From Shewanella japonica (GTDB lineage Bacteria; Pseudomonadota; Gammaproteobacteria; Enterobacterales; Shewanellaceae), in assembly GCF_002075795.1 (NCBI RefSeq), contig NZ_CP020472.1:1595001-1659000 (forward strand): DNA of 64,000 nt. Reading direction: 5' to 3'. Below are positions 1 through 64,000 of this stretch, one piece after another. A program made the position numbers and the translations under genes. Position 1 is the first letter of the stretch; every line of letters begins with the position of its first letter. Under the pieces are notes generated by a model, which was not told the origin of the DNA, ran no database searches, and saw only the letters and a program-made list of their open reading frames with translations.

Positions 1-60
1 AATGACTTTTACATCATTTGAGGTGATTTAGCTCTTTAGCGATAACATGATTAAACTTTA

Positions 61-95
61 AAATGCCAGCGTAATTAACGCTGGCATTTTTGTTT
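61..95 (+). terminator. Rho-independent terminator
   Basis: A perfect 12-bp stem (61-72 with 78-89) with a 5-nt loop is followed by a T-rich run. It would end a transcript entering from the left edge, whose gene is outside the window. Confidence 0.75.
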
Positions 96-192
96 TATTT
101 GATACAATCCAATTTTAATTAGTGACTATAGCGAAGTTATTAAAGACTATTTAATGTGATTCGTTAGTTACTTCATTATTGCTTTAACAGGG

Positions 193-290
193 TAAATGTG
201 ACTTTAGTCACAGGTGGTGCCGGTTTATTGGCGTCAATTTAATTCGTTATATTTTAGATTAAACTAATAAGTCTGTGGAGAATATAGGTT
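193..290 (+). pseudogene. rmlB: rmlB remnant (dTDP-glucose 4,6-dehydratase, N-terminus only)
   Basis: Translation from about 199 gives VTLVTGGAG, the start of the Rossmann nucleotide-binding motif of RmlB. One base is then missing near 224, and the reading continues in another frame as FIGVNLIRYILD, a stop, then TNKSVENI. These match the first ~28 residues of RmlB (LVTGGAGFIG..I..NT.DSVVN). After about 290 the match ends. The gene is thus frameshifted, interrupted by a stop and almost wholly deleted. It sits where an intact rmlB would normally open an rmlBADC/rmlBDAC operon. The identification rests on motif recognition in two frames. Confidence 0.7.
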
Positions 291-335
291 TATTATTTTA
301 TTTTGTTAATCATTTTTAAAAGTTAAGGGGGGAAA

Positions 336-527
336 TTGGAAGCTATCTTTGTTCATGCTCTTGAAAAGCGACAAGGGTTGAAAGTTGCTTGCTTAGAAGA
401 AATTGCTTTTATCAATAATTGGATAGATACATCAGTGTTGAAGCAACAAGCACAAAGGCATCAACAGACTGCTTATGGTGATTACCTTTTTCAACTTGCA
501 AAGGAAAGCGATGATGAAGGTTATTAA
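336..527 (+). pseudogene. rmlA: rmlA remnant (glucose-1-phosphate thymidylyltransferase, C-terminus only)
   Basis: The 63 residues include EKRQGLKVACLEEIAF, then a W-I-D segment and the YGDYLFQL tail, which is the conserved C-terminal end of RmlA (normally about 290 residues). Everything upstream is gone: an in-frame TAA lies at 324-326, and the only possible initiator is TTG at 336. The fragment still overlaps the rmlC start, as an intact rmlA would, so the operon order rmlB-rmlA-rmlC-rmlD is preserved around a deletion. It is unlikely to make a functional enzyme because the nucleotide-binding domain is missing. Confidence 0.8.
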
Positions 528-1050
528 AACCCGATTGCCTGATGTAAAGGTAATCGAGCCGAGAGTATTCAATGATGAGCGAGGGTTCTTTTATGAAAGT
601 TTTCAATCATCCCGGTATATGCAAATACTCGAAATGACTAAACCCTTTGTTCAATCTAATATCTCACAATCAAAGTATGGGGTATTAAGAGGGCTTCACT
701 TCCAGCACCCCAAACCTCAAGGTAAACTCATTAGCGTGACACGAGGGCATATTTTTGATGTCGCAGTGGACTTACGGCTTGACTCAGAAAACTATGGTCA
801 ATGGGTTGGCGTTGAATTGTCAGAAGAAAATAAACGTCAAATATGGATACCTGAGGGCTTTGCCCATGGTTTTCTTACTTTATCTAGCATTGCGGATGTA
901 GAGTATAAATGCACAGATTATTACTCGCCACAGCATGAAGCCTGCTTAAAATGGAATGATCCAGAAATCGGAATAACCTGGCCGATAAATGATCCCATTT
1001 TATCAATGAAAGATCAGTGTGGGTTTCAGTTAAAGGATTTAGCTTTGTGA
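511..1050 (+). CDS. rmlC: dTDP-4-dehydrorhamnose 3,5-epimerase RmlC
   Basis: This 179-residue protein is a cupin-fold epimerase that converts dTDP-4-dehydro-6-deoxy-glucose to dTDP-4-dehydro-rhamnose, the third step of dTDP-L-rhamnose synthesis for lipopolysaccharide or capsule. Family hallmarks are FNDERGFFYESF near the N-terminus, the GVLRGLHFQ block with the catalytic His, and WIPEGFAHGFLTLS. An upstream GTG at 475 would add residues unlike the family, so I chose the ATG at 511 (ATG 514 is also possible), behind an AAAGGA ribosome site. It overlaps the rmlA fragment, and its stop overlaps the GTG start of rmlD. Confidence 0.93.
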   Translation: MMKVIKTRLPDVKVIEPRVFNDERGFFYESFQSSRYMQILEMTKPFVQSNISQSKYGVLRGLHFQHPKPQGKLISVTRGHIFDVAVDLRLDSENYGQWVGVELSEENKRQIWIPEGFAHGFLTLSSIADVEYKCTDYYSPQHEACLKWNDPEIGITWPINDPILSMKDQCGFQLKDLAL

Positions 1051-1937
1051 AAGTGTGGTTAGTTGGCGCTGAAGGCCAGTTAGGCAAGAGCATTATTGCT
1101 CACGTCAATGAGCATTGTGCGGTTTATAAGGCATCACTGCATTTAGTGTGCTCCTCAAAAAAAGACGTTGATATTTGTCATTTCCCGTCTGTATCAGATT
1201 TTGTCACTGAGCATTCTCCCGACATTATCGTTAATGCCGCTGCTTTCAGTGATGTAGAATCAGCTGAGAATAATTTAAAACGCTGTCAACAAGTCAACGT
1301 CACTGGCGTAGCTAATCTAACTAATGCAGCTAAAGCATTAGCGATTCCAATAATTCATATTTCAACGGATTATGTTTTTGATGGGAATAGTTCAGTGCCT
1401 TATATTGAAACTGACTCAACACACGCGCTTAATGTGTATGGGCAATCGAAATGTGAGAGTGAAGCGCTAGTTCAGCAAATATCCGACAAATATATTATCC
1501 TTCGTACAGCTTGGTTAGTAAGCTCTTTTGGGCGTAACTTCGCTAAGACTGTCATGTCTTTATCAAAGCAACATTCACAGTTAAGTATGATTTCAGATCA
1601 ACTAGGTTGTCCCACTTTTGCCGACGATTTAGCAACAACCATTTGTCATATAATACTGGCAATCGAAAAAGGTAAATCTGATTGGGGCATATTTCATTAT
1701 TGTGGCGATACAGCAATGAGCTGGTATGAGTTAACTGAGAATATCTTAGATGAAGCCGTGATTCAGCAAAAGATAACATCTAGGCCAGACGTATTTGCGA
1801 TAACCTCTGATGAATATTCAGCCGAAGCAATTAGGCCTAAATATTCTGTCATGAACTGTCAAAAAATACATGATATCTGGGGCATAGTTACCCCAGAATG
1901 GAAGGACTCTCTTAAACGATTGGTTCAAAATTTATAG
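1047..1937 (+). CDS. rmlD: dTDP-4-dehydrorhamnose reductase RmlD
   Basis: At 296 residues it has the usual RmlD length. It reduces dTDP-4-dehydro-L-rhamnose to dTDP-L-rhamnose with NAD(P)H. Visible are the N-terminal Rossmann motif WLVGAEGQLG, the ISTDYVFDG strand and the catalytic YGQSK (YxxxK) of the extended short-chain dehydrogenase family. The GTG at 1047 overlaps the rmlC stop (GTGA), so the two genes are translationally coupled; the GTG at 1017 would add ten residues that encode the rmlC tail in another frame. With rmlA and rmlB broken here, its substrate must come from copies elsewhere, or the pathway is dead. Confidence 0.92.
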   Translation: MKVWLVGAEGQLGKSIIAHVNEHCAVYKASLHLVCSSKKDVDICHFPSVSDFVTEHSPDIIVNAAAFSDVESAENNLKRCQQVNVTGVANLTNAAKALAIPIIHISTDYVFDGNSSVPYIETDSTHALNVYGQSKCESEALVQQISDKYIILRTAWLVSSFGRNFAKTVMSLSKQHSQLSMISDQLGCPTFADDLATTICHIILAIEKGKSDWGIFHYCGDTAMSWYELTENILDEAVIQQKITSRPDVFAITSDEYSAEAIRPKYSVMNCQKIHDIWGIVTPEWKDSLKRLVQNL

Positions 1938-2020
1938 AAGATGTATAAACTCATTGTTTGAATCGCGTTTATATATTTCATTTAATCTTTTTATAATTTT
2001 GCATCTTTAGATCAAAGGCA

Positions 2021-3385
2021 CTACTTCTTAACCATCTTCGCGACATACATTCCATCGCTGTTTGCTTCATATGGCCATACGGTAATATGCTCACTTTGCT
2101 GCTCTGTAAAAGGGTGAGTGCTTACTACTAAACTGAAGTCTTTATTGTTAGATAAAAATGCGTCTACAACGGCTTCGTTCTCTAAAGGTGATAATGAACA
2201 AGTAGCGTAAACAAGATGAGAGCCTGTTTTTACGGCTTTAGCACTACGACTCAATATGTCTAATTGCAAGGCAGGTTTATCATCCACACAACTTCTATCA
2301 TCAATCCAGCGCATGTCAGGATTTCTGCGCCAAGTACCAGTGCAGCTACAAGGTGCATCGACTAATACACCATCAAGGTAGCTCTCTGAGACAGGTAAAT
2401 TGTCAGACTTCCATTTAGCGATTGTAATGCCATCAAAACCTGCTCGTTTAGCGCGCTTGTTTAACTCTTCTAGTGCTTTTGTACGAATGTCTGATGAGGT
2501 AATCGACCCTGTTGAATTATTTTCAACGTCTTGCAGCATAAGTGAACGAAGTTGTAAGGTCTTGCCGCCAGCGCCACTGCACGTGTCCCACCATTGCTCA
2601 TTTGCTTTGGGCTTACACACATTGCCAATAACTTGAGATGCAAGATCTTGAATTTCAACTTGGCCATTTTTATACAGTTTTACGTCATTTAAGTTAATAC
2701 TTTTACTGCCTAAACTAATGGCATCACCAAAGTATTCGCACAAGCTTGCATCTATGCCATCTTGTTGTAATTGGGATACTGCTTTATCTGTGGCTAATTT
2801 TTGCACCCTTGCCCAAATAGGCGGTCGAGAGCTCATTGCCTCAACGAGTTTAAGTTGTTGCTCAGCTGACTCAATCGGGCAAACCTCCCAATACCAGTCT
2901 GGTAATAGTTGACTTGGCTTAACGGTTTTCCCAGTAAATACATTATTGAGTAACAGACTCTTTTCAATAACAGTGTAAGTATTCGCTTCGCCTGTGGCTT
3001 CGACATGTTCATCTATCACCGCTAATTGCTCTGGTGATAGCTGAGCAAAATGTTGCCAAGCTTCCGCAAAATTACGCCACATGTGTTGCTCTAACAGTGC
3101 ACAGCTACTGAGCATTGCGAACCAAGTTTGCTCATCGTGTTGTGAGCCTATTTGTTTAAGCCAGCCCCACCAACGAAATAGGCCGAATAACGTTTCGCGA
3201 ATGACTCTGCGATCTTTTGAACCATGCTTTTTGTGTTCACGAAAGTAATTAGCCACGATTCGGTCAGCGGGCATTTTAGTATCTAACACTTCATCAAATA
3301 ACATTTTGATGGTGGTTGAATAGCTCAAAGCACGTTTTTGTGCTGGAGTGGTGGCGATAAGGTTTGATTGTGGTGCTACTGGCAT
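2021..3385 (-). CDS. RsmB/NOP-family 5-methylcytosine RNA methyltransferase
   Basis: A 454-residue class I SAM-dependent RNA methyltransferase. The N-terminal half resembles the NusB-like/RsmB accessory region. The C-terminal half carries the SAM-binding DTCSGAGGKTLQL motif, DAPCSCTGTWRRNPD (motif IV with the PC pair) and ATCSLSPLENE (motif VI with the nucleophilic TC cysteine). The two cysteines define the m5C RNA methyltransferase mechanism. RsmB (C967 of 16S rRNA) and RsmF share the motifs, so the target base cannot be fixed from sequence. It is a single gene on the minus strand. Confidence 0.85.
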   Translation of the reverse strand: MPVAPQSNLIATTPAQKRALSYSTTIKMLFDEVLDTKMPADRIVANYFREHKKHGSKDRRVIRETLFGLFRWWGWLKQIGSQHDEQTWFAMLSSCALLEQHMWRNFAEAWQHFAQLSPEQLAVIDEHVEATGEANTYTVIEKSLLLNNVFTGKTVKPSQLLPDWYWEVCPIESAEQQLKLVEAMSSRPPIWARVQKLATDKAVSQLQQDGIDASLCEYFGDAISLGSKSINLNDVKLYKNGQVEIQDLASQVIGNVCKPKANEQWWDTCSGAGGKTLQLRSLMLQDVENNSTGSITSSDIRTKALEELNKRAKRAGFDGITIAKWKSDNLPVSESYLDGVLVDAPCSCTGTWRRNPDMRWIDDRSCVDDKPALQLDILSRSAKAVKTGSHLVYATCSLSPLENEAVVDAFLSNNKDFSLVVSTHPFTEQQSEHITVWPYEANSDGMYVAKMVKK

Positions 3386-3460
3386 GGCTGACTCAAGAGT
3401 GGCAAAGGTGACAAAGCATGTGTGTCACTTAAAAGTAATGGCATATTTTAGCATGTCTTT

Positions 3461-3505
3461 AAAATCGGTTGAATATCTATCCTACAGAGTATTCAACCGA
3501 GCAGT
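3461..3505 (-). terminator. Probable terminator of the Omp85-type gene
   Basis: An 11-bp perfect inverted repeat (3465-3475 with 3490-3500) has a 14-nt loop. Read on the minus strand, the right arm is followed by ATTTTAAAG, a short T-run. It lies 66 bp downstream of the barrel gene and about 80 bp upstream of the methyltransferase start, so it probably separates the two transcripts. Confidence 0.5.
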
Positions 3506-3566
3506 TAATGACAATGATATCGAAGGGTAAGGGTTTTAAAGATAGACGCTATCTCGAGTCACAAGG

Positions 3567-4940
3567 CTAAAATGGATGATCCACCATAACCCAAGCATTG
3601 GTACTCTCATCTGATTGCGCGACATCAAGCCTCACTACAATACCCGCTGTGAGGGCTCTTAACGACACTTCATAGTCATATTTGATGTCGGTGAGTAATT
3701 CGCTGGCAGTATAAGATTCACCCACTCTGCCAGCTTCAACAAATCCAACGAGTTGAAACCAGTCTAAACGTAAAAATTTAAGCCAATTCACATCTTCTAT
3801 TGGATTGTACTTGAAGGTGTAACGATACTCCGCTGTCGCATAAATAGAGGCTTTATCGTGAAAGCGATTATTATCAAATCCACGCATGCGATAAAATCCG
3901 CCTAATGAGGCACCTTCACTATAAGGGGCGTTATTATTTACCTTTCTGGCACCGGCTTCATCGTATTCAAGTTCCCAAGAAGGTGAATAGCCTGTCCAAA
4001 AATTCATAGCGAGTATTCGTTGTGATGCGTAATCAGATTCGCCAAAAGAAAAGTATTTACTGGCCTCGAACTCAATAAAAGTCCAAGAGTCAACGGATTC
4101 TAACCAACCTGAATCGTGAGATATTGCCACATATTGCTTGCTACCATAACTTGGATTGATTGAAAAATCGGTATTGTCATATAGTAGCCCAAGCTCAAGC
4201 GCATGAATGGTACCATCGAGCTCTTCATCCTCAAATTCGTAGCTCTCATAACGATTAAATTGTCTGAGTACGGCTACAGTTGCACCTGATTCAAATGGGT
4301 TCCATTTATCTCCGCCGGAAGGCTTTGACGTCAGTAAGCCATTCGTTAACTCGTAAGTGACTTGGCCTTTATCACGTGTAGCGCCTATTGGTAGGGCGTA
4401 TTCAAGTTTAATTTCCCACCAGTTTGATGAACCATCTGCTTGTAAAAACTGCTCATTCGACGAGTCATTACTACCAGGTAAAGGTGTATCAGCTGGGATA
4501 AAATTACTTGCGCCACCAGCGTAAGCCTTTTGTTGTGGGTAATAGCCTAAAAAGCCGTATACACTTAAAAAGAACCGCTCAGTTTTAGGGATTTTGTAAT
4601 TCCAGACTCCACCCCCTGCGCCATAACTGACATCCCCGCCGTACACAGTACCGCCAATTGTCATTTGCTCTTGGTGGTAACCACTGACCATAGCACCTAA
4701 GCCAATGTTTAAGCCCATAGAGTCCGTACTAAATACATAGGGAAGTAATAACTTTTCAGTACCAGTATTAGGCGTTTCTGAGCGATTGACTGCTGACTTT
4801 ACATTGGCTGAGGCAGCAAAAGTTGACGGGATAAATAGTAAGAATAAAGCGGAAGCGAATATGGTTAATACTCTTGTTTGATTCGTTAGGGTTATTAACC
4901 CGTCATAGCGGCGTTTTTTCATCATTAGCAGCCCTGCCAT
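3567..4940 (-). CDS. Omp85/BamA-like outer-membrane beta-barrel protein (D15 surface-antigen family)
   Basis: 457 residues with a long signal peptide (basic KKRR, a hydrophobic stretch ending PSTFAAS). The mature part is rich in alternating aromatic/polar strands, ends in Phe (VMVDHPF) as outer-membrane barrels do, and has the Omp85 signature RMRGFDNNRFHDKA (the L6 loop RGF motif) about 100 residues before the end. No POTRA domains are apparent between the signal peptide and barrel, which separates it from BamA and TamA. Its cargo is unknown; phospholipase-associated and standalone D15-type barrels are possible relatives. Confidence 0.75.
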   Translation of the reverse strand: MAGLLMMKKRRYDGLITLTNQTRVLTIFASALFLLFIPSTFAASANVKSAVNRSETPNTGTEKLLLPYVFSTDSMGLNIGLGAMVSGYHQEQMTIGGTVYGGDVSYGAGGGVWNYKIPKTERFFLSVYGFLGYYPQQKAYAGGASNFIPADTPLPGSNDSSNEQFLQADGSSNWWEIKLEYALPIGATRDKGQVTYELTNGLLTSKPSGGDKWNPFESGATVAVLRQFNRYESYEFEDEELDGTIHALELGLLYDNTDFSINPSYGSKQYVAISHDSGWLESVDSWTFIEFEASKYFSFGESDYASQRILAMNFWTGYSPSWELEYDEAGARKVNNNAPYSEGASLGGFYRMRGFDNNRFHDKASIYATAEYRYTFKYNPIEDVNWLKFLRLDWFQLVGFVEAGRVGESYTASELLTDIKYDYEVSLRALTAGIVVRLDVAQSDESTNAWVMVDHPF

Positions 4941-5202
4941 TACTTCATGCCCAAGAGGAGGTGTTGAATAATTGTAGCTATTTTATTGAATAATATAGGT
5001 TGTTGCGTGCTAAAGGTACAGTGACTTAATGATTAAATTGCGATTTATCACTATTGAGTATGAGGCGTTAAATAACCCTATTGATCACTACAGTACGAGA
5101 GTTCGCACTGTTTGTTGGTTTTACTCCACTATGCGCTTAAAAAGATTAATGATAGGAAGTCATTTTATTCAATGTAAAACGACCTCCTGCAGCTTCATGG
5201 AT

Positions 5203-5874
5203 CTAGAAATCTAACGAAAGGGCAAAGCAAAGGTAATGCATTAATTTGAGCGTGTGTTCAAACTCTTGAGTGCAAAAGTCAACAAAGTCATCGCTGCACA
5301 CCTGTTCAATAGAAATGGGTTTGATGGCGATAAAGTCTTTTCGCTTTAATTCATCAATGAGTGGATGCTCTTTATTAAAACCTCTTGGTGGTCTGACTAA
5401 GCTATCCCCAGATAGCTCAAAACCTGCTTTTTTTAGTTCTACTAAGGCTTTTTTATACCCATTAGGGTTTTCATCAATGCACTGCCTTATAGCGTTTAAG
5501 GCTTTAGATTCGGGATGCCAAATACCTGCAGCGATAAAACAGCCATCATTTGCTAGGTGCAGGTAAAGACCTGGTGCATGAACATCCTTCCCTTGAAAGT
5601 GCCTAAATTGAATTCCAACATTAAGTTTGTAGGGACTTTTATCTTTACTAAAGCGACTGTCTCGTTGTGGTCGCATCATACTGCCGCCCACTTTTTTAGC
5701 CACAGCGGTTAATCGTGGTGAAAATTTAAGGATAGGCCCCTGCATAGCTTCAATAAATTGTAATGTAGGTGTGCGGACGGTTTCTTCATAGCGTAACTGA
5801 TTCGTTTTAAACCATTCTCTATTATTGTTATCGGCAAGCTGAGTTAAAAAGTCAAAGCTGTGTTGAGTAAACAT
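5203..5874 (-). CDS. DUF2461 family protein
   Basis: 223 residues matching the DUF2461 (TIGR02453) family throughout: an N-terminal FDFLTQLADNNNREWF motif, the central RDSRFSKDKSPYKLNVG block and the LYLHLANDGCFIAAGIWHP strand. The family is widespread in bacteria and fungi, with no biochemical role I can assign. It is a single minus-strand gene, and its ATG is preceded by an AGGATT-type ribosome site. Confidence 0.85.
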   Translation of the reverse strand: MFTQHSFDFLTQLADNNNREWFKTNQLRYEETVRTPTLQFIEAMQGPILKFSPRLTAVAKKVGGSMMRPQRDSRFSKDKSPYKLNVGIQFRHFQGKDVHAPGLYLHLANDGCFIAAGIWHPESKALNAIRQCIDENPNGYKKALVELKKAGFELSGDSLVRPPRGFNKEHPLIDELKRKDFIAIKPISIEQVCSDDFVDFCTQEFEHTLKLMHYLCFALSLDF

Positions 5875-6379
5875 GAGGAATCCTAAAATGTTAGCGCTAA
5901 AAAGTATAAAAACTTTGCTAATTTATCAGGTTGAATAGTCATTTTCGATGTTTTTCATACTGGGAGTTAGCGCTGTGTTTTTTGTTTAGCGGTAAATAAT
6001 AGCTGCAAAAACATCTGGTTGATTTATACTCGATTTAATAAGGCGAATTTTGTTTGATAAATCAACATATCTCAATTAACTTGTGATAAATAGTATTATA
6101 TTGCTTTGTTTTCTTATTGTTTTGGCTGTTTCATATAATTGAAAAAGTTATCTTATTTGCTGTTACCTATAATTTTTTTATTTTTTAGTGTTTTTTTTAG
6201 TAGCAATTATCAACTTTAGGAGTATTATGCGCTTCCAAATTGATACAGGGTCATTTTTATAATGGCTTTTTACCTTGTCGCTAGGCTGTTTTTGTTTAAT
6301 CTGACTGGTTAAAGTCGTTTAAAACAGCTAATTGAAGCCGTGTTATCGCTCTTTGAGGCTGTAATATGGCATGTGACGA
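5875..6379. other. AT-rich intergenic region without recognisable gene
   Basis: About 500 bp between the divergent DUF2461 and rimB-like genes. It is very AT-rich, with T-runs at 6174-6199. The only ATG with a ribosome-site-like AGGAG is at 6227 and gives just a few codons before a stop. It must hold both promoters, but I see no clear -35/-10 pair or structured RNA. Confidence 0.5.
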
Positions 6380-6409
6380 ATGATTAATTTCTTTATGCAA
6401 GGGTTAAAC

Positions 6410-6841
6410 ATGACAAAAAATGCATTAGATATTCTTGGCTGGTGTGAATGGGCGACGTTTCCTGAAATTGGCAATGAACGGGTTAATATGAAAATTGATA
6501 CCGGTGCCAAGACGTCATGTTTACATGCTTTTAGAATTAAACCGTTTATTAAAAATGAACAAGACTGGATTAAGGTGTGGATACACCCAGAACAGGATTC
6601 AAATAGAGAAGTCATACATGAGTTCGCGGTATTTGATCGTCGACACGTGAAAGATTCTGGTGGGCATATCACCAATCGATATGTCATTAAAACGCCAATT
6701 ATTATTGGCGAGCAACAATTTGATATTGAACTCACGTTAACACAGCGTGACAACATGCAATTTAGAATGCTTTTGGGTCGAAGAGCGCTTGCTGGGCGTT
6801 ACTTAGTTGACTCTTCGGCAACGTATTTACTTGGAGCTTAA
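6410..6841 (+). CDS. RimB-like retropepsin-fold protease (ATP-dependent zinc protease family)
   Basis: 143 residues from the ATG at 6410, chosen because CAAGGG precedes it; an ATG at 6380 would add ten residues. It belongs to the family annotated as putative ATP-dependent zinc protease (PF05618), which has a pepsin/retropepsin-like fold. The [14 protein letters not shown] motif supplies the DTGA aspartate, and [15 protein letters not shown] closes the domain. In Pseudomonas the equivalent rimB neighbours rimK. Here rimK starts 4 bp downstream, so a role in the polyglutamylation pathway of ribosomal protein S6 is a fair inference. Confidence 0.8.
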
Positions 6842-6845
6842 GCCC

Positions 6846-7751
6846 ATGCGCATTGCAATTATGTCTCGGAATGAGAATTTATACTCAACTCGCCGTATTA
6901 AAGAAGCGGCGGTTGCACGAGGTCACGAAGTACAAATCGTAGACCCACTAGCCTGTTACATGAACATCAATATGATGGCGCCTAGCATTCATATGCGCGG
7001 TGAAGAATTACCTAAATTTGACGCGGTGGTTCCACGTATCGGTGCTTCGGTTACTTTTTATGGAACGGCAGTATTACGTCAATTTGAAATGATGGGCGTG
7101 TCTCCATTGAATGAATCAGTGGCAATTTCACGTTCAAGGGATAAATTACGCTCATTGCAGTTGTTATCTCGCAAAAGCATTGGCTTACCTGTGACAGGTT
7201 TTGCGAACAAGCCTGCAGATGTGCCTGATTTACTCGATATGGTTGGCGGCGCACCATGCGTGATTAAACTACTTGAGGGGACTCAAGGGATTGGTGTGGT
7301 ACTTGCCGAAACCCGTAAAGCGGCAGAAAGTGTTATTGAAGCCTTTATGGGCTTAAAAGCCAATATTATGGTGCAAGAGTATATAGAAGAAGCGGGTGGA
7401 GCCGACATTCGTTGTTTTGTGATTGGCGATAAAGTCATTGCGGCAATGAAGCGTCAGGGGGCAGAAGGCGAGTTTCGTTCTAATTTGCATCGTGGCGGCT
7501 CAGCCACTGTTGTTAAGTTAAGCCCAGAAGAGCGCTCAACAGCGGTTCGTGCAGCTAAAACGATGGGGCTAAATGTAGCGGGTGTTGATATTTTACGCTC
7601 AAAGCATGGGCCCTTAGTGATGGAAGTGAACTCATCGCCTGGTCTTGAAGGAATTGAAACGTCAACGGGTATTGATGTCGCAGATAAAATTATTCAATTT
7701 ATTGAAAAAAATGCCAAAGCCAAAAGCACCAAAACCAAAGGAATGGGTTGA
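6846..7751 (+). CDS. rimK: RimK, ribosomal protein S6--L-glutamate ligase
   Basis: 301 residues from ATG 6846, the exact usual RimK length; a start at 6807 would overlap the upstream gene. It is an ATP-grasp ligase that adds glutamates to the C-terminus of ribosomal protein S6. Family features are [21 protein letters not shown] at the N-terminus, [13 protein letters not shown] (ATP-grasp glycine-rich loop), [19 protein letters not shown] and the metal-binding [14 protein letters not shown]. Middle gene of a tight three-gene operon: 4 bp after the RimB-like gene, and its TGA overlaps the next ATG. Confidence 0.95.
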
Positions 7752-8761
7752 TGGCGCCTAAGCGTGAAGCGTTCACAATTGGTGAGTTTAGTATTGATGC
7801 TGGCACCCGTGCCAGTATCAAACTGCCCGCAGCAAAATTGTATAACGACACGCCTTTAGAGCTGCATGTTGAGGTGTTCCATAGTAAGAAACCTGGGCCA
7901 GTGTTATTAGTATGCGCTGCTATTCATGGTGATGAACTGAATGGCATAGAAATTTGTCGACGCTTAATCGATAAAATCAGCATCAGAACACTGACAGGAA
8001 CCTTGATGGTTGTACCCATTGTTAATGTGTTTGGCTTTATTCATCAATCGCGTTACTTACCAGATAGGCGTGATTTAAACCGCTGCTTTCCTGGGAGTGC
8101 AAAAGGTGCATTAGCGAGCCGTTTAGCGCATTTGTTTTCAAGCGAGTTGATGTCTAAAGCAACGCATATTGTCGATTTGCATACAGGGGCTATTCATCGT
8201 GATAACTTCCCGCAGATCCGTTGTGATACTGATGATGAAGTCATGATGGCAATGGCTACGGCTTTCGGGGCTCCGGTGATTATGGACTCAAAGTCCGTAA
8301 AAGGCTCGATGCGTGGCTACGCTAATGAAAAAGGCATCGCATGTATTTTATATGAAGCAGGTGAAGCCCTAAGGTTTAGTGAGCTGTCGATAAAGTCTGG
8401 TGTCACTGGTGTACTGAATGTGATGCGCTATTTGGGGATGTTGAATAGTAAACTAAAACCAACAGCATCTATTAATGCGAGCCGCAGTTATTGGTTACGC
8501 AGTGAAGCAGATGGATTGGTGAATGTGAAACGCAAAATAGGGGCTCGTGTGAGCAAAGGATGCTTACTTGCCAATGTGGTCAATCCACTGGGTGGAGAAG
8601 TCACTGAGTTACGTTCTCCAACCGATGGCATTATTATTGGCTTAACCAATATTCCAGTCGCTAACGAAGGTGAAGCGTTATTTCATATTGCTCAGTTTGT
8701 TGGTGATGATATTGAAATTGCCAATGAGCATTTAGACGAGTTTATCTCAACATATGCTTAA
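7751..8761 (+). CDS. Succinylglutamate desuccinylase/aspartoacylase family zinc hydrolase
   Basis: 336 residues from ATG 7751, which overlaps the rimK stop (TGATG). It is an M14-type zinc deacylase: predicted zinc ligands are H59 and E62 in IHGDELNG and H144 in VDLHTG, with YEAGEA near 201-206 supplying the catalytic glutamate. A C-terminal barrel domain (about 250-336) contains a biotinyl-like GxxVSKG segment. AstE removes succinate from N-succinylglutamate; aspartoacylase deacetylates N-acetylaspartate. The coupling to rimK suggests an acyl- or glutamyl-linked substrate in the same process, but the substrate is unknown. Confidence 0.85.
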   Translation: MAPKREAFTIGEFSIDAGTRASIKLPAAKLYNDTPLELHVEVFHSKKPGPVLLVCAAIHGDELNGIEICRRLIDKISIRTLTGTLMVVPIVNVFGFIHQSRYLPDRRDLNRCFPGSAKGALASRLAHLFSSELMSKATHIVDLHTGAIHRDNFPQIRCDTDDEVMMAMATAFGAPVIMDSKSVKGSMRGYANEKGIACILYEAGEALRFSELSIKSGVTGVLNVMRYLGMLNSKLKPTASINASRSYWLRSEADGLVNVKRKIGARVSKGCLLANVVNPLGGEVTELRSPTDGIIIGLTNIPVANEGEALFHIAQFVGDDIEIANEHLDEFISTYA

Positions 8762-8778
8762 ACCTTAGTTTGACTTTC

Positions 8779-8815
8779 AAACACTGCAGTATCTTCCGGT
8801 ATTGCAGTGTTTTAT
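8779..8815 (+). terminator. Terminator of the rimK operon
   Basis: A 10-bp stem (8779-8788 with 8803-8812) just 18 bp after the deacylase stop, followed by T residues. Its position and shape fit a rho-independent terminator for the three-gene operon. Confidence 0.65.
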
Positions 8816-8965
8816 GTCTATGTTAATGCTTTACTCAATTCAGAATCACCGTTATTCCTCAGTTTAATAAAACAATTTTTCTGCCTTCTCAATTACTTTA
8901 CATGTTTGATTCGATTTAACTAAATCAATATGCTGATAGGAATTGATATCTAGAGGCTTAAGCAA

Positions 8966-9643
8966 ATGTTAAACACAATTCAATATGACTCAAATAGTGA
9001 AGCGACGTCACCGTCTAAAATTATCTGTATTGGTCGTAATTATGTGGATCATATCCATGAGCTGGGTAATGAGGTGCCTTCAGATATGGTGGTTTTTTTA
9101 AAACCTAACTCTGCGATTTCCACGCAGCTGATCTCATTTCATCAAGAGCCGATTCATTTTGAAACAGAGCTATGTTTTTCAGTGCGTAATGGGATGTTTC
9201 ATGGGGTAGGGGTGGGATTAGACCTAACCAAGAGAGAATTGCAGTCCAAACTTAAATCACAACAGCTACCATGGGAGCGAGCTAAGGCATTTGACGGCTC
9301 GGCTCTATTTAGTGATTTTGTCAGTTTATCTTCATTGTCGTTAACTGCCGGAGCTACATTTTGCTTTCAATTGACAATCGATGGTGAAGTCAGGCAACTC
9401 GGTCATAGCGATTTAATGATGTACAGTGCTGACGATATTCTAGCTTCGGTGAATGAATTTATGACGTTAGTGGATGGCGACATTGTGATGACAGGTACAC
9501 CTAAAGGCGTTGGCCAGGTTGCTTTAGGGGCGGTGTTTGAGATTAAGCTTTGGGCCAATGTCGATTATTCATCACAAGAGCAGTTAGCTGAGCAAGTATC
9601 CCAAATAAAGCCGTGTATCGAACATAGGTGGACAGCGGTTTAA
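8966..9643 (+). CDS. Fumarylacetoacetate hydrolase (FAH) family protein
   Basis: 225 residues, the size of single-domain FAH proteins such as YcgM. Visible are CIGRNYVDHIHELG at the N-terminus, the metal-binding ETELCF (E-x-E), the RAKAFDGSALFSDFV segment, and MTGTPKGVGQVALG near the C-terminus. Family members are Mg-dependent C-C bond hydrolases or decarboxylases (acylpyruvases, oxaloacetate decarboxylases, hydroxyhexadienedioate isomerases); the substrate cannot be read off. GAGG precedes the ATG. It stands alone, separated by a terminator from rimK. Confidence 0.88.
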   Translation: MLNTIQYDSNSEATSPSKIICIGRNYVDHIHELGNEVPSDMVVFLKPNSAISTQLISFHQEPIHFETELCFSVRNGMFHGVGVGLDLTKRELQSKLKSQQLPWERAKAFDGSALFSDFVSLSSLSLTAGATFCFQLTIDGEVRQLGHSDLMMYSADDILASVNEFMTLVDGDIVMTGTPKGVGQVALGAVFEIKLWANVDYSSQEQLAEQVSQIKPCIEHRWTAV

Positions 9644-9817
9644 TGCATTTATTAGCGGCATTTATTAACGACATTGTTTTGAGCTAAATGAGAGGCAAAC
9701 AGGAAATTACGTAAACAGGGTCTATAATCATAGTAGTTTTGCTGATTCATTTTGCTAAAGGGAAAGTTAGTTGCGTAAGTGACTAATGGTTAGCTTGAAC
9801 AAAGTGGCTAATCAATT

Positions 9818-10807
9818 ATGACGTTTCCAAATAAGCGAATTGAAAAATATTATACGCTTTATCAAGAGTTATTAAGCTTTTCAGGTGTTTCCTGGTGGCT
9901 AATAGACTTAGAAGATAATAGTAATGTTTTTTACTGCAACAGTAACATGCGTGACATGTTCTCTTTAGACTCAAATACCCTTCAACATTCTGTTAGTAAG
10001 ACTTGTCCTATCGCTGGGGATTACAATAAAAATATTGCGGTAAAAGATGCCCATAAAGCTAAGCGAATTTTTGAAGATTACTGTGACTTGCGCTTAGGAC
10101 GTATCGATGAATACCATAATCGTTTTCCTTATTATGACGCTAACCAAGGTGAGATCCTTTACTTTACGAGTAAAGCGAGAGCAATACTTCGAGACGATTG
10201 CGGAAATGCACAATTACTTTTTGGGATTATTGAGCGTGAACGTACGAGTGCTAAATTGTTTAAGCTTTCAAAGCTTGATGCATTAACAGGGCTGAACAAT
10301 CGCAGAGAGTTCGATTCTCAATTGGACTTTATTATCAATCTAGCACGAAGAGAGCGACAATTAGTGTCATTAATCATGTGTGATATTGATTGTTTTAAAG
10401 CTTATAACGATTTCTTAGGCCACTACCAAGGAGATCAATGCTTAATACAAGTATCGCAAGCAATAGCTGAGGTATGTGTGCGTTCAACCGATGTGGTATG
10501 CCGTTATGGCGGTGAAGAGTTTGCTATTATTTGTTACGGACAGCAAGAAAGTGTGTCGCAACTCGCTGAAGATATTCGTTTGAAAATTGCCGAACTCGGC
10601 ATCCCGCACCCAAGATCAAAAAGTAAAATCGTCACCTTGAGTTTAGGTTTTACTTCTTGCATACCTAGCAACTTCACCTCAGCGAAAGAGATTATTCAAA
10701 AAGCGGATTTGGCCCTATATCAAGCTAAGACTTATGGTAAAAATCAGTGTGTTGCTTTCGATAATCAGCTTGTTGAACAAGAAAGCCAACTAACACAGCA
10801 AGGCTAG
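9818..10807 (+). CDS. Diguanylate cyclase with PAS-like sensor (GGDEF)
   Basis: 329 residues. Residues 1-150 form a PAS-like sensory segment with no signal peptide or membrane helix, so the enzyme is cytoplasmic. The GGDEF domain runs from LDALTGLNNRREFD (about 150) to the end. The active site is GGEEF (231-235), and an RxxD inhibitory I-site (R222-D225) lies exactly five residues before it, so it should be an active, product-inhibited cyclase that makes c-di-GMP from two GTP. A PilZ receptor is encoded about 900 bp downstream. Confidence 0.92.
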   Translation: MTFPNKRIEKYYTLYQELLSFSGVSWWLIDLEDNSNVFYCNSNMRDMFSLDSNTLQHSVSKTCPIAGDYNKNIAVKDAHKAKRIFEDYCDLRLGRIDEYHNRFPYYDANQGEILYFTSKARAILRDDCGNAQLLFGIIERERTSAKLFKLSKLDALTGLNNRREFDSQLDFIINLARRERQLVSLIMCDIDCFKAYNDFLGHYQGDQCLIQVSQAIAEVCVRSTDVVCRYGGEEFAIICYGQQESVSQLAEDIRLKIAELGIPHPRSKSKIVTLSLGFTSCIPSNFTSAKEIIQKADLALYQAKTYGKNQCVAFDNQLVEQESQLTQQG

Positions 10808-10837
10808 TTTCTGCGTATATTCAATAAGGTTTATCGT

Positions 10838-10865
10838 CACTTACCTGAGATTTGTCAGGTAAGTG
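10838..10865. terminator. Hairpin between convergent genes, possible bidirectional terminator
   Basis: A perfect 11-bp inverted repeat (10838-10848 with 10855-10865) with a 6-nt loop lies between the convergent cyclase and CBS genes. No T-run follows on either strand, so intrinsic termination is uncertain despite the suggestive location. Confidence 0.4.
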
Positions 10866-10897
10866 GCTCCGTGATTTATATCGTTTAGGCAAAATCA

Positions 10898-11458
10898 TTA
10901 ATGGGCATTAGAGAAAATTTGGCTGAAAGAAGGCCGTTGATGTATTTCTATTGGCATATTGAGTTTTCTGGCTAAGTCACTCGCTGCAATCAGCCCTCGG
11001 ATATGATGCAATTCATGATCGATGACTAGCATGTGGTGCAAATTATTTTGTTGCAAAAGCCTGACTATATCACTGACTTTGGCTGTTGAAATTTGTTGAT
11101 AGTCAAACGCTTGTAGCTCTTCTCTTGGCACCATCACTTCTGTGACTAAAAGCTCATCTACAGTAAGGTCTAGCTTTTTCGCGGTAACAAATAAATTATG
11201 GTCAGACAATTCTTGCAGCGTTATCACCCCTAAAAATTTATTATTCTTATCAACAACTAATCTCATAAATGCATGGGTTTGTTCCATGATTATTGCTGTG
11301 GCCACTGCGCTGGTGGATGCATCAACGACAATAGGACGTGCTACATCAAAATCAGTAAATACGTCTAACGCTGGAGAGTCTAAGCTGGGTGAGTCAGTGC
11401 TGGTAGACCAAAGTAAGTGATCGATAGATGCTGTGCTGAATAATTCTAGATTTCTCAT
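10898..11458 (-). CDS. CBS-domain pair protein
   Basis: 186 residues: a divergent N-terminal ~35 residues, then two CBS domains (about 40-100 and 105-175), recognised by RLVVDKNNKFLGVITLQELSD and MLVIDHELHHIRGLIAASDLARKL. CBS pairs bind adenosyl ligands (AMP, ATP, SAM) and act as regulatory modules. There is no fused catalytic domain, so it may act on a partner protein. It reads convergently with the diguanylate cyclase and divergently from the PilZ gene. Confidence 0.85.
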   Translation of the reverse strand: MRNLELFSTASIDHLLWSTSTDSPSLDSPALDVFTDFDVARPIVVDASTSAVATAIIMEQTHAFMRLVVDKNNKFLGVITLQELSDHNLFVTAKKLDLTVDELLVTEVMVPREELQAFDYQQISTAKVSDIVRLLQQNNLHHMLVIDHELHHIRGLIAASDLARKLNMPIEIHQRPSFSQIFSNAH

Positions 11459-11706
11459 ATGTTAACTCCGTTACCTTATGTCAACGGCTGAGGCGACTGA
11501 ATCTGACGACCGTCAATATTCAGGTTTGGTGCAATGTCTTTTATGTTTTACATCAAAAACCTTAACCTTGTGATATTCACCATAGACCTCTAGATACAAG
11601 AGGTGCAAGCACATGAATAACATTTAATTAAGGTTAACTCACTGTTGTGTATGTTAAATCTTGTGCTAATCTTTGATTGGGAAATAAAAGGTTCAGGGAA
11701 GGTAAA

Positions 11707-12381
11707 ATGACCACAAAACAAATCAATACTAAAGAGGGTTTGTCTAAAGAATTTAAATACTTATTGGCTGGTACGCCTGTCAATATTGATATTGTGACTC
11801 CTGCAGGTAAAAAAGGGCGTTTTCGTACCATTTTTATCGGTTATCTACCTGAACAATTCATACTAATTCAATTTCCAGATGCAAATAAATTGGGAGGCTA
11901 CAGCCAGTACATTACTCAGGGCTCACAAGTGACTGTTCGTGGTTTAGTGGAAGGTCATGAGGCATCTGTAATCGCATTTATTTCAACAATCAAACAAACC
12001 TTGAGTCAGCCATCTCGTATTATGGTATTGAATTTCCCAGATAATATGGTTATTCACAATTTACGTTCGACCAAACGTGTGTTGACAGATTTAACCGCCA
12101 ATATCGCTTTAGGTGATAACCAATGGCAAGTTAAAATCACCGATGTTTCACTTTCAGGTTGTCATATTGAAGTTAGTGAAGGTGGAAAAGATGAGTTAAC
12201 AGAGGGAGAGCAGATTGAAATCGTGATAGAGGCTACAGAACAAGAAAACCTCACCATTAAAGCCAGAGTGTGTAATGTTAAATTATTCGAAAATGGTGTC
12301 GAGTTTGGTTGTCAGTTCTTAGGTGAGCAAGACAATACTATCGAAAAAATAGTGCACACAGCTCTGCTTTCTGAAAAATAG
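11707..12381 (+). CDS. PilZ-domain c-di-GMP receptor, YcgR-like
   Basis: 224 residues from ATG 11707, which has a strong AGGGAAGG ribosome site; an in-frame start at 11677 would run through that site. Residues 1-110 resemble a YcgR N-terminal (YcgR-2-type) beta domain, and residues 115-224 are PilZ. The c-di-GMP-binding residues are R120 and R124 (RxxxR) and D146-S148-G151 (DxSxxG). YcgR-type proteins slow the flagellar motor or alter exopolysaccharide output when c-di-GMP rises. Its proximity to a GGDEF enzyme suggests, but does not prove, a shared pathway. Confidence 0.88.
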   Translation: MTTKQINTKEGLSKEFKYLLAGTPVNIDIVTPAGKKGRFRTIFIGYLPEQFILIQFPDANKLGGYSQYITQGSQVTVRGLVEGHEASVIAFISTIKQTLSQPSRIMVLNFPDNMVIHNLRSTKRVLTDLTANIALGDNQWQVKITDVSLSGCHIEVSEGGKDELTEGEQIEIVIEATEQENLTIKARVCNVKLFENGVEFGCQFLGEQDNTIEKIVHTALLSEK

Positions 12382-12418
12382 TCTTGCTCAAACCCTATAA
12401 AGCGCTTTGATTTGTTTG

Positions 12419-12808
12419 TTATAAATGCAGTTTGATGGCTGTTTGTTGCTTCTTAGGAAGTTTGTCGACGACTAATAGGTATGAATTATCAATAATGCGC
12501 AATACCTCACCATCTGGAATTAATCGAGATTCTTTAGATTTATCACTCCCAGTTGACTGTAAATAGATAGAAATCCAATGTTTCTTGTCCATATGATATC
12601 CCGTCGTAATATTGCTAAATATCTCTCTTAGGGCGAATGAGTCTTCAGGATCGCACTTTACATTAACCATCAAAGCATCATTTCGCCATGACATTAGTGC
12701 AAACATCTTCGAGTGAACTTTAAAAACGTGAGTAGATTCTCCGAATGGAAAGTCTTCTGTAGCAAAAGGTTTAGTCAGTAAATAATCTCTTATTGTGTCA
12801 AATTCCAT
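12419..12808 (-). CDS. MmcQ/YjbR family protein
   Basis: 129 residues of the MmcQ/YjbR fold (CyaY-like double-wing DNA-binding fold): LLTKPFATEDFPFGESTHVFKV at the start, FALMSWRNDALMVNVKCDPED in the middle and YHMDKKHWISIYL toward the end. A GSDKSKESRLIP insertion follows that last motif where many homologues are shorter. Function is unknown. It lies 5 bp downstream of the unknown 215-residue ORF, so the two are probably co-transcribed. Confidence 0.82.
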   Translation of the reverse strand: MEFDTIRDYLLTKPFATEDFPFGESTHVFKVHSKMFALMSWRNDALMVNVKCDPEDSFALREIFSNITTGYHMDKKHWISIYLQSTGSDKSKESRLIPDGEVLRIIDNSYLLVVDKLPKKQQTAIKLHL

Positions 12809-12813
12809 GTGAG

Positions 12814-13461
12814 CTATTTCCGTTTAAGTGAGATATCACCACTGGTGACATTGAGCAGCTTGCCATCAATTGTGACAAGTTTCGCCTCTATATGCATCGA
12901 CATTGGAAAGTTGATGTCAGGTTGCTTAATTATCACTTGGGCATAAGTACGGTATTGGTTAGATAATACATAAAAATCATTATCAATTTGACAGTCAAAG
13001 AAGAAATGTTTTTCACTTAAATTAATGTTTTCCAGTAAATTATTGGATTGCATTAAATGCTCTTCTGTTGTGGTTATATGGCAAACATGCTGACTATTTC
13101 TCTGGCCGAACTCAAACGAAAGTGCGGCTTTGTTAGCTAAATTTGTACTATGTCCGCCTAAATAAGTCTCCAAATGCAAAGCGGTTTTAAGCGGGGAAAT
13201 CGTTTGAAGATGCCTTGTACTGTTAAGGTGCTCATCCGTTGCATGTACGCTAAAAACAATGCCGTTAAATAAGTAACAAATGATGATACTTGCTGATTTG
13301 ATTTTAGCGTTAGCTGGACTTTTGCTGTTAAAGCATGCAGCGATGAGGTGATTCGCTGTCGCTAACAAGTTTAGTTGGCTGGTATTAAAGTGGGTGCTTT
13401 TGCAGAGGTTGAAGGTGTCATAAATCCTCGTCACTGCTCTAAGTATTAGTAGCTTGTTCAT
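12814..13461 (-). CDS. Hypothetical protein, no recognised family
   Basis: 215 residues that I do not recognise. A hydrophobic stretch around 58-75 (SASIIICYLFNGIVFSVHA) could be a membrane segment or an internal signal-anchor, and the C-terminal half looks beta-rich and soluble (YAQVIIKQPDINFPMSMHI, then KLVTIDGKLLNV). The true start may be later than the one given. It is followed after 5 bp by the YjbR gene. Confidence 0.5.
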   Translation of the reverse strand: MNKLLILRAVTRIYDTFNLCKSTHFNTSQLNLLATANHLIAACFNSKSPANAKIKSASIIICYLFNGIVFSVHATDEHLNSTRHLQTISPLKTALHLETYLGGHSTNLANKAALSFEFGQRNSQHVCHITTTEEHLMQSNNLLENINLSEKHFFFDCQIDNDFYVLSNQYRTYAQVIIKQPDINFPMSMHIEAKLVTIDGKLLNVTSGDISLKRK

Positions 13462-13737
13462 ATTTACCTCATATGAAGGTGCTGATAGTACTGGCGCAAT
13501 TTTGCTTTTATCTGTGTTGCTAGTGTGCGCTTTTTACTCTTTAAGCGTTCTAATTAGCTGGTTTACATAGTTAACTTTGCGCCTAAAATTCAATGAAATC
13601 AATAAAAAAGTCGTTATGATTAGCGTTATTTGAATATGATCTATATTGAAATAAACAATAAAGGTACTTAGTACGGTTTACTTTGTAGGGAAACTTAATT
13701 AGTATATACACATGTGTATTAAGTGCCTTTGTTCATT

Positions 13738-14157
13738 ATGCGAAAATTTCTTGTATCAAATATAGCTGATCGTCCACACCGAAAAATATATGCATCGCTT
13801 GGTAACAATGCTTTTTTCGATTTAGCACCTGGCCAACATGGCTGGGATGACTTTTGTTCAATCTCAAAAGGAGATTGGGTTTATGTCATCAATGCAAACC
13901 GTAAAATTCCAGTGGCTTATCAAGTTGTGGCCATATTAGATGAGATAGAAACTGAAGAACATCAGATGCTAGGTAGTCGACTGGTATCTGCTATCGGAGG
14001 AAATACTCGAGTGTTATTTGGTAAGCCTGTTAAAAGAGTAGATACAATTTATACCAAGTTTGTTAGTGATAATGCTGTAACAAGTTCGAAGTTGAGGCCT
14101 GATGGCCAGATGTACCAGGGGTTTAACTGCGCTGAGGTCGTAGATGAATACCTTTAA
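13738..14157 (+). CDS. Small conserved-looking protein, possibly PUA/EVE/ASCH-like
   Basis: 139 residues from ATG 13738 (a GTG at 13723 is possible). I do not recognise the family with certainty. KFLVSNIADRPHRKIYASLG opens the protein, followed by ISKGDWVYVINANRKIPVAY and a strand pattern reminiscent of PUA/EVE/ASCH nucleic-acid or modified-base binding folds, which often have a G-D-x-V/I turn. No membrane segment is seen. One base after its stop a second ORF begins with a GIY-YIG-like region, and a third small zinc-ribbon ORF follows, so the three form a unit. Confidence 0.6.
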   Translation: MRKFLVSNIADRPHRKIYASLGNNAFFDLAPGQHGWDDFCSISKGDWVYVINANRKIPVAYQVVAILDEIETEEHQMLGSRLVSAIGGNTRVLFGKPVKRVDTIYTKFVSDNAVTSSKLRPDGQMYQGFNCAEVVDEYL

Positions 14158-14158
14158 A

Positions 14159-14575
14159 ATGGGCAGTATTACATTTACTCATATCGCTAATATCAGTTGA
14201 TCTCAAGCATGGCTTGTTAATCGTAATAGCGAAACTTATGGCTTATATGACTTTGAGGGTAATGAGTATGCAACAAGAAAGCACTGGTTTTCTCTGTTAC
14301 CAAGAGACATTTCGGGGGTGTATTTTTTCAAGAAAGGAGATCAGGTTTTATATGTCGGCGAGAGTGGTCTACTTGGAAAACGTATTTGGTCACATGGTAC
14401 GGCTGGCAGGTTAGTTAAAGAGGAGTTAATACGTGATATGGAGCTATGGATTGCGACTAACGTAACTGTACCTAGTCCGCTAAATGGTGAGCCTGTTTGT
14501 GTAAGGGGTGCTGTAGAAGCACAGCTAATGGCGATGTATTCACCTCAATATAATCGAAAAGAAGAGCGATGCTGA
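14159..14575 (+). pseudogene. GIY-YIG-like nuclease domain ORF interrupted by one in-frame TGA
   Basis: Reading from ATG 14159 (one base after the previous stop) gives 13 codons, a TGA at 14198-14200, then an uninterrupted frame to 14575. The second part contains SGVYFFKKGDQVLYVGESG, a GIY-YIG-type motif (GVY ... YVG), then LLGKRIWSHG with a candidate catalytic Arg, and EAQLMAMYSPQYNRK at the end with the Glu and Asn expected late in this fold. There is no ATG, GTG or TTG between the TGA and GTG 14318, and GTG 14318 would start inside the first motif. The simplest view is a single nonsense change in a roughly 138-residue gene. Confidence 0.6.
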
Positions 14576-14709
14576 TGTATAAGCAAACACAATCTTATGT
14601 CCGTTTAAATATTGGGGATTTTTGCCCGCATTGTGGTTTTATCATTACTTTACCGCCAGACGTACAGCCGACGTGCTTATGTTGTTGGAACAAGCTTGAA
14701 AGTGGTTAA
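14569..14709 (+). CDS. 46-residue zinc-ribbon protein
   Basis: This tiny ORF overlaps the previous frame by 7 bp. The protein has two Cys pairs, CPHC at 19-22 and CLCC at 36-39, spaced by 13 residues as in a treble-clef or zinc-ribbon knuckle, plus hydrophobic strands between them. A second ATG lies at 14575. No clear ribosome site is needed if it is translated by coupling. The function is unknown; small ribbons like this often bind nucleic acid or a partner protein. Confidence comes from the paired cysteines and the overlap with the upstream gene. Confidence 0.55.
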   Translation: MLMYKQTQSYVRLNIGDFCPHCGFIITLPPDVQPTCLCCWNKLESG

Positions 14710-14870
14710 TCGGTAAAGGGGTTGTTGGTTAGCAATAATGCGATAAGCACTTGATGGTGTGCCTACCGCTTTATCAAACTTCATTCCCAATGAGAGTGAA
14801 TCACATCAAAGGTAAAGGCTCACATTATCAAAATTGAGTGATCTACCAATGGATTGAGAAATTGTGAGTG

Positions 14871-15728
14871 TTATGGCTGACGTTTAAGCACATTATCAAT
14901 ATCTTCGGCGCTATGACGATTCGCTAGTTGTTCCCACTCTTCCCCCCAGGTTCGATTAATGATTCTGCCACGCGCGACAGCTGGACGTTGTTCAATGTCT
15001 TTTGCCCAGCGCATTAGGTTAGGGTAGCTTTCAACATCTAAAAACTCTGCTGCTTCATATAGGTTTCCAAGCACCAAATTTCCGTACCAAGGCCATGTCG
15101 CAATATCGGCAATACTATACTCATCACCACCCAAGAAGCGGTGTTTAGCTAATTGCTTGTCAAGTACATCAAGTTGACGCTTGGCCTCCATAGAGAACCT
15201 GTCGATAGGGTATTTAAACTTTTCAGGGGCGTAAGCATAAAAGTGACCAAAACCGCCACCTAAATAAGGAGCCGAGCCCTGCAGCCAAAACAACCAATTC
15301 ATGACTTGGGTTTTAGCAGCTAAATCTGTTGGTAAGAAGCAGCCAAATTTTTCAGCGAGGTAAAGTAAAATAGCGCCTGACTCAAATACATTAATAGGCG
15401 TTGAGGTACTGTTATCTAATAATGCCGGTATTTTTGAATTTGGATTAACGCTAACAAAACCTGATGAGAATTGATCGCTATCACCAATGCTAATCAAGTG
15501 AGCATCATATTCTGCGTCAGTGATCCCTGCGGCTAACAGCTCTTCCAACATAATCGTGACTTTTTGGCCGTTTGGGGTGCCCATAGAGTAAAGCTGCAGT
15601 GCATGCTTCCCAACCGGTAAATCTTTATCATAGCGCGCACCAGAGTCAGGACGGTTTATACTGGCAAACTTGCCGCCATTTTCCTCTTCCATTACCCATT
15701 TTTTAGGTGGAATAAATTCGTTTGTCAT
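14871..15728 (-). CDS. yghU: Glutathione S-transferase YghU (nu class)
   Basis: 285 residues, matching the YghU/YfcG nu-class glutathione transferases. The long N-terminal extension (PPKKWVMEEENGGKFASINRP) is typical of YghU. The thioredoxin-like domain has YSMGTPNGQKVTIMLEELLAAG and the cis-proline NSKIPALLD, ending with FESGAILLYLAEKFG. The all-helical C-terminal domain spans about 140-270, with YSIADIATWPWYG. E. coli YghU binds two glutathiones and has disulfide-bond reductase activity. Monocistronic. Confidence 0.92.
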   Translation of the reverse strand: MTNEFIPPKKWVMEEENGGKFASINRPDSGARYDKDLPVGKHALQLYSMGTPNGQKVTIMLEELLAAGITDAEYDAHLISIGDSDQFSSGFVSVNPNSKIPALLDNSTSTPINVFESGAILLYLAEKFGCFLPTDLAAKTQVMNWLFWLQGSAPYLGGGFGHFYAYAPEKFKYPIDRFSMEAKRQLDVLDKQLAKHRFLGGDEYSIADIATWPWYGNLVLGNLYEAAEFLDVESYPNLMRWAKDIEQRPAVARGRIINRTWGEEWEQLANRHSAEDIDNVLKRQP

Positions 15729-15952
15729 TGTGTACCCTCACTTTGAATCGCTTTAAACGGCTTTATAAGCATGGCTTAACGTTAACTGTATATATGATAT
15801 TAGGGCATTTTTTAAATTAAAAAGTCTTATCAAAAAATAAACTGTCACAACAGGAAAAAATGACAATCAGAAAGAGGGGGCAATAGTCAATCAGCCGCTA
15901 AATCTCGCGTTATCTGCAAACATGGGGAAGTTAATCAGTGTTGAGCAAGATT

Positions 15953-15982
15953 GCGTCATAATCAACATGTAGGTTATGACGC
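15953..15982. repeat. Inverted repeat downstream of the chemoreceptor gene
   Basis: Perfect 9-bp arms (15953-15961 and 15974-15982) with a 12-nt loop, 22 bp beyond the chemoreceptor stop. No T-run follows in the minus direction, so it is a hairpin of uncertain function, possibly a weak or rho-assisted terminator. Confidence 0.4.
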
Positions 15983-16003
15983 TTTGGGTAATATTGGAGG
16001 TAT

Positions 16004-17578
16004 TTATTTGGTGCGTTCGATTGTTTGCGTCCAAAATTGTCTCGATAAATGACGAGTTTTATTGGCTAATCGGCTCATTTGTTCACACTTGTTTTGGGTG
16101 TCATCGGTTTGAATTAAGGTCAGGTTTGAAATCTCATCTATCTGTAAAATAGATTGGCTAATTTCTTCTGCGACCGCTGTTTGTTGGTTCATGGCTGAAG
16201 AGTTAAGCTCAGCCATTTCGTGTATGCGATTAATTGAGTTAAGGAGCTGAGCAAAGGTGTCATCCGCTTCTTCTGCTAAGGATACTGATAAATCGGCTTG
16301 CAACTGACCAGACTCCATTGCTTGAGTCGCTTCCTTTGTGGTTTTTTGAAAGTTCGTGACTATGTGTTCAATTTCTGATGTGGAATCACTGGTGCGAATT
16401 GATAATTGCCTTACTTCGTCCGCCACAACGGCAAACCCACGGCCAGTTTCACCTGCTCGAGCCGCTTCAATGGCAGCATTTAACGCTAATAAATTAGTTT
16501 GTTCTGCGATGCCTTTAATCTCTCCTAGGACCGATGCGATTGATTGGCTGTCTTTTTCAATTGTATTGACCACCGTTGAGAAATGAACCACTTCTTTTCT
16601 AAGCTCGCCAATTGCATTGACTACTTTGTCCATACTATCGTGACCTTTACTAGCAGCCTCTTGGCTGGTGGTAATTTCTTGTGCTGTATTGCGGGTATTT
16701 TGATTAACTTCAGTGAAGCTTGCCGTCATTTGCTCCATTGCTGTTGCGGCCTGACGGGTTTGGTGTGTTTGTTCTTTAACCCGTTCACGAGTGGTCGATA
16801 TAGTTTGATTAAGTTGCTGGCTTTCTTCGCTAATGGAGGTGGCTGAATCTGCCATCCTGCCGACAACACCACCCATTTCAGTGACTAAGTAGTTTAAGGC
16901 TAATTCAATTTTGCCCAACTCATGTTGACTCGATGAAAAAATCCCGCAAGCAATTGGGTCGTCGATAATTTTTGTGGCCTTATTTTCAAGTTCTTTTAAC
17001 GGCCTCGTTAAGTAATACATGACAAATCCAGCCATTAAGGGAATGAAAAAAGCGGCGACCAAAGTTGGCATGAAGAGCGAAGACACTACCCCTATCAAAG
17101 AAATAACGGTTGCCCAAAGGCAAAGTGAACCCGTAAAGCTAAGCAGTGGTGCTGTGGTTTCTCTGGGGGCTTTACCTTGATTTAACTGTTTGTAAATTTT
17201 TTCAGCGGAATTGATGTGTTCACGACAAGGTTTACGTCGAACAGACTGTAGTTCATGCATTTTGCCGTTTTCAAAGACTGGCGATATATAGGCATTAACC
17301 CAATAATACTTGCCTGTTTTGCTTTTATTTTTAACGATACCAAACCAAGGTTTTCCGTCTTTGACCCGTTGCCACAAGGATTCAAAAGCTGCTTTAGGCA
17401 TATCAGGGTGACGAACAATATTGTGTGGTTTTCCGTGGAGTTCATCTGTCGTGAACTCAGAGATATCTGCAAAGGCTTGATTGGCGTATTTGATATTACC
17501 ATTCAAATCAGTGGTAGAAAGTAAAATGCACTCGTCCGTCAGCGGTTGCTCTATATTGTTTGCCTTGATATCACTCAT
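16004..17578 (-). CDS. Methyl-accepting chemotaxis protein with N-terminal PAS domain (Aer-like)
   Basis: 524 residues from the inner Met at 17578; an upstream ATG at 17611 would add a hydrophobic stretch ([10 protein letters not shown]) unlike the family. A PAS domain (about 15-125) has the Aer/PAS-chemoreceptor pattern [16 protein letters not shown] and [13 protein letters not shown], so it may hold FAD or haem and sense redox or energy state. Two close membrane helices (about 150-190), a HAMP-like linker and the signalling hairpin around [18 protein letters not shown] follow. It signals through CheW and CheA. No NWETF-type methyltransferase tether is visible at the C-terminus. Confidence 0.88.
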
Positions 17579-17720
17579 TGGAAATAACCAAACTAAAAAA
17601 TAAAGAGGCATAGTGCCTTAGCTTTTTCACATTATGTTTGATTTAGGTCAATGACTTGTTAAGGTGTTATTTTTTAATAAGAAAGTGTGCGCTAGTAAAC
17701 GGTTTTGAATTGATAGCAAC

Positions 17721-17754
17721 AAAAACGAAAGTAGCCAGTGCTGCTTTCGTTTTC
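17721..17754 (-). terminator. Terminator downstream of the CotH-family gene
   Basis: A stem of 10 bp (17722-17731 with 17744-17753) plus an inner AGC/GCT pairing, flanked by A-run and T-run so that it can work in both directions. It sits 36 bp after the CotH-family stop. Confidence 0.6.
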
Positions 17755-17789
17755 ATTGTATCTGCAAAATGACAGAAAAAATCTACAAC

Positions 17790-19271
17790 CTATTGCGTGT
17801 TTAAGTAATCGATTACGGCGTCTGTTCGACTTTCAGCATGTTCAGATAAATCATCAACTGCTTGATAAAAGTCATTTGCAGACTCTAAAAATGAGTAACC
17901 TGTTAACTCTGTTGTGGCATAAGGCTCTATTAATGCTGAGTAACTGTCATAAATTGCCTGCATTTTATTGGTTTCATAGCTATCGCTAATAACGTCAGAT
18001 AAATACTGGTTATAGCGTTCCCGGTATGTGTCATCAGCATAGATTTTGGCTATCAATGGCCAAGAATTTGAGTCTAAATCAGAGAAATTAAGTTCTAATG
18101 CACCGCCCATTTTACCCGTTTGTAATGCCTCATTATTATCCCATGGGATCCAAGTTAATTTGTTTGTGTCTGGATCGTTGTAAAGATAATAATTATGGGG
18201 CATTAATCCGTAAGTATCCCAGTTTTGAATTACGCCATTCACTGCGAGATATTTCAAGAACACATCAACATCAAATATAGCTTCAAGGTTTTCACGCCAA
18301 GTAACAGGATCGGAAGTCGCTGTATCATCATGTAATGCGTCGAATAAAGCTAAAATATCTGACCAATCTTCATCATCTTCATTGGTTTTCTTTTCAAAAC
18401 TGTCTTCACTGAAAGATCCTTCAATAAAGGTCGCACCATCATCCTCAGGCTTATATAAGTTACCATCATCACTGCTAAATTGAGTATCAATTACCGTGTC
18501 ATCGACTTCTTCCACAAGGGTATATAAGCCAAAGTATTCAGGGCCATCACCATGGTCGATATATAAAGTATAAAAAGCGGTGTGAGAGACGGCTAAACCT
18601 GCATCTTTAAATACATCGGCGGCAACTTTTTCACGTAACTGCGACTCATCATCGTAATTATTTTTAAGACTTAACTTTTTAAAGCCATAAAATCGTTGAT
18701 TGTCGATTTGTGGGTAGTAGTCTTCAAACTCATCAAAATCTAACTTAAAAGATAACTTGAGTACGCCTTGTTGCCAGCTGGTTTGCAGTGACGAGTTTCC
18801 CTTAAAACGGATACCAACTCGATACCACTGTTTGCCTTCGTAATAAATATCAGCTGGCACCATAATGGGGTTGTCATCTGTATCTACAAGGTTGTTTGAA
18901 TTAGTCGTTGTACCAAAAGTGCCATAAGTATCAGTCATATCGTTAAGCATGATGGTCCAGCGATCTTCAGTGACCACCACATCAAGGCGTTTTACTTCAT
19001 TGTCAGCAAATACTTCATCAAAGTTGGCATCTGCACTTTTGCTATGGGTGTCATCGGTCCAATCGCTTGCTTCAAAATCAGTATCGTTATACTCCTCAAC
19101 CGGTGTTTCAATTTCAGTGTCAGGTACTGTTATTACAGTCTCTTCGCTGCTGGTATCATCTGAGCTATCACAAGCAGTTAATAGGCATAAGCTAGTAAGC
19201 GGTATAATTAATAGTTGCCGAAATGGTTTACATCCCGTTTGAAAAAGCGAATAGAGAAGGGGACTGAACAT
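17790..19271 (-). CDS. CotH kinase family lipoprotein
   Basis: 493 residues. The N-terminus has a signal sequence with lipobox LLTAC (Cys near residue 34), followed by an acidic Ser/Asp/Glu/Thr linker, so it is a surface or periplasmic lipoprotein. The CotH domain begins around 90 and shows VGIRFKGNSSLQTSW, LKNNYDDESQLREKVAADVF, YFGLYTLVEEVDD and the metal-binding WIPWDNNEA late in the domain. CotH proteins are protein kinases in Bacillus spore coat; the role of the gammaproteobacterial secreted versions is not settled. Highly acidic throughout, fitting an exported marine protein. Confidence 0.85.
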   Translation of the reverse strand: MFSPLLYSLFQTGCKPFRQLLIIPLTSLCLLTACDSSDDTSSEETVITVPDTEIETPVEEYNDTDFEASDWTDDTHSKSADANFDEVFADNEVKRLDVVVTEDRWTIMLNDMTDTYGTFGTTTNSNNLVDTDDNPIMVPADIYYEGKQWYRVGIRFKGNSSLQTSWQQGVLKLSFKLDFDEFEDYYPQIDNQRFYGFKKLSLKNNYDDESQLREKVAADVFKDAGLAVSHTAFYTLYIDHGDGPEYFGLYTLVEEVDDTVIDTQFSSDDGNLYKPEDDGATFIEGSFSEDSFEKKTNEDDEDWSDILALFDALHDDTATSDPVTWRENLEAIFDVDVFLKYLAVNGVIQNWDTYGLMPHNYYLYNDPDTNKLTWIPWDNNEALQTGKMGGALELNFSDLDSNSWPLIAKIYADDTYRERYNQYLSDVISDSYETNKMQAIYDSYSALIEPYATTELTGYSFLESANDFYQAVDDLSEHAESRTDAVIDYLNTQ

Positions 19272-19584
19272 AAGTAAACTCCTAAGTTAACCCGTAGTTG
19301 ATAATGGCTATTATGAGTTTTTAATGTTATGTGATTAAAGTGCAGAAACCGTGCAGGAACCGTGAAGCAATGAAGTATATTTTAATTACCTAATTTGAAC
19401 CGTATCAGTAACAGCATTCCCTAAACTCTCAATTCTAAATTCACTATTCTGAATAACTTATTTTGGTGAGTGATTAGGTAAGTCGCCACTTGATAAAGTG
19501 GTCAATTAATTGCAATAAAAAGGCATCTTTCGATGCCTTTTTTAAATGGTAATGATGAAATAATCTATGGGTTATTTCATCGTA
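19272..19584. other. Intergenic region between the CotH gene and the pfa operon end
   Basis: About 310 bp. It holds the upstream region of the CotH-family gene (its promoter is not clearly recognisable) and a terminator at 19517-19543. I see no ORF or further structure. Confidence 0.5.
19517..19543 (-). terminator. Terminator of the pfa operon
   Basis: An 11-bp perfect stem (19517-19527 with 19532-19542), 4-nt loop, flanked by A-run on the left and T-run on the right, so it would work on either strand. On the minus strand it follows the 85-residue Cys-rich ORF and would close the pfaRABCD transcript. Confidence 0.8.
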
Positions 19585-19842
19585 TTATTTTAAAAGTGCC
19601 ACAGCTTCCATATCCAGTTCAATATCTGTGCAGCCTTTTGCGCAGTATATCCCAGGTGCTTTTTCGGCAGGTTTGGCATTTTTAGTATTAGGCGGTAATT
19701 GCAGCGTTAGTGGCTTGTTACATTCAGCACATGTTGCGCTGTTGCCTTTTAGCATGCGTTTAATCAGATTTTTTTGTTGGTTGAACGACTCAAGTGTTGT
19801 GCCATTAACCACTGAAAAATCAAGTTTTTGTGTTTCGCTCAT
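19585..19842 (-). CDS. Small Cys-rich (zinc-ribbon-like) protein at the end of the pfa operon
   Basis: 85 residues. CAECNKPLTLQLPP and YCAKGC give a CxxC ... CxxxC pattern that could bind one zinc. The N-terminal part is helical (SFNQQKNLIKRMLKG) and the C-terminus acidic. It begins 48 bp after the pfaD stop on the same strand and ends 41 bp before a strong terminator, so it is probably co-transcribed with pfaD. I do not know a function; a link with fatty acid synthesis is only positional. Confidence 0.7.
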   Translation of the reverse strand: MSETQKLDFSVVNGTTLESFNQQKNLIKRMLKGNSATCAECNKPLTLQLPPNTKNAKPAEKAPGIYCAKGCTDIELDMEAVALLK

Positions 19843-19890
19843 TACCGCTACCTATATCCAAATGACTTAGCTTGATGACGCTTGGCAGGC

Positions 19891-21519
19891 TTACTTAACC
19901 TGATCAAGCGGGCTCCAACGCTGTAATTCAACAGGCAGTGCCACACCTTGAGCGGTAAGTAAGTTTACACGCGCTTGATAAGCTGCGCCGTGCATCAAGT
20001 GTTTTGCTAAGTCTACCGCATTTCGCTGGGTATAATCATCTAAATAGCTGCCTTTTGCCCATTCGTTGAACGCGCCCAGTGCTGGACCGGCCCAAATTTG
20101 ATAATCCATCTCACGGCCAGCTTCACCAGAATTAGACCAACGGCTTGATAAACCTAAGTACCAACGGAAAATAAGCGCCATTTTACGCTTAGGGTTACCT
20201 TCTGCGCGCTCGATTTGTTTTGGATCGCGTTCATTAAAGTGCGCCACAGTGCCAGCCCAAATATCATCAAGGGTCGAGCGGAAGACTTGTTTTTCAAGCT
20301 TTTCACGTTCTTCGGCTGGGATGGCTTCAATCGACTCATAACGGGTATAAATTTCATAAAGTTTATTAGCACGCATTGGGAATAAGGTGCCACGTTTTAC
20401 TACTTGTAGCTTAACGCCCATCTCGAACATATCAGCAGCAGGCGCCATGGTGACATCGGCCATTTCAGTCGTAGCAAGTAGTTTACGCGTGTGTTCACTG
20501 GCACCCGCTTCAACACAAGCTTGGTTAATTGAGCCTGTCACAATATAAGCTGCGCCCATATTAAAGGTTGCAAGTGCTGCATCAGGGGTGCCGACACCGC
20601 CGCCACAACCGACACGAATAGGTGTTTTGTATTGGTACTCGGCTTGGATTTTATCTTTAAGTGCCAAAATTGTTGGCAATAGCGTCACTAATGGACGGTT
20701 ATCAGTATGACCGCCAGAATCGGCTTCTGCAGTCACGTCATCAGCCATTGGCACTAATTGGGCAAGCGCCATTTGCTCTGGGGTGATTAAGCCTTCATCA
20801 ACCAGTTTTTGCAGCATTTTAGCAGGAGCTGGTTGCATAAACTTACTCGCCACTTCTGTGCGGCTCACTTTGGCAATAACCTTGTTGGCAATTACCACTT
20901 CACCTTGGGCATCACGGCTTAAACCTGCAGCGCGGTAATAGACAATTTGCGGGGTTAAGCCTAAAAATGCAGAAGCTTCTACCGTGCGCACTTTATGTTT
21001 TAAAAACAGCTCAACACTGCCACGTTCTAGTGCTGGCTCACTTGGACTATGGATTAAGTTAAACATGTACGGGCCATTTGGAAGTGCGGTTTGAATGCGG
21101 TTAATGGCTTGTTCAACGCGTGATGGAATTAAGCCAGCTGCGCCGAACGAGCATAAAATGCCTGCTTGACCTAATGCAATCACTAACTCTTCAGATGAAA
21201 TACCATTGGCCATCGCACCAGCATAATAGGCGTATTTAACACCGTGAACGCGGCGGAAGTTACTGTCGCCTAGGCTTTGAGTGCCTAAAGCAGGGGCAAA
21301 TGCACTGACAGGTAAATCCTGTTGGCTGTTTATGCTTTCAGTCATTACTTGTGCGTTTTGCGAAATACCTAAGCCTTTTTCAGGGTGACTCACTAAATAA
21401 CAAGCTTGAGTGAGTTCTTTTAATTTATTACCGATAGTGGCAGTGTCAAAGCTGGCATCACTTGGCGCAACTTGCCAAGGCCATGGAGAAAGCTTTTCGT
21501 TTTGAGTGCTAATAGTCAT
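19891..21519 (-). CDS. pfaD: PfaD, flavin-dependent trans-acting enoyl reductase of PUFA synthase
   Basis: 542 residues, matching the PfaD/2-nitropropane dioxygenase-like FMN TIM-barrel family. Recognisable blocks are GVKYAYYAGAMANGISSEEL near the N-terminus, RVGCGGGVGTPDAALATF (phosphate-binding loop) and GAAYIVTGSINQACVEAG. It reduces enoyl-ACP intermediates made by PfaA-C, in trans, as the ER does in other PUFA synthases. It lies 10 bp after pfaC in the same operon. Codon use is like its neighbours. Confidence 0.95.
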   Translation of the reverse strand: MTISTQNEKLSPWPWQVAPSDASFDTATIGNKLKELTQACYLVSHPEKGLGISQNAQVMTESINSQQDLPVSAFAPALGTQSLGDSNFRRVHGVKYAYYAGAMANGISSEELVIALGQAGILCSFGAAGLIPSRVEQAINRIQTALPNGPYMFNLIHSPSEPALERGSVELFLKHKVRTVEASAFLGLTPQIVYYRAAGLSRDAQGEVVIANKVIAKVSRTEVASKFMQPAPAKMLQKLVDEGLITPEQMALAQLVPMADDVTAEADSGGHTDNRPLVTLLPTILALKDKIQAEYQYKTPIRVGCGGGVGTPDAALATFNMGAAYIVTGSINQACVEAGASEHTRKLLATTEMADVTMAPAADMFEMGVKLQVVKRGTLFPMRANKLYEIYTRYESIEAIPAEEREKLEKQVFRSTLDDIWAGTVAHFNERDPKQIERAEGNPKRKMALIFRWYLGLSSRWSNSGEAGREMDYQIWAGPALGAFNEWAKGSYLDDYTQRNAVDLAKHLMHGAAYQARVNLLTAQGVALPVELQRWSPLDQVK

Positions 21520-21529
21520 TATTATTCCT

Positions 21530-24500
21530 TTATGCCTCTTCGATACAGATAGCGATATCTTTTACTTCGTAAATGCGTAACCCGTCTTTGCTCAGGTTGG
21601 CGTCGCCTACGATGATGCGTTTGCCGTTTTCATCTTTGACTGCACTGATGTGCACATCTAACGACATTTGCTTATTCAATGGGTTAATTTGGCCACGGTA
21701 CTTCCATTTGATGTCAGATAAAATCTGGCCAAATTTCGGGTTTGTGAAACCTTTACCTAGGTCTTTGCTAATGGCGTAAGTTTGCATTAACTCGATAATG
21801 GCTTCAACGCCTAATGAACCTGGCATCACTGGATCTTGATGGAAATGGAATTGGAAGAACCAATCACTTGGGTCAATGGTGCGAGATGCCGACAAGTAAC
21901 CTAAGCCATTTTTACCGCCTTTATCAACTATTTCAGCTTTGTCGATAAAGTTAAGTTGACCGCCAGCTAAGCGATAATGTGGTTGATTAGCGGGAGCATG
22001 GAACACGCGAGATTGCTTATCAAGTAAATCAACAGTGATATCAGCAGGGACGTTATTTTCAACATGCCATGGTTGAGTGATACGGCCGTTATCAATACCT
22101 AACTGGTTTTTAAGCGCATCGCCTTTAAAGTAGCCAAATACCGCACTGCCTTTGTAGAAGGGCTCGCCGTCAACACTTAAATCAAATGTGAAGCTTTGAA
22201 TGATGTTGCTACCAGCAATAACGGTTGATAATAGCTTTGAATCATTAACGATGGTTTTGCCACGTAAATCAACATCACGTAATAGTTCACCACTACCGTC
22301 TAAGTTACGGAAGAATAACTCTTCACCAGGGAACCCTAATGTGGTGCCCATGTAGCCTGAAATAAAGCCGTTAGGTTGCAGTGAAATTTCCATCAACACT
22401 GAATAAGGTATGACCGAGGCGTGGCTGTTTTTAGCGAAATACCATGCATCAGTTGGCACTTCGTATTCTGCGATACACGATGATGGCTTTTTCAATTCGC
22501 CACGTTTACCTTGAATATCAACAATACGAGTCGTTAGCTGTAAGTCGCCACATGGTGTGCGCGGTGGAATGAAACCACGGTAAATACTAAAGTCCGGTCC
22601 AAAGCAGTTTTCAATATTGCCAGTGGCAAATTCGAACATGTGATACGCCGTGAATGGCAGGGTATCAGGAGTACGATTTGGATAATCTGGAATTATCGGC
22701 GCTTCAACATGTTGCAGTGGGATAACGCCTTTATTCGTTGGGGCATTCAAATCAGGCAGTTGAGCCATGAGTGGCGCATTGGTTGAAGCCGCTGGGTATA
22801 GAATATTATTGGTTGCTGAATTAATTCGATCAGCTGAGGCATCGACAGCGGGCGTATCATTAAGGTAGCGCGTACATTCGCTTTCTTCTTTGATCATGAC
22901 ACCTAAGTTTTGGAAGTCGACAACCGCTTTACCGTTAAGCAAAATATCAATATTCGCTTTGGCATATGGGCGAGGGTGAATGCCAATTTCAGTGATTTCC
23001 ATCCGGTAAGTCAGTTCACCGTGCTGCGGCAGAACTTGACCACGACAACGCACTTTTTGTGAAGCATTTTCAAGTGGTTGGAAACGGCCATTTTCAACGA
23101 GCGTGTGCATACCAATGTGCAGCATAAAGAATTGCAGTAATTGACCACAACCTTCAGCCATTAATGACCCCGCCATGACTTGGTCACCTTTAAAGTGACA
23201 TGGGAAATACCAATGATCAGGTGCCAGTTGCTTATGACCTTCAATAAAGCCTAAGCCCCATGCGCCGCCATGAACATCAAGGTTGCCTACTTGCTCAATC
23301 ATCAAGAACTTTTCAGAAGCAAAACACAGTGAATCTTGCTTACCTGAAGCTTGTTGATGGTTGTGATGCTCGCCCGCGAAACAGCCACCTATATCTGCAT
23401 TTAACAAATGATGAATTTGACCATAATCAAACTCAGTTTGGGCGCAATGCAATAATGGCTCAAAGCGAGGCTTATTAGGATTGTTTAGCGCAGTTTCACG
23501 CAGCTTAATCTCATCGTCGGTGCGAATAACGCCTTTACCGTCATCCAATTCTTGGTCGGTAAAGAAGCCTGCACAACCGCCGTCCATTTTCAGAATCATC
23601 TTGTCGCCAACAAAACACTCATACGAGAAGAAGAATAGTAAGGTGTCGCCATTCTTAGCGAAGTTATTAATCTTGATGTCGTAGCGCAGTGTGTCACCGC
23701 CGCGTGGTAAGTCATCTAAGAAGGTTAAGGTACAGTCAAGTAAGCGATAAACACGTTCACCTTTGTTTTCAAAATCAATCCCTAAGTAGCTGATCAACAT
23801 TAAATCACATTGGCCTGATTCAACGGCGACCGCCCATGGAATTTGACCATCGACAAGGTACGGCGCATCTTCAGGGATGTCGTACTCTGTTGTCATGCTG
23901 CACGGCTTATATTGATTCATGGTCGCATCGAGTTTAGTCACGCGAGATACCAGCAAATAATCAGTGGTCGGTAGGCGAACACGGCGCGAGTAGTTATCAA
24001 TCACAGCGTAATCAGGGCCGAATACCTTAGCGATATCGCCTTCAGCGTATTCAACTAAATCAGCGTAATTCCAAATACATGGCTTATCAGCAGGAGTCGG
24101 CGCTGTGTAAGGTGGCACATTTGCATGATCCGGACGCAAGATTGGAGCAGATGCTACAGGCTCGGCTAACACATTTGCTGCTTGTACAGCTGCAGTAGGT
24201 TGTGCAATCGGTTGGGCAACATAAGGCTGACCATTTGCTTGTGCTACCTGCTGCTTTAAAAGCGCATCAGCGACTTTTAAGCCTTGCTCACGGCTGTTTA
24301 AAAATGCTAATTGCGCTTTATGGGCTAACCATTGATTTTGCTCGAAAGCCGTTAAATGTGCTGGTGGCACTTGGTTTGCTGTTGTTACGTTTGCTGTCGT
24401 CACGTTAGCTTTAACGTTGGCATTAGCTTTGGCACTATCTTTGGCATTAAGCGCTGCAGCTTTAGGAGCTGGATTAAACTGGGTAGAACGATCTGAAAAC

Positions 24501-27500
24501 GGCATAGAAGTCTCTGTTGTCATAGCGTTATTCTTGTCGAACATTGGTGCTAAAGGAGTTAGTTGTGGAGACACAAACTGACCTCGCTCAAGCATGTTCG
24601 TCGTTGTATTGGTTACGGCAGGGATAAGATTTGCCGTTTTAGCGCGAATATTGTCAATGTCAGCTAGTGGCGTATCGACAATATGCTGATAAATATCATG
24701 TCCACCTAAGCTCACTTGTTTAACAAGGCTCAGTTTTTTAGCGGTTTGCTGCCCAATATCAGTATTAATTCGACTGTTTAAAGCCGAGATCTGTTCAGCA
24801 GTTTGACTCATCAGTAGCTGTGAACACTGGTTCTCACTGAGTGTGGCGACAAGGGTATTTAAGGGTTGAACCGTTTGGTTTGAATGCGCATCTTGTTTTT
24901 GAATGAGCAGTCCGTGCAGCAAGCTTGCCATTCCTGAAGCGGCAAAAGTATGGCCGATACATGATTTGGCTTGAGTTGTTGCTGACTGACTATAAAGTTG
25001 TGATAGCGCTTGCGCTGAATCAATATGGGTTAAGTCTGGAGCTTGGTTTAGCTCTAGCTTGCCGATATCACTTGTAGATAAGCCCGCAGGGGTGAGTAAT
25101 TCATCACTGATGGCTTCAAGTTGGCTAATGTGACCAAATGATAAACTGTTGATTGTAGCGTAGCTGTTTAACGCCCCGTGGCTGTTAAGGGAATCACTGC
25201 TGATTCGTTCTGTTGAACCTGATATTGCCGCAGATGGTGTGTCCACAGCACCAAGTGCTTGATGAATTAAATCCAGTGGCTCAGAGTCTGTGGCTGTTTG
25301 GTCGGCAACCTGCAGTACTATTGCACCCGCACCTTCACCAATACTGAGCGGAAGTAGTTGACCTGTTTTAGCGAGACTTGCCGTTTTCAGGACGATATTT
25401 TCAATACTGCCAGATAAATCAACTGCTGCGATGATCACGGCATCTAGCGGCTCTTGACGTGACTCCATAGCCAATAGGTTTTGCGCCACATCAATACAAC
25501 GATTTACCGACTGCTCGCCTGCTGAAATCGTAAAGGCTGGGCCATTAAAATCCCATAACGATGAGATCCGCGACGCCATAATATTACCAATAAAGCTAGT
25601 GTATTGGTTCAGCTTGGCCGCATCTAAAACACTGTCCATCGCAAGGGTTTCGAGGGCTTGGTACTCATCGTCAGATAGGCTGACACCGTGCGCATTTAAG
25701 CTGGCTGCGATTTGAGTATGCAAATTAACTCGCCCACGGAATTGATGCAGTTCAAGCTCGGTTTCCATTGCAACCAGTACAGCAACCTTGCTGCCAGATG
25801 CAAGTTTGGCATCATGAATCGCTTCGTCTGCAACTTTCATCAACAATAACTGCTGCGAAATCAGGCGGTCGTCTTCATTCGGTGGCACTTTAAAACGCAA
25901 GAAGTCAAAATCAAACTGATCAATATAAGCCCCTGTTGGCGGTGTTTGCGCCAAACCAAGCTGCTGCAATAACTCAGGATGTTTATCTAAGCCTTTCCAG
26001 CGTTTTGCCGGTAGCGGAGTAAAGGCCGTTTGTTGCTGGTTTATTGCATTGGCAAAGCGGTTAATATTATTCAGCGGCCCAAAGTGTGATGCCATGCCTG
26101 TAATATGCATAGGCAACTGTGCATTAATGGTATTAGCAGCTGGAGCTGTTGACGTTTGTCCGTGATATGACTCAATCAATAAGTGGGCATTACAACCACC
26201 AAAGCCGAATACTGAGACACCAGCATGACGAGCACGATTGCCCGCTTTATCAGGCCACGGCAATACATCATTAGGTAATGTAGCAGGGCCAAACATCTGA
26301 TTTGGTGATGTAATTGGCGAACTAATATTGATACTGGGTGGCAACATACCTTGGCGCATGGCAAAAATCATTTTCATGATCCCAGGCATACCCGCAGCCG
26401 TCAGCAAATGACCTAAGTTTGATTTAGCTGAGCCAATCAATGGCGTATGGCTACCATTGAGTTTGTCGTTAAAAAAACGTTCCATCGAGGTCAGTTCAAC
26501 TTTATCACCCAGCGGTGTGCCAGTGGCATGACACTCGATGACCTCAATATTATCAGGGCCGAAATGTTCATCATGCATGGCTGCATCTGCATAGGCACGC
26601 TCAAAGGCTTTGACTTGACCATCACTGTTTGGGCTCAGTACAAATTGACCTTTACCATCGTTGGATAAGCCAATGCCGCTAACTAGTGCATAAATATGGT
26701 CGCCATCACGCTCAGCATCTTCAAGACGTTTGAGCACTAAAACGCCAGCACCTTCACCTGCAAATAACCCTTTTGAATTACTATCAAAAGGCGCTGAAAT
26801 GCCATGGTCTGGGTAAGCATGGAAGATAGAAAAACCCATGTTAATAAAGAAGGGATCTGCGCCTGAAACCGCACCAGCAAGCATCATGTCAGCTTTGCCT
26901 GTATGCAAGTAATCACAAGCTAGCTTTAATGAGTAAACTGAGCTCGCGCAAGCGGCATCAAGGCTGAGTTGTGCTGCGCCTAACCCTAGGGCATCGGCCA
27001 CTAATTTTGATGCATTATGTGCAATGGCGCCATTAGACAAAGAGGCTGGCGTTGTTTGCTTGCTATATCCCTCACTATCAAAAGGCTGCAATGTGAAACT
27101 GGGTTGTTGCAGCTTATCTTGTAGCGCTTTTTCAACGGCGCTGTGATAAATCGGCACAAACAATTCGTTAGATTTTGCCGTTGGGAACGACAAGGTACCC
27201 ATGACAATACCAGTGCGATTTAATATCGCATTATCTTGACTGTTAGTGATATCCACACCAGCATCATTGAGTGCTTTACGCGCCGTGTCTGTTGCCCATA
27301 AAAAACTGTCGTCAAGACCATTAAACTGCGCAGCTGGAATACGGTAACCATTGGCATCAAAACTAAAGTCTTGAATGTAGCCACCTTTGTCACAATAAAA
27401 ACGGTCAGACTGGCCTTGAACACCTTGAAAGTCAGCTGGGTTTGCATTGAGCTTTTGCTGACTAATGGTGCTGCGAGAGTCTTTTTTATCTAATAAATTT

Positions 27501-27589
27501 TGCCAGAACTTTGCTGGCGTATCAGCATCGGGGTACTGAGTCGCTAAACCGACGATGGCAATTTTGGGAACGTTTGATTGAGAACTCAA
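21530..27589 (-). CDS. pfaC: PfaC, PUFA synthase subunit (KS-CLF-DH-DH)
   Basis: 2019 residues. Domain order: ketosynthase (about 8-470, nucleophile C214 in SLDAACASSV; HATGTPLGD and GSAKSNLGHLLTAAG carry the His pair), chain-length-factor-like KS (about 490-960, where the equivalent site reads SAGEQSV with no Cys), a low-complexity Ala/Asn/Pro linker (about 1030-1160), then two FabA-like hot-dog dehydratases. The dehydratase signatures are HFKGDQVMAGSL (about 1463) and HFHQDPVMPGSLG (about 1918). They should create and isomerise the cis double bonds. Its ATG overlaps the pfaB stop by 4 nt. Confidence 0.96.
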   Translation of the reverse strand: MSSQSNVPKIAIVGLATQYPDADTPAKFWQNLLDKKDSRSTISQQKLNANPADFQGVQGQSDRFYCDKGGYIQDFSFDANGYRIPAAQFNGLDDSFLWATDTARKALNDAGVDITNSQDNAILNRTGIVMGTLSFPTAKSNELFVPIYHSAVEKALQDKLQQPSFTLQPFDSEGYSKQTTPASLSNGAIAHNASKLVADALGLGAAQLSLDAACASSVYSLKLACDYLHTGKADMMLAGAVSGADPFFINMGFSIFHAYPDHGISAPFDSNSKGLFAGEGAGVLVLKRLEDAERDGDHIYALVSGIGLSNDGKGQFVLSPNSDGQVKAFERAYADAAMHDEHFGPDNIEVIECHATGTPLGDKVELTSMERFFNDKLNGSHTPLIGSAKSNLGHLLTAAGMPGIMKMIFAMRQGMLPPSINISSPITSPNQMFGPATLPNDVLPWPDKAGNRARHAGVSVFGFGGCNAHLLIESYHGQTSTAPAANTINAQLPMHITGMASHFGPLNNINRFANAINQQQTAFTPLPAKRWKGLDKHPELLQQLGLAQTPPTGAYIDQFDFDFLRFKVPPNEDDRLISQQLLLMKVADEAIHDAKLASGSKVAVLVAMETELELHQFRGRVNLHTQIAASLNAHGVSLSDDEYQALETLAMDSVLDAAKLNQYTSFIGNIMASRISSLWDFNGPAFTISAGEQSVNRCIDVAQNLLAMESRQEPLDAVIIAAVDLSGSIENIVLKTASLAKTGQLLPLSIGEGAGAIVLQVADQTATDSEPLDLIHQALGAVDTPSAAISGSTERISSDSLNSHGALNSYATINSLSFGHISQLEAISDELLTPAGLSTSDIGKLELNQAPDLTHIDSAQALSQLYSQSATTQAKSCIGHTFAASGMASLLHGLLIQKQDAHSNQTVQPLNTLVATLSENQCSQLLMSQTAEQISALNSRINTDIGQQTAKKLSLVKQVSLGGHDIYQHIVDTPLADIDNIRAKTANLIPAVTNTTTNMLERGQFVSPQLTPLAPMFDKNNAMTTETSMPFSDRSTQFNPAPKAAALNAKDSAKANANVKANVTTANVTTANQVPPAHLTAFEQNQWLAHKAQLAFLNSREQGLKVADALLKQQVAQANGQPYVAQPIAQPTAAVQAANVLAEPVASAPILRPDHANVPPYTAPTPADKPCIWNYADLVEYAEGDIAKVFGPDYAVIDNYSRRVRLPTTDYLLVSRVTKLDATMNQYKPCSMTTEYDIPEDAPYLVDGQIPWAVAVESGQCDLMLISYLGIDFENKGERVYRLLDCTLTFLDDLPRGGDTLRYDIKINNFAKNGDTLLFFFSYECFVGDKMILKMDGGCAGFFTDQELDDGKGVIRTDDEIKLRETALNNPNKPRFEPLLHCAQTEFDYGQIHHLLNADIGGCFAGEHHNHQQASGKQDSLCFASEKFLMIEQVGNLDVHGGAWGLGFIEGHKQLAPDHWYFPCHFKGDQVMAGSLMAEGCGQLLQFFMLHIGMHTLVENGRFQPLENASQKVRCRGQVLPQHGELTYRMEITEIGIHPRPYAKANIDILLNGKAVVDFQNLGVMIKEESECTRYLNDTPAVDASADRINSATNNILYPAASTNAPLMAQLPDLNAPTNKGVIPLQHVEAPIIPDYPNRTPDTLPFTAYHMFEFATGNIENCFGPDFSIYRGFIPPRTPCGDLQLTTRIVDIQGKRGELKKPSSCIAEYEVPTDAWYFAKNSHASVIPYSVLMEISLQPNGFISGYMGTTLGFPGEELFFRNLDGSGELLRDVDLRGKTIVNDSKLLSTVIAGSNIIQSFTFDLSVDGEPFYKGSAVFGYFKGDALKNQLGIDNGRITQPWHVENNVPADITVDLLDKQSRVFHAPANQPHYRLAGGQLNFIDKAEIVDKGGKNGLGYLSASRTIDPSDWFFQFHFHQDPVMPGSLGVEAIIELMQTYAISKDLGKGFTNPKFGQILSDIKWKYRGQINPLNKQMSLDVHISAVKDENGKRIIVGDANLSKDGLRIYEVKDIAICIEEA

Positions 27590-29865
27590 GATTGTTCTCC
27601 TTCTAATTGTGGAGCTAACTGAGCGGTTTGGCTTTGCTGACGGTTTTCGCGAGTAATGCTAGCGGTCAACAAATGGGATAAATTCTCAGTTAGATATTGT
27701 AGAGATAAAGGCACTTTATGCGAGATAAGCTGAGCGATACATTTAAGCAGCGCTGTTTGATCATCACCTTTGGCATTGATTGCAATGGCTGACAGTGGCG
27801 CGTTTAAATGTGAATCGGTATTAGCTGCAGTGCGGGCAATTTTATCTATCAAGGTACTGGTTTGCCTATCTGCGCCAATTTCAACAAATAAACGTGCACC
27901 TAAATGACGAGCATTATTCACCAGTTTAGTGAAGTTCAGTGGCTGACAAAATGTATCTGCAATGGAATTGGCGATGTCCTGACTGGTCAATGAAATAGGT
28001 ATTTGACTCGCAGCACTAATGAATTTGATGCTACTTGCTTGTGCATCAAGCACATCTTGGTCGTGCAAAGCTTGCTGATAAAACGCTTGAACATTATCAC
28101 GAATAAGCATGGCGGGTTGCGTGTGCATGGCTGTGACACGATTTGCTGCAATGCCACGTTTACCGATTTGTTTCAATAAGGCTTTACAGCTTTGCTCACA
28201 ACCCGCTAATACACAGGTATCACCTTGTATAATCGCTAAATATGCGCGAGGGTAATCGGCAAGCACGGCTTCTATTTCAGTCGGCGCAGCACGCACAACA
28301 AAGCTATTCCAAACAATATCTTCACCCTGTTCGAGTTGCCATGCTTGACGGACGCAGTCGAGTCGGCCTGAAATATCAGAGGTGAAAATACTATTAGTTT
28401 GAGTGGCTTCAATCATATTGTGAGGCGTTTTCCAGACATTAAGGCTGGCCCACATTGATGCTTCACCCATAGAATAGCCCATTGCAAAATCAGGCTTAAT
28501 GGCAAAGTGTTCGGTAAGCACTTTAGTTAATATATAACTTGCGCCAACCCCAGCAATAGCAAGCTCGCCTAAATTCATGTCTGAGGTTTTGGCATTTTCT
28601 GCATAAATACAATCAGCTTGAAGCATGGCTTTTACATCGCCATCACGTTCAAGTTGAGCAAACAGAGCGGGGAAGTACTGTGGCAGTTGTGCAAACATTT
28701 GCGGATAAACCGTACCCACACCCGGATACACAAAACACACGCCGCTGCGACCAAGCGCTTCATGATGAGTGATGGTTAAACAACTACCCGAAGGCGTTTT
28801 GTACTCAAGTTCATTTATCGATCCAGAGGTGTCATCACTTGCTGTACTGATTTTGGCTAACATGGCCTCAATTTCTGCGATTGCAGTGACTACAGAGTTG
28901 GCTATGATAACTGCAGACAAGGATTTGGTTTGATCAAATGCCTTTAAGTAATTGAGCATTAAAGAGATAACATGGCTAGGCTTGTTTAGAAGCCGCTGGC
29001 TGTCTAACGGATTGCTTTGTTGCTGATTAAGCCTATTGAGCGCCACTAATAGCTCATGCAAAGATTGGATCATGCAAGCAGATGTATTGGCTGCTAAGGG
29101 GAAGAATAGTCTGTTTTCATCAAGCATCGAGCTGGCCTGGGCCAGTTCAGTACCTTGAACAAAAACGGCAGCGTGTTGCTTGCCATTTTCTGTAAAGTTA
29201 AAGCTAGCAACACGGTTTTGGTGCATTTGGGTAAACCAATATTTGGCATTGGCTTGATTGCTATTGTTCTGCTTGTCACTAGTGACAGTAGGCAATGTAG
29301 TGTCAGGTAAACGACGCGCAGCAATACGGCTTATCAACATGACAAGCTGAGTAAACTTGTCTTTATAACAAGTTAACTCAGTGACATCGACCAAGGTAGG
29401 AGTAATGTGCTCACGTTTAGCTTGTGCTAAAGCGTTTTGCATAGCGCATTGCATATCATCAGCTTCTCCCAAACCCGTTAAATAGGCATGGGGATGACAG
29501 CGATGCTTAGCTGCAACAATCGCTGGCATCATCAATACTCGATACGGTATTGCTGGATGGCTCAGTAACACAGTATGTTGCTGCTCAATATGGGCAATCG
29601 CTTGGGCAAAATAATCACTAAAGCTAAGCGTTTGTTGGCTTGCTGTAGCAAGGTTATCTATGCCTGCATCTAAGCTTGATACATCAATTTCAAGGTCAAT
29701 GGCAGACTCGCCAATGACCTGCGCTAATGAACACGGTTTTATGGCTGAAAATATGTCATCAGCATTTTGTGCTGGTGCGAATGATGTTTGATCATTCGCG
29801 ACCAGTTTTAAGGCTATACGAATACTATTGATTGCAGCCGTTTTTGCAGTCAGTTGAGTGCTCAC
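27586..29865 (-). CDS. pfaB: PfaB, PUFA synthase acyltransferase subunit
   Basis: 759 residues. Residues 1-350 resemble a degenerate ketosynthase-like region; the acyltransferase domain follows (GRSGVCFVYPGVGTVYP, then GYSMGEASMW with nucleophile S465 in GxSxG). PfaB is reported to influence which final product (EPA or DHA) a Pfa system makes. The start overlaps the pfaA stop and the end overlaps pfaC, each by 4 nt. Confidence 0.95.
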   Translation of the reverse strand: MSTQLTAKTAAINSIRIALKLVANDQTSFAPAQNADDIFSAIKPCSLAQVIGESAIDLEIDVSSLDAGIDNLATASQQTLSFSDYFAQAIAHIEQQHTVLLSHPAIPYRVLMMPAIVAAKHRCHPHAYLTGLGEADDMQCAMQNALAQAKREHITPTLVDVTELTCYKDKFTQLVMLISRIAARRLPDTTLPTVTSDKQNNSNQANAKYWFTQMHQNRVASFNFTENGKQHAAVFVQGTELAQASSMLDENRLFFPLAANTSACMIQSLHELLVALNRLNQQQSNPLDSQRLLNKPSHVISLMLNYLKAFDQTKSLSAVIIANSVVTAIAEIEAMLAKISTASDDTSGSINELEYKTPSGSCLTITHHEALGRSGVCFVYPGVGTVYPQMFAQLPQYFPALFAQLERDGDVKAMLQADCIYAENAKTSDMNLGELAIAGVGASYILTKVLTEHFAIKPDFAMGYSMGEASMWASLNVWKTPHNMIEATQTNSIFTSDISGRLDCVRQAWQLEQGEDIVWNSFVVRAAPTEIEAVLADYPRAYLAIIQGDTCVLAGCEQSCKALLKQIGKRGIAANRVTAMHTQPAMLIRDNVQAFYQQALHDQDVLDAQASSIKFISAASQIPISLTSQDIANSIADTFCQPLNFTKLVNNARHLGARLFVEIGADRQTSTLIDKIARTAANTDSHLNAPLSAIAINAKGDDQTALLKCIAQLISHKVPLSLQYLTENLSHLLTASITRENRQQSQTAQLAPQLEGEQS

Positions 29866-32800
29866 ACAGACTCCTGCAAGTCAGCAATTGCTTTAGCAGG
29901 GGCAAGAAATGCCTCATTTAAGCTTTTGCTAATTGTTGTTTTTGCACTGCTCATAGTGCAACTCAAGCGACCATCTTGGTGATAAAGTGCAATATCAGCT
30001 GTTAACGAACGGCTGGTACTCTTAAGCACAGATAACACCAAGTAACCTTTATCGCCTGATGCAAATGGTGAATAAGTCGTTAACTTACCAATAGTCGATG
30101 GTAAGCTTGCAGCATCATGGTTAATTCGTGCCCACACTAACATGGCTTGCAGTAGCAAATCTTCAGCAAATGCTTGGCTGCCACCTATGGACAGATTAGG
30201 CGCAAAGCCTGCGCAATCTGCGGAACTAATATGTGGTAATTCCACGTTGCAAACCAGTTGTGTGTCATCAGCAATCAAGACTTGCTTGATGCCTTGCAGG
30301 CGTGGTCCATGAAATAAGCTACCGTTTGAATAAAGTTCGCTGTCAGTGCTAATCACTTTACCTGCACTTGCTAACTGTTGTGCATCCGCAACGATAGTTG
30401 GCTGTGTTGTTAAAGTTTGACCGTTAATGACGGCTTCATTGATCACAAGGTTTGCTTGATACTGAGGTCTTAGCAAGCTATCCATTGGATCGCGATGCAT
30501 ACGACTCGCGATCAGTGCTTTTAAGCCTGATTCAGTTTGCGTCAATGTTAGCGTTAATACTTGCGGCTCTTTAGTCTCGAAAATAATGCCTTTCAGCAAT
30601 TTATAATCTTGAACAGTCACAGGCAGACCACACAATTGTTGCGCTGTTTCACGCATCCATTGTATGGCGCACACTGTCGGTAGTACTGGATTACCCGCGA
30701 TGCAATGATCTTCAAGGAAGGGCATTGCTACTGGGTTTAGTACACGTTCAACAGTAACCGCGTTGTTGACAACACGGTTAGCAGGAGTAGTAAAAGAAAG
30801 AATCAGCGAACCCTCGGCATTAAGCGAAGAGTCCGCATTAAGCTTTTTTACAGCTGCGCCTGTTTTATCTGCTGAGCTTGAGCCCTGCATGCTTGAACCA
30901 ATTAATAACTGTACGCCCGACTCAGACAATAGGCTGTGAGCAAACAAGTTTGCGCCTTTATCGAGTGGAATAACGTATACGCCGCGCTCAACAAACATTT
31001 TCTTCAATGCTGAACTGACCATTCCGCCATCCCAAGGGCCCCAGTTAAAGCTCATTACTTTAGCTTGCGGGTAGTTAGCTGCAAGTTGAAGTGCTGTCTT
31101 GTTGAGGATCTCATTAGACATTGAGTAGTCACTTTGGCCAGTATTGCCATAGAAGCCGGCTGCTGATGAGAACATAGCAACCAGTTTTAACTTGCTTGCA
31201 TCAATCGCATTGATGATACCTGCAAAGCCCGACACTTTAGTGCCATATACACGGCCTAACTCAGCTAAGGTTTTGTCTTGAATATGTTTATCAGCGAGTA
31301 CACCTGCACCATGAATGATGCCTGTAATCGGTTTAACACCTGCAAGAGATTGCTTGATGGCTGCATCTGAGCTGACATCCATGCTGATGTACTCAGCACT
31401 TGCACCGACAGCTTTAAATGCTGCTAATGAGCGATCAATTTCTAAACTGCTGGTAATCGGCCAAACTAAGGCATCAATTTGCTTAGGTGTTGGCTTGTTA
31501 CCTTGAGATTGAATAAATCCGATTGCTGCTGCTTTTAACTGACTTGTGTTTACTTCACTAACGTTAGGCGCAGCCGCTATGACACTCTTTGCCCAAGTCG
31601 GTAAATTACCGGCTAAATGCTCACTGCGACCCGCTAAAATAAAGTGCGACTGAGTTTGTTTGGCAAGAGTAAGGGCACATTCAAATGTGACGCCTTTAGC
31701 ACCGCCAGTCACCAATACAGTATCTTCACTGTTTAAAGATGTGGTTTGGTAACGGGTTTGAGCAGTTGCCGTAGCTGATAAAGTATGACGACCTTGGTCG
31801 CTAATACCCACTTCAGCTGTTGCTGTATCAACATCAAATAGCTCTGCAATAACGGCTTGTGCTAACTCGACAGCTTCAAAGCTTGGGGTAATATCCAATG
31901 CTCTACAGAACACAGTTGGCCACTCATGACCTAATGTTTTAGTTAAACCTGATAATGCAGCTTGGTTTAGCTCTGCTTTGGCAAGTTCAGCCGTGTTTAA
32001 GTAACCAAAGCCACCATCGATGCGGCTGACAGTCATAAAGCTGACACGCTCAGTTTTTGCTAGCTCAGCAAATGGTTTCTGTAGGTGTTTAGCCATCAAG
32101 AAAGCTTGCTCTACTGCTACAAAACCAGCATCACTTAAAGGCAAAGCTCCTTGTGCTGTTAGTTGAGGTTGTAGGTGAACAAAACCGGCGATCTTATGCT
32201 GCTTGCTAATTTGAGCAATGACATCGCTAATCGCGTCGTCATTGACCGCAGATAAAGTGAAGCTGGCAATATCACTGCTAAGCGGTGATTGCGCAGATGT
32301 CACTGACTCAGGGCTACGAATAACGGCGACGGTTAGGCCTGTTGCTACTAATTTTTCAGCTAAAACACCTGCGTTATGGCCGTCATCATTGATAACGATA
32401 CAGGCGTCTTTTGAAAAACCGTCAACTAACTTATCCGCCGCTGGTAGCTTTTTTAGCGCAACTTCCTGATGAGGAGGTAAGTCAGTTGCTAACTCTGCTG
32501 CGGGTGCAGATTGAGTTTCAACGCTCGCTTGCTTTTTGTTCATAGCGCCTGCGGCTGGCAGTTTAGCGCCCATATAAGATACGATTTCGCCTAGGGTGCG
32601 ACACTCTGCTAAATCTTCAGGATTTAATTCAGGTAAGCCCGGAAGCTCGTCTTGAACCGTCCCTAAAATTTCAACACGCTTGATTGAATCGATGCCTAAA
32701 TCCGCTTCCATATCCATGCTCAATTCAAGCATTTCAGTTGGGTAACCGGTTTTTTCAGCAACCACAGTCATCATGGTGCTTTGAACTTGCTCAGCGCTCA

Positions 32801-35800
32801 GGGCTGTTTCTGCGGTTGAGGCAGCTACTTGAGAAGCGCCTGCTGCGGCCTGTGTATTAGCGCCTTCAGCAGGTAGCTTAGTGTTCATAGCGCCTGCGGC
32901 GGGTAGTTTACCACCCATGTACGAAACGATCTCACCAAGTGTACGACACTCAGCTAAATCTTCAGGGTTAAGTTCTGGTAGCGTCGGAAGTTCATCTTGA
33001 ACTGTACCTAAGATCTCAACTCGCTTGATTGAATCGATGCCTAAATCCGCTTCCATATCCATGCTTAATTCAAGCATTTCAGTCGGGTAACCGGTCTTCT
33101 CAGCAACCACTGTCATCATAGTGCTTTGAACTTGTTCCGCACTTAAACCTGATGTTTGAGTAGCTGCTACTTGAGCAGCGCCTGCGGCGGCCTGTGTATT
33201 AGCGCCTTCAGCAGGAAGCTTAGTGTTCATAGCGCCTGCGGCGGGTAGTTTACTACCCATATAGTCAACGATCTCGCCAAGAGTACGACACTCAGCTAAA
33301 TCTTCAGGGCTGAGTTCAGGTAGTGTTGGCAGCTCGTCTTGAACAGTACCTAATATCTCAACACGCTTGATTGAATCGATGCCTAAATCGGCTTCCATAT
33401 CCATGCTTAATTCAAGCATATCAGTCGGATAACCAGTCTTTTCAGCAACGACTTCTAGCATGGTATTCAAAACTGTTTCAGCGCTAAGACCAGATACCGG
33501 AGTCGCAGACTGAACTGGTGATGCAACTGGGGCAGAACCAGCAGCGGGTAGCTTAGAGTTCATGTAGTCAACGATTTCACCAAGAGTACGACACTCAGCT
33601 AAATCTTCAGGGCTTAGCTCTGGCAGTGTTGGCAGTTCGTCTTGAACAGTACCTAATATTTCAACACGTTTAATTGAATCGATGCCTAAATCGGCTTCCA
33701 TGTCCATGCTGAGTTCAAGCATTTCAGTTGGGTAACCGGTTTTTTCTGCAACGACTTCTAGCATGGTATTCAGAACTGTTTCAGCGCTAAGGCCAGATGC
33801 AGCTTGAACTGGCGCGGTTTGGGGTTGAGCTACTTCAGCGGCACTTGCAGGAAGTTTAGAGTTCATAGCGCCTGCGGCGGGTAGTTTACTACCCATATAA
33901 GATACGATTTCACCCAGTGTACGACACTCAGCTAAATCTTCAGGGCTTAGCTCTGGCGGTGTTGGCAGTTCGTCTTGAACAGTACCTAATATTTCAACAC
34001 GTTTAATTGAATCGATGCCTAAATCGGCTTCCATGTCCATGCTTAGTTCAAGCATTTCAGTTGGATAACCTGTTTTTTCTGCAACCACTTCAAGCATAGT
34101 GTTGAGTACTGTTTCTGCGCTAAGACCTGAAGCGGCAGGGGCGGAAACGGCTGTGTGAGTTGCATTTGCAGTGTCGCTGTTCATAGCGCCTGCGGCCGGT
34201 AGTTTACTACCCATATAGTCAACGATTTCGCCCAATGTACGACACTCAGCTAAATCTTCAGGACTGAGTTCTGGCAGTGTTGGTAGTTCGTCTTGAACAG
34301 TACCTAATATTTCAACACGTTTAATTGAATCGATGCCTAAGTCTGCTTCCATGTCCATGCTAAGTTCAAGCATTTCAGTTGGGTAACCGGTTTTTTCTGC
34401 AACCACTTCTAACATAGTATCCAGAACTTTTTGTGAGCTCAGGGCTGTTTGTGCGCTTAAGCCAGCAGGGGTAGGAACTACAGGTGCACTTACTACAGGA
34501 GCGGCTACAGGAGCAGGTGCTTTAATTGGTTCAACAGGTGGGGTTGGAGCGGCCATCGCAGCAGGTTGAGCTACAGGTGTGGCCTTTACTGCTGGTACTA
34601 CTGGCGTGTTTACGACAGGAGTTTGTACAGGAGGTGCTACTTTCACCGCTTCAACTACTGGTGAATTAACAATTGGTGCGTTAACAACAGGAGCAGTAAC
34701 AGGTGTTTGACCCGTTAGCATGTTTAATGCATTTTGGCTTGCCTGAGCTTGTTGTTCTAAAAACAGGGTGTGACTTTGTAGCGTTTGCGCTTGATGCTGA
34801 TGGAATAACTCAATCGAGCGTTGCAAGCTTTCAGGAATGGCTTGGCCTGCAGCAACCATTTTACTTTGCTCTGCCATCAAGTGAGTAAAGGTGTCACCAT
34901 ATTGCTGCGGAATCGCTAAGAATTGCTGATGCAGATCAGCGGCTTGCTGTTGTGCATTAAAGAACGCTTCTAAACTGCCAGAAGCAGGAGCAGCCTGAGC
35001 TGATGCATGAGGTGCTATTGCTTGAGGCGCAACGTTAGACACTGTTGTTGCGCCAGATGTGGCAACTTCAACATATTCAGTTTTAATGACTTCTTTTTCC
35101 ACGATCTTCTCTACTACTTTTTCAACAGGTTTTTCGATAACTTTCTCAACAATTGTTTCGACAACTTGAGAGGTTACTTGGCCTGTTGCTAATGATTTTT
35201 CCATCTTGGCACGAGTAGGTGCACTGATGTGGTTGGTTGCATTGAGTTTAACGTTCATGCCTTTTGGTACCGCAGGAGCTGCGATTTCAGCTTGATAAGG
35301 GTCAATGCTTGAGAGTGGCGCACCTAAAACGCTAAGTTGCATAGCTGCAACACGAAGTTGCACATCACTGTTGCCCTTAGGGTTTGGATTGATACTGATA
35401 ACGGATACCGCTTCAGCTTTATTACCTAGGGTCGCTTCAACCAGTTTTTGCAGAATGTTCTTAGGGCCGAACTCGACAAATACGCGCGCTCCCGCATCGT
35501 ACATATTGTTCAGCTGATCAGTAAAACGAACTGATTGCAGCATATGTTGCTTGAAAGCGGCTTTAATTGATTTAGCGTCACTTGGGTGTTTGTCACCAGT
35601 GGCATTTGAGAACAGGTCGACTTTGCTCGCCGTGAACTTAGCTTTATCAATGGCTTTAGCAAATGGCTTTTGCGCATGCCCCACAAGTGGTGTGTGGAAG
35701 GCGCCAGAAACAGGTAGCGCGATAGCTTTAAAGCCTAAAGCGGCAATGGCTTTAGCTGCATCGGCGCAGCTTTGTGTTGGGCCTGCAATAACTAGCTGAG

Positions 35801-38225
35801 TGGCTGAGTTGTAGTTAGCCACCTTAACGCCTTCAAACTCGCTAATGCAGCTTTCTAATTTAGCGATGTTATCGCTATTTGCTGCATCATTTTCATTAGC
35901 TGGCAAGATAATGGCGTACATCGTGCCTTTATCTAATTCATTGCCATCTTTATCAACTGCTGATGCGGCCATTGAAGCGCCGCGAGCATAGGATAATTGG
36001 TAGTAGTCGTCATTAGAAATAACGCCAGCAGCGCAAAGAGCTGAAAGCTCACCAAAGCTGTGACCTGCAAACATATCTGCGCTAAAACCTGATTGAGTAA
36101 ACAGTTGGTATTGGCTCATGCTCATTACACCAATGGCGCTTTGCGCGTTATCAGTGCTGGTGAGTAAAGCTGCTTGCGCATCTTTATCTGCTTTTTCAAA
36201 GGCTGGAATTGGGAACATCACTTGCGATAATGGCGTTTTATCAAAGCTTGCAAATACCTTGTCGGCTTTGATTAATTGCTGGCGCATTTCAGGGAAGTGA
36301 CAAGCAACATCAATCCCCATGTTGACGTACTGAGAACCTTGACCTGCAAATAATGCTGCTACTTTCGGTGTGTTAGCTGCTTTTTTACCTTTAGTCGTCT
36401 TTTGGTTGGCATTAATCGTGATGAGCGCAGATGAGCGATAGCTCGTACCTGATGGTAATTGCCATGCTTCAGCGTCGTTACTTAGCTGCTTTAACGCTAA
36501 ACCAAGTTGAGTGGTTAATTCATTAAGGCTTGAGACCACAAGACCCAAACGGGCTGCTGAAGTATCTAAAGTGCGAACAGCATATAGTTTAGCAATGCGG
36601 GCAAGTTCAGCTTGTTCGATGCTGCTGTTATCTGTGCCTTTAAGCGCGCTGATGTCAGCGTTAAGCTTGTTGATTTCTGCAATGAGCTCAGCTTTATTGT
36701 CAGCGCTAATCAATAAGCTTTGTGCTACTTGGCGCTGACGATATTTCTCATCACGGCTGTGCTCTGGGCTGTATTCTTCTAGTACTAAGTGGAAGTTTGT
36801 GCCACCAAAACCGAACGAACTTATACCAGCTCGGCGTGGTGTGCCATCAGGGCGAGGCATCCAAGGGCGAGTTTCAGTGTTAATGAAAAACGGTGAATCC
36901 TCAACATTAAGCTTAGGGTTAGGCTTAGAGACGTTGATGGTTGGCGGCAGCACTTTATGATGCAGTGCTAACGCCGCTTTAATCACACCCGCGGTTCCCG
37001 CAGTTGATTTAGTATGGCCCACTTGTGACTTAACTGAACCTAAAGCAATGTGTTGCTTTGTTGAGTCATTCTCACCAAATACAGATTTAAGACCATTAAA
37101 TTCTGCCACATCACCCGCTGCAGTGCCTGTTCCGTGAGCTTCAATTAAGCCAACGGTTTCAGGTGCAAAGCCGGCGTCATCATAAGCACGCTTCAGCGCT
37201 TTAGCTTGGCCTTCAGGTCGAGGTGCATAAATTGATTTGAACTTACCATCAGATGAAGCGCCGACCCCTTTAATGACTGAGTAAATACGGTCACCGTCAC
37301 GCTCAGCATCTTCAAGACGTTTTAATGCCACCATGCCAATGCCTTCACCAATCATCATGCCTTTTGAGTCGATATCAAATGGCTGAATCGTTTCATTGGT
37401 GGTAAACGCTGGGGTTTTTGAAAAACTCATGTACATCGATGGCGAGTTATCGGTACATACGCCACCAGTGATCATCATTTCGCTGCGGCCTTCAACCAGT
37501 TCGGTTAACGCCATACGCATTGCCGCAAGTGAACCTGCACATGCCGCATCAACCACACAGTTCATGCCGCCTAAGTCAAAGCGGTTAGCAATACGACCAG
37601 CAATAACATTACCAAGCGATCCTGGGAACGAGTTTTCTTCCCAGTGAATGTATTGGTCTTGGAATTTTTTGATAAGCATGTCGCTGTCGGCATCGCTTAG
37701 GCCGCTGCTTTTAAATACTTTTTTAAGCACAGGGTATTGCAGACGTGCTGTTAGGCTGGCATTAATTTTTTGGCCACCGCCCACACCTAAAGTAATACCG
37801 ATTTTATCAGTGTCATATTCAGAAGTGACACCAGCATCTGCTAGCACTTCTTTGGCAATCACTAATGACAATAATTGCGAAGTATCGGTCAGTTCTAGGA
37901 TATTTGGCGGCAGGCCAAATTCCATTGGGTTAAAGTCCACTTCAGGGATAAAACCACCGCGTTTACAGTAGCTCTTATCTGGGGTGCTCTTGTCAGCATC
38001 AAAGTAATCTTCAGCGCGCCAGTGGGTATCAGGTACTTCGGTAATAGCATCAATTTTTTCGCTGATTAAGTCCCAAAACTTATTCAGGTAACGAGAGTTG
38101 GCAAAGATACTGGCCATGCCGACAATGGCAATGGGCATGTCTTTAAGACGTTTATTCAGTCTTGTATCTTGCGACTCGTTATTATCTTGAGAGCTTGTCT
38201 CAGGATTTGTAGGGGCTTGGCTCAT
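29862..38225 (-). CDS. pfaA: PfaA, PUFA synthase multidomain subunit (KS-MAT-6xACP-KR-DH-like)
   Basis: 2787 residues, the largest ORF here. KS about 30-480 with C229 in VDAACAGS and EAHGTGTAAGD; malonyl-CoA:ACP transacylase about 625-950 with S723 in GHSFGELSA; a coiled charged linker rich in VEKVVEK repeats; six acyl carrier domains with phosphopantetheine serines in LGIDSIK at 1300, 1406, 1517, 1618, 1732 and 1847; ketoreductase from about 2165 (VLVTGGAKGVTFECAL, later SDYSMSNEILNK with the catalytic Tyr); and a C-terminal hot-dog/DH-like region (about 2450-2787). With PfaB, C and D it builds the polyunsaturated chain, probably EPA, anaerobically without desaturases. Confidence 0.97.
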   Translation of the reverse strand: MSQAPTNPETSSQDNNESQDTRLNKRLKDMPIAIVGMASIFANSRYLNKFWDLISEKIDAITEVPDTHWRAEDYFDADKSTPDKSYCKRGGFIPEVDFNPMEFGLPPNILELTDTSQLLSLVIAKEVLADAGVTSEYDTDKIGITLGVGGGQKINASLTARLQYPVLKKVFKSSGLSDADSDMLIKKFQDQYIHWEENSFPGSLGNVIAGRIANRFDLGGMNCVVDAACAGSLAAMRMALTELVEGRSEMMITGGVCTDNSPSMYMSFSKTPAFTTNETIQPFDIDSKGMMIGEGIGMVALKRLEDAERDGDRIYSVIKGVGASSDGKFKSIYAPRPEGQAKALKRAYDDAGFAPETVGLIEAHGTGTAAGDVAEFNGLKSVFGENDSTKQHIALGSVKSQVGHTKSTAGTAGVIKAALALHHKVLPPTINVSKPNPKLNVEDSPFFINTETRPWMPRPDGTPRRAGISSFGFGGTNFHLVLEEYSPEHSRDEKYRQRQVAQSLLISADNKAELIAEINKLNADISALKGTDNSSIEQAELARIAKLYAVRTLDTSAARLGLVVSSLNELTTQLGLALKQLSNDAEAWQLPSGTSYRSSALITINANQKTTKGKKAANTPKVAALFAGQGSQYVNMGIDVACHFPEMRQQLIKADKVFASFDKTPLSQVMFPIPAFEKADKDAQAALLTSTDNAQSAIGVMSMSQYQLFTQSGFSADMFAGHSFGELSALCAAGVISNDDYYQLSYARGASMAASAVDKDGNELDKGTMYAIILPANENDAANSDNIAKLESCISEFEGVKVANYNSATQLVIAGPTQSCADAAKAIAALGFKAIALPVSGAFHTPLVGHAQKPFAKAIDKAKFTASKVDLFSNATGDKHPSDAKSIKAAFKQHMLQSVRFTDQLNNMYDAGARVFVEFGPKNILQKLVEATLGNKAEAVSVISINPNPKGNSDVQLRVAAMQLSVLGAPLSSIDPYQAEIAAPAVPKGMNVKLNATNHISAPTRAKMEKSLATGQVTSQVVETIVEKVIEKPVEKVVEKIVEKEVIKTEYVEVATSGATTVSNVAPQAIAPHASAQAAPASGSLEAFFNAQQQAADLHQQFLAIPQQYGDTFTHLMAEQSKMVAAGQAIPESLQRSIELFHQHQAQTLQSHTLFLEQQAQASQNALNMLTGQTPVTAPVVNAPIVNSPVVEAVKVAPPVQTPVVNTPVVPAVKATPVAQPAAMAAPTPPVEPIKAPAPVAAPVVSAPVVPTPAGLSAQTALSSQKVLDTMLEVVAEKTGYPTEMLELSMDMEADLGIDSIKRVEILGTVQDELPTLPELSPEDLAECRTLGEIVDYMGSKLPAAGAMNSDTANATHTAVSAPAASGLSAETVLNTMLEVVAEKTGYPTEMLELSMDMEADLGIDSIKRVEILGTVQDELPTPPELSPEDLAECRTLGEIVSYMGSKLPAAGAMNSKLPASAAEVAQPQTAPVQAASGLSAETVLNTMLEVVAEKTGYPTEMLELSMDMEADLGIDSIKRVEILGTVQDELPTLPELSPEDLAECRTLGEIVDYMNSKLPAAGSAPVASPVQSATPVSGLSAETVLNTMLEVVAEKTGYPTDMLELSMDMEADLGIDSIKRVEILGTVQDELPTLPELSPEDLAECRTLGEIVDYMGSKLPAAGAMNTKLPAEGANTQAAAGAAQVAATQTSGLSAEQVQSTMMTVVAEKTGYPTEMLELSMDMEADLGIDSIKRVEILGTVQDELPTLPELNPEDLAECRTLGEIVSYMGGKLPAAGAMNTKLPAEGANTQAAAGASQVAASTAETALSAEQVQSTMMTVVAEKTGYPTEMLELSMDMEADLGIDSIKRVEILGTVQDELPGLPELNPEDLAECRTLGEIVSYMGAKLPAAGAMNKKQASVETQSAPAAELATDLPPHQEVALKKLPAADKLVDGFSKDACIVINDDGHNAGVLAEKLVATGLTVAVIRSPESVTSAQSPLSSDIASFTLSAVNDDAISDVIAQISKQHKIAGFVHLQPQLTAQGALPLSDAGFVAVEQAFLMAKHLQKPFAELAKTERVSFMTVSRIDGGFGYLNTAELAKAELNQAALSGLTKTLGHEWPTVFCRALDITPSFEAVELAQAVIAELFDVDTATAEVGISDQGRHTLSATATAQTRYQTTSLNSEDTVLVTGGAKGVTFECALTLAKQTQSHFILAGRSEHLAGNLPTWAKSVIAAAPNVSEVNTSQLKAAAIGFIQSQGNKPTPKQIDALVWPITSSLEIDRSLAAFKAVGASAEYISMDVSSDAAIKQSLAGVKPITGIIHGAGVLADKHIQDKTLAELGRVYGTKVSGFAGIINAIDASKLKLVAMFSSAAGFYGNTGQSDYSMSNEILNKTALQLAANYPQAKVMSFNWGPWDGGMVSSALKKMFVERGVYVIPLDKGANLFAHSLLSESGVQLLIGSSMQGSSSADKTGAAVKKLNADSSLNAEGSLILSFTTPANRVVNNAVTVERVLNPVAMPFLEDHCIAGNPVLPTVCAIQWMRETAQQLCGLPVTVQDYKLLKGIIFETKEPQVLTLTLTQTESGLKALIASRMHRDPMDSLLRPQYQANLVINEAVINGQTLTTQPTIVADAQQLASAGKVISTDSELYSNGSLFHGPRLQGIKQVLIADDTQLVCNVELPHISSADCAGFAPNLSIGGSQAFAEDLLLQAMLVWARINHDAASLPSTIGKLTTYSPFASGDKGYLVLSVLKSTSRSLTADIALYHQDGRLSCTMSSAKTTISKSLNEAFLAPAKAIADLQESV
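32560..34450 (-). repeat. Six tandem ACP-encoding repeats within pfaA
   Basis: Six copies of a roughly 300-345 bp unit encode near-identical ACP domains and Pro/Ala linkers; serine codons are at 34328, 34010, 33677, 33374, 33032 and 32687. The core DMEADLGIDSIKRVEILG is identical in all. Linkers vary slightly (LPAAGAMN elements recur), so spacing between active serines is 101-115 residues. Confidence 0.95.
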
Positions 38226-39094
38226 TTTGAGTCTCCAGTGTTCAGCTGATCCTTAGCTGATTTATTTTTTTGGTTTGCCGCTTCCGTGGATTGTAAAACT
38301 GTTGCGCCAGGAAAGCGGGCTAAAAAGGTGTGGTAATTTTTGACTAATAACTTACGTAAATGAAACGGGCCGTGCTTTAACACATAAGCGATATAACGAT
38401 TTGTCGCTTGTGTGTGATTGTCTTGATATATGTCGAGATACACCCAGTCGGTTGCAAAGTCGACACCGAGCAAAATGGAATAACTGTCCGCTTGAGTGAG
38501 TTGAGGTGGAATCGTTAACGATACAACCTGTACAACGTTATCTGGTGTCGCTTCAGGTAATGCAAGGGTTTTAGCGAGCGTTTCAGGGTTCAGTGTATAA
38601 GTCGCTACATCTGTACCCTGAACAATAGGCAGCTGATTAAAATAACACTCAGGCACATGAGGGCTTTCAAATTCATCTAGTTTTGATATGCCGTAGCGCT
38701 TTAAACATCGGGCTAAACCAGAGCGAGAGACGTTAGGGTTGATAAATTGTTGTGTGACGTGAAGCAATCTATCCAGTGACATTTTTAATTGATAACGAAG
38801 TCCCACAACCACGTATTCTTCCATTGGTGAAAGCGTGGTTTTCAAATGATGTGGAGTATTGGGCGTATCACTGATTGAGTCGCGCTTGCGCCACTTTCTG
38901 ACAGTGGCTTCCGAGATATTAAGAATCTTAGCCAATTGACTAACACTGAAATCAGAAGTCTGAATAAATTGACGCATTTCAGGAGTCGTTGTTGCATTGC
39001 TATGGCGAACAGGGGCCATCGCAACATCGGTTTCTGATGTGGCTTTCTTAGCGGCTGTTTGAGTTACAGCGTGAGCTTTTCTATTTGCGGTCAT
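38222..39094 (-). CDS. pfaR: PfaR, regulator of the pfa operon, derived from an IS481-type transposase
   Basis: 290 residues. A helix-turn-helix at about 48-72 (SVSQLAKILNISEATVRKWR) is followed by a second HTH-like block (TTLSPMEEYVVVGLRYQLKM, then NVSRSGLARCLKRYGISKL at 121-139). This arrangement is collinear with IS481-family transposase N-termini. Residues 206-254 resemble the RNase H-like core, with D212 in ILLGVDFATD in the first DDE position, but K252 stands where the second Asp (TDN) should be and the rest of the core is missing. PfaR is known as the regulator upstream of pfaA. Its stop overlaps the pfaA start by 4 nt, so it heads the operon. Confidence 0.85.
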   Translation of the reverse strand: MTANRKAHAVTQTAAKKATSETDVAMAPVRHSNATTTPEMRQFIQTSDFSVSQLAKILNISEATVRKWRKRDSISDTPNTPHHLKTTLSPMEEYVVVGLRYQLKMSLDRLLHVTQQFINPNVSRSGLARCLKRYGISKLDEFESPHVPECYFNQLPIVQGTDVATYTLNPETLAKTLALPEATPDNVVQVVSLTIPPQLTQADSYSILLGVDFATDWVYLDIYQDNHTQATNRYIAYVLKHGPFHLRKLLVKNYHTFLARFPGATVLQSTEAANQKNKSAKDQLNTGDSK

Positions 39095-39466
39095 TTAAGG
39101 ACTGCCATAGTTCGATGAATACTCCGTACAATCTGTTGGGACTCGGTATAAAAACGTGAAGATTAACGTTTGTTCATCTTCAAAATTAGCGTTTTAGCAC
39201 AATCGAGCATGCAGAGTACCTGAGGTTTCGGGTCGATACAATCACCCGAAACTAATTAATCACTGATACGACCAGAATTAGCTAACACTTGTAAGCCGAA
39301 TGGGTGATTTTGTTATAAAAAACGTTGCCGATGTAAACACTGATCTAGGTCAATTCATCTGAGTTGTTAGCCCCGTATGCTATTTTTATGCGCAATAAAT
39401 AGCCAAACGTAAACAAAGTTAGACAAGAATATGGAAAGTTTAATAATGTGAAAACAGGAGGCCATT
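39095..39466. promoter_or_regulatory. Divergent promoter region between pfaR and the EF-G-like gene
   Basis: 372 bp with no gene. It must contain the pfa operon promoter (minus) and that of the EF-G paralogue (plus). Two inverted repeats stand out: 7-bp arms at 39157-39163/39176-39182, and 9-bp perfect arms at 39225-39233/39244-39252 (GTTTCGGGT ... ACCCGAAAC). Either could be an operator, for instance for PfaR. I could not assign -35/-10 boxes with confidence. Confidence 0.5.
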
Positions 39467-41494
39467 ATGGCTGAGTTTACTACTGAGCAAACCCGTAATT
39501 TGGCTGTGCTCGGACATGTTGGAGCAGGCAAATCATCCTTGCTTGAAGCATTGCTGTATAGAGCTAAGGCAATATCGTTAAAAGGCAGGGTCGACAAGGG
39601 CACAAATCATGCTGATTTCACTGCCCAAGAAAAATCCCACCGTCACAGTTTAGAGCCTTCATTTTTACACCTTCAGTATCAACAGCATCATATCAATTTT
39701 ATCGACACGCCAGGTTTACCTGACTTTTTCGGGCGAGCCTTATTACCTTTGCCTGCCGTTGAGTCAGTACTGTTGGTTATTAATGCCGCCGTTGGTATAG
39801 AGTCTGTGACTAAACGTGCTTTTGAAGCTGCAAGAGCGCAAGGTAAAGCGGTGATTATTGCCATTAACCACCTCGACAGTAATCTCACGCGAGTGTCAGA
39901 TGTGATGATCGACATTCAGCATCAATTTGGACACCGATGTTTACCGGTTAACTTGCCCAGTGCCGATGGAAAAGCCGTTGTTGATTGTTATTTACATTGT
40001 GATGAAAGTGCAGAGACATTATTTAGTCAACCTGCTAGTGCTAGAGATGAGCTAGTTGATACGGTACTTGAAGAAGATGAAGCGTTAATGACCTTGTATT
40101 TAGAGCAAGGTGAGTCGTTAACGCCTCAGCAGCTTCATGCTCCGCTAGAAAAAGCACTCAGAATGGGGCACTTAGTGCCAGTCTGCTTTACAAGTGCAGA
40201 ACAAGATATTGGGATTAGTTCATTGTTAGAAATGTTGATCAAACTCATGCCAAGTCCACTTGAAGCCAATGCACCACAATTTATGAAAGGATTTGGTGAA
40301 CAGTCGACACCAGTAACAGTGACACAAAAGGCAACAGATCATGTTTTAGCCCATGTGTTTAGCGTTTCAATTGACCCATTTTTAGGAAGACTGGGCGTAT
40401 TTAGGTTGTACCAAGGGACGCTGAATGTTGGCATGAAGCTGCTTATTGGCCAAGGCCGCAAACCTTTCAAAGTCTCTCACTTAATGAAGCTTCAAGGCGA
40501 TAAACAAATTAATGTATCCCAAGCGTTTCCTGGCGATATTTGCGCTATTGCAAAATTGGATGCATTAAGTGTTGGTTCTGTACTGCATGATAGCCATGAT
40601 GAAGATGAATTTCATTTACCAGAACTGGAAGTGCCGCAACCTATTTTTGGTTTGGCTGTATCAGCCAAGCGTCGTGGTGATGAACAAAAGATCTCCGATG
40701 TTCTCAATAAACTGGTCGCTGAAGATCCAAGTTTACACATCACTCGAAGTGAGGTTGAAGGGCAAACCGTATTGCAAGGTCAAGGGGATTTGCATTTAAA
40801 AATTGCGCTTGAAAAAGCGCAAAATATGTTCCACCTCGACATGGATACTGATACGCCGGCGGTGGCTTATCGAGAAACCATCACCGAGAAAGCACAATGC
40901 CGTTATCGCCATAAAAAACAATCAGGCGGATCTGGCCAATTTGGTGAAGTTGAATTAGCCATTGAGCCACTTGAGCGTGGTGAAGGCTTTGAGTTTATTT
41001 CGAAGGTGGTTGGTGGCTCAGTGCCAAGTCAATATATTCCAGCAGTAGAGAAAGGCGTGCGAGAAGCCATGCTAGCCGGTGAGTTAGGTGGCTATCCATT
41101 ACAAGACATAAAAGTCACGTTATTGGATGGCAAACACCACAGTGTAGACTCTAAAGAAATTGCTTTTGTGATGGCGGGTAAAAAAGCTTTTATAGAAGCA
41201 GTATCGTTAGCAAAACCTGTAATGTTAGAACCATTAGTTGATATGAGCATTTTAGTTGGGCAAGAGCATGTCGGCGAAGTGACAGGTGACATTAGTGCAT
41301 CTAGAGGCATTATTTGTGGAACGCAGGCAAATGCCAATGGACTTGTTGAAGTCAGCGTTGAAGTGCCACTTGCCAATGTCAGTAGCTACTCTTCAAAGCT
41401 TAAATCTATGACAGGTGGAGAAGGTCAGTTTTCAATGCAGTTTAGCCGTTATGATGTTTTACCTAAAAAGGCGGTAAAAGCACTGGTAGATTGA
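39467..41494 (+). CDS. EF-G-like translation GTPase paralogue
   Basis: 675 residues, all EF-G domains present but diverged. P-loop GHVGAGKSS (16-24) and DTPG (80-83) are intact; the base-specificity motif is NHLD (134-137) where EF-G has NKxD. The domain IV/V region is present (YRETITEKAQCRYRHKKQSGGSGQFGE; SYSSKLKSMTGGEGQFSMQF). It resembles the EF-G-like paralogues annotated FusA2 or EF-G-like rather than the housekeeping FusA of the str operon. A strong CAGGAGG site precedes the ATG. It is divergent from pfaR and ends at a terminator before pfaE. Confidence 0.85.
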   Translation: MAEFTTEQTRNLAVLGHVGAGKSSLLEALLYRAKAISLKGRVDKGTNHADFTAQEKSHRHSLEPSFLHLQYQQHHINFIDTPGLPDFFGRALLPLPAVESVLLVINAAVGIESVTKRAFEAARAQGKAVIIAINHLDSNLTRVSDVMIDIQHQFGHRCLPVNLPSADGKAVVDCYLHCDESAETLFSQPASARDELVDTVLEEDEALMTLYLEQGESLTPQQLHAPLEKALRMGHLVPVCFTSAEQDIGISSLLEMLIKLMPSPLEANAPQFMKGFGEQSTPVTVTQKATDHVLAHVFSVSIDPFLGRLGVFRLYQGTLNVGMKLLIGQGRKPFKVSHLMKLQGDKQINVSQAFPGDICAIAKLDALSVGSVLHDSHDEDEFHLPELEVPQPIFGLAVSAKRRGDEQKISDVLNKLVAEDPSLHITRSEVEGQTVLQGQGDLHLKIALEKAQNMFHLDMDTDTPAVAYRETITEKAQCRYRHKKQSGGSGQFGEVELAIEPLERGEGFEFISKVVGGSVPSQYIPAVEKGVREAMLAGELGGYPLQDIKVTLLDGKHHSVDSKEIAFVMAGKKAFIEAVSLAKPVMLEPLVDMSILVGQEHVGEVTGDISASRGIICGTQANANGLVEVSVEVPLANVSSYSSKLKSMTGGEGQFSMQFSRYDVLPKKAVKALVD

Positions 41495-41528
41495 TTGGCT
41501 AATACTTATTGAAATAACAGATGATATG

Positions 41529-41560
41529 CAAAGGGTTAAGGATGGCTTAACCCTTTTTTA
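41529..41560 (+). terminator. Terminator between the EF-G-like gene and pfaE
   Basis: A 10-bp stem (41531-41540 with 41546-41555), 5-nt loop, followed by a T-run ending at 41559. It separates pfaE from the upstream gene, implying that pfaE has its own promoter. Confidence 0.8.
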
Positions 41561-41594
41561 TTTGTCTAAACCTTCCTTTATTTGTTTAAACCTT
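41557..41594 (+). repeat. Tandem 18-bp direct repeat upstream of pfaE
   Basis: Copies at 41557-41574 and 41577-41594 differ at one base and repeat with a 20-bp period, starting in the T-run of the terminator and ending about 60 bp before the pfaE ATG. The location and period of about two helical turns could suit a regulator site. Confidence 0.7.
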
Positions 41595-41654
41595 AGACGA
41601 CATTTTCAATCAAGATTGTTTATGTGTTGAATTAGCGACCTAGAACAAGCGACA

Positions 41655-42566
41655 ATGTCTTATTGCTATTATAAATGCGAGTTTGGTTTGAGCCCTTTAC
41701 CCACTATTCAATTATTTTTTTGTCCTTTAGATACCAATTTATTAGATGAGAAAACCGTCTCTACAGTGCGTTCATGGTTATCTGATGCTGAGATAAATAA
41801 AGTGGATCGTTTTATTCAACAGGCTGCTCAACAGCAAGGGTTAATGGTGCGTGGGTATTTGCGCAGCGTATTATCGAACTTTGCAAATATCGAACCAGAC
41901 GATTGGCAATTTGAGTATGGTGAGAAGGGCAAACCTAGGCTATCGGCTGTGCAATATAAACAAACGGGCTTACAGTTTAATTTAAGTCACAGTGGTAACT
42001 GGTTGCTTATTGGTGTCATTCACTCCAAAGAGGACGCTTCAATGCCCATTCAATTGGGGGTCGATATTGAACGTCGCCGAGAAAGCACGAATATCCATTC
42101 AATTTTACATCACTATTTTTCAAAACCAGAAGAAACTGCATTATTGGCGTTACCTGAAAGTCAGCAGCGTGAGCGATTTTTCGATTTATGGGCACTGAAA
42201 GAATCTTATATTAAAGCAAAGGGACTGGGACTGGCCTTGTCGCTTAAATCGTTTGCATTTGACTTATCTGCACCGAGCTTAGCTAACTTAACAATAGATG
42301 ATCAGTTGTTGCCAATTCAGCATGATATTTCACTTAGCTTATTGAAGCCTACAGACGTTGATGAGCTTGAACAGACTAATGATGTTGAGTCTTTTTATGA
42401 AGTCTCACCTTTATGGCAATGTTGTTTAGGTAAGCTTAATAATTCATATCGATTTGCTGTGAGTGTGGGCGAGTTCGCTTTTGGCGAAAAGCCATTAACA
42501 CTTCAATTAAAGGCAAAAAAAATCAGCTGGCATGAACAAATAAAAATGTTCATAAAAACCAACTGA
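41655..42566 (+). CDS. pfaE: PfaE, Sfp-type 4'-phosphopantetheinyl transferase
   Basis: 303 residues. Sfp/EntD-type motifs are FNLSHS (108-113), GVDIE (135-139, Mg-binding D137 and E139) and WALKESYIKAKGLG (179-192, E183). It transfers phosphopantetheine from CoA to the serines of the PfaA ACP domains; general AcpS does not generally replace it. It lies 2.5 kb from pfaR, behind the EF-G-like gene, separated by a terminator and on the opposite strand to the pfa operon. Confidence 0.93.
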   Translation: MSYCYYKCEFGLSPLPTIQLFFCPLDTNLLDEKTVSTVRSWLSDAEINKVDRFIQQAAQQQGLMVRGYLRSVLSNFANIEPDDWQFEYGEKGKPRLSAVQYKQTGLQFNLSHSGNWLLIGVIHSKEDASMPIQLGVDIERRRESTNIHSILHHYFSKPEETALLALPESQQRERFFDLWALKESYIKAKGLGLALSLKSFAFDLSAPSLANLTIDDQLLPIQHDISLSLLKPTDVDELEQTNDVESFYEVSPLWQCCLGKLNNSYRFAVSVGEFAFGEKPLTLQLKAKKISWHEQIKMFIKTN

Positions 42567-42759
42567 TTTATCGAACTGTTAAGGTTTTTTGGATGTTTAA
42601 CTGCTAATCAAAAACGGCTTATCAGAACAATCTTCCCTCACTTGTCTTAGTCGGTCATTTTTGCTTTAAACTCTCATGCCATTACTCTTGGTAAACTAGT
42701 GAATATAAGCAAAGAAGCAGAGTGAAAAACTTCGCAGCCGAATTTCGTTAAGTTATGAG

Positions 42760-44754
42760 CTAATGAGTATGCTGTAGCGGTACGATTTCAAAATCAGGAT
42801 TAAATTGCACCAGTGTTGATGCAATTTTGGCAAATGCTAATTTGTCACCTTGCATACTCGCAGCTCCTGATTGCATTAACGCTTTCATATCTGCTTTACC
42901 TAATAATATTGCAACGACATCAGACTTATTAATTGTCAGTGTGGCATCGGCTTTTTTAGCCTCGTCTACTTTGATATTACTCAAGTTTCCGTTACTTAAC
43001 TCTACAAAGAGCGTGTCAGTTTTATCGCCGCTTTGTGTCACCACATTTAAAGTGATATTGCCAAGCTTGGCGGCGTTAATGCTGTCAACTTTAACCGCGA
43101 GAAAGTCAAATAAAGTGGACATGTCCATTTCGCTGATAACATCAGCGGATGCGGATTTAGGTGCGCCAGGTTTAATGCCAATACGTAACTCTTGCGCACC
43201 TGTTAAGTAAATATTTCGCCAACCAGCTCCTTCGGCTTGGTAGCCAAGTTGCTCATAGGTATCGGCAAGTAATTCTCGGGCTTGGGGGTGTTGTGGTTCG
43301 GCCATGACCACCTTATTTAATGCAGTGGCGACAAACCGATACTCGCCTTGATTGAAGTCTGCTTGCGCTTTTGATACTACATTGTTGGCGCCGCCCATAT
43401 ATTCTACAAACTTAATTGCTTCAGCCTTTGTAGGTAAGGGGTTTAAGTTGGCTGGATTCATATCAAAATAGCCTAAATACATGTTGTACACAGCTTTAGC
43501 GTTATGGCTGTATGTACCGTGATAACCATTGGTGTACCATTCGTCTTGGACATTTTGTGGAATGGTTTCCATGATTGCATCACCAATATCTTGTATTACC
43601 ACACCTTCATTGGCTAAACGTAAAGATTGATTATGAACGAGGCCATAATTATCTCGCTGCATGCGAAGGTAATGATTAATTTCTTTATTTCCCCATACCG
43701 GCGCAGAATGTGAAGCAAATAGTACCTGAACATTTTCGCCAAATGCATTAATCATCTCGTTAATGTCTTTAGACCATTTTAATGCGTCGCGAACTTTAGC
43801 GCCTCGTAAGGTATAAATATTGTGCATACCATCATATGTTAATTCGCCTGACCATAGCGCCTTCATAGATGGTATATATGTGATCATTTCACTGGCAGCT
43901 TCAGTGCCAGATGCATCCATAAAGACCATTTCAAGACCATCAATGGTCAAGGTTTCCCATTTGCCTTGATGATGAAGTTCATAATCAGGTTTGACGTAAG
44001 TGATTTCGCCTTTTGATAAACCTTTTGCTAACGCTGCATCGACAATTCCGTGATTGTGTTTATCGAGTGTAACGCCGTATTGGTAAGCAGCTCGCCGGCT
44101 CATGACATTACCCGCGAGTACATTTTCATCCACTATCTCTTGGGTAATATTATATGAACCATACACTTTGACATCAGGGTAGCGTTCCTGAACGCCACGG
44201 GCACCACCGAAATGATCTGCATGGCTGTGAGAGTAAATCATTGCCACAACAGGTAAATCTTTGCCCTCAGGCAAGTGAGCAAAAGCAAATGTTAATGATT
44301 GCTGAACAGCTTCTTTAGTTAATAAAACGTCATATACAATCCAACCCGTTTTACCTCGAATAAGGGTTAAGTTAGATAAGTCAGTGCCTCGTACTTGGTA
44401 AATGCCATCAGTCACTTTATAGAGCCCGTCTGGTACCATATTAAGTTGAGCTTGGCGATATAACGAAGGGTTGACTGAATCAGGAAGCGTGTCACTGATA
44501 AAGTTAAATTCTGCACGCAGTATCTTGGCGGTGGCTTCATCAAAAGAGGCAATTTTATGTCGACTAAAGCGCTCAAAAGCGGATTTATCTTCGAACGGTA
44601 ACTTTTGTGCTATGGCTTTGTTGTGCTCTGCGGTAATGGGCGTCGCAGGCTTACCCTGGTAATCAAGACTGATGTGGTCATGTTCGTGCTGCGCAGCAGC
44701 CACTGCATTGGTAAATGATAAACTGATGACTAAAGCAACTCGTGTTTTTCTCAT
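42760..44754 (-). CDS. Alkyl/aryl-sulfatase (SdsA1/BDS1 family)
   Basis: 664 residues with an N-terminal signal peptide (TRVALVISLSFTNAVAAAQ), hence periplasmic. The metallo-beta-lactamase domain has the zinc-binding YSHSHADHFGG (H176, H178, D180, H181), then ELTYDGMHNIYTLRGA and FASHSAPVWG. A dimerisation helical domain and a C-terminal SCP2-like lipid-binding domain (about 535-660) complete the family layout. It hydrolyses primary alkyl sulfates such as SDS. Divergent from a LysR regulator gene. Confidence 0.92.
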   Translation of the reverse strand: MRKTRVALVISLSFTNAVAAAQHEHDHISLDYQGKPATPITAEHNKAIAQKLPFEDKSAFERFSRHKIASFDEATAKILRAEFNFISDTLPDSVNPSLYRQAQLNMVPDGLYKVTDGIYQVRGTDLSNLTLIRGKTGWIVYDVLLTKEAVQQSLTFAFAHLPEGKDLPVVAMIYSHSHADHFGGARGVQERYPDVKVYGSYNITQEIVDENVLAGNVMSRRAAYQYGVTLDKHNHGIVDAALAKGLSKGEITYVKPDYELHHQGKWETLTIDGLEMVFMDASGTEAASEMITYIPSMKALWSGELTYDGMHNIYTLRGAKVRDALKWSKDINEMINAFGENVQVLFASHSAPVWGNKEINHYLRMQRDNYGLVHNQSLRLANEGVVIQDIGDAIMETIPQNVQDEWYTNGYHGTYSHNAKAVYNMYLGYFDMNPANLNPLPTKAEAIKFVEYMGGANNVVSKAQADFNQGEYRFVATALNKVVMAEPQHPQARELLADTYEQLGYQAEGAGWRNIYLTGAQELRIGIKPGAPKSASADVISEMDMSTLFDFLAVKVDSINAAKLGNITLNVVTQSGDKTDTLFVELSNGNLSNIKVDEAKKADATLTINKSDVVAILLGKADMKALMQSGAASMQGDKLAFAKIASTLVQFNPDFEIVPLQHTH

Positions 44755-44768
44755 GTAGGCCTCGGGTA

Positions 44769-44803
44769 CTTTTTATTGTTAAAGATAAGTTAACAATAAA
44801 AAG
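44769..44803. promoter_or_regulatory. Large palindrome between the alkylsulfatase and LysR genes
   Basis: Perfect 14-bp arms (44769-44782 and 44790-44803) around a 7-nt spacer lie 15 bp upstream of the sulfatase start. The centre contains T-N11-A half-sites typical of LysR-type regulators, so it is a strong candidate operator for the adjacent LysR protein. Confidence 0.65.
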
Positions 44804-44883
44804 CCCAAATATAACTATGGCTAAAAATGGTTAATACATTTACCGTGTGAATGTATTTGGCGATATGTGTTATGGGAGAAGTG

Positions 44884-45843
44884 ATGAAGCAAGAGAACTT
44901 AGAGTCTGATGCTCTTATGCAACAACAATTACTTAAGTTGGATCTTAACCTTATTAGAGTTTTTTGCTGTGTATGTGATTATCAATCTATTACGCTTGCA
45001 GCGGAGCACCTTGCATTAACTCAGTCGTCAGTCAGTAATGCTATCAATCGGTTTAAAGCGGTTGTGGGTGTTGAACTATTTATTAGGCAAGGAAGAGGGA
45101 TAGCTCTCACTGCGATAGGTCAGCACTTGCACCGACAGTTAAGTTTGCCACTCATCGAAATCGAACAATGCATTAATAGCGTTAAAGCCTTTGACCCTTC
45201 GTTGTCAAAACGGATATTTCATGTCAGCGCTAATGAATCAATTATTGATTTGATTGAAGCAGATATCGAAAAGTCACTGACGGATAAAGGCGTTGAAATC
45301 ATTTTTACAGAAGCGATTTTAGATGAGGGTAATTTATATCAAGCCCTTAAAAATCAGCAAATTGATTTAGCGCTAGATATTGTTGCGCCAACTGAAGCGA
45401 GCTTTACCAGTAAGCAAATTGCCACCGAAAAGCTTGTTTGTGTTGCTAGGGCTGAGCACCCGCAATTTAAACATGGAATAGATGAAGTGTCGTACTTCGC
45501 TGCTAAGCATCTGTTTTATCGACTTCATCGTCATAACCAGCGAGTTGCAGAGATGATTTCAACAGACCATTTACCTGAACGAGATATGTATGGTGAAAAA
45601 TCCTCTTTACTGACGATGTTATCTGGCGTGAGTAAATCCGATGCCATATGTATTGCGCCTTATACCTACGCGAAAAACTATCAATCTATTTTTAATTTAA
45701 TTTTGATGGACTTGCCTTTTGAAAGCCAAGTGATTTCGATTTACAGTATTTGGCCAACACGTAATCATCAAGACCCTGCGATAAAGTGGTTACGGGAGCT
45801 GGTGGAGTCTGCGATGGAGAAAGTGTATTTAACCAATAACTAG
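44884..45843 (+). CDS. LysR-family transcriptional regulator
   Basis: 319 residues from ATG 44884, chosen because GGAGAAG precedes it (GTG 44851 would add 11). N-terminal winged HTH: LDLNLIRVFCCVCDYQSITL, LTQSSVSNAINRFKAVVGVELF and QGRGIALTAIG. The remaining ~230 residues form the co-inducer domain. Divergence from the alkylsulfatase gene, with a palindrome between, suggests it controls that gene. Confidence 0.9.
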   Translation: MKQENLESDALMQQQLLKLDLNLIRVFCCVCDYQSITLAAEHLALTQSSVSNAINRFKAVVGVELFIRQGRGIALTAIGQHLHRQLSLPLIEIEQCINSVKAFDPSLSKRIFHVSANESIIDLIEADIEKSLTDKGVEIIFTEAILDEGNLYQALKNQQIDLALDIVAPTEASFTSKQIATEKLVCVARAEHPQFKHGIDEVSYFAAKHLFYRLHRHNQRVAEMISTDHLPERDMYGEKSSLLTMLSGVSKSDAICIAPYTYAKNYQSIFNLILMDLPFESQVISIYSIWPTRNHQDPAIKWLRELVESAMEKVYLTNN

Positions 45844-45881
45844 TAAGGTAAGCCGATAAATGAATAGCCCCGTTTTATGGG

Positions 45882-46520
45882 TTAGCTAAGGTTAGGGTTT
45901 ATTACTGAATCTAAGTTATTGAGTTCAATAACGTCGCCAGCTCGCATATCATCAATATGTATATTACCAATTCTGACCCTAACAAGCCTTAATGTGGCAA
46001 AGCCAACGGCAGCGGTCATTTTTCTGATTTGACGGTTTTTACCTTCAGTTAATGTGATTGAAACCCAGCTGGTGGGGCCATGTCTTGGATCGCGGATTTT
46101 TTTACCGCGTGAGGGAAGTATTGGCTCTGCGTTTAGCTTGACTGCTTTACAGGGCTGAGTGAGATATTTCGTGCTATTAATGCCAATTTCAACTCCGTTT
46201 TGTAGTTGTGACATCGCCTTGTCATCGATATCGCCATCCACTTGAACATAATATTCTTTTTCGATGCCTTTACTTCTCACTTTATGGCTCATCATGCCGT
46301 CAGTTGTTAGCAGTAATAAGCCTTCAGAATCATGGTCTAATCGACCAATTGCCATGGTTTTATCTGGAAACTGACATAACTCGCCCAATAAGTGTTTTTT
46401 CTTTCGAGTTTCAGGCACAAACTGACTTAAAAAACCAAAGGGTTTAAATATTTTGAAATGCTTATGGGACTGAATATCGTCAGTTGTTGGTGTTAAACAA
46501 GTAACATTGTCTGTAGGCAT
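45882..46520 (-). CDS. RluE/RsuA-family pseudouridine synthase
   Basis: 212 residues. No S4 domain, as in RluE. Catalytic motif GRLDHDSEGLLLLT, followed by GIEKEYYVQVDG and EGKNRQIRKMTAAVGFATLRLVR. RluE modifies U2457 of E. coli 23S rRNA; assignment here is by length, lack of S4 and motifs, so RluB or RluF paralogues are less likely. Separated from queF by a terminator. Confidence 0.85.
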   Translation of the reverse strand: MPTDNVTCLTPTTDDIQSHKHFKIFKPFGFLSQFVPETRKKKHLLGELCQFPDKTMAIGRLDHDSEGLLLLTTDGMMSHKVRSKGIEKEYYVQVDGDIDDKAMSQLQNGVEIGINSTKYLTQPCKAVKLNAEPILPSRGKKIRDPRHGPTSWVSITLTEGKNRQIRKMTAAVGFATLRLVRVRIGNIHIDDMRAGDVIELNNLDSVINPNLS

Positions 46521-46545
46521 GAAGGGCTCGGTATTACGACAGAAA

Positions 46546-46581
46546 ATAAATGAATAAAGCCTAGGGATTAGGCTTTATTCA
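46546..46581 (-). terminator. Terminator of queF
   Basis: A perfect 13-bp stem (46551-46563 with 46569-46581), 5-nt loop, with a T-rich run on the minus strand beyond the stem (TTTATTTTC). It lies 26 bp past the queF stop. Confidence 0.75.
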
Positions 46582-46606
46582 TTAAGCTGATTGATGAATA
46601 AGCTAT

Positions 46607-47461
46607 TTATTGTCTTGCTAAACGGTGCGTCTCTGGAGGTTGCTCAAGGTCGCTTCTGAATGGGTTGATATCCAATCCACCGCGGCGAGTATAACGTGCA
46701 TAAACAGTGAGCTTAGTACAATGACAGTATCGTTTTAGGTCGGTAAAAATACGCTCTACACATTGCTCATGAAATTCATTATGTTGGCGGAATGAGATTA
46801 AATAGCGCAATAGCTTTTCATGATTAATCTTTGGGCCTTGATAACGGATCATCACACTTCCCCAATCAGGCTGTGAAGTGATTAAACAGTTAGATTTTAA
46901 TAAGTTTGATGTGAGTGTTTCGACAACATTTTTCTCTTCAGTGCTGTCTTGCAAGTACTCAGGGTTAAATTCATAATCATTGACTTCAATATCTAGCTCA
47001 TCGATACAATTGCCAGGTAGTTCAACAATACGTTGAGTATTGAAATGCTTAGGCTCAATCACTTTCACTGTTACCTTACCATTAGCGCATTGGCTTAAGT
47101 CAGTGGTTAAGGTTTGCTGAACGTGGTCTACACTGTCAAAACGTGTTTGGTTAAAGCTGTTTAAATACAACTTGAACGATTTTGATTCGATTAAATTATC
47201 ACTTTCGATAGCAAGGTAAACTTCAATCATTGCGACCATAGGTTTACCTTTGGCGTTCAACCAAGATAACTCGTAGCCAGTCCAAATATCTGCCCCTTGA
47301 AACGGCAGAGTATCAGTTAATTCAATAGCGTCGCGATTAAGTTTACGAGGAACCCCTTGCAGCAGTGAAGCATCATATTCTGCTTGATATTGCGTCGATT
47401 GACCTAAAGTGAGTCCTTTAAGTGCATCTGCATCACTATAGGGGTCGTGATTGTGTGTCAT
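46607..47461 (-). CDS. queF: QueF, NADPH-dependent 7-cyano-7-deazaguanine reductase
   Basis: 284 residues, the long (type II, tandem T-fold) QueF. It reduces preQ0 to preQ1 in queuosine synthesis. The QueF motif E92-SKSFKLY and the catalytic C192 in [14 protein letters not shown] (aligning with E. coli C190), with D199 as acid/base, are present. Divergent from syd. Confidence 0.95.
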
Positions 47462-47520
47462 CTAGTCTGTTTCCGTGTCAAAATAGACTTTTATTATAAC
47501 CCAAAACTGGAGCATCTTAA

Positions 47521-48168
47521 GTGTCTTGTTCAACTTCATTGGAACATTTTTCTAGCCGTTATATACAAGCTTATCAGGATGTATTAGACGAGTTACCCCG
47601 TTATTTCCCACTTGGGCAAGGATCCGCTTGTATTGAAGGCAAGTATGATCTTGAATCTGACGGTGCGGTTTTTTGGAAAGCGGTAAAACGAAAAAGTAAT
47701 TCAGATTTCAGTAATGTAGAACATGCATTAGACATCAAGCTTCATCAAGACATTAATGCCTTTTATGGTGAGTTTTTTTCTGCGCCACTTTTTTTCGATT
47801 CTAAATGGGGCGAAGGGGAGTTACTGCAGGTTTGGAACCAGCAAGATTTTGAATCTTTGCAACAAAATGTAATTGGCCACTTAATGATGAAGAAAAAGCT
47901 TAAACAAGCACCAACTTGGTTTGTTGGCGTTTTAGGTGATGGCGAACAGATGATTACTGTCGATAATGAAGATGGCAGTGTGTGGATTGAAATTCCAGGT
48001 GATAGGCCCAAAGATAAATTAGCCGATAGTCTTGCGGAATTTATTGATGCGCTAACACCACGAGTAACGCCGCCGGTAGAGCCGATTGTAGAGGAATATG
48101 TTGCTCATCCAGGTATTTGGCAGCGAATGAAAATGATGTGGAATGATTTGATTAAAGGCAAGAAATAA
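47521..48168 (+). CDS. syd: Syd, SecY-interacting protein
   Basis: 215 residues starting at GTG 47521. It matches Syd from YFPLGQGSACIEG through WKAVKRKSNSDFSNVEHALDI, FFSAPLFFDSKWGEGELLQVW and the GDRPKDKLADSLAEFIDAL C-terminal segment. Syd is a cytosolic protein that binds the SecY translocon and interferes with defective SecY complexes. The C-terminus here runs about 35 residues past the core. Confidence 0.92.
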   Translation: MSCSTSLEHFSSRYIQAYQDVLDELPRYFPLGQGSACIEGKYDLESDGAVFWKAVKRKSNSDFSNVEHALDIKLHQDINAFYGEFFSAPLFFDSKWGEGELLQVWNQQDFESLQQNVIGHLMMKKKLKQAPTWFVGVLGDGEQMITVDNEDGSVWIEIPGDRPKDKLADSLAEFIDALTPRVTPPVEPIVEEYVAHPGIWQRMKMMWNDLIKGKK

Positions 48169-48188
48169 TTGCTTATTCGGACATAAAA

Positions 48189-48237
48189 TAAAAAAGCCAG
48201 GCTATAGATCAGGCTATAGATGCGGTCTGGCTTTTTT
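48189..48237 (+). terminator. Terminator of syd
   Basis: Arms of AAAAAAGCCAG and CTGGCTTTTTT (48190-48200 with 48226-48236) enclose a 25-nt loop that contains a short direct repeat (GGCTATAGAT twice). A T-run follows. The direction suits syd; it could also act on the minus strand. Confidence 0.7.
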
Positions 48238-48305
48238 ATTGAATGAACCGATAATGCGTTATCAGCTAACTCGTTGTATTAGTATCTATTGACGAGAAGA
48301 TAATT

Positions 48306-49079
48306 TTACTGATGATCCCATGAGATATTCGATACAATTCGACATGGCTCGCACCTAAAGTGGAACATGTCTAATAATGGCTCATCTAAACGCCACGCTT
48401 TTGAGCCGCAACGTGGACAAGCTCGGTTTTTTTCACTGGCAAGGTTTTCGCCACCGACACGGTATAAATAATAATAAGTTGGGATTTTAGTTAAATACTC
48501 AACTCCGCCCCTGATATCCCAGCCCCGTCTAAATAAATCACTTTGATGACTGGTAATTTCTTCTAATGCTGCAAATTCAGCCTTTGTGGCCGCTGCCATT
48601 TGTAATTCATCACAGGCTTGCCACTCTGTCTGCCAGCGAATGACGCGTTTATGATCGCCGTTAAAGGTTGCAGGCAGCTGATACAGTGGAATGGGGAGTA
48701 AGTTATCGCCAGATCGGATAGGTGAACACATATGTACATAGCTGGTATATAACACTTGCCAGCTAGGCTGCTCCGTATTGCTGACTTCAGAGTTAATATC
48801 TTGGCCTATATATTTCTCGCGCGGTGCTAACAGTTTTGCGTCTGTTAATTGTTGTAAGGCTTGTTTAGTCCAAGGACTATTGTGACGAGTTGCTAAGCTG
48901 GTTTTTTCTGGCATCAACAATCGCACTTTAAACTCACCTTCGTTAAAGGCGACTGCAAATTCTCTTCCCAATATTTGACCGTTTGCTCGTAATGATTCGA
49001 GATAATGGTTGATGGCTTTTTCTGCCGCGGTGATGGTGGTATCCGCAAAACATTCAAATCTGAGCTCAGTGACAAACAT
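48306..49079 (-). CDS. DUF2310 Zn-ribbon protein
   Basis: 257 residues of the Zn-ribbon-containing, possibly nucleic-acid-binding family (DUF2310). The zinc ribbon is C-terminal: CPRCGSKAW, then FRCEPCRIVSN, two CxxC pairs. Upstream, DIRGGVEYLTKIPTYYYLYR is a family hallmark. Function unknown. Confidence 0.85.
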   Translation of the reverse strand: MFVTELRFECFADTTITAAEKAINHYLESLRANGQILGREFAVAFNEGEFKVRLLMPEKTSLATRHNSPWTKQALQQLTDAKLLAPREKYIGQDINSEVSNTEQPSWQVLYTSYVHMCSPIRSGDNLLPIPLYQLPATFNGDHKRVIRWQTEWQACDELQMAAATKAEFAALEEITSHQSDLFRRGWDIRGGVEYLTKIPTYYYLYRVGGENLASEKNRACPRCGSKAWRLDEPLLDMFHFRCEPCRIVSNISWDHQ

Positions 49080-49158
49080 GGGAGTTCCGTTAATGTGTTA
49101 AGTGTTTGGGTGTCGTTAAAAAGTCTTGTGGTCAATCTAATTTAAACTAATAACAGCC

Positions 49159-49494
49159 TTATGATTGATTTTCTAATTGGGCGATACGCTGTTCTAGCGA
49201 TTCAATTTTTTTGTCAAAGTCAGCTTTCATTTGTTGAATTTGCGTTTGAAATAGTTGCTCAAGTTGTTGTCGCTCAGTATTGGCTGTTTGTTTGGTCGAC
49301 TCTAGCGCATCGCCTAGATCTGGCAAGGTTTGCCACTGATCTTTTGGGATAGCTTTAAACTGTTGCAAGCCTTGGATTAACAAAGGCATTGGCACTTTAC
49401 CACCCAGTTTTCCTTTTACTAATGCCATCGTCGGAGTGTGGCCATTCATTGCAATGGTTTTGGCCGCTGCGAGGACTTGTTCGATTGGACTCAT
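49159..49494 (-). CDS. Conserved hypothetical protein with C-terminal coiled coil
   Basis: 111 residues. The N-terminal ~60 (VLAAAKTIAMNGHTPTMALVKGKLG) look like a KfrA-type/small HTH domain in which TPTMALVKGKL would be the recognition region, and residues 70-110 are a strong heptad coiled coil (LEQLFQTQIQQMKADFDKKI). Function is unknown. It lies 79 bp from the DUF2310 gene on the same strand. Confidence 0.7.
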   Translation of the reverse strand: MSPIEQVLAAAKTIAMNGHTPTMALVKGKLGGKVPMPLLIQGLQQFKAIPKDQWQTLPDLGDALESTKQTANTERQQLEQLFQTQIQQMKADFDKKIESLEQRIAQLENQS

Positions 49495-49688
49495 AATTAG
49501 TGAAAATCCTCAATGTTGATTGGTGAAAATGATGATTTAATCAAATGTTATTTTAAAAATATAATAAAATCAATAATATAACTTTTGGCATGCTTTTAGC
49601 TTAATCATAATGGACAACATTATAACGTATCTCAAAAACAGTTTGAGTAGAAATTACGTGAGAATCATTTTAATAATAAGGAAGTATC

Positions 49689-50075
49689 ATGAAAGCAAAA
49701 TTGGGTTTAGCATTGTTAATGGCTGTAAGCAGTCTTTCATTGAGTGGTTGTGTGTTGAATGTGGGTGATCACGAAGGTAATCGCAGCAGCTCTTATTGGG
49801 AAAAACAACAACAAACTAATCGTACTAATTTATCTAAGTTGACGATTGGTATGGCGCGAGATCAAGTAACGACTCTAATGGGTACTGCTGATTTCAGTGA
49901 GGCTTATGTTACTCAAGCTGACGCAGACAGTCCGAAAAAAGAAGTCCATGTATTCTTTTATCGTACTCAGTGGAGCAAAGGTGATGGTAAAACCACTAAG
50001 GATGAATGTACTCCTGTGGTGATCAGTGATAATAAATTAGTTGGTTGGGGCGATACGGCTTACCAAAAAATCTAG
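49689..50075 (+). CDS. DUF3192 lipoprotein
   Basis: 128 residues. A signal peptide ends in lipobox LSLSGC (Cys 21). The rest is a BamE/SmpA-like DUF3192 domain with LSKLTIGMARDQVTTLMGTAD and HVFFYRTQWSKGDGKTTKDE. AGGAAG precedes the ATG. Probably outer-membrane anchored; role unknown. Confidence 0.88.
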   Translation: MKAKLGLALLMAVSSLSLSGCVLNVGDHEGNRSSSYWEKQQQTNRTNLSKLTIGMARDQVTTLMGTADFSEAYVTQADADSPKKEVHVFFYRTQWSKGDGKTTKDECTPVVISDNKLVGWGDTAYQKI

Positions 50076-50088
50076 ACTGTAGTTACTG

Positions 50089-50319
50089 TTATTGCCTTAA
50101 TAATACGTCCAGTTGGTCGACGAGTTCTGACCACTGGGCGTCTTGCGTTAAGGCCTCTGTAATAAATGCTTTTTGTGCTTCATTCCAAAAGCTAGCTTGG
50201 GTAATTGGTATTTCGTTAGGAATGTTATGCGTAGTAATAAAGTGCTCAATTCCAGTCGGTGATGCATCCAGTCCGAGTTGTTCAAATAGGTGGTTTAACG
50301 TTATTGAGGTGGTATCCAT
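50089..50319 (-). CDS. DUF2789 family protein
   Basis: 76 residues matching DUF2789 across its length: TTSITLNHLFEQLGLDAS at the start and ASFWNEAQKAFITEALTQDA in the middle. Short helical proteins of unknown function found in marine Gammaproteobacteria. It is convergent with the DUF3192 gene, 13 bp apart. Confidence 0.8.
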   Translation of the reverse strand: MDTTSITLNHLFEQLGLDASPTGIEHFITTHNIPNEIPITQASFWNEAQKAFITEALTQDAQWSELVDQLDVLLRQ

Positions 50320-50446
50320 GATGACGACCTTATTAAGAAGTGAATGGACTTATCTGCATTAAGCCTAGGCGAGCGGATTAAAATTGCAATATGTTTCAAA
50401 CTTGTTAACTTGTAACTATTCACTGAACTTCAATGAGACTGAAATT

Positions 50447-51076
50447 ATGGAACAGACTACTATGGCGGAATATCGTGCAGTGTACCTGACAGCAGAAGAT
50501 TTACGGGTGGCTGCGTCGATAATATATAACGCCTATCATGATGATCCGTTTTTCATTGAAGCCTTGTCCACGGCTAATAAAGCCAGTTACGAGCAAAAAT
50601 TACGTGCCGCTATCAGGGAAGAATTAACTGAATTATGGCAGCAAGAGCAACCTTTAATTGGCTGGTTTAATGGTGAAAGATTGATTGGTGTTGCGTGCGT
50701 GATTACTCATCAAGTGCCATTAGGTGAAAGCCGCTATTGGCATTGGCGTTTGAAAATGGTGCTGGGAACCGGTTGGAGCTCCACGCAAGCATTAATCAAC
50801 AAAGAGAATAGTATTTTAGAAAGCCTACCAAGTAATCAATATGGCATTCTGCAGTTTATAGCGTTATCGCCCATTGAACAGGGTAAAGGGAATGGCGCTA
50901 AATTGATTCACGCTGTGTTAAGTTGGTGTGATGACCAACCTGAACTCGATGGTATCGGCGTGTTTATTAATAATCCTAAACACAGTGAGTTATTTATCCG
51001 TGAGGGTTTTCAGCACCTTTCTCAACTAACGATCGGCACTGTAGATGGTGAAGTATTGATATATTCGAGTAAATAA
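50447..51076 (+). CDS. GNAT-family N-acetyltransferase
   Basis: 209 residues from ATG 50447 (ATG 50462 is a possible alternative; the TTG at 50384 is unlikely). The acetyl-CoA motif A is present as LQFIALSPIEQGKGNGAKLI (Q-x-x-G-x-G/A), with VFINNPKHSELFIREGF as motif B. Substrate unknown. Followed 57 bp later by a DUF962 gene. Confidence 0.82.
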   Translation: MEQTTMAEYRAVYLTAEDLRVAASIIYNAYHDDPFFIEALSTANKASYEQKLRAAIREELTELWQQEQPLIGWFNGERLIGVACVITHQVPLGESRYWHWRLKMVLGTGWSSTQALINKENSILESLPSNQYGILQFIALSPIEQGKGNGAKLIHAVLSWCDDQPELDGIGVFINNPKHSELFIREGFQHLSQLTIGTVDGEVLIYSSK

Positions 51077-51133
51077 CTCGGTTCGCAGTTTATATAGTGA
51101 GCGTATTGATTTAATCGCTAGGTAGGATGGAAA

Positions 51134-51457
51134 ATGAGCACGAAAAAATACCAAGACTTTAATTCTTTTTATCCTTTTTATTTATCTCAACATCAAGATG
51201 TAACATGCAGACGACTTCACTATATCGGTAGCGGAATTATTGTGGTCATGTTGATTATAGTGTTGTTATCACAACAATGGTGGCTTTTATGGACATTGCC
51301 CGTAATCGGTTATGGCTTTGCTTGGGTTGGTCACTTCTTCTTTGAAAAGAATAAACCCGCCACATTTGAGTACCCCTTTTATAGTTTACTTGCTGACTGG
51401 GTCATGTTTGCACAAATGTTAAAAAATAAACTCGGCCTCAAGAAAAACTCTGGTTAA
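51134..51457 (+). CDS. DUF962/Mpo1-like membrane protein
   Basis: 107 residues. An N-terminal FNSFYPFYLSQHQDVTCRRLHYIG block, two membrane helices (about 30-45 and 48-65), and GHFFFEKNKPATFEYPFYSLLADWVMF are the DUF962/YGL010w signature. The yeast relative Mpo1 is an Fe-dependent dioxygenase of 2-hydroxy fatty acids; HxxxG and ExNxP residues are conserved here. Confidence 0.85.
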   Translation: MSTKKYQDFNSFYPFYLSQHQDVTCRRLHYIGSGIIVVMLIIVLLSQQWWLLWTLPVIGYGFAWVGHFFFEKNKPATFEYPFYSLLADWVMFAQMLKNKLGLKKNSG

Positions 51458-51471
51458 GTGTTAATCAGGAA

Positions 51472-51489
51472 TGTAAGAGATCTCTCACC
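51472..51489 (+). promoter_or_regulatory. GacA/UvrY box upstream of the first CsrB-like RNA
   Basis: TGTAAGAGATCTCTCACC closely resembles the upstream activating palindrome of csrB in E. coli (TGTGAGAGATCTCTTACA type). It lies 158 bp before the -10-like TACAAT at 51647, in agreement with the distance in known UvrY/GacA targets. Confidence 0.85.
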
Positions 51490-51646
51490 TTACTGTAGGT
51501 TTTCATATTCTTTAATCGAGTTAATTTCTTTTATTTAATTTTTATGTTCTTTTAAAACAATAATTTAGTTGTTTTAGTTTGACGTAGGCTATTGTGAATA
51601 TTTTGTTTCATCCACTTTTTTCCATTTTTCTATTACATGATTTCAA

Positions 51647-51652
51647 TACAAT
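51647..51652 (+). promoter_or_regulatory. Candidate -10 box of the first CsrB-like RNA
   Basis: TACAAT, with no strong -35, as expected for an activator-dependent promoter. Transcription would begin near 51659. Located by its fixed spacing from the GacA/UvrY box. Confidence 0.5.
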
Positions 51653-51658
51653 AAAGTC

Positions 51659-52141
51659 ACTAAGCAATTAATTGAATGACTAAACAAATCGTTACAGGAA
51701 GTAACTTTTTAAAAAGTCAGTGAACAGTAATAGTAGTGCTTAGAAAGTATTTGGCGATTAACACTCAGGATGAGAGTTATTGATACGAATACATGTAATG
51801 ATTTTCAGGATGAAAGTAGGACACGCTCAAGGAGTGGGCAAAAGCTCAGTTAAGGATTAACTGAAACATGGATGACCCCAAGTCAGGAAGATATGGGTAG
51901 CAGGAAGCAAATACCAGGAAGGTAATTTTAGGAGTTAGATTCGGTCAAAAGGATTGACTGTTCAAAGGATTGAGAACTCAAGTATGGCTTAAAAGGCATA
52001 TACAAGGATATTGAGTAAAAAAGGAATAAGGGAGCAAGGAGCAAGACGATTCGCAAGGATGGAGCAGGGAGCACAACTTAGCAGGATGGCTAACAAAGCG
52101 TAAAACTGGCGCAACCTTACATGTTAGGGTTGCGCTTTTTA
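51659..52141 (+). ncRNA. csrB: CsrB/CsrC-family sRNA, copy 1 (CsrA-sequestering)
   Basis: No ORF, but about 21 GGA motifs, many as AGGA or CAGGAUG and several in loops of short hairpins (GTTAC-AGGAA-GTAAC at 51692; TTTC-AGGAT-GAAA near 51803). The 3' end resembles E. coli CsrB (GGAGCAGGGAGCA... then AGCAGGATGGCTAAC). A rho-independent terminator (52109-52135 plus T-run) ends it. Known role: the RNA binds many CsrA dimers through GGA motifs and relieves CsrA repression of translation. The start is inferred from promoter spacing. Confidence 0.88.
52109..52141 (+). terminator. Terminator of CsrB-like RNA 1
   Basis: An 8-bp GC-rich stem (52109-52116 with 52128-52135) and a T-run at 52136-52140. 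Confidence 0.85.
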
Positions 52142-52213
52142 TTATATGAGATATTCATTTGTTAAATATGTGAACAGCTTAACCGCTTCAAAAGTGCATT
52201 TGTCTACCCGATT

Positions 52214-52231
52214 TGTAAGAGATATCTCACA
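52214..52231 (+). promoter_or_regulatory. GacA/UvrY box upstream of the second CsrB-like RNA
   Basis: TGTAAGAGATATCTCACA, an 18-bp near-perfect palindrome of the GacA/UvrY type, ends 157 bp before the -10-like box at 52388. Confidence 0.85.
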
Positions 52232-52387
52232 AGAGATGTGAGAATAATCGCTTTTAAAATAGACTTACACTAAACGATTTTTTTAAGTTGTTGATAATTA
52301 TGGCTTTATGATGTTTGTTCGAAATTCGCAGTGTTGTTTTTTTGTTAATTTGCTGTTTTGTGCATATTTATTTATTCGTACATCTCT

Positions 52388-52393
52388 TAAAAT
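52388..52393 (+). promoter_or_regulatory. Candidate -10 box of the second CsrB-like RNA
   Basis: TAAAAT, spaced 157 bp from the second GacA/UvrY box; transcription would begin near 52400. No good -35 box is visible. Confidence 0.5.
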
Positions 52394-52399
52394 ATACCC

Positions 52400-52872
52400 A
52401 AGCAGTAAATGCACGAGAGAGATAATTTGTTCATCAGGATGATGATTAAGAATACACTTTCTCGACGACAGTAAAACAACCGTTATGGATAACGGCAGTG
52501 TCAAAGGATGATACTGACATCATTAAGATGAAAGGTTTTATTGTAGAAAAGGATTTTTAGGACATCAATAAAAGGATTTACGCTGTTATGGATAACAGTG
52601 ATTGCATTGGATGCAAATGATTGAATCATGGATGTCATGGAAGAAAACCAAGGACGAATTAAAGGACACGCTTAAGGATTTGAGCAGGCTCGGTCAAGGG
52701 ATAATCGAGTAAGAGGGACAGTACTTCAGTGTACAAGGAACATCAAGGATTGAATAAGGATAGCGCACGGAGCAAGTTAGACGCATGGATGGTGCAGGGA
52801 GCACAAAAATAGCAGGAAGGCTTAACAAGAGTACAAGAGGCCGCGGCAATTTATTGTCGCGGTCTTTCTTTT
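52400..52872 (+). ncRNA. csrC: CsrB/CsrC-family sRNA, copy 2 (CsrA-sequestering)
   Basis: About 22 GGA motifs in 470 nt with no ORF. Its 3' third is similar to copy 1 (GGAGCAAG ... GCATGGATGGTGCAGGGAGCAC, then TAGCAGGAAGGCTTAAC), but the rest has diverged, so the pair is an old duplication. A GC-rich terminator (52839-52864 and T-rich tail) ends it. The csrC name is by convention for a second copy; it is not a strict orthologue claim. Confidence 0.87.
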
Positions 52873-52875
52873 GGA
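52839..52875 (+). terminator. Terminator of CsrB-like RNA 2
   Basis: Stem from about 52839-52849 with 52854-52864 (one G-U pair), 4-nt loop, and a T-rich tail (TTTCTTTT). Confidence 0.8.
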
Positions 52876-53117
52876 ATTTGTAAAGTTTGGACTCAAGTTT
52901 ATTTCGGCAAGGTGAAGCTTTAATTACCGTTATTTTTTACTTTTTAAAGGCGTGCATTGGTTCAGGCATTCTGGTGTAAGTGAAAACTCTACTTTACCTC
53001 TACTTTTACTATGACTTTTCACGCTTATTATCGTGTTTTTAAAAGTGTTAGCGACAGATATAAAAAACGCCATCAAAATGATAGCGTTAGTGATAATAAA
53101 GCGCATCAATGTTGTTA

Positions 53118-53504
53118 TTATCGGCATTTACCCGAATTGCAGCTCGAAGCACCGCCGCAGCCACCAAATTTGCCTTTAGCCATTGGTGCGTCCATCCATT
53201 CAGGCTCTGGGAAAATTGGCCAATTAATTTTTTCAATTTTTTTGCCGTGCATGTTGATATGACCACGGTATTGGTTAATACCGTCGGTGCTGAACTCAAA
53301 CATGAATTTAGCTCGCCAACATAACCCTGTTGTACCGCCAATACTCGGTTTTGCCGACTCCATTGCGATAGCAAGCAGTTGAACCTTCTGACCGGCGCAA
53401 GACTTTTCAGCATAACGGCGGCTGATCTCTGCCATTTGGCGTAATTGCCAAAAAAATGCAGCGACCACTACAACGGCAACGATTAATATAAAATCTGACA
53501 TCAT
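53118..53504 (-). CDS. DUF3301 membrane-anchored protein
   Basis: 128 residues. An N-terminal membrane helix (FILIVAVVVVAAFFW) is followed by EISRRYAEKSCAGQKVQLLAIA and YRGHINMHGKKIEKINWP, all DUF3301 hallmarks. The C-terminus is Gly/Cys-rich (GGCGGASSCNSGKC). Function unknown. Its start overlaps the DUF3549 stop by 4 nt, so the two genes are coupled. Confidence 0.82.
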   Translation of the reverse strand: MMSDFILIVAVVVVAAFFWQLRQMAEISRRYAEKSCAGQKVQLLAIAMESAKPSIGGTTGLCWRAKFMFEFSTDGINQYRGHINMHGKKIEKINWPIFPEPEWMDAPMAKGKFGGCGGASSCNSGKCR

Positions 53505-54526
53505 TGGCTTACGGCCCTAAATAATCCGCCAATGGCGGAAGAAAGTGTGGCGCTGCGGTCGGTACTTCTTAAGTCTAGTAATAGCGATTCTCGCAGGCTT
53601 GGTATTGCTACGATATCAGCAAATACTTGATTAAAGAAGTTTTGCGGTTGATTGGCTAAAACTTCTAGATAAAGTTTGCGAGTTGCATCATCTTTTAATG
53701 CTATCCAGCTTCTTGCTGCAATAGTGATCAATAAGTTTTCATCTAATTGCTGAAAATTAACCAACTGTTTAATGGCTTTTTGGGTTAATTCAGGCTGAGA
53801 CGATAGCGCTCGCAGATAGATATGTTTGTGCTCAATGTCTGCTGCCGATAATTTATCAAAAATGGTTTCGGCCAACGATTTTGAGATGGTGACATGTTCT
53901 AAACACTGACACACAGCAGCTTGTACTTCTAAAGGCGCGAATGAAAATGATGCATTGATGTGTTTGTCATGATCAAATTTGTCTAAACGAACACAGACAT
54001 CAGCAATGCCCTGTAAACCCAATTGTTGCCAATTATCGCTTTGGGCTTGTGTTTCATCTAACTGTGCAAAATATTGAGCCGCATATTCATATTGTGCAGA
54101 TGCTTGTTGGCTTAGCTGTTTTTTTACCAATGCGTTAAATAATGCTAACTTTTCTTGGCTTGGTTTAAAGCTAAATGGGTGATTGGCGTAGCGTTCTTGT
54201 TCTTCATCAGTTAACGCTTTTGTTGGATCACGTCCTAGTGCTTCTAAAATCATTTTAATGAACTGACTACGTTGTGCTGGTGACAGTAATCCTCGCTCAT
54301 CTAACGGGAGCTTTAAAAACCAGATAAAAGGTGGCTGGTCTTCACGCCAAAATACAATGGCAAATTGAGCGTGACCTTGAATTGGATAAGGGTAAGGCGT
54401 GTTTAGCGCTTCAATTTGGCTAAATAGCACAGGGTCGATATTGGCTACTCTGCGGCCTAAATCATAAACCTGAAATTGGGTATTAGCAGTGTCGAGGAAT
54501 TGGCTTAAGGTTTCGAGTTGTGTCAT
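53501..54526 (-). CDS. DUF3549 family protein
   Basis: 341 residues, DUF3549 throughout: TLSQFLDTANTQFQVYDLGRRVANID, AIVFWREDQPPFIWFLKLPLDERGLL and an alpha-helical HEAT-like remainder. A family restricted to Gammaproteobacteria, of unknown function. Co-transcribed with the DUF3301 gene. Confidence 0.85.
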   Translation of the reverse strand: MTQLETLSQFLDTANTQFQVYDLGRRVANIDPVLFSQIEALNTPYPYPIQGHAQFAIVFWREDQPPFIWFLKLPLDERGLLSPAQRSQFIKMILEALGRDPTKALTDEEQERYANHPFSFKPSQEKLALFNALVKKQLSQQASAQYEYAAQYFAQLDETQAQSDNWQQLGLQGIADVCVRLDKFDHDKHINASFSFAPLEVQAAVCQCLEHVTISKSLAETIFDKLSAADIEHKHIYLRALSSQPELTQKAIKQLVNFQQLDENLLITIAARSWIALKDDATRKLYLEVLANQPQNFFNQVFADIVAIPSLRESLLLDLRSTDRSATLSSAIGGLFRAVSQ

Positions 54527-54646
54527 GAGAGCTTATTTTTCGCGATTAACTTGCCGCTATTATAGGGTTAACTGCCGCCTGATGATATGATTAGTCGCAC
54601 AAACACCTGTGATATTTTCAAACCGTTTAAGCGATAATCTTCTGTT

Positions 54647-54964
54647 ATGCCTTATATTCAAACTGTTCAATTACTAGAGTCGCTGGAACAGCAACTTAAA
54701 ATCAATCATTTATGGTCAATCCAATCGCCATCTGATGCTGAGCTTGCCAGTGTCGCTCCATTTGCCTGTGATACGTTACGTTTCGAGCAATGGCTGCAAT
54801 TTATTTTTATTCCTAAGATGTCGATGTTGATCCGAACACAATCGCCGTTACCTAGCAAAATTTCACTGGCTCCGATGGCTGAGCGTGTGTGGGGCAATCG
54901 AGCTGAACTCGCTGAGTTAACCAAGCTTTTAGCTGTATTAGATAATCTGTTAACGGGTCAATAA
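54647..54964 (+). CDS. yqcC: YqcC family protein
   Basis: 105 residues with YqcC features: LLESLEQQLKINHLW, SVAPFACDTLRFEQWLQFIFIPKM and ISLAPMAERVWG. In E. coli yqcC, truC and yqcA form one operon, and here the same three occur in order. Function unknown. Confidence 0.88.
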   Translation: MPYIQTVQLLESLEQQLKINHLWSIQSPSDAELASVAPFACDTLRFEQWLQFIFIPKMSMLIRTQSPLPSKISLAPMAERVWGNRAELAELTKLLAVLDNLLTGQ

Positions 54965-54974
54965 GGTGAAAGTG

Positions 54975-55823
54975 ATGACTGAAGAAAAATACATAAGCCC
55001 GTTTGCTGATGATGAATATATTGGTACCGATACTGAGGTTGCTGAAGACGCTGAGAATGATGAAGTCGCGCCAGAGTTGGAAATATTATTTCAAGATGAG
55101 CATATCGTTGCGATTCATAAGCCTGCAAGATTATTAGTTCACCGCTCATACTTGGCAAGAAAAGAGCGATTTTTTGCGATGCAACTTACTCGTGATCTCG
55201 TCGGTTGTCATGTTTTTCCGGTACATAGGCTCGATAGGCCGACATCTGGTGTGCTGCTGTTTGCCAAAAGTAGTGAAGTAGCACGGGCCTTGTGTGAGCA
55301 ATTTGAGCAACATCATGTGAAGAAACAATATTTAGCATTAGTGCGTGGCAATATGCATAAAGCAGCGAGATTAGATTATGCTCTTAAGGTTGAGCTGGAT
55401 GATGTCGCGGATAAAAAAGCCCGTAAAGATAAACCTGCCCAAGATGCTGTTACAGACTATGAGCCGTTATTAAATGCTGAGATCCCTTTTAGCTCTGGCC
55501 GATATCCTACCAGCCGTTTTTGTTTGATTAAATTAACGCCTCAAACTGGTCGAAAGCATCAATTGCGCCGCCATATGGCTCATTTACGTCACCCCATTAT
55601 CGGTGATACGACTCATGGCGATGGCAAACAAAATAAGTTTTTTAGAAGCCACTTTGAAATTAACCGACTTTGGTTAATTGCTAAGTCGCTGCAGTTTACT
55701 CACCCGGTGACCAACGAGTTAATGCATATTGAAACCGAGCTTGAACAGGAATGGTCAACTTTATTTGAGCAATTTGGTTGGCAAGAACATTTGGATATTG
55801 ATACTCCCCTAGACATAGCTTAA
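54975..55823 (+). CDS. truC: TruC, tRNA pseudouridine(65) synthase
   Basis: 282 residues from ATG 54975, preceded by AAGG (GTG 54966 is an alternative). It makes pseudouridine 65 in tRNA. Catalytic motif HRLDRPTSGVLLFAK; also KQYLALVRGNMH and LTPQTGRKHQLRRHMAHLRHPI. An acidic N-terminal tail of about 30 residues (DDEYIGTDTEVAEDAENDEV) precedes the family core, which starts at EILFQDEHIVAIHKPA. It follows yqcC by 10 bp. Confidence 0.92.
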   Translation: MTEEKYISPFADDEYIGTDTEVAEDAENDEVAPELEILFQDEHIVAIHKPARLLVHRSYLARKERFFAMQLTRDLVGCHVFPVHRLDRPTSGVLLFAKSSEVARALCEQFEQHHVKKQYLALVRGNMHKAARLDYALKVELDDVADKKARKDKPAQDAVTDYEPLLNAEIPFSSGRYPTSRFCLIKLTPQTGRKHQLRRHMAHLRHPIIGDTTHGDGKQNKFFRSHFEINRLWLIAKSLQFTHPVTNELMHIETELEQEWSTLFEQFGWQEHLDIDTPLDIA

Positions 55824-55844
55824 TTGGCTCTATTCACTATAAAG

Positions 55845-55907
55845 GCTTGGTGTGGACTTAATAATGCTTGGTGTGGACTTAATAAGGCTTGGTTTAGGCT
55901 TAATTTA
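55845..55907 (+). repeat. 21-bp tandem repeat, three copies
   Basis: Units at 55845-55865 and 55866-55886 are identical apart from the last base; the third (55887-55907) is degenerate and a fourth partial follows. Located between the truC stop and its terminator. Confidence 0.8.
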
Positions 55908-55926
55908 GGCTTAGATTTGAAATATC

Positions 55927-55957
55927 AAAGAGATACTCGATGCAGTATCTCTTTCTA
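55927..55957 (+). terminator. Terminator of yqcC-truC
   Basis: A perfect 11-bp stem (55927-55937 with 55944-55954) and T residues, about 100 bp after truC. It is also placed to serve the minus-strand ORF ending at 56052. Confidence 0.65.
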
Positions 55958-56051
55958 ATGCGTTACATTATTTATCCGCTCACAGCATATGTATCTTTTA
56001 TGCACTTAATATAACCATTCTCGATACGAGTTTAGCGCTTATGCGTCTGCG

Positions 56052-56234
56052 TTAACTGGCTTTAAAAGGTGCTTTGGTATGCTCAAGTAAAACTGATTTA
56101 AGCTTTTCAAACTCTTCAATCTTCTCAAGTGGCTTACTGGTATCTTGTTGCTCAGACCGAAAATAGAAGTTACGCCTAATGTGAGCGGACTTATGTTGCA
56201 GCTTAAACAATCTGTGCCTGTTGGCTTGACGCAT
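56052..56234 (-). CDS. Hypothetical small basic protein
   Basis: 60 residues from ATG 56234, chosen because AAGG lies 8 bp upstream (an upstream ATG at 56333 would add residues of low quality). It starts RQANRHRLFKLQHKSAHIRRN and ends with an amphipathic helix (EKIEEFEKLKSVLLEH). I do not recognise a family. Confidence 0.5.
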   Translation of the reverse strand: MRQANRHRLFKLQHKSAHIRRNFYFRSEQQDTSKPLEKIEEFEKLKSVLLEHTKAPFKAS

Positions 56235-56391
56235 AACAGTAACCTTAACGTATATGTAAGTTATTACTTTTGTTTGTATTTCATACTTGCAGCTTAGCGT
56301 GAGAATACAGTATGGTGAAGTTATCAACCTCATGTCTTAGCCGCTAGCTAAGTGAATAATAGAAGTTAGTTAACTTGAAGAGAAGTATAAC

Positions 56392-56853
56392 ATGGAAAAA
56401 GTTAATTTAGTGTTTGGCACCGTATATGGCAGTGCTCAGTTTGTTGCTGAAACACTGACAAGCAAAATTGCTGAACTTGATTTTGAAACTAACCTTATTC
56501 AATCATCTGATTTAACGGGATTTGTGCCTAAGGAAGACGAACTATTAATCATAGTTACTTCAACTACAGGTCAAGGTGATTTACCTGATGATATTGCGCC
56601 TTGGTTTGCTGAAATGAAGTCCGCAGCGCCTTATCTTCCTGGTTTACGTTACAGCATTATTGGTTTAGGTGATTCAAGTTACGAGACTTTCTGTGGCGCG
56701 GCTAAACAATTCGATGAATTATTTGCTGAACTTGGTGCCAAACCGCTAACAGCGCGTTTAGATATTGATGCATGTGAAACCATGGAGCCAGAAACTGACG
56801 CGGTGCAATGGATATCAACATGGCACTCAGCCGCTCAGTCTCTCAATCAATAA
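56392..56853 (+). CDS. yqcA: YqcA, flavodoxin-like protein
   Basis: 153 residues, flavodoxin fold with an FMN-phosphate loop (GTVYGSAQFVAE) and the STTGQGDLPDDIAPW and GLGDSSYETFCGAAKQFD loops that contact the flavin. The E. coli relative YqcA and MioC are close homologues. Usually in the yqcC-truC-yqcA operon; here a terminator and a minus-strand ORF intervene. Its 3' end overlaps the PTS gene by 46 bp. Confidence 0.92.
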   Translation: MEKVNLVFGTVYGSAQFVAETLTSKIAELDFETNLIQSSDLTGFVPKEDELLIIVTSTTGQGDLPDDIAPWFAEMKSAAPYLPGLRYSIIGLGDSSYETFCGAAKQFDELFAELGAKPLTARLDIDACETMEPETDAVQWISTWHSAAQSLNQ

Positions 56854-58277
56854 GACGATTAAGTCAGCAGTGGTTTAAATTTGCTCAGCGCCTCAGTCAG
56901 GCGCTGCTCATTCCTATTGCCATTTTACCTGCTGCTGGTGTGATGTTGGGCTTGTCATATAATCCACTTCCTTTTATTCCTCAAGAACTTGCAACGGTAT
57001 TTTCAGCTGTTGGTAATTTAATCTTCACCATGATGCCATTGTTATTTGCGGTAGCAATTGCCATTGGTTTTTGTAAAGACCAAGGTATAGCGGCTTTTGT
57101 GGCAGTGTTTGGTTTTGGTGTTTTTATCTCGTCAATGGGGGCATTTACTGTAATTTATCAATTGCCTGCTCGACCCTTATGGGGAATTGACACCATAGAT
57201 ACAGGTATTGCTGGCGGTATTTTAGTGGGGGCGATGACATGTTTTGTGGTGAGAATGAGCCAAGATGTCAAATTGCCTGCGATGTTTTCATTTTTTGAAG
57301 GTCAGCGAAGTGCCGGTTTGCTTATTATTCCTTTTGCAATGGCATTGGCATTTTTGTTGGCTCACATATGGCCGACGCTCGCTTATCAGATAGATAGCTT
57401 ATCACTATGGGCCGTTTATCAAGATCCTGCATTAGCTTTTGCCGTTTACGGCACGATAGAACGTTTTTTGATTCCGCTGGGGCTTCATCACATTTGGAAT
57501 GCACCATTTTATCTTGAAGTGGGTCAGTACTTCCATGAAGGTAAAATGGTTAGAGGTGAGATAGCACGTTATCTTGCTGGCGACCCTTTAGCGGGAAATC
57601 TAGCGGGAGGCTACTTGATTAAAATGTGGGGATTACCTGCCGCAGCGCTTGCGATTTGGCGCTGCGCTGATAAACCCGAACAAAATCGGGTTGCAGGAAT
57701 TATGCTTTCTGCTGCGGCAACTTGCTGGTTGACTGGTATCACTGAGCCTATTGAATTTGCTTTTATGTTTGTCGCGCCGCTGTTATTTATTATTCATGCG
57801 TTACTAACTGGTGCGGCTTATGCGATTTGCATCTTGCTTGATATCAACCACAGTGTGGTGTTTTCTCATGGCTTGATTGACTTTAGCGTGTTATTTGCAC
57901 AATCAAGTAATACCAGTTGGTTTTGGTTTTTAGGCCCATTAACGGCGTTTATCTATTATTTGATATTTAGGGTCAGTATTGTTGCGTTTAACTTGAAAAC
58001 TCCAGGGCGAATAGCAGCAGAAGATACCGGAAATAAAGAAAGTTTACGTGCAATGGTCAGTGCATTGGGTGGTCCTGAAAATATCATTGAGCTTAATGCT
58101 TGTTTAACCCGCCTAAGAATAGCTGTAGTTGATCCTAAATTAGTTGATAAGCCACGTTTAATGAGATTAGGTGCTAAGGGAGTGATTAAAGTAGGTAAGG
58201 GCGTGCAGGTCGTTTTTGGCACAAAAGCAGAAAGTTTACGCAAGTTACTACAAAGGTACTTGGATACAAGGCAGTAA
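56808..58277 (+). CDS. PTS glucose/N-acetylglucosamine-type permease IICB
   Basis: 489 residues. The IIC membrane domain runs about 25-400 (LIPIAILPAAGVMLGLSYNP; FLIPLGLHHIWNAPFYLEVG; TGITEPIEFAFMFVAPLLF), with about ten hydrophobic segments. A C-terminal IIB domain (about 410-489) has the phosphorylation cysteine in NIIELNACLTRLRIAV. This is the PtsG/NagE class; glucose or an amino sugar are the likely substrates. No IIA domain is fused, so it depends on a separate EIIA(Glc). ATG 56808 (or 56820) lies inside yqcA. Confidence 0.9.
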   Translation: MDINMALSRSVSQSIRRLSQQWFKFAQRLSQALLIPIAILPAAGVMLGLSYNPLPFIPQELATVFSAVGNLIFTMMPLLFAVAIAIGFCKDQGIAAFVAVFGFGVFISSMGAFTVIYQLPARPLWGIDTIDTGIAGGILVGAMTCFVVRMSQDVKLPAMFSFFEGQRSAGLLIIPFAMALAFLLAHIWPTLAYQIDSLSLWAVYQDPALAFAVYGTIERFLIPLGLHHIWNAPFYLEVGQYFHEGKMVRGEIARYLAGDPLAGNLAGGYLIKMWGLPAAALAIWRCADKPEQNRVAGIMLSAAATCWLTGITEPIEFAFMFVAPLLFIIHALLTGAAYAICILLDINHSVVFSHGLIDFSVLFAQSSNTSWFWFLGPLTAFIYYLIFRVSIVAFNLKTPGRIAAEDTGNKESLRAMVSALGGPENIIELNACLTRLRIAVVDPKLVDKPRLMRLGAKGVIKVGKGVQVVFGTKAESLRKLLQRYLDTRQ

Positions 58278-58536
58278 TGCTTGCTCTGGCTTATATTTCA
58301 TAAGGCTGGGTTATCTTCTAAGTGAGCTGTATTATTGGTCATCTCTAGAGCGTATAAGATAAACAATTCATAATTATTCCTCCTTTAAATTAAAGATTCT
58401 GTATATGGCTTACCTTATTTATCAAATTACCCATAAATATTGATGTTCTTATCTTGTGCTTGCCCTAGCTGTGTTATTAATGAATTAATTTAGTTTGAAA
58501 GGCCTGTTGGCAAAAATTGATGTGAGTCGTGTAGTT

Positions 58537-59406
58537 ATGAAAAAAAACCAATCTGATACCCCTGCATTAAGTGTAGATCGTAAAATTCTTATTACTGATT
58601 GTGAAGATGCACAAGGCTTGATTGCCAAAATTACCGGGGTATGTTTTGCCCACCACCTAAATATTGTTAAAAACACCGAGTTTGTAGACCATCAACAAGG
58701 ACGCTTTTTTATGCGTACTGTGCTTGAAGGTCATATTGATGATGATGCTTTGCTAGCCGATCTTAGGCTGGTGCTGCCTGAGCAAAATCATATGAAATTG
58801 GTAGATGCTGGTCGTAAGCGCATCGTGATTTTAGTGACCAAGGAAGCGCACTGTTTAGGTGATATTTTAATGAAGTCCTATTATGGCGGCCTTGATGTGG
58901 AAATTGCTGCAGTTATTGGTAATTACGATAACCTGCAAGCATTAACTGAGAAGTTTGATATCCCGTTTCATCATGTTTGCCATCAAGGGATTGATAGACA
59001 ACAACACGAAATGGCCATTTTAGAAATCATTAAGCAGTACTCGCCTGATTATATTGTATTAGCAAAATTTATGCGTATTTTGACGCCAGAGTTTGTTGCT
59101 CATTATCCAAACACGATTATTAATATTCACCATTCATTTTTGCCAGCCTTTATCGGTGCATCACCATATCGACAAGCATGGGAGAGGGGGGTAAAAATTA
59201 TTGGCGCAACTGCGCACTTTGTGAATAACTGTTTAGATGAAGGGCCGATTATTAAGCAGGATGTGATTAATGTTGATCATAGCTTTAGTGCAGAAGAATT
59301 GGCGCATAATGGCAGAGATGTTGAAAAAAGCGTTTTGAGTAAAGCCTTACAATTGGTACTAGATGAGCAAGTTGTGGTGTATGGCAATAAGACAGTGGTG
59401 TTCTAA
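58537..59406 (+). CDS. purU: PurU, formyltetrahydrofolate deformylase
   Basis: 289 residues from ATG 58537; the TTG at 58495 would add 14 non-family residues. N-terminal ACT domain (ILITDCEDAQGLIAKITGVCF) then formyltransferase fold with LAKFMRILTPEFV, NIHHSFLPAFIGASPY (catalytic N and H) and the DEGPII Asp. It releases formate from 10-formyl-THF to balance one-carbon and purine supply. Ends 51 bp before a bidirectional terminator. Confidence 0.93.
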   Translation: MKKNQSDTPALSVDRKILITDCEDAQGLIAKITGVCFAHHLNIVKNTEFVDHQQGRFFMRTVLEGHIDDDALLADLRLVLPEQNHMKLVDAGRKRIVILVTKEAHCLGDILMKSYYGGLDVEIAAVIGNYDNLQALTEKFDIPFHHVCHQGIDRQQHEMAILEIIKQYSPDYIVLAKFMRILTPEFVAHYPNTIINIHHSFLPAFIGASPYRQAWERGVKIIGATAHFVNNCLDEGPIIKQDVINVDHSFSAEELAHNGRDVEKSVLSKALQLVLDEQVVVYGNKTVVF

Positions 59407-59458
59407 CTATGCTTGTATTTTGTTACTGCAAATAGTCACAGTAAAATGTTAAGTTTAT

Positions 59459-59488
59459 AAAAAAGGCCTCATTACGAGGCCTTTTTTG
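59459..59488. terminator. Bidirectional terminator between purU and dapD
   Basis: A 10-11-bp stem (AAAAGGCCTC, 59461-59470, with GAGGCCTTTT) flanked by A-run and T-run, located between the convergent purU and dapD genes. Confidence 0.85.
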
Positions 59489-59511
59489 AATCATTTATCA
59501 GATGATTAATA

Positions 59512-60336
59512 TTAATCAACGATACGTAATAACTCGTTAATACCGACTTTTCCGCGGGTTTTAGCATCGACTTTCTTAACGATGATTGCCGCATATAAGC
59601 TGTAAGTGCCACATTTAGAAGGTAGGTTACCTGAAACCACTACAGAGCCTGCTGGTACGCGACCGTAATGTACTTCACCAGTTTCACGGTCAAAAATACG
59701 GGTACTTTGACCAATGTAAACACCCATTGAAATTACGCTGCCTTCTTCAACAACAACGCCTTCAACAATTTCACTGCGTGCGCCGATAAAACAGTTATCT
59801 TCAATGATGGTTGGGCCGGCTTGTAATGGCTCAAGTACACCACCAATGCCGACACCACCAGATAAATGCACATTCTTACCAATCTGTGCACAAGAACCAA
59901 CGGTAGCCCAAGTATCTACCATAGTGCCTTCATCCACATAAGCACCTAGGTTTACGTAAGATGGCATGAGTACGGTGTTCTTTCCGATGAATGAACCTTT
60001 ACGTACCGTTGCAGGTGGTACAACACGGATTGCTTCTTCTATAAATCTTTCAGCTGTGTAATCAGAGAACTTTTGCGGTACTTTATCAAAGTACTTAGTG
60101 TCACCACCTTCAACCACTTCGTTGTCAAAGATACGGAAAGAAAGTAGTACTGCTTTCTTTAACCATTGGTGTACGTGCCATTCGCCATCAATCTTCTCTG
60201 CAACACGAGCTTGGCCTTTATCAAGCATGCTAATGACAGTTTCGATATCTGCACGAACACTTGGCTCAACTGTGCTAGGTGTGATGTCCTGACGAGCCTC
60301 AAATGCAGCTTCTATGCGTTGGCGTAATGCCTCCAT
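59512..60336 (-). CDS. dapD: DapD, tetrahydrodipicolinate N-succinyltransferase
   Basis: 274 residues. It makes N-succinyl-2-amino-6-oxopimelate in the lysine/diaminopimelate pathway. The C-terminal part is a left-handed beta-helix of hexapeptide repeats ([24 protein letters not shown]). Also [15 protein letters not shown]. Located 20 bp after glnD on the same strand. Confidence 0.96.
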
Positions 60337-60356
60337 TACTATCTCCCAAATTGTGT

Positions 60357-62936
60357 TTATTGATGTAAAGGTTGAGAAAGCGCTCCTGAAAGCGCTTCGG
60401 ATAATTGTGTTTGTTGTTCTTCATTTAACGCCTGTCCATCTGAAGTTTGCAGAATGAAGAAGTCTTCAGCTCGTTCGCCAATAGTGGTGATTTTAGCTGA
60501 TAATAACGTGGTATCGCAGCGATATAATACATCACCGACTTTGGCCAGTAATCCCGGGCTATCCAATGCAATAAGCTCCATCATACTTGTATCATGCTTT
60601 GCACCTGGCAAGAAACTCACTTGTGTACGAACGTTAAAAGGTTTCATGATACGGGCCATTTTCCTAAATTTAGGTGGTTTAGGTTTTTGGCTCGCTAATG
60701 CTTTTTCAAGCGACTTTTTAATCGATTGAATTCGCGAGAGCTGAGTGATGGGTTCGCCATCTTGCTCTAAGATAACAAAGGTATCTAGGGCGTAATCATC
60801 ATTTGATGTCATGACATTTGCATCATGAACATTAATATTTTTATTGTCTAATACTGTCATCACAGTGGCGAATAACTTTGGCTTGTCTTTAGCATAAACA
60901 AATAGCTCGCTGCCGCCACGAGTCGTATGCTTTGAAATAAGCACTAATGGCTTTTGCTTGTCATGCTTGAGCAAGGCTTCTGTGTGCCACGAGACTTGAT
61001 TAGGCTGATGGCGTAAAAAGTAATCGTCTTTAAAGCGTAGCCACAGCTCATTGATGCTTTTTTGTTTAAGGCCACGTCTAAGTAGCTCTTTTTGCGCTTT
61101 TTGTTGGATTTCTAATACGCGATCAGCAACATCAATAGGTTTCTCTTTACCGCGCGACAGCACCCTTTGAGTTGAAAAATATAAGTCTCGCAGTAATGAA
61201 CCTTTCCAGTTATTCCATGCTTTGTGATTAGTCGCGCATATGTCTGCCACAGTTAGACAGTACAAATAACTGAGATGCACGGCATCTTGCACTCTATCAG
61301 CAAAAGTGGCGACAACATCAGGATCTGAAATATCACGACGCTGCGCTGTTACCGACATCACCAAGTGATTTTCGACCAACCAAGCCACGAGCCGTCCGTC
61401 ATGATCGCTTAATCCATGTAACTTACAAAAATCAAGTGCATCAGTCGCGCCGAGTTTACTGTGGTCTCCGCCACGTCCTTTAGCGATATCATGAAAGATT
61501 GCGCCTAGCACCAATAACCCTTTCTTTGGTAATTGGTTGATCAAAATCGCCCCGAGTGGAAACTCATCTTTCTGATCTGCTTGGGAAAATCGGTCGATAT
61601 TCAGCAGCAATCGATGTGTATGTTCATCAACAGTGTATGCATGGAACAAATCAAACTGCATTTGGCCTTCAATTTTGCGCCAAGCAGGTAAGTAAGAAGA
61701 TAAAATCCCATGCTTATGCATTAATGACAAGGCGGCAATTCCACGAGGATGCTTTAATATTGCCATGAAATACTTGCGGCATTCAGGATTATCTTGCAAA
61801 GGACCTGTGAGTTTACGCCTTGCTTGTCTTAAAAGGCGCAACGTCGGGGCGTATATTCGTTGAATATTAGAGTTACGTGCCACTTGTAAAAAGAGATTAA
61901 GAATTTGTTCTGGCTGGTTTTCAAATACACTTTCATCCAAAACTTCAATATAACGGCCGCGGCGCTGAAATTGATTATTGATAGGGTATATCGTTAATGA
62001 CGTCGTTTGATTAAGTGTTGCCCGTTTAAACAATTGCAACAGCATTTCATTCAGCTCCATCACACGTCTAACCGTGCGATAGTAACGCTTCATCATTTGC
62101 TCAACAGCCAGTTGAGTGGCATCTTCATAACCCATTGCTGTCGCTACTTGGCGTTGTAAATCAAATAGCAGCCTGTTTTCATTTCTACCCGACGTCATAT
62201 GCAGAGCAAAGCGTAGTTGCCATAAAAAATCACGACATTCGAGCAGCTCAGTTAATTCAACAGGAGTTAGGAAATCATGCTCAACTAAATCTTGTAATGA
62301 GGCAGCATCAAAATGACGCATCGCTACCCAAGCAATGGTTTGAATATCTCTTAAACCGCCAGGGCAAGATTTGATATTAGGCTCTAAATCAAAAGCGTTG
62401 GCTTTTTCGTGGCGCAGATCTTGTTCTTCTTTTTTGCCTAAAAAGAACGCTTGTGAAGGCCAGAAGTCAGGCTGGCGGATAGCATCGTATAATTCGTCGT
62501 ATAAACGGTTATCACCCATTAATAACCTTGCTTCCAACAGATTGGTAGCAATAGTGATGTCTTGAGCACCTTGAGAAAGAGTATCTGCAATAGTGCGAAC
62601 ACTATGGCCAATTTCTAACCCAGAGTCCCACAGGTAAGTGATGAACTGACTGATGGCATCTTTGGCTTGCTGACTGGTTTCATCAGATTGGGATAGCAGT
62701 AGTAGGTCGATATCTGAATGCGGATGCAGTTCTCCTCGACCATAACCGCCCACAGCGATTAAGCAAATAGATGCTTGGTCTAAACCAAACTTTTGCCAGC
62801 TGTCGAGTAAAAGAGCATCAACAAATTGGCAGCGCTGCTGAACTAAGTCCGTAATTGGCTGTTTAGCAGTAAATTGCTCCAATAAGCGCTGGTTGAATTC
62901 GATGAGGGTGTTTTTTGCTACCAGCGCTGTGTTCAT
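60357..62936 (-). CDS. glnD: GlnD, PII uridylyltransferase/uridylyl-removing enzyme
   Basis: 859 residues. The nucleotidyltransferase domain has [19 protein letters not shown] near residue 65; the HD domain ([13 protein letters not shown], about 480-490) removes UMP; two ACT domains follow (starting [17 protein letters not shown] and [18 protein letters not shown]). It senses glutamine and controls PII (GlnB/GlnK) modification. Stop-to-start distance to dapD is 20 bp. Confidence 0.96.
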
Positions 62937-62960
62937 TGATGTCCTTATTGAGTGTTTAAG

Positions 62961-63752
62961 TTATATGGTTCTTGGGAAGTCTTCTTCGCCACGTAAGGTT
63001 AATACCTCAACACCAGTTTCTGTAACGAGTAAGGTATGTTCCCATTGAGCTGATTTTTTACCATCTGACGTGGTGACTGTCCAGTTATCTTCTTTATCTA
63101 AAACAGTTGTATAACGTCCTGCATTAATCATTGGCTCAATTGTGAAACACATGCCGGCTTTTAATACAGTATTGTCATTGTTTTTGTAGTGAACCACTTG
63201 AGGTTCTTCATGGAAGCCTTCACCAATTCCATGACCACAATAATCTTGCACAATTGAGTATTTGTCCAAGCCTGATTTACTTGCTTTGATGAATTTTTCT
63301 ATTGCAGTACCAATTTCACCTAATTTAACACCAGGTCGTACTTTTTTAATCGCAAGATATAAGCTTTCTTGAGCGATACGAGCAAGACGTCTGTCTTTCG
63401 GGCTAACATCGCCAATTAAAAACATTTTTGATGTGTCACCATGGAAACCATCTTTAATGACAGTGATATCGATATTTAGAATGTCGCCATTCTTGAGTTG
63501 GTAACCGCTTGGTATGCCATGACAAACGACTTCATTGACTGAAGTACAAATTGATTTGGGGAAACCATGGTAATTTAATGGTGCTGAAATCGCGCCTTGT
63601 TCTTCGGTGTATTTAGCGCAGATATCATTGAGTTCATCTGTGGTCACACCGACCTTGACGTGAGGTGCAATCATTTCCAGTGCTTCTGCTGCTAATTTAC
63701 CCGCAGCACGCATTTTTTCGATTTGTTCTGCTGTCTTGATGACTATGCTCAT
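62961..63752 (-). CDS. map: Methionine aminopeptidase, type I
   Basis: 263 residues, M24A type I. Metal ligands are in DILNIDITVIKDGFHGDTS (D and D), GHGIGEGFHEEPQV (H), FTIEPMI (E) and WEHTLLVTE (E). It removes N-terminal Met from nascent proteins. It is first of a map-glnD-dapD series on the minus strand, 24 bp before glnD, and divergent from the (off-window) rpsB region. Confidence 0.97.
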   Translation of the reverse strand: MSIVIKTAEQIEKMRAAGKLAAEALEMIAPHVKVGVTTDELNDICAKYTEEQGAISAPLNYHGFPKSICTSVNEVVCHGIPSGYQLKNGDILNIDITVIKDGFHGDTSKMFLIGDVSPKDRRLARIAQESLYLAIKKVRPGVKLGEIGTAIEKFIKASKSGLDKYSIVQDYCGHGIGEGFHEEPQVVHYKNNDNTVLKAGMCFTIEPMINAGRYTTVLDKEDNWTVTTSDGKKSAQWEHTLLVTETGVEVLTLRGEEDFPRTI

Positions 63753-63808
63753 GAATATTCTCTTACCCTTGTATCGGTCAAAAAAGGCGTAAATAAATTT
63801 GTCAAAAT

Positions 63809-63837
63809 TTGTGCTTTTTACCCAGTTATGGTATAAA
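63809..63837 (+). promoter_or_regulatory. Sigma70 promoter, probably of rpsB
   Basis: TTGTGC (63809-63814), 17-bp spacer, TATAAA (63832-63837), followed by GCGCGCC, which resembles a stringent-type discriminator. This is the arrangement of the rpsB promoter divergent from map in Gammaproteobacteria. The gene itself is beyond the window edge. Confidence 0.7.
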
Positions 63838-64000
63838 GCGCGCCGTTATGTTTAAGTCTTAATGACGAGTCATTTGAATTAAGTATAAATACTTTCTTCA
63901 CTTACTGCTTCACTAAGCGTAAAATATGGCGGCCATTATACATGTTATAGATGGCAATTTAACTAAATACTAAATCACACACGTATCGACACATTCTTCG

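Follow-up and report, generated by a model that had tools for sequence, protein, structure and literature searches.

The closest described system is the csrB1/csrB2 pair of Shewanella oneidensis. As described in PMC3171408, both RNAs are detected by Northern blot, their level is more than 100-fold lower in barA/uvrY mutants, and boxes lie upstream, the consensus TGTAAGN6CTTACA being stated there; csrB2 is about 10-fold more abundant than csrB1. The two genes of strain MR-1 are predicted there to be 420 and 421 bp long, with many AGGA/ARGGA motifs and a box each. They are separated by a transposase gene, and in S. putrefaciens CN-32 csrB1 and csrB2 are adjacent (PMC3171408). Either S. oneidensis copy is reported to restore siderophore synthesis in a double mutant (PMC11045786). 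E. coli K-12 has one csrB (b4408) at its locus, between syd and yqcC in the order queF-syd-csrB-yqcC-truC-yqcA. In the published accounts, UvrY is aided by IHF in binding to an 18-nt palindrome a long way upstream of this gene (PMC4682653), and CsrD is tied to CsrB turnover (PMC5027483). Sibling CsrB RNAs that antagonise CsrA, several per genome, are likewise described for Vibrio (multi-copy csrB; PMC6262261) and for Pseudoalteromonas (Pf1-3; PMC11882849), the copies lying, as described, at separate places.

The stretch of DNA analysed here (the window, 64 kb in all) differs from the Vibrio and Pseudoalteromonas cases in having a tandem pair at one locus. We put at about 95% the probability that this is the Shewanella csrB1-csrB2 pair, encoding two CsrA-sponge RNAs activated by UvrY. 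The reading draws on the anatomy, conservation and neighbourhood of the locus, on the partner genes and on the separate lineages of the two copies. In common with MR-1, there are two CsrB-type genes rich in GGA, each with a box, in a genome that also encodes CsrA, BarA and UvrY. Going by the published description of MR-1, the differences are that the window copies are adjacent and that their RNAs, at an inferred length of about 490 and 470 nt, are somewhat longer than predicted for MR-1. The shared locus and the separate upstream and downstream lineages are as expected for orthologues of csrB1 and csrB2. The novelty is low, because the pair is the orthologue of one already described in Shewanella (PMC3171408). 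What the sequence comparison adds is the old separation of the two lineages, an apparent loss of the upstream copy in some relatives, and CsrB genes enlarged in several relatives by amplification of an internal GGA module. Likely CsrA-titrating RNAs are thereby located in a genome where Rfam at default settings finds nothing in the window. With a two-gene design of long standing, an apparently lost gene and expansion of internal repeats all found among related species, the comparison also allows the question of why bacteria retain several CsrB genes to be tested.

Anatomy, probable regulation and family of the tandem pair

The pair lies in a gap (51458-53117) between an Mpo1-like gene (51134-51457, + strand) and a DUF3301 gene (53118-53504, - strand). 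The original prediction had placed two GGA-rich RNAs head to tail at 51659-52872, in a gap free of ORFs. No long ORF is indeed found inside the gap. The sole ORF of at least 60 aa fully within it has 68 aa and a TTG start (52298-52504, - strand), and the other gap ORFs (65, 83, 108 and 71 aa) straddle the right edge near the DUF3301 gene. The predicted span covers both RNAs, but omits the regulatory box of the upstream copy; with this box, the whole tandem unit runs from about 51472 to 52875. The features are as follows.

51472-51489, + strand: UvrY/GacA-like box of the upstream copy, TGTAAGAGATCTCTCACC, which departs from TGTAAGN6CTTACA at 2 positions and lies about 187 nt ahead of the inferred start
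51647-51652, + strand: possible -10 element TACAAT of the upstream copy, the inferred start being near 51659
51659-52146, + strand: upstream CsrB-type sRNA gene, 21 GGA, terminator stem at about 52107-52137
52052-52096, + strand: conserved 3' module of the upstream copy, with GCAGGGAGCA and AGCAGGA hairpins
52214-52231, + strand: UvrY/GacA-like box of the downstream copy, TGTAAGAGATATCTCACA, which departs at 1 position and lies about 190 nt ahead of the inferred start
52405-52875, + strand: downstream CsrB-type sRNA gene, 22 GGA to 52872, terminator stem at about 52837-52866, the 5' end of the gene being placed only to within tens of bases
52782-52828, + strand: conserved 3' module of the downstream copy

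The predicted numbers of GGA motifs, about 21 and 22, proved exact: the + strand carries 21 in 51659-52146 and 22 in 52400-52872, and the opposite strand none in either element. Both counts lie above all 500 dinucleotide-preserving shuffles made of each copy (mean 12.2 and maximum 19 upstream, mean 13.3 and maximum 20 downstream). The highest count elsewhere is 10, scanning both strands with 450-nt windows in 10-nt steps and starts outside 51001-52999. In the predicted folds, the mean unpaired probability of GGA is 0.84 upstream and 0.78 downstream, against 0.43 and 0.42 for all bases. Predicted hairpin loops hold 11 of 21 GGA upstream and 11 of 23 downstream, where the stretch folded was 3 nt longer and so includes a 23rd motif. 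A first CsrB-family feature seen in both copies is thus the abundance of GGA, most of it in loops and single-stranded joints of the predicted fold. A second such feature, an intrinsic terminator with no coding frame, is also present in both; each copy has a stem followed by a T-rich run at its 3' end, as had been predicted, and a simpler terminator scan called that of the upstream copy alone.

The third family feature is the UvrY/GacA palindrome far upstream, again found for both copies. In the whole window, 20 boxes with up to 3 mismatches were counted, against 35 expected. This count does not exceed chance, so the boxes carry weight only by their position and conservation. A box with at most 2 mismatches is found ahead of the first GGA in 36 of 42 copies from the genus (those of the window included), compared with 1.7% of 4200 Markov samples, and the distance from box to first GGA is 193-195 nt in 16 of the 42. 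The TACAAT of the upstream copy aligns with ATACAAT in two of five relatives. A consensus scan called no sigma-70-like promoter at either inferred start.

Gene order and orientation in the window are as in E. coli: QueF, Syd, the pair, DUF446 (YqcC), a pseudouridine synthase and a flavodoxin, with extra genes added. The names truC and yqcA for the last two rest on Pfam family plus gene order. The likeness to E. coli K-12 csrB thus comprises the same place and orientation, a similar 3' module, and the 18-nt UvrY palindrome far upstream, as described in PMC4682653. Unlike E. coli, the window has two copies, and additional genes between syd and yqcC, including acetyltransferase-like, Mpo1-like, DUF3301 and DUF3549 genes. 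Two GGA clusters are found downstream of the Mpo1-like gene in all seven Shewanella-titled loci among the 80 loci listed. Of the named hits to the Mpo1-like protein, those with the highest identity (77 and 76%) are from Shewanella, and the best E-values belong to two Colwellia-type records at 68 and 65%.

The genome itself encodes one CsrA, a UvrY (404.9 bits) and a BarA (1329.4 bits), each above cut-off. From the accounts of S. oneidensis and E. coli, BarA would phosphorylate UvrY, and phosphorylated UvrY would turn on both csrB genes by binding the palindrome of 18 bp that lies about 190 bp ahead of each. The products would be two RNAs that are not translated and measure about 470-490 nt. 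Each would present some 20 GGA in hairpin loops and single-stranded joints and bind many CsrA dimers; by titrating CsrA, they would free the mRNAs that it represses. The two genes would stem from a duplication before the sampled radiation of the genus, with promoter regions and terminators of their own.

It is worth adding that the csrD homologue of this genome (805.7 bits) is broken by an in-frame TGA (L131, about 2179-2181, near G000:C1:502144), and that a csrD match without internal stop is found in 14 of 14 other genus genomes compared. Either a true nonsense mutation or an error in the sequencing could account for the TGA; RNA turnover may therefore differ from that in E. coli.

The default Rfam scan of the window gave no match. 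At a relaxed threshold, the CsrB model RF00018 matches the upstream copy with 52.6 bits (E 8e-13) and the downstream copy with 32.3 bits (E 1.1e-6; 2101 bases searched), spanning model positions 1-356 in both, and it is the top Rfam family for each by a wide margin. The covariance search proposed as a check thus found CsrB in both copies, but below the gathering score of 71 bits. This is treated as a matter of the cut-off and not as failure of a defining feature. In the seven Shewanella-titled loci, which hold 14 GGA clusters, none of 13 CsrB matches (E up to 0.001) reaches the gathering score. In a survey of 40 genomes (our own and 39 relatives), RF00018 matches were found in 34 and were above cut-off in 6; here 28 of 101 first-look candidates were scored, and only the weaker copy of our own genome was among the matches listed. 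The Rfam threshold for CsrB looks too strict for Shewanella.

An independent test was made with an nhmmer profile of 40 3' ends from 23 genus relatives, from which the two window rows were left out (a further model, R1, includes them). Within the 64 kb, this profile matches only the two copies (E 3.9e-27 and 3.3e-18, with matches allowed up to E 10). It also picks up csrB of E. coli (E 3.9e-9, the sequence set being small), whose 3' module resembles that of the window copies. When the whole genome was scanned with the 3'-end model, 13 matches were found at E up to 1, the pair scoring 116 and 87 bits and the third-best match 22 bits (E 0.004).

Other families were also considered. Among the matches listed, neither CsrC, RsmX/Y/Z nor any other family outscores CsrB at either copy; matches to PrfA, tsr31, GibS and similar Rfam families (E 2.8-9.6) were taken as chance. 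The original label of CsrB/CsrC family is borne out in its CsrB part, by Rfam, profile, boxes, neighbourhood and partner genes. The CsrC label is unneeded, both copies being of csrB1/csrB2 type.

Copy number and history in the genus

Trees were built from 42 copies in 24 genus genomes, those of the window included. In the tree of the 460-nt body, a single branch (support 90/33, present in 90% of bootstrap trees) sets the upstream copies apart. In the 3'-end tree, 18 upstream copies group with just two downstream ones (L009 and L025; split 95/94). The two window copies fall with the upstream and the downstream copies of other species, respectively. Two separate lineages, duplicated before the sampled genus radiation, are the most likely history suggested by these trees. 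An outgroup tree with four 3' ends (E. coli, L035 twice, and L038) gave no firm outgroup placement, and its bootstrap had not settled; the outgroup loci L032, L033, L034, L036, L037 and L039 had no profile match at E 0.01 and are absent from it.

Among the matches listed for 129 genus genomes, the model has none in 3, one in 22, two in 91, three in 11 and four in 2. In this survey 26 candidates were scored per genome, not every match was checked for adjacency, and the counts of 22 and 3 are upper bounds. The 22 is not the true number of single-copy genomes, because four one-match genomes (G018, G124, G133 and G138) have a second GGA-rich cluster; one of the three genomes without a match (G130) is 52% complete. 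The upstream copy nevertheless appears to be missing in some relatives. At one locus (L172, in G091), the CsrB copies at 537-1166 and 3180-3681 are about 2 kb apart, which suggests an insertion separating them, comparable to the transposase gene of S. oneidensis MR-1.

The apparent absence of the upstream copy from part of the genus raises the possibility that one gene alone is the active sponge and the other a decaying duplicate. The six copies labelled single all group with downstream copies in both trees, and the 10-fold excess of csrB2 over csrB1 described for S. oneidensis (PMC3171408) points the same way. However, both window copies retain the GGA load, box, terminator and 3' module, 104 of the 129 genomes have two or more matches, and either copy is described as sufficient for siderophore synthesis in S. 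oneidensis (PMC11045786). We consider a decaying duplicate improbable, and two working CsrA sponges the better account.

The two copies were also predicted to have diverged apart from their 3' third. As a description this is right, and the tree implies that the divergence is old. Identity by thirds is 50, 43 and 62%, against means of 44, 43 and 43% in 40 simple shuffles; these values are not decisive alone, because the best of the 40 reached 75% in the last third. A firmer signal of similar 3' ends is a 47-nt block at 85% identity (52052-52096 against 52782-52828, E 4e-9). The copies also share a similar block of 17 nt where the UvrY boxes lie (E 0.005); both E values are from a single pairwise comparison. 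Recent gene conversion would fit with the strongest similarity between copies being limited to the 3' module and box, and the downstream copies L009 and L025 among the upstream ones in the 3'-end tree could reflect local conversion, or weak signal. In the window, however, each 3' end clusters with the copies that occupy its position in other species, and the 95/94 branch runs between the two clusters; the body tree also parts the upstream copies, and E. coli csrB has a similar 3' module. Conversion is thus slightly less probable still than decay, and the separate lineages in the tree lead us to regard the shared 3' end as retained and not recently homogenised.

Finally, it is very improbable that the GGA-rich stretches arose by chance, from base composition or through decay of a coding region: the sequence is A- and G-rich and nothing reaches the Rfam gathering score, but the GGA excess over every dinucleotide shuffle is strand-specific, the 3' module and boxes are conserved across the genus, and the gap lacks a long ORF.

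Enlarged CsrB genes among relatives

A repeat check of the two window copies found no internal tandem array in either. In several relatives, the downstream CsrB gene is enlarged by an internal tandem array whose GGA module measures 81-120 nt, and each such gene carries 37-57 GGA. These loci are L011 (G003), L157 (G107), L155 (G054), L156 (G065), L159 (G116), L170 (G052), L018 (G010) and L019 (G011). The array of G003 has 4.7 units of 97 nt and 54 GGA in the gene, and that of G107 has 5.8 units of 81 nt and 57 GGA. Among the matches listed in a literature search, no report of repeat arrays internal to csrB was found, which is weak evidence of their absence from the literature.

Large upstream elements were also seen. 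In L165 (G138), a GGA-rich element at about 1900-3260 on the - strand has 62 GGA in 1361 nt, with none on the other strand, and contains 5.7 copies of a 108-nt unit. About 300 nt upstream of it is a UvrY-like box with a single mismatch. In the stretch from box to element the scan reported two hairpins resembling terminators, and it reported none at the element's end, where a long-looped stem and T-run follow by eye. L026 (G018), one of the six labelled single, carries an upstream element at about 3090-4010 on the - strand, with 40 GGA over about 0.92 kb and 134-nt repeats. There is no Rfam CsrB match at E 0.01 inside either of these large elements.

Downstream genes have on average 37.1 GGA in 17 one-copy loci and 28.9 in 27 two-copy loci (Mann-Whitney p 0.0004, kinship ignored). 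Twenty loci were hand-picked for this comparison, 14 with a single model match and 6 others; L159 and L168 are truncated by contig ends yet scored as one-copy, and the genomes of L168 (G134) and L030 (G022) have two model matches. Sister sets, taken from the DUF3301 tree, give the following GGA counts.

Set 1: one-copy 57, 44, 41, 32 (L157, L156, L159, L154); two-copy 54, 37, 55 (L011, L018, L170)
Set 2: one-copy 37, 36, 34 (L022, L162, L160); two-copy 36, 35 (L169, L167)
Set 3: one-copy 27, 28 (L017, L030); two-copy 26, 19, 16 (L021, L161, L020)
Set 4: one-copy 29, 29 (L166, L013); two-copy 22, 26 (L000, L016)

The counts are alike in two of the sets and differ slightly in the other two. Compensation, in which a larger downstream copy would make up for a lost upstream one, is therefore only a suggestion. 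A broader and tentative idea, which we think rather doubtful, is that the genus may tune its CsrA-sponge capacity by two routes, namely keeping or losing the upstream copy, and growing or shrinking an internal array of 81-134-nt GGA hairpins. The second route would yield giant RNAs with about 37-62 GGA, which in some lineages might make up for a lost copy. If this were true, the window would represent the unexpanded two-copy state.

Two further arrangements were noted. In another family of the order (L033, in G024), a CsrB-type stretch at 1500-2260 on the + strand overlaps 10.8 copies of a 52-nt unit with 98% match; the RF00018 match at 1922-2259 has 78.5 bits, over the cut-off (70.8 bits in the 40-genome survey). 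In L034 (G031, at G031:C1:4533806-4536939), there are five consecutive CsrB matches on the same strand in about 3.1 kb, all above the Rfam cut-off.
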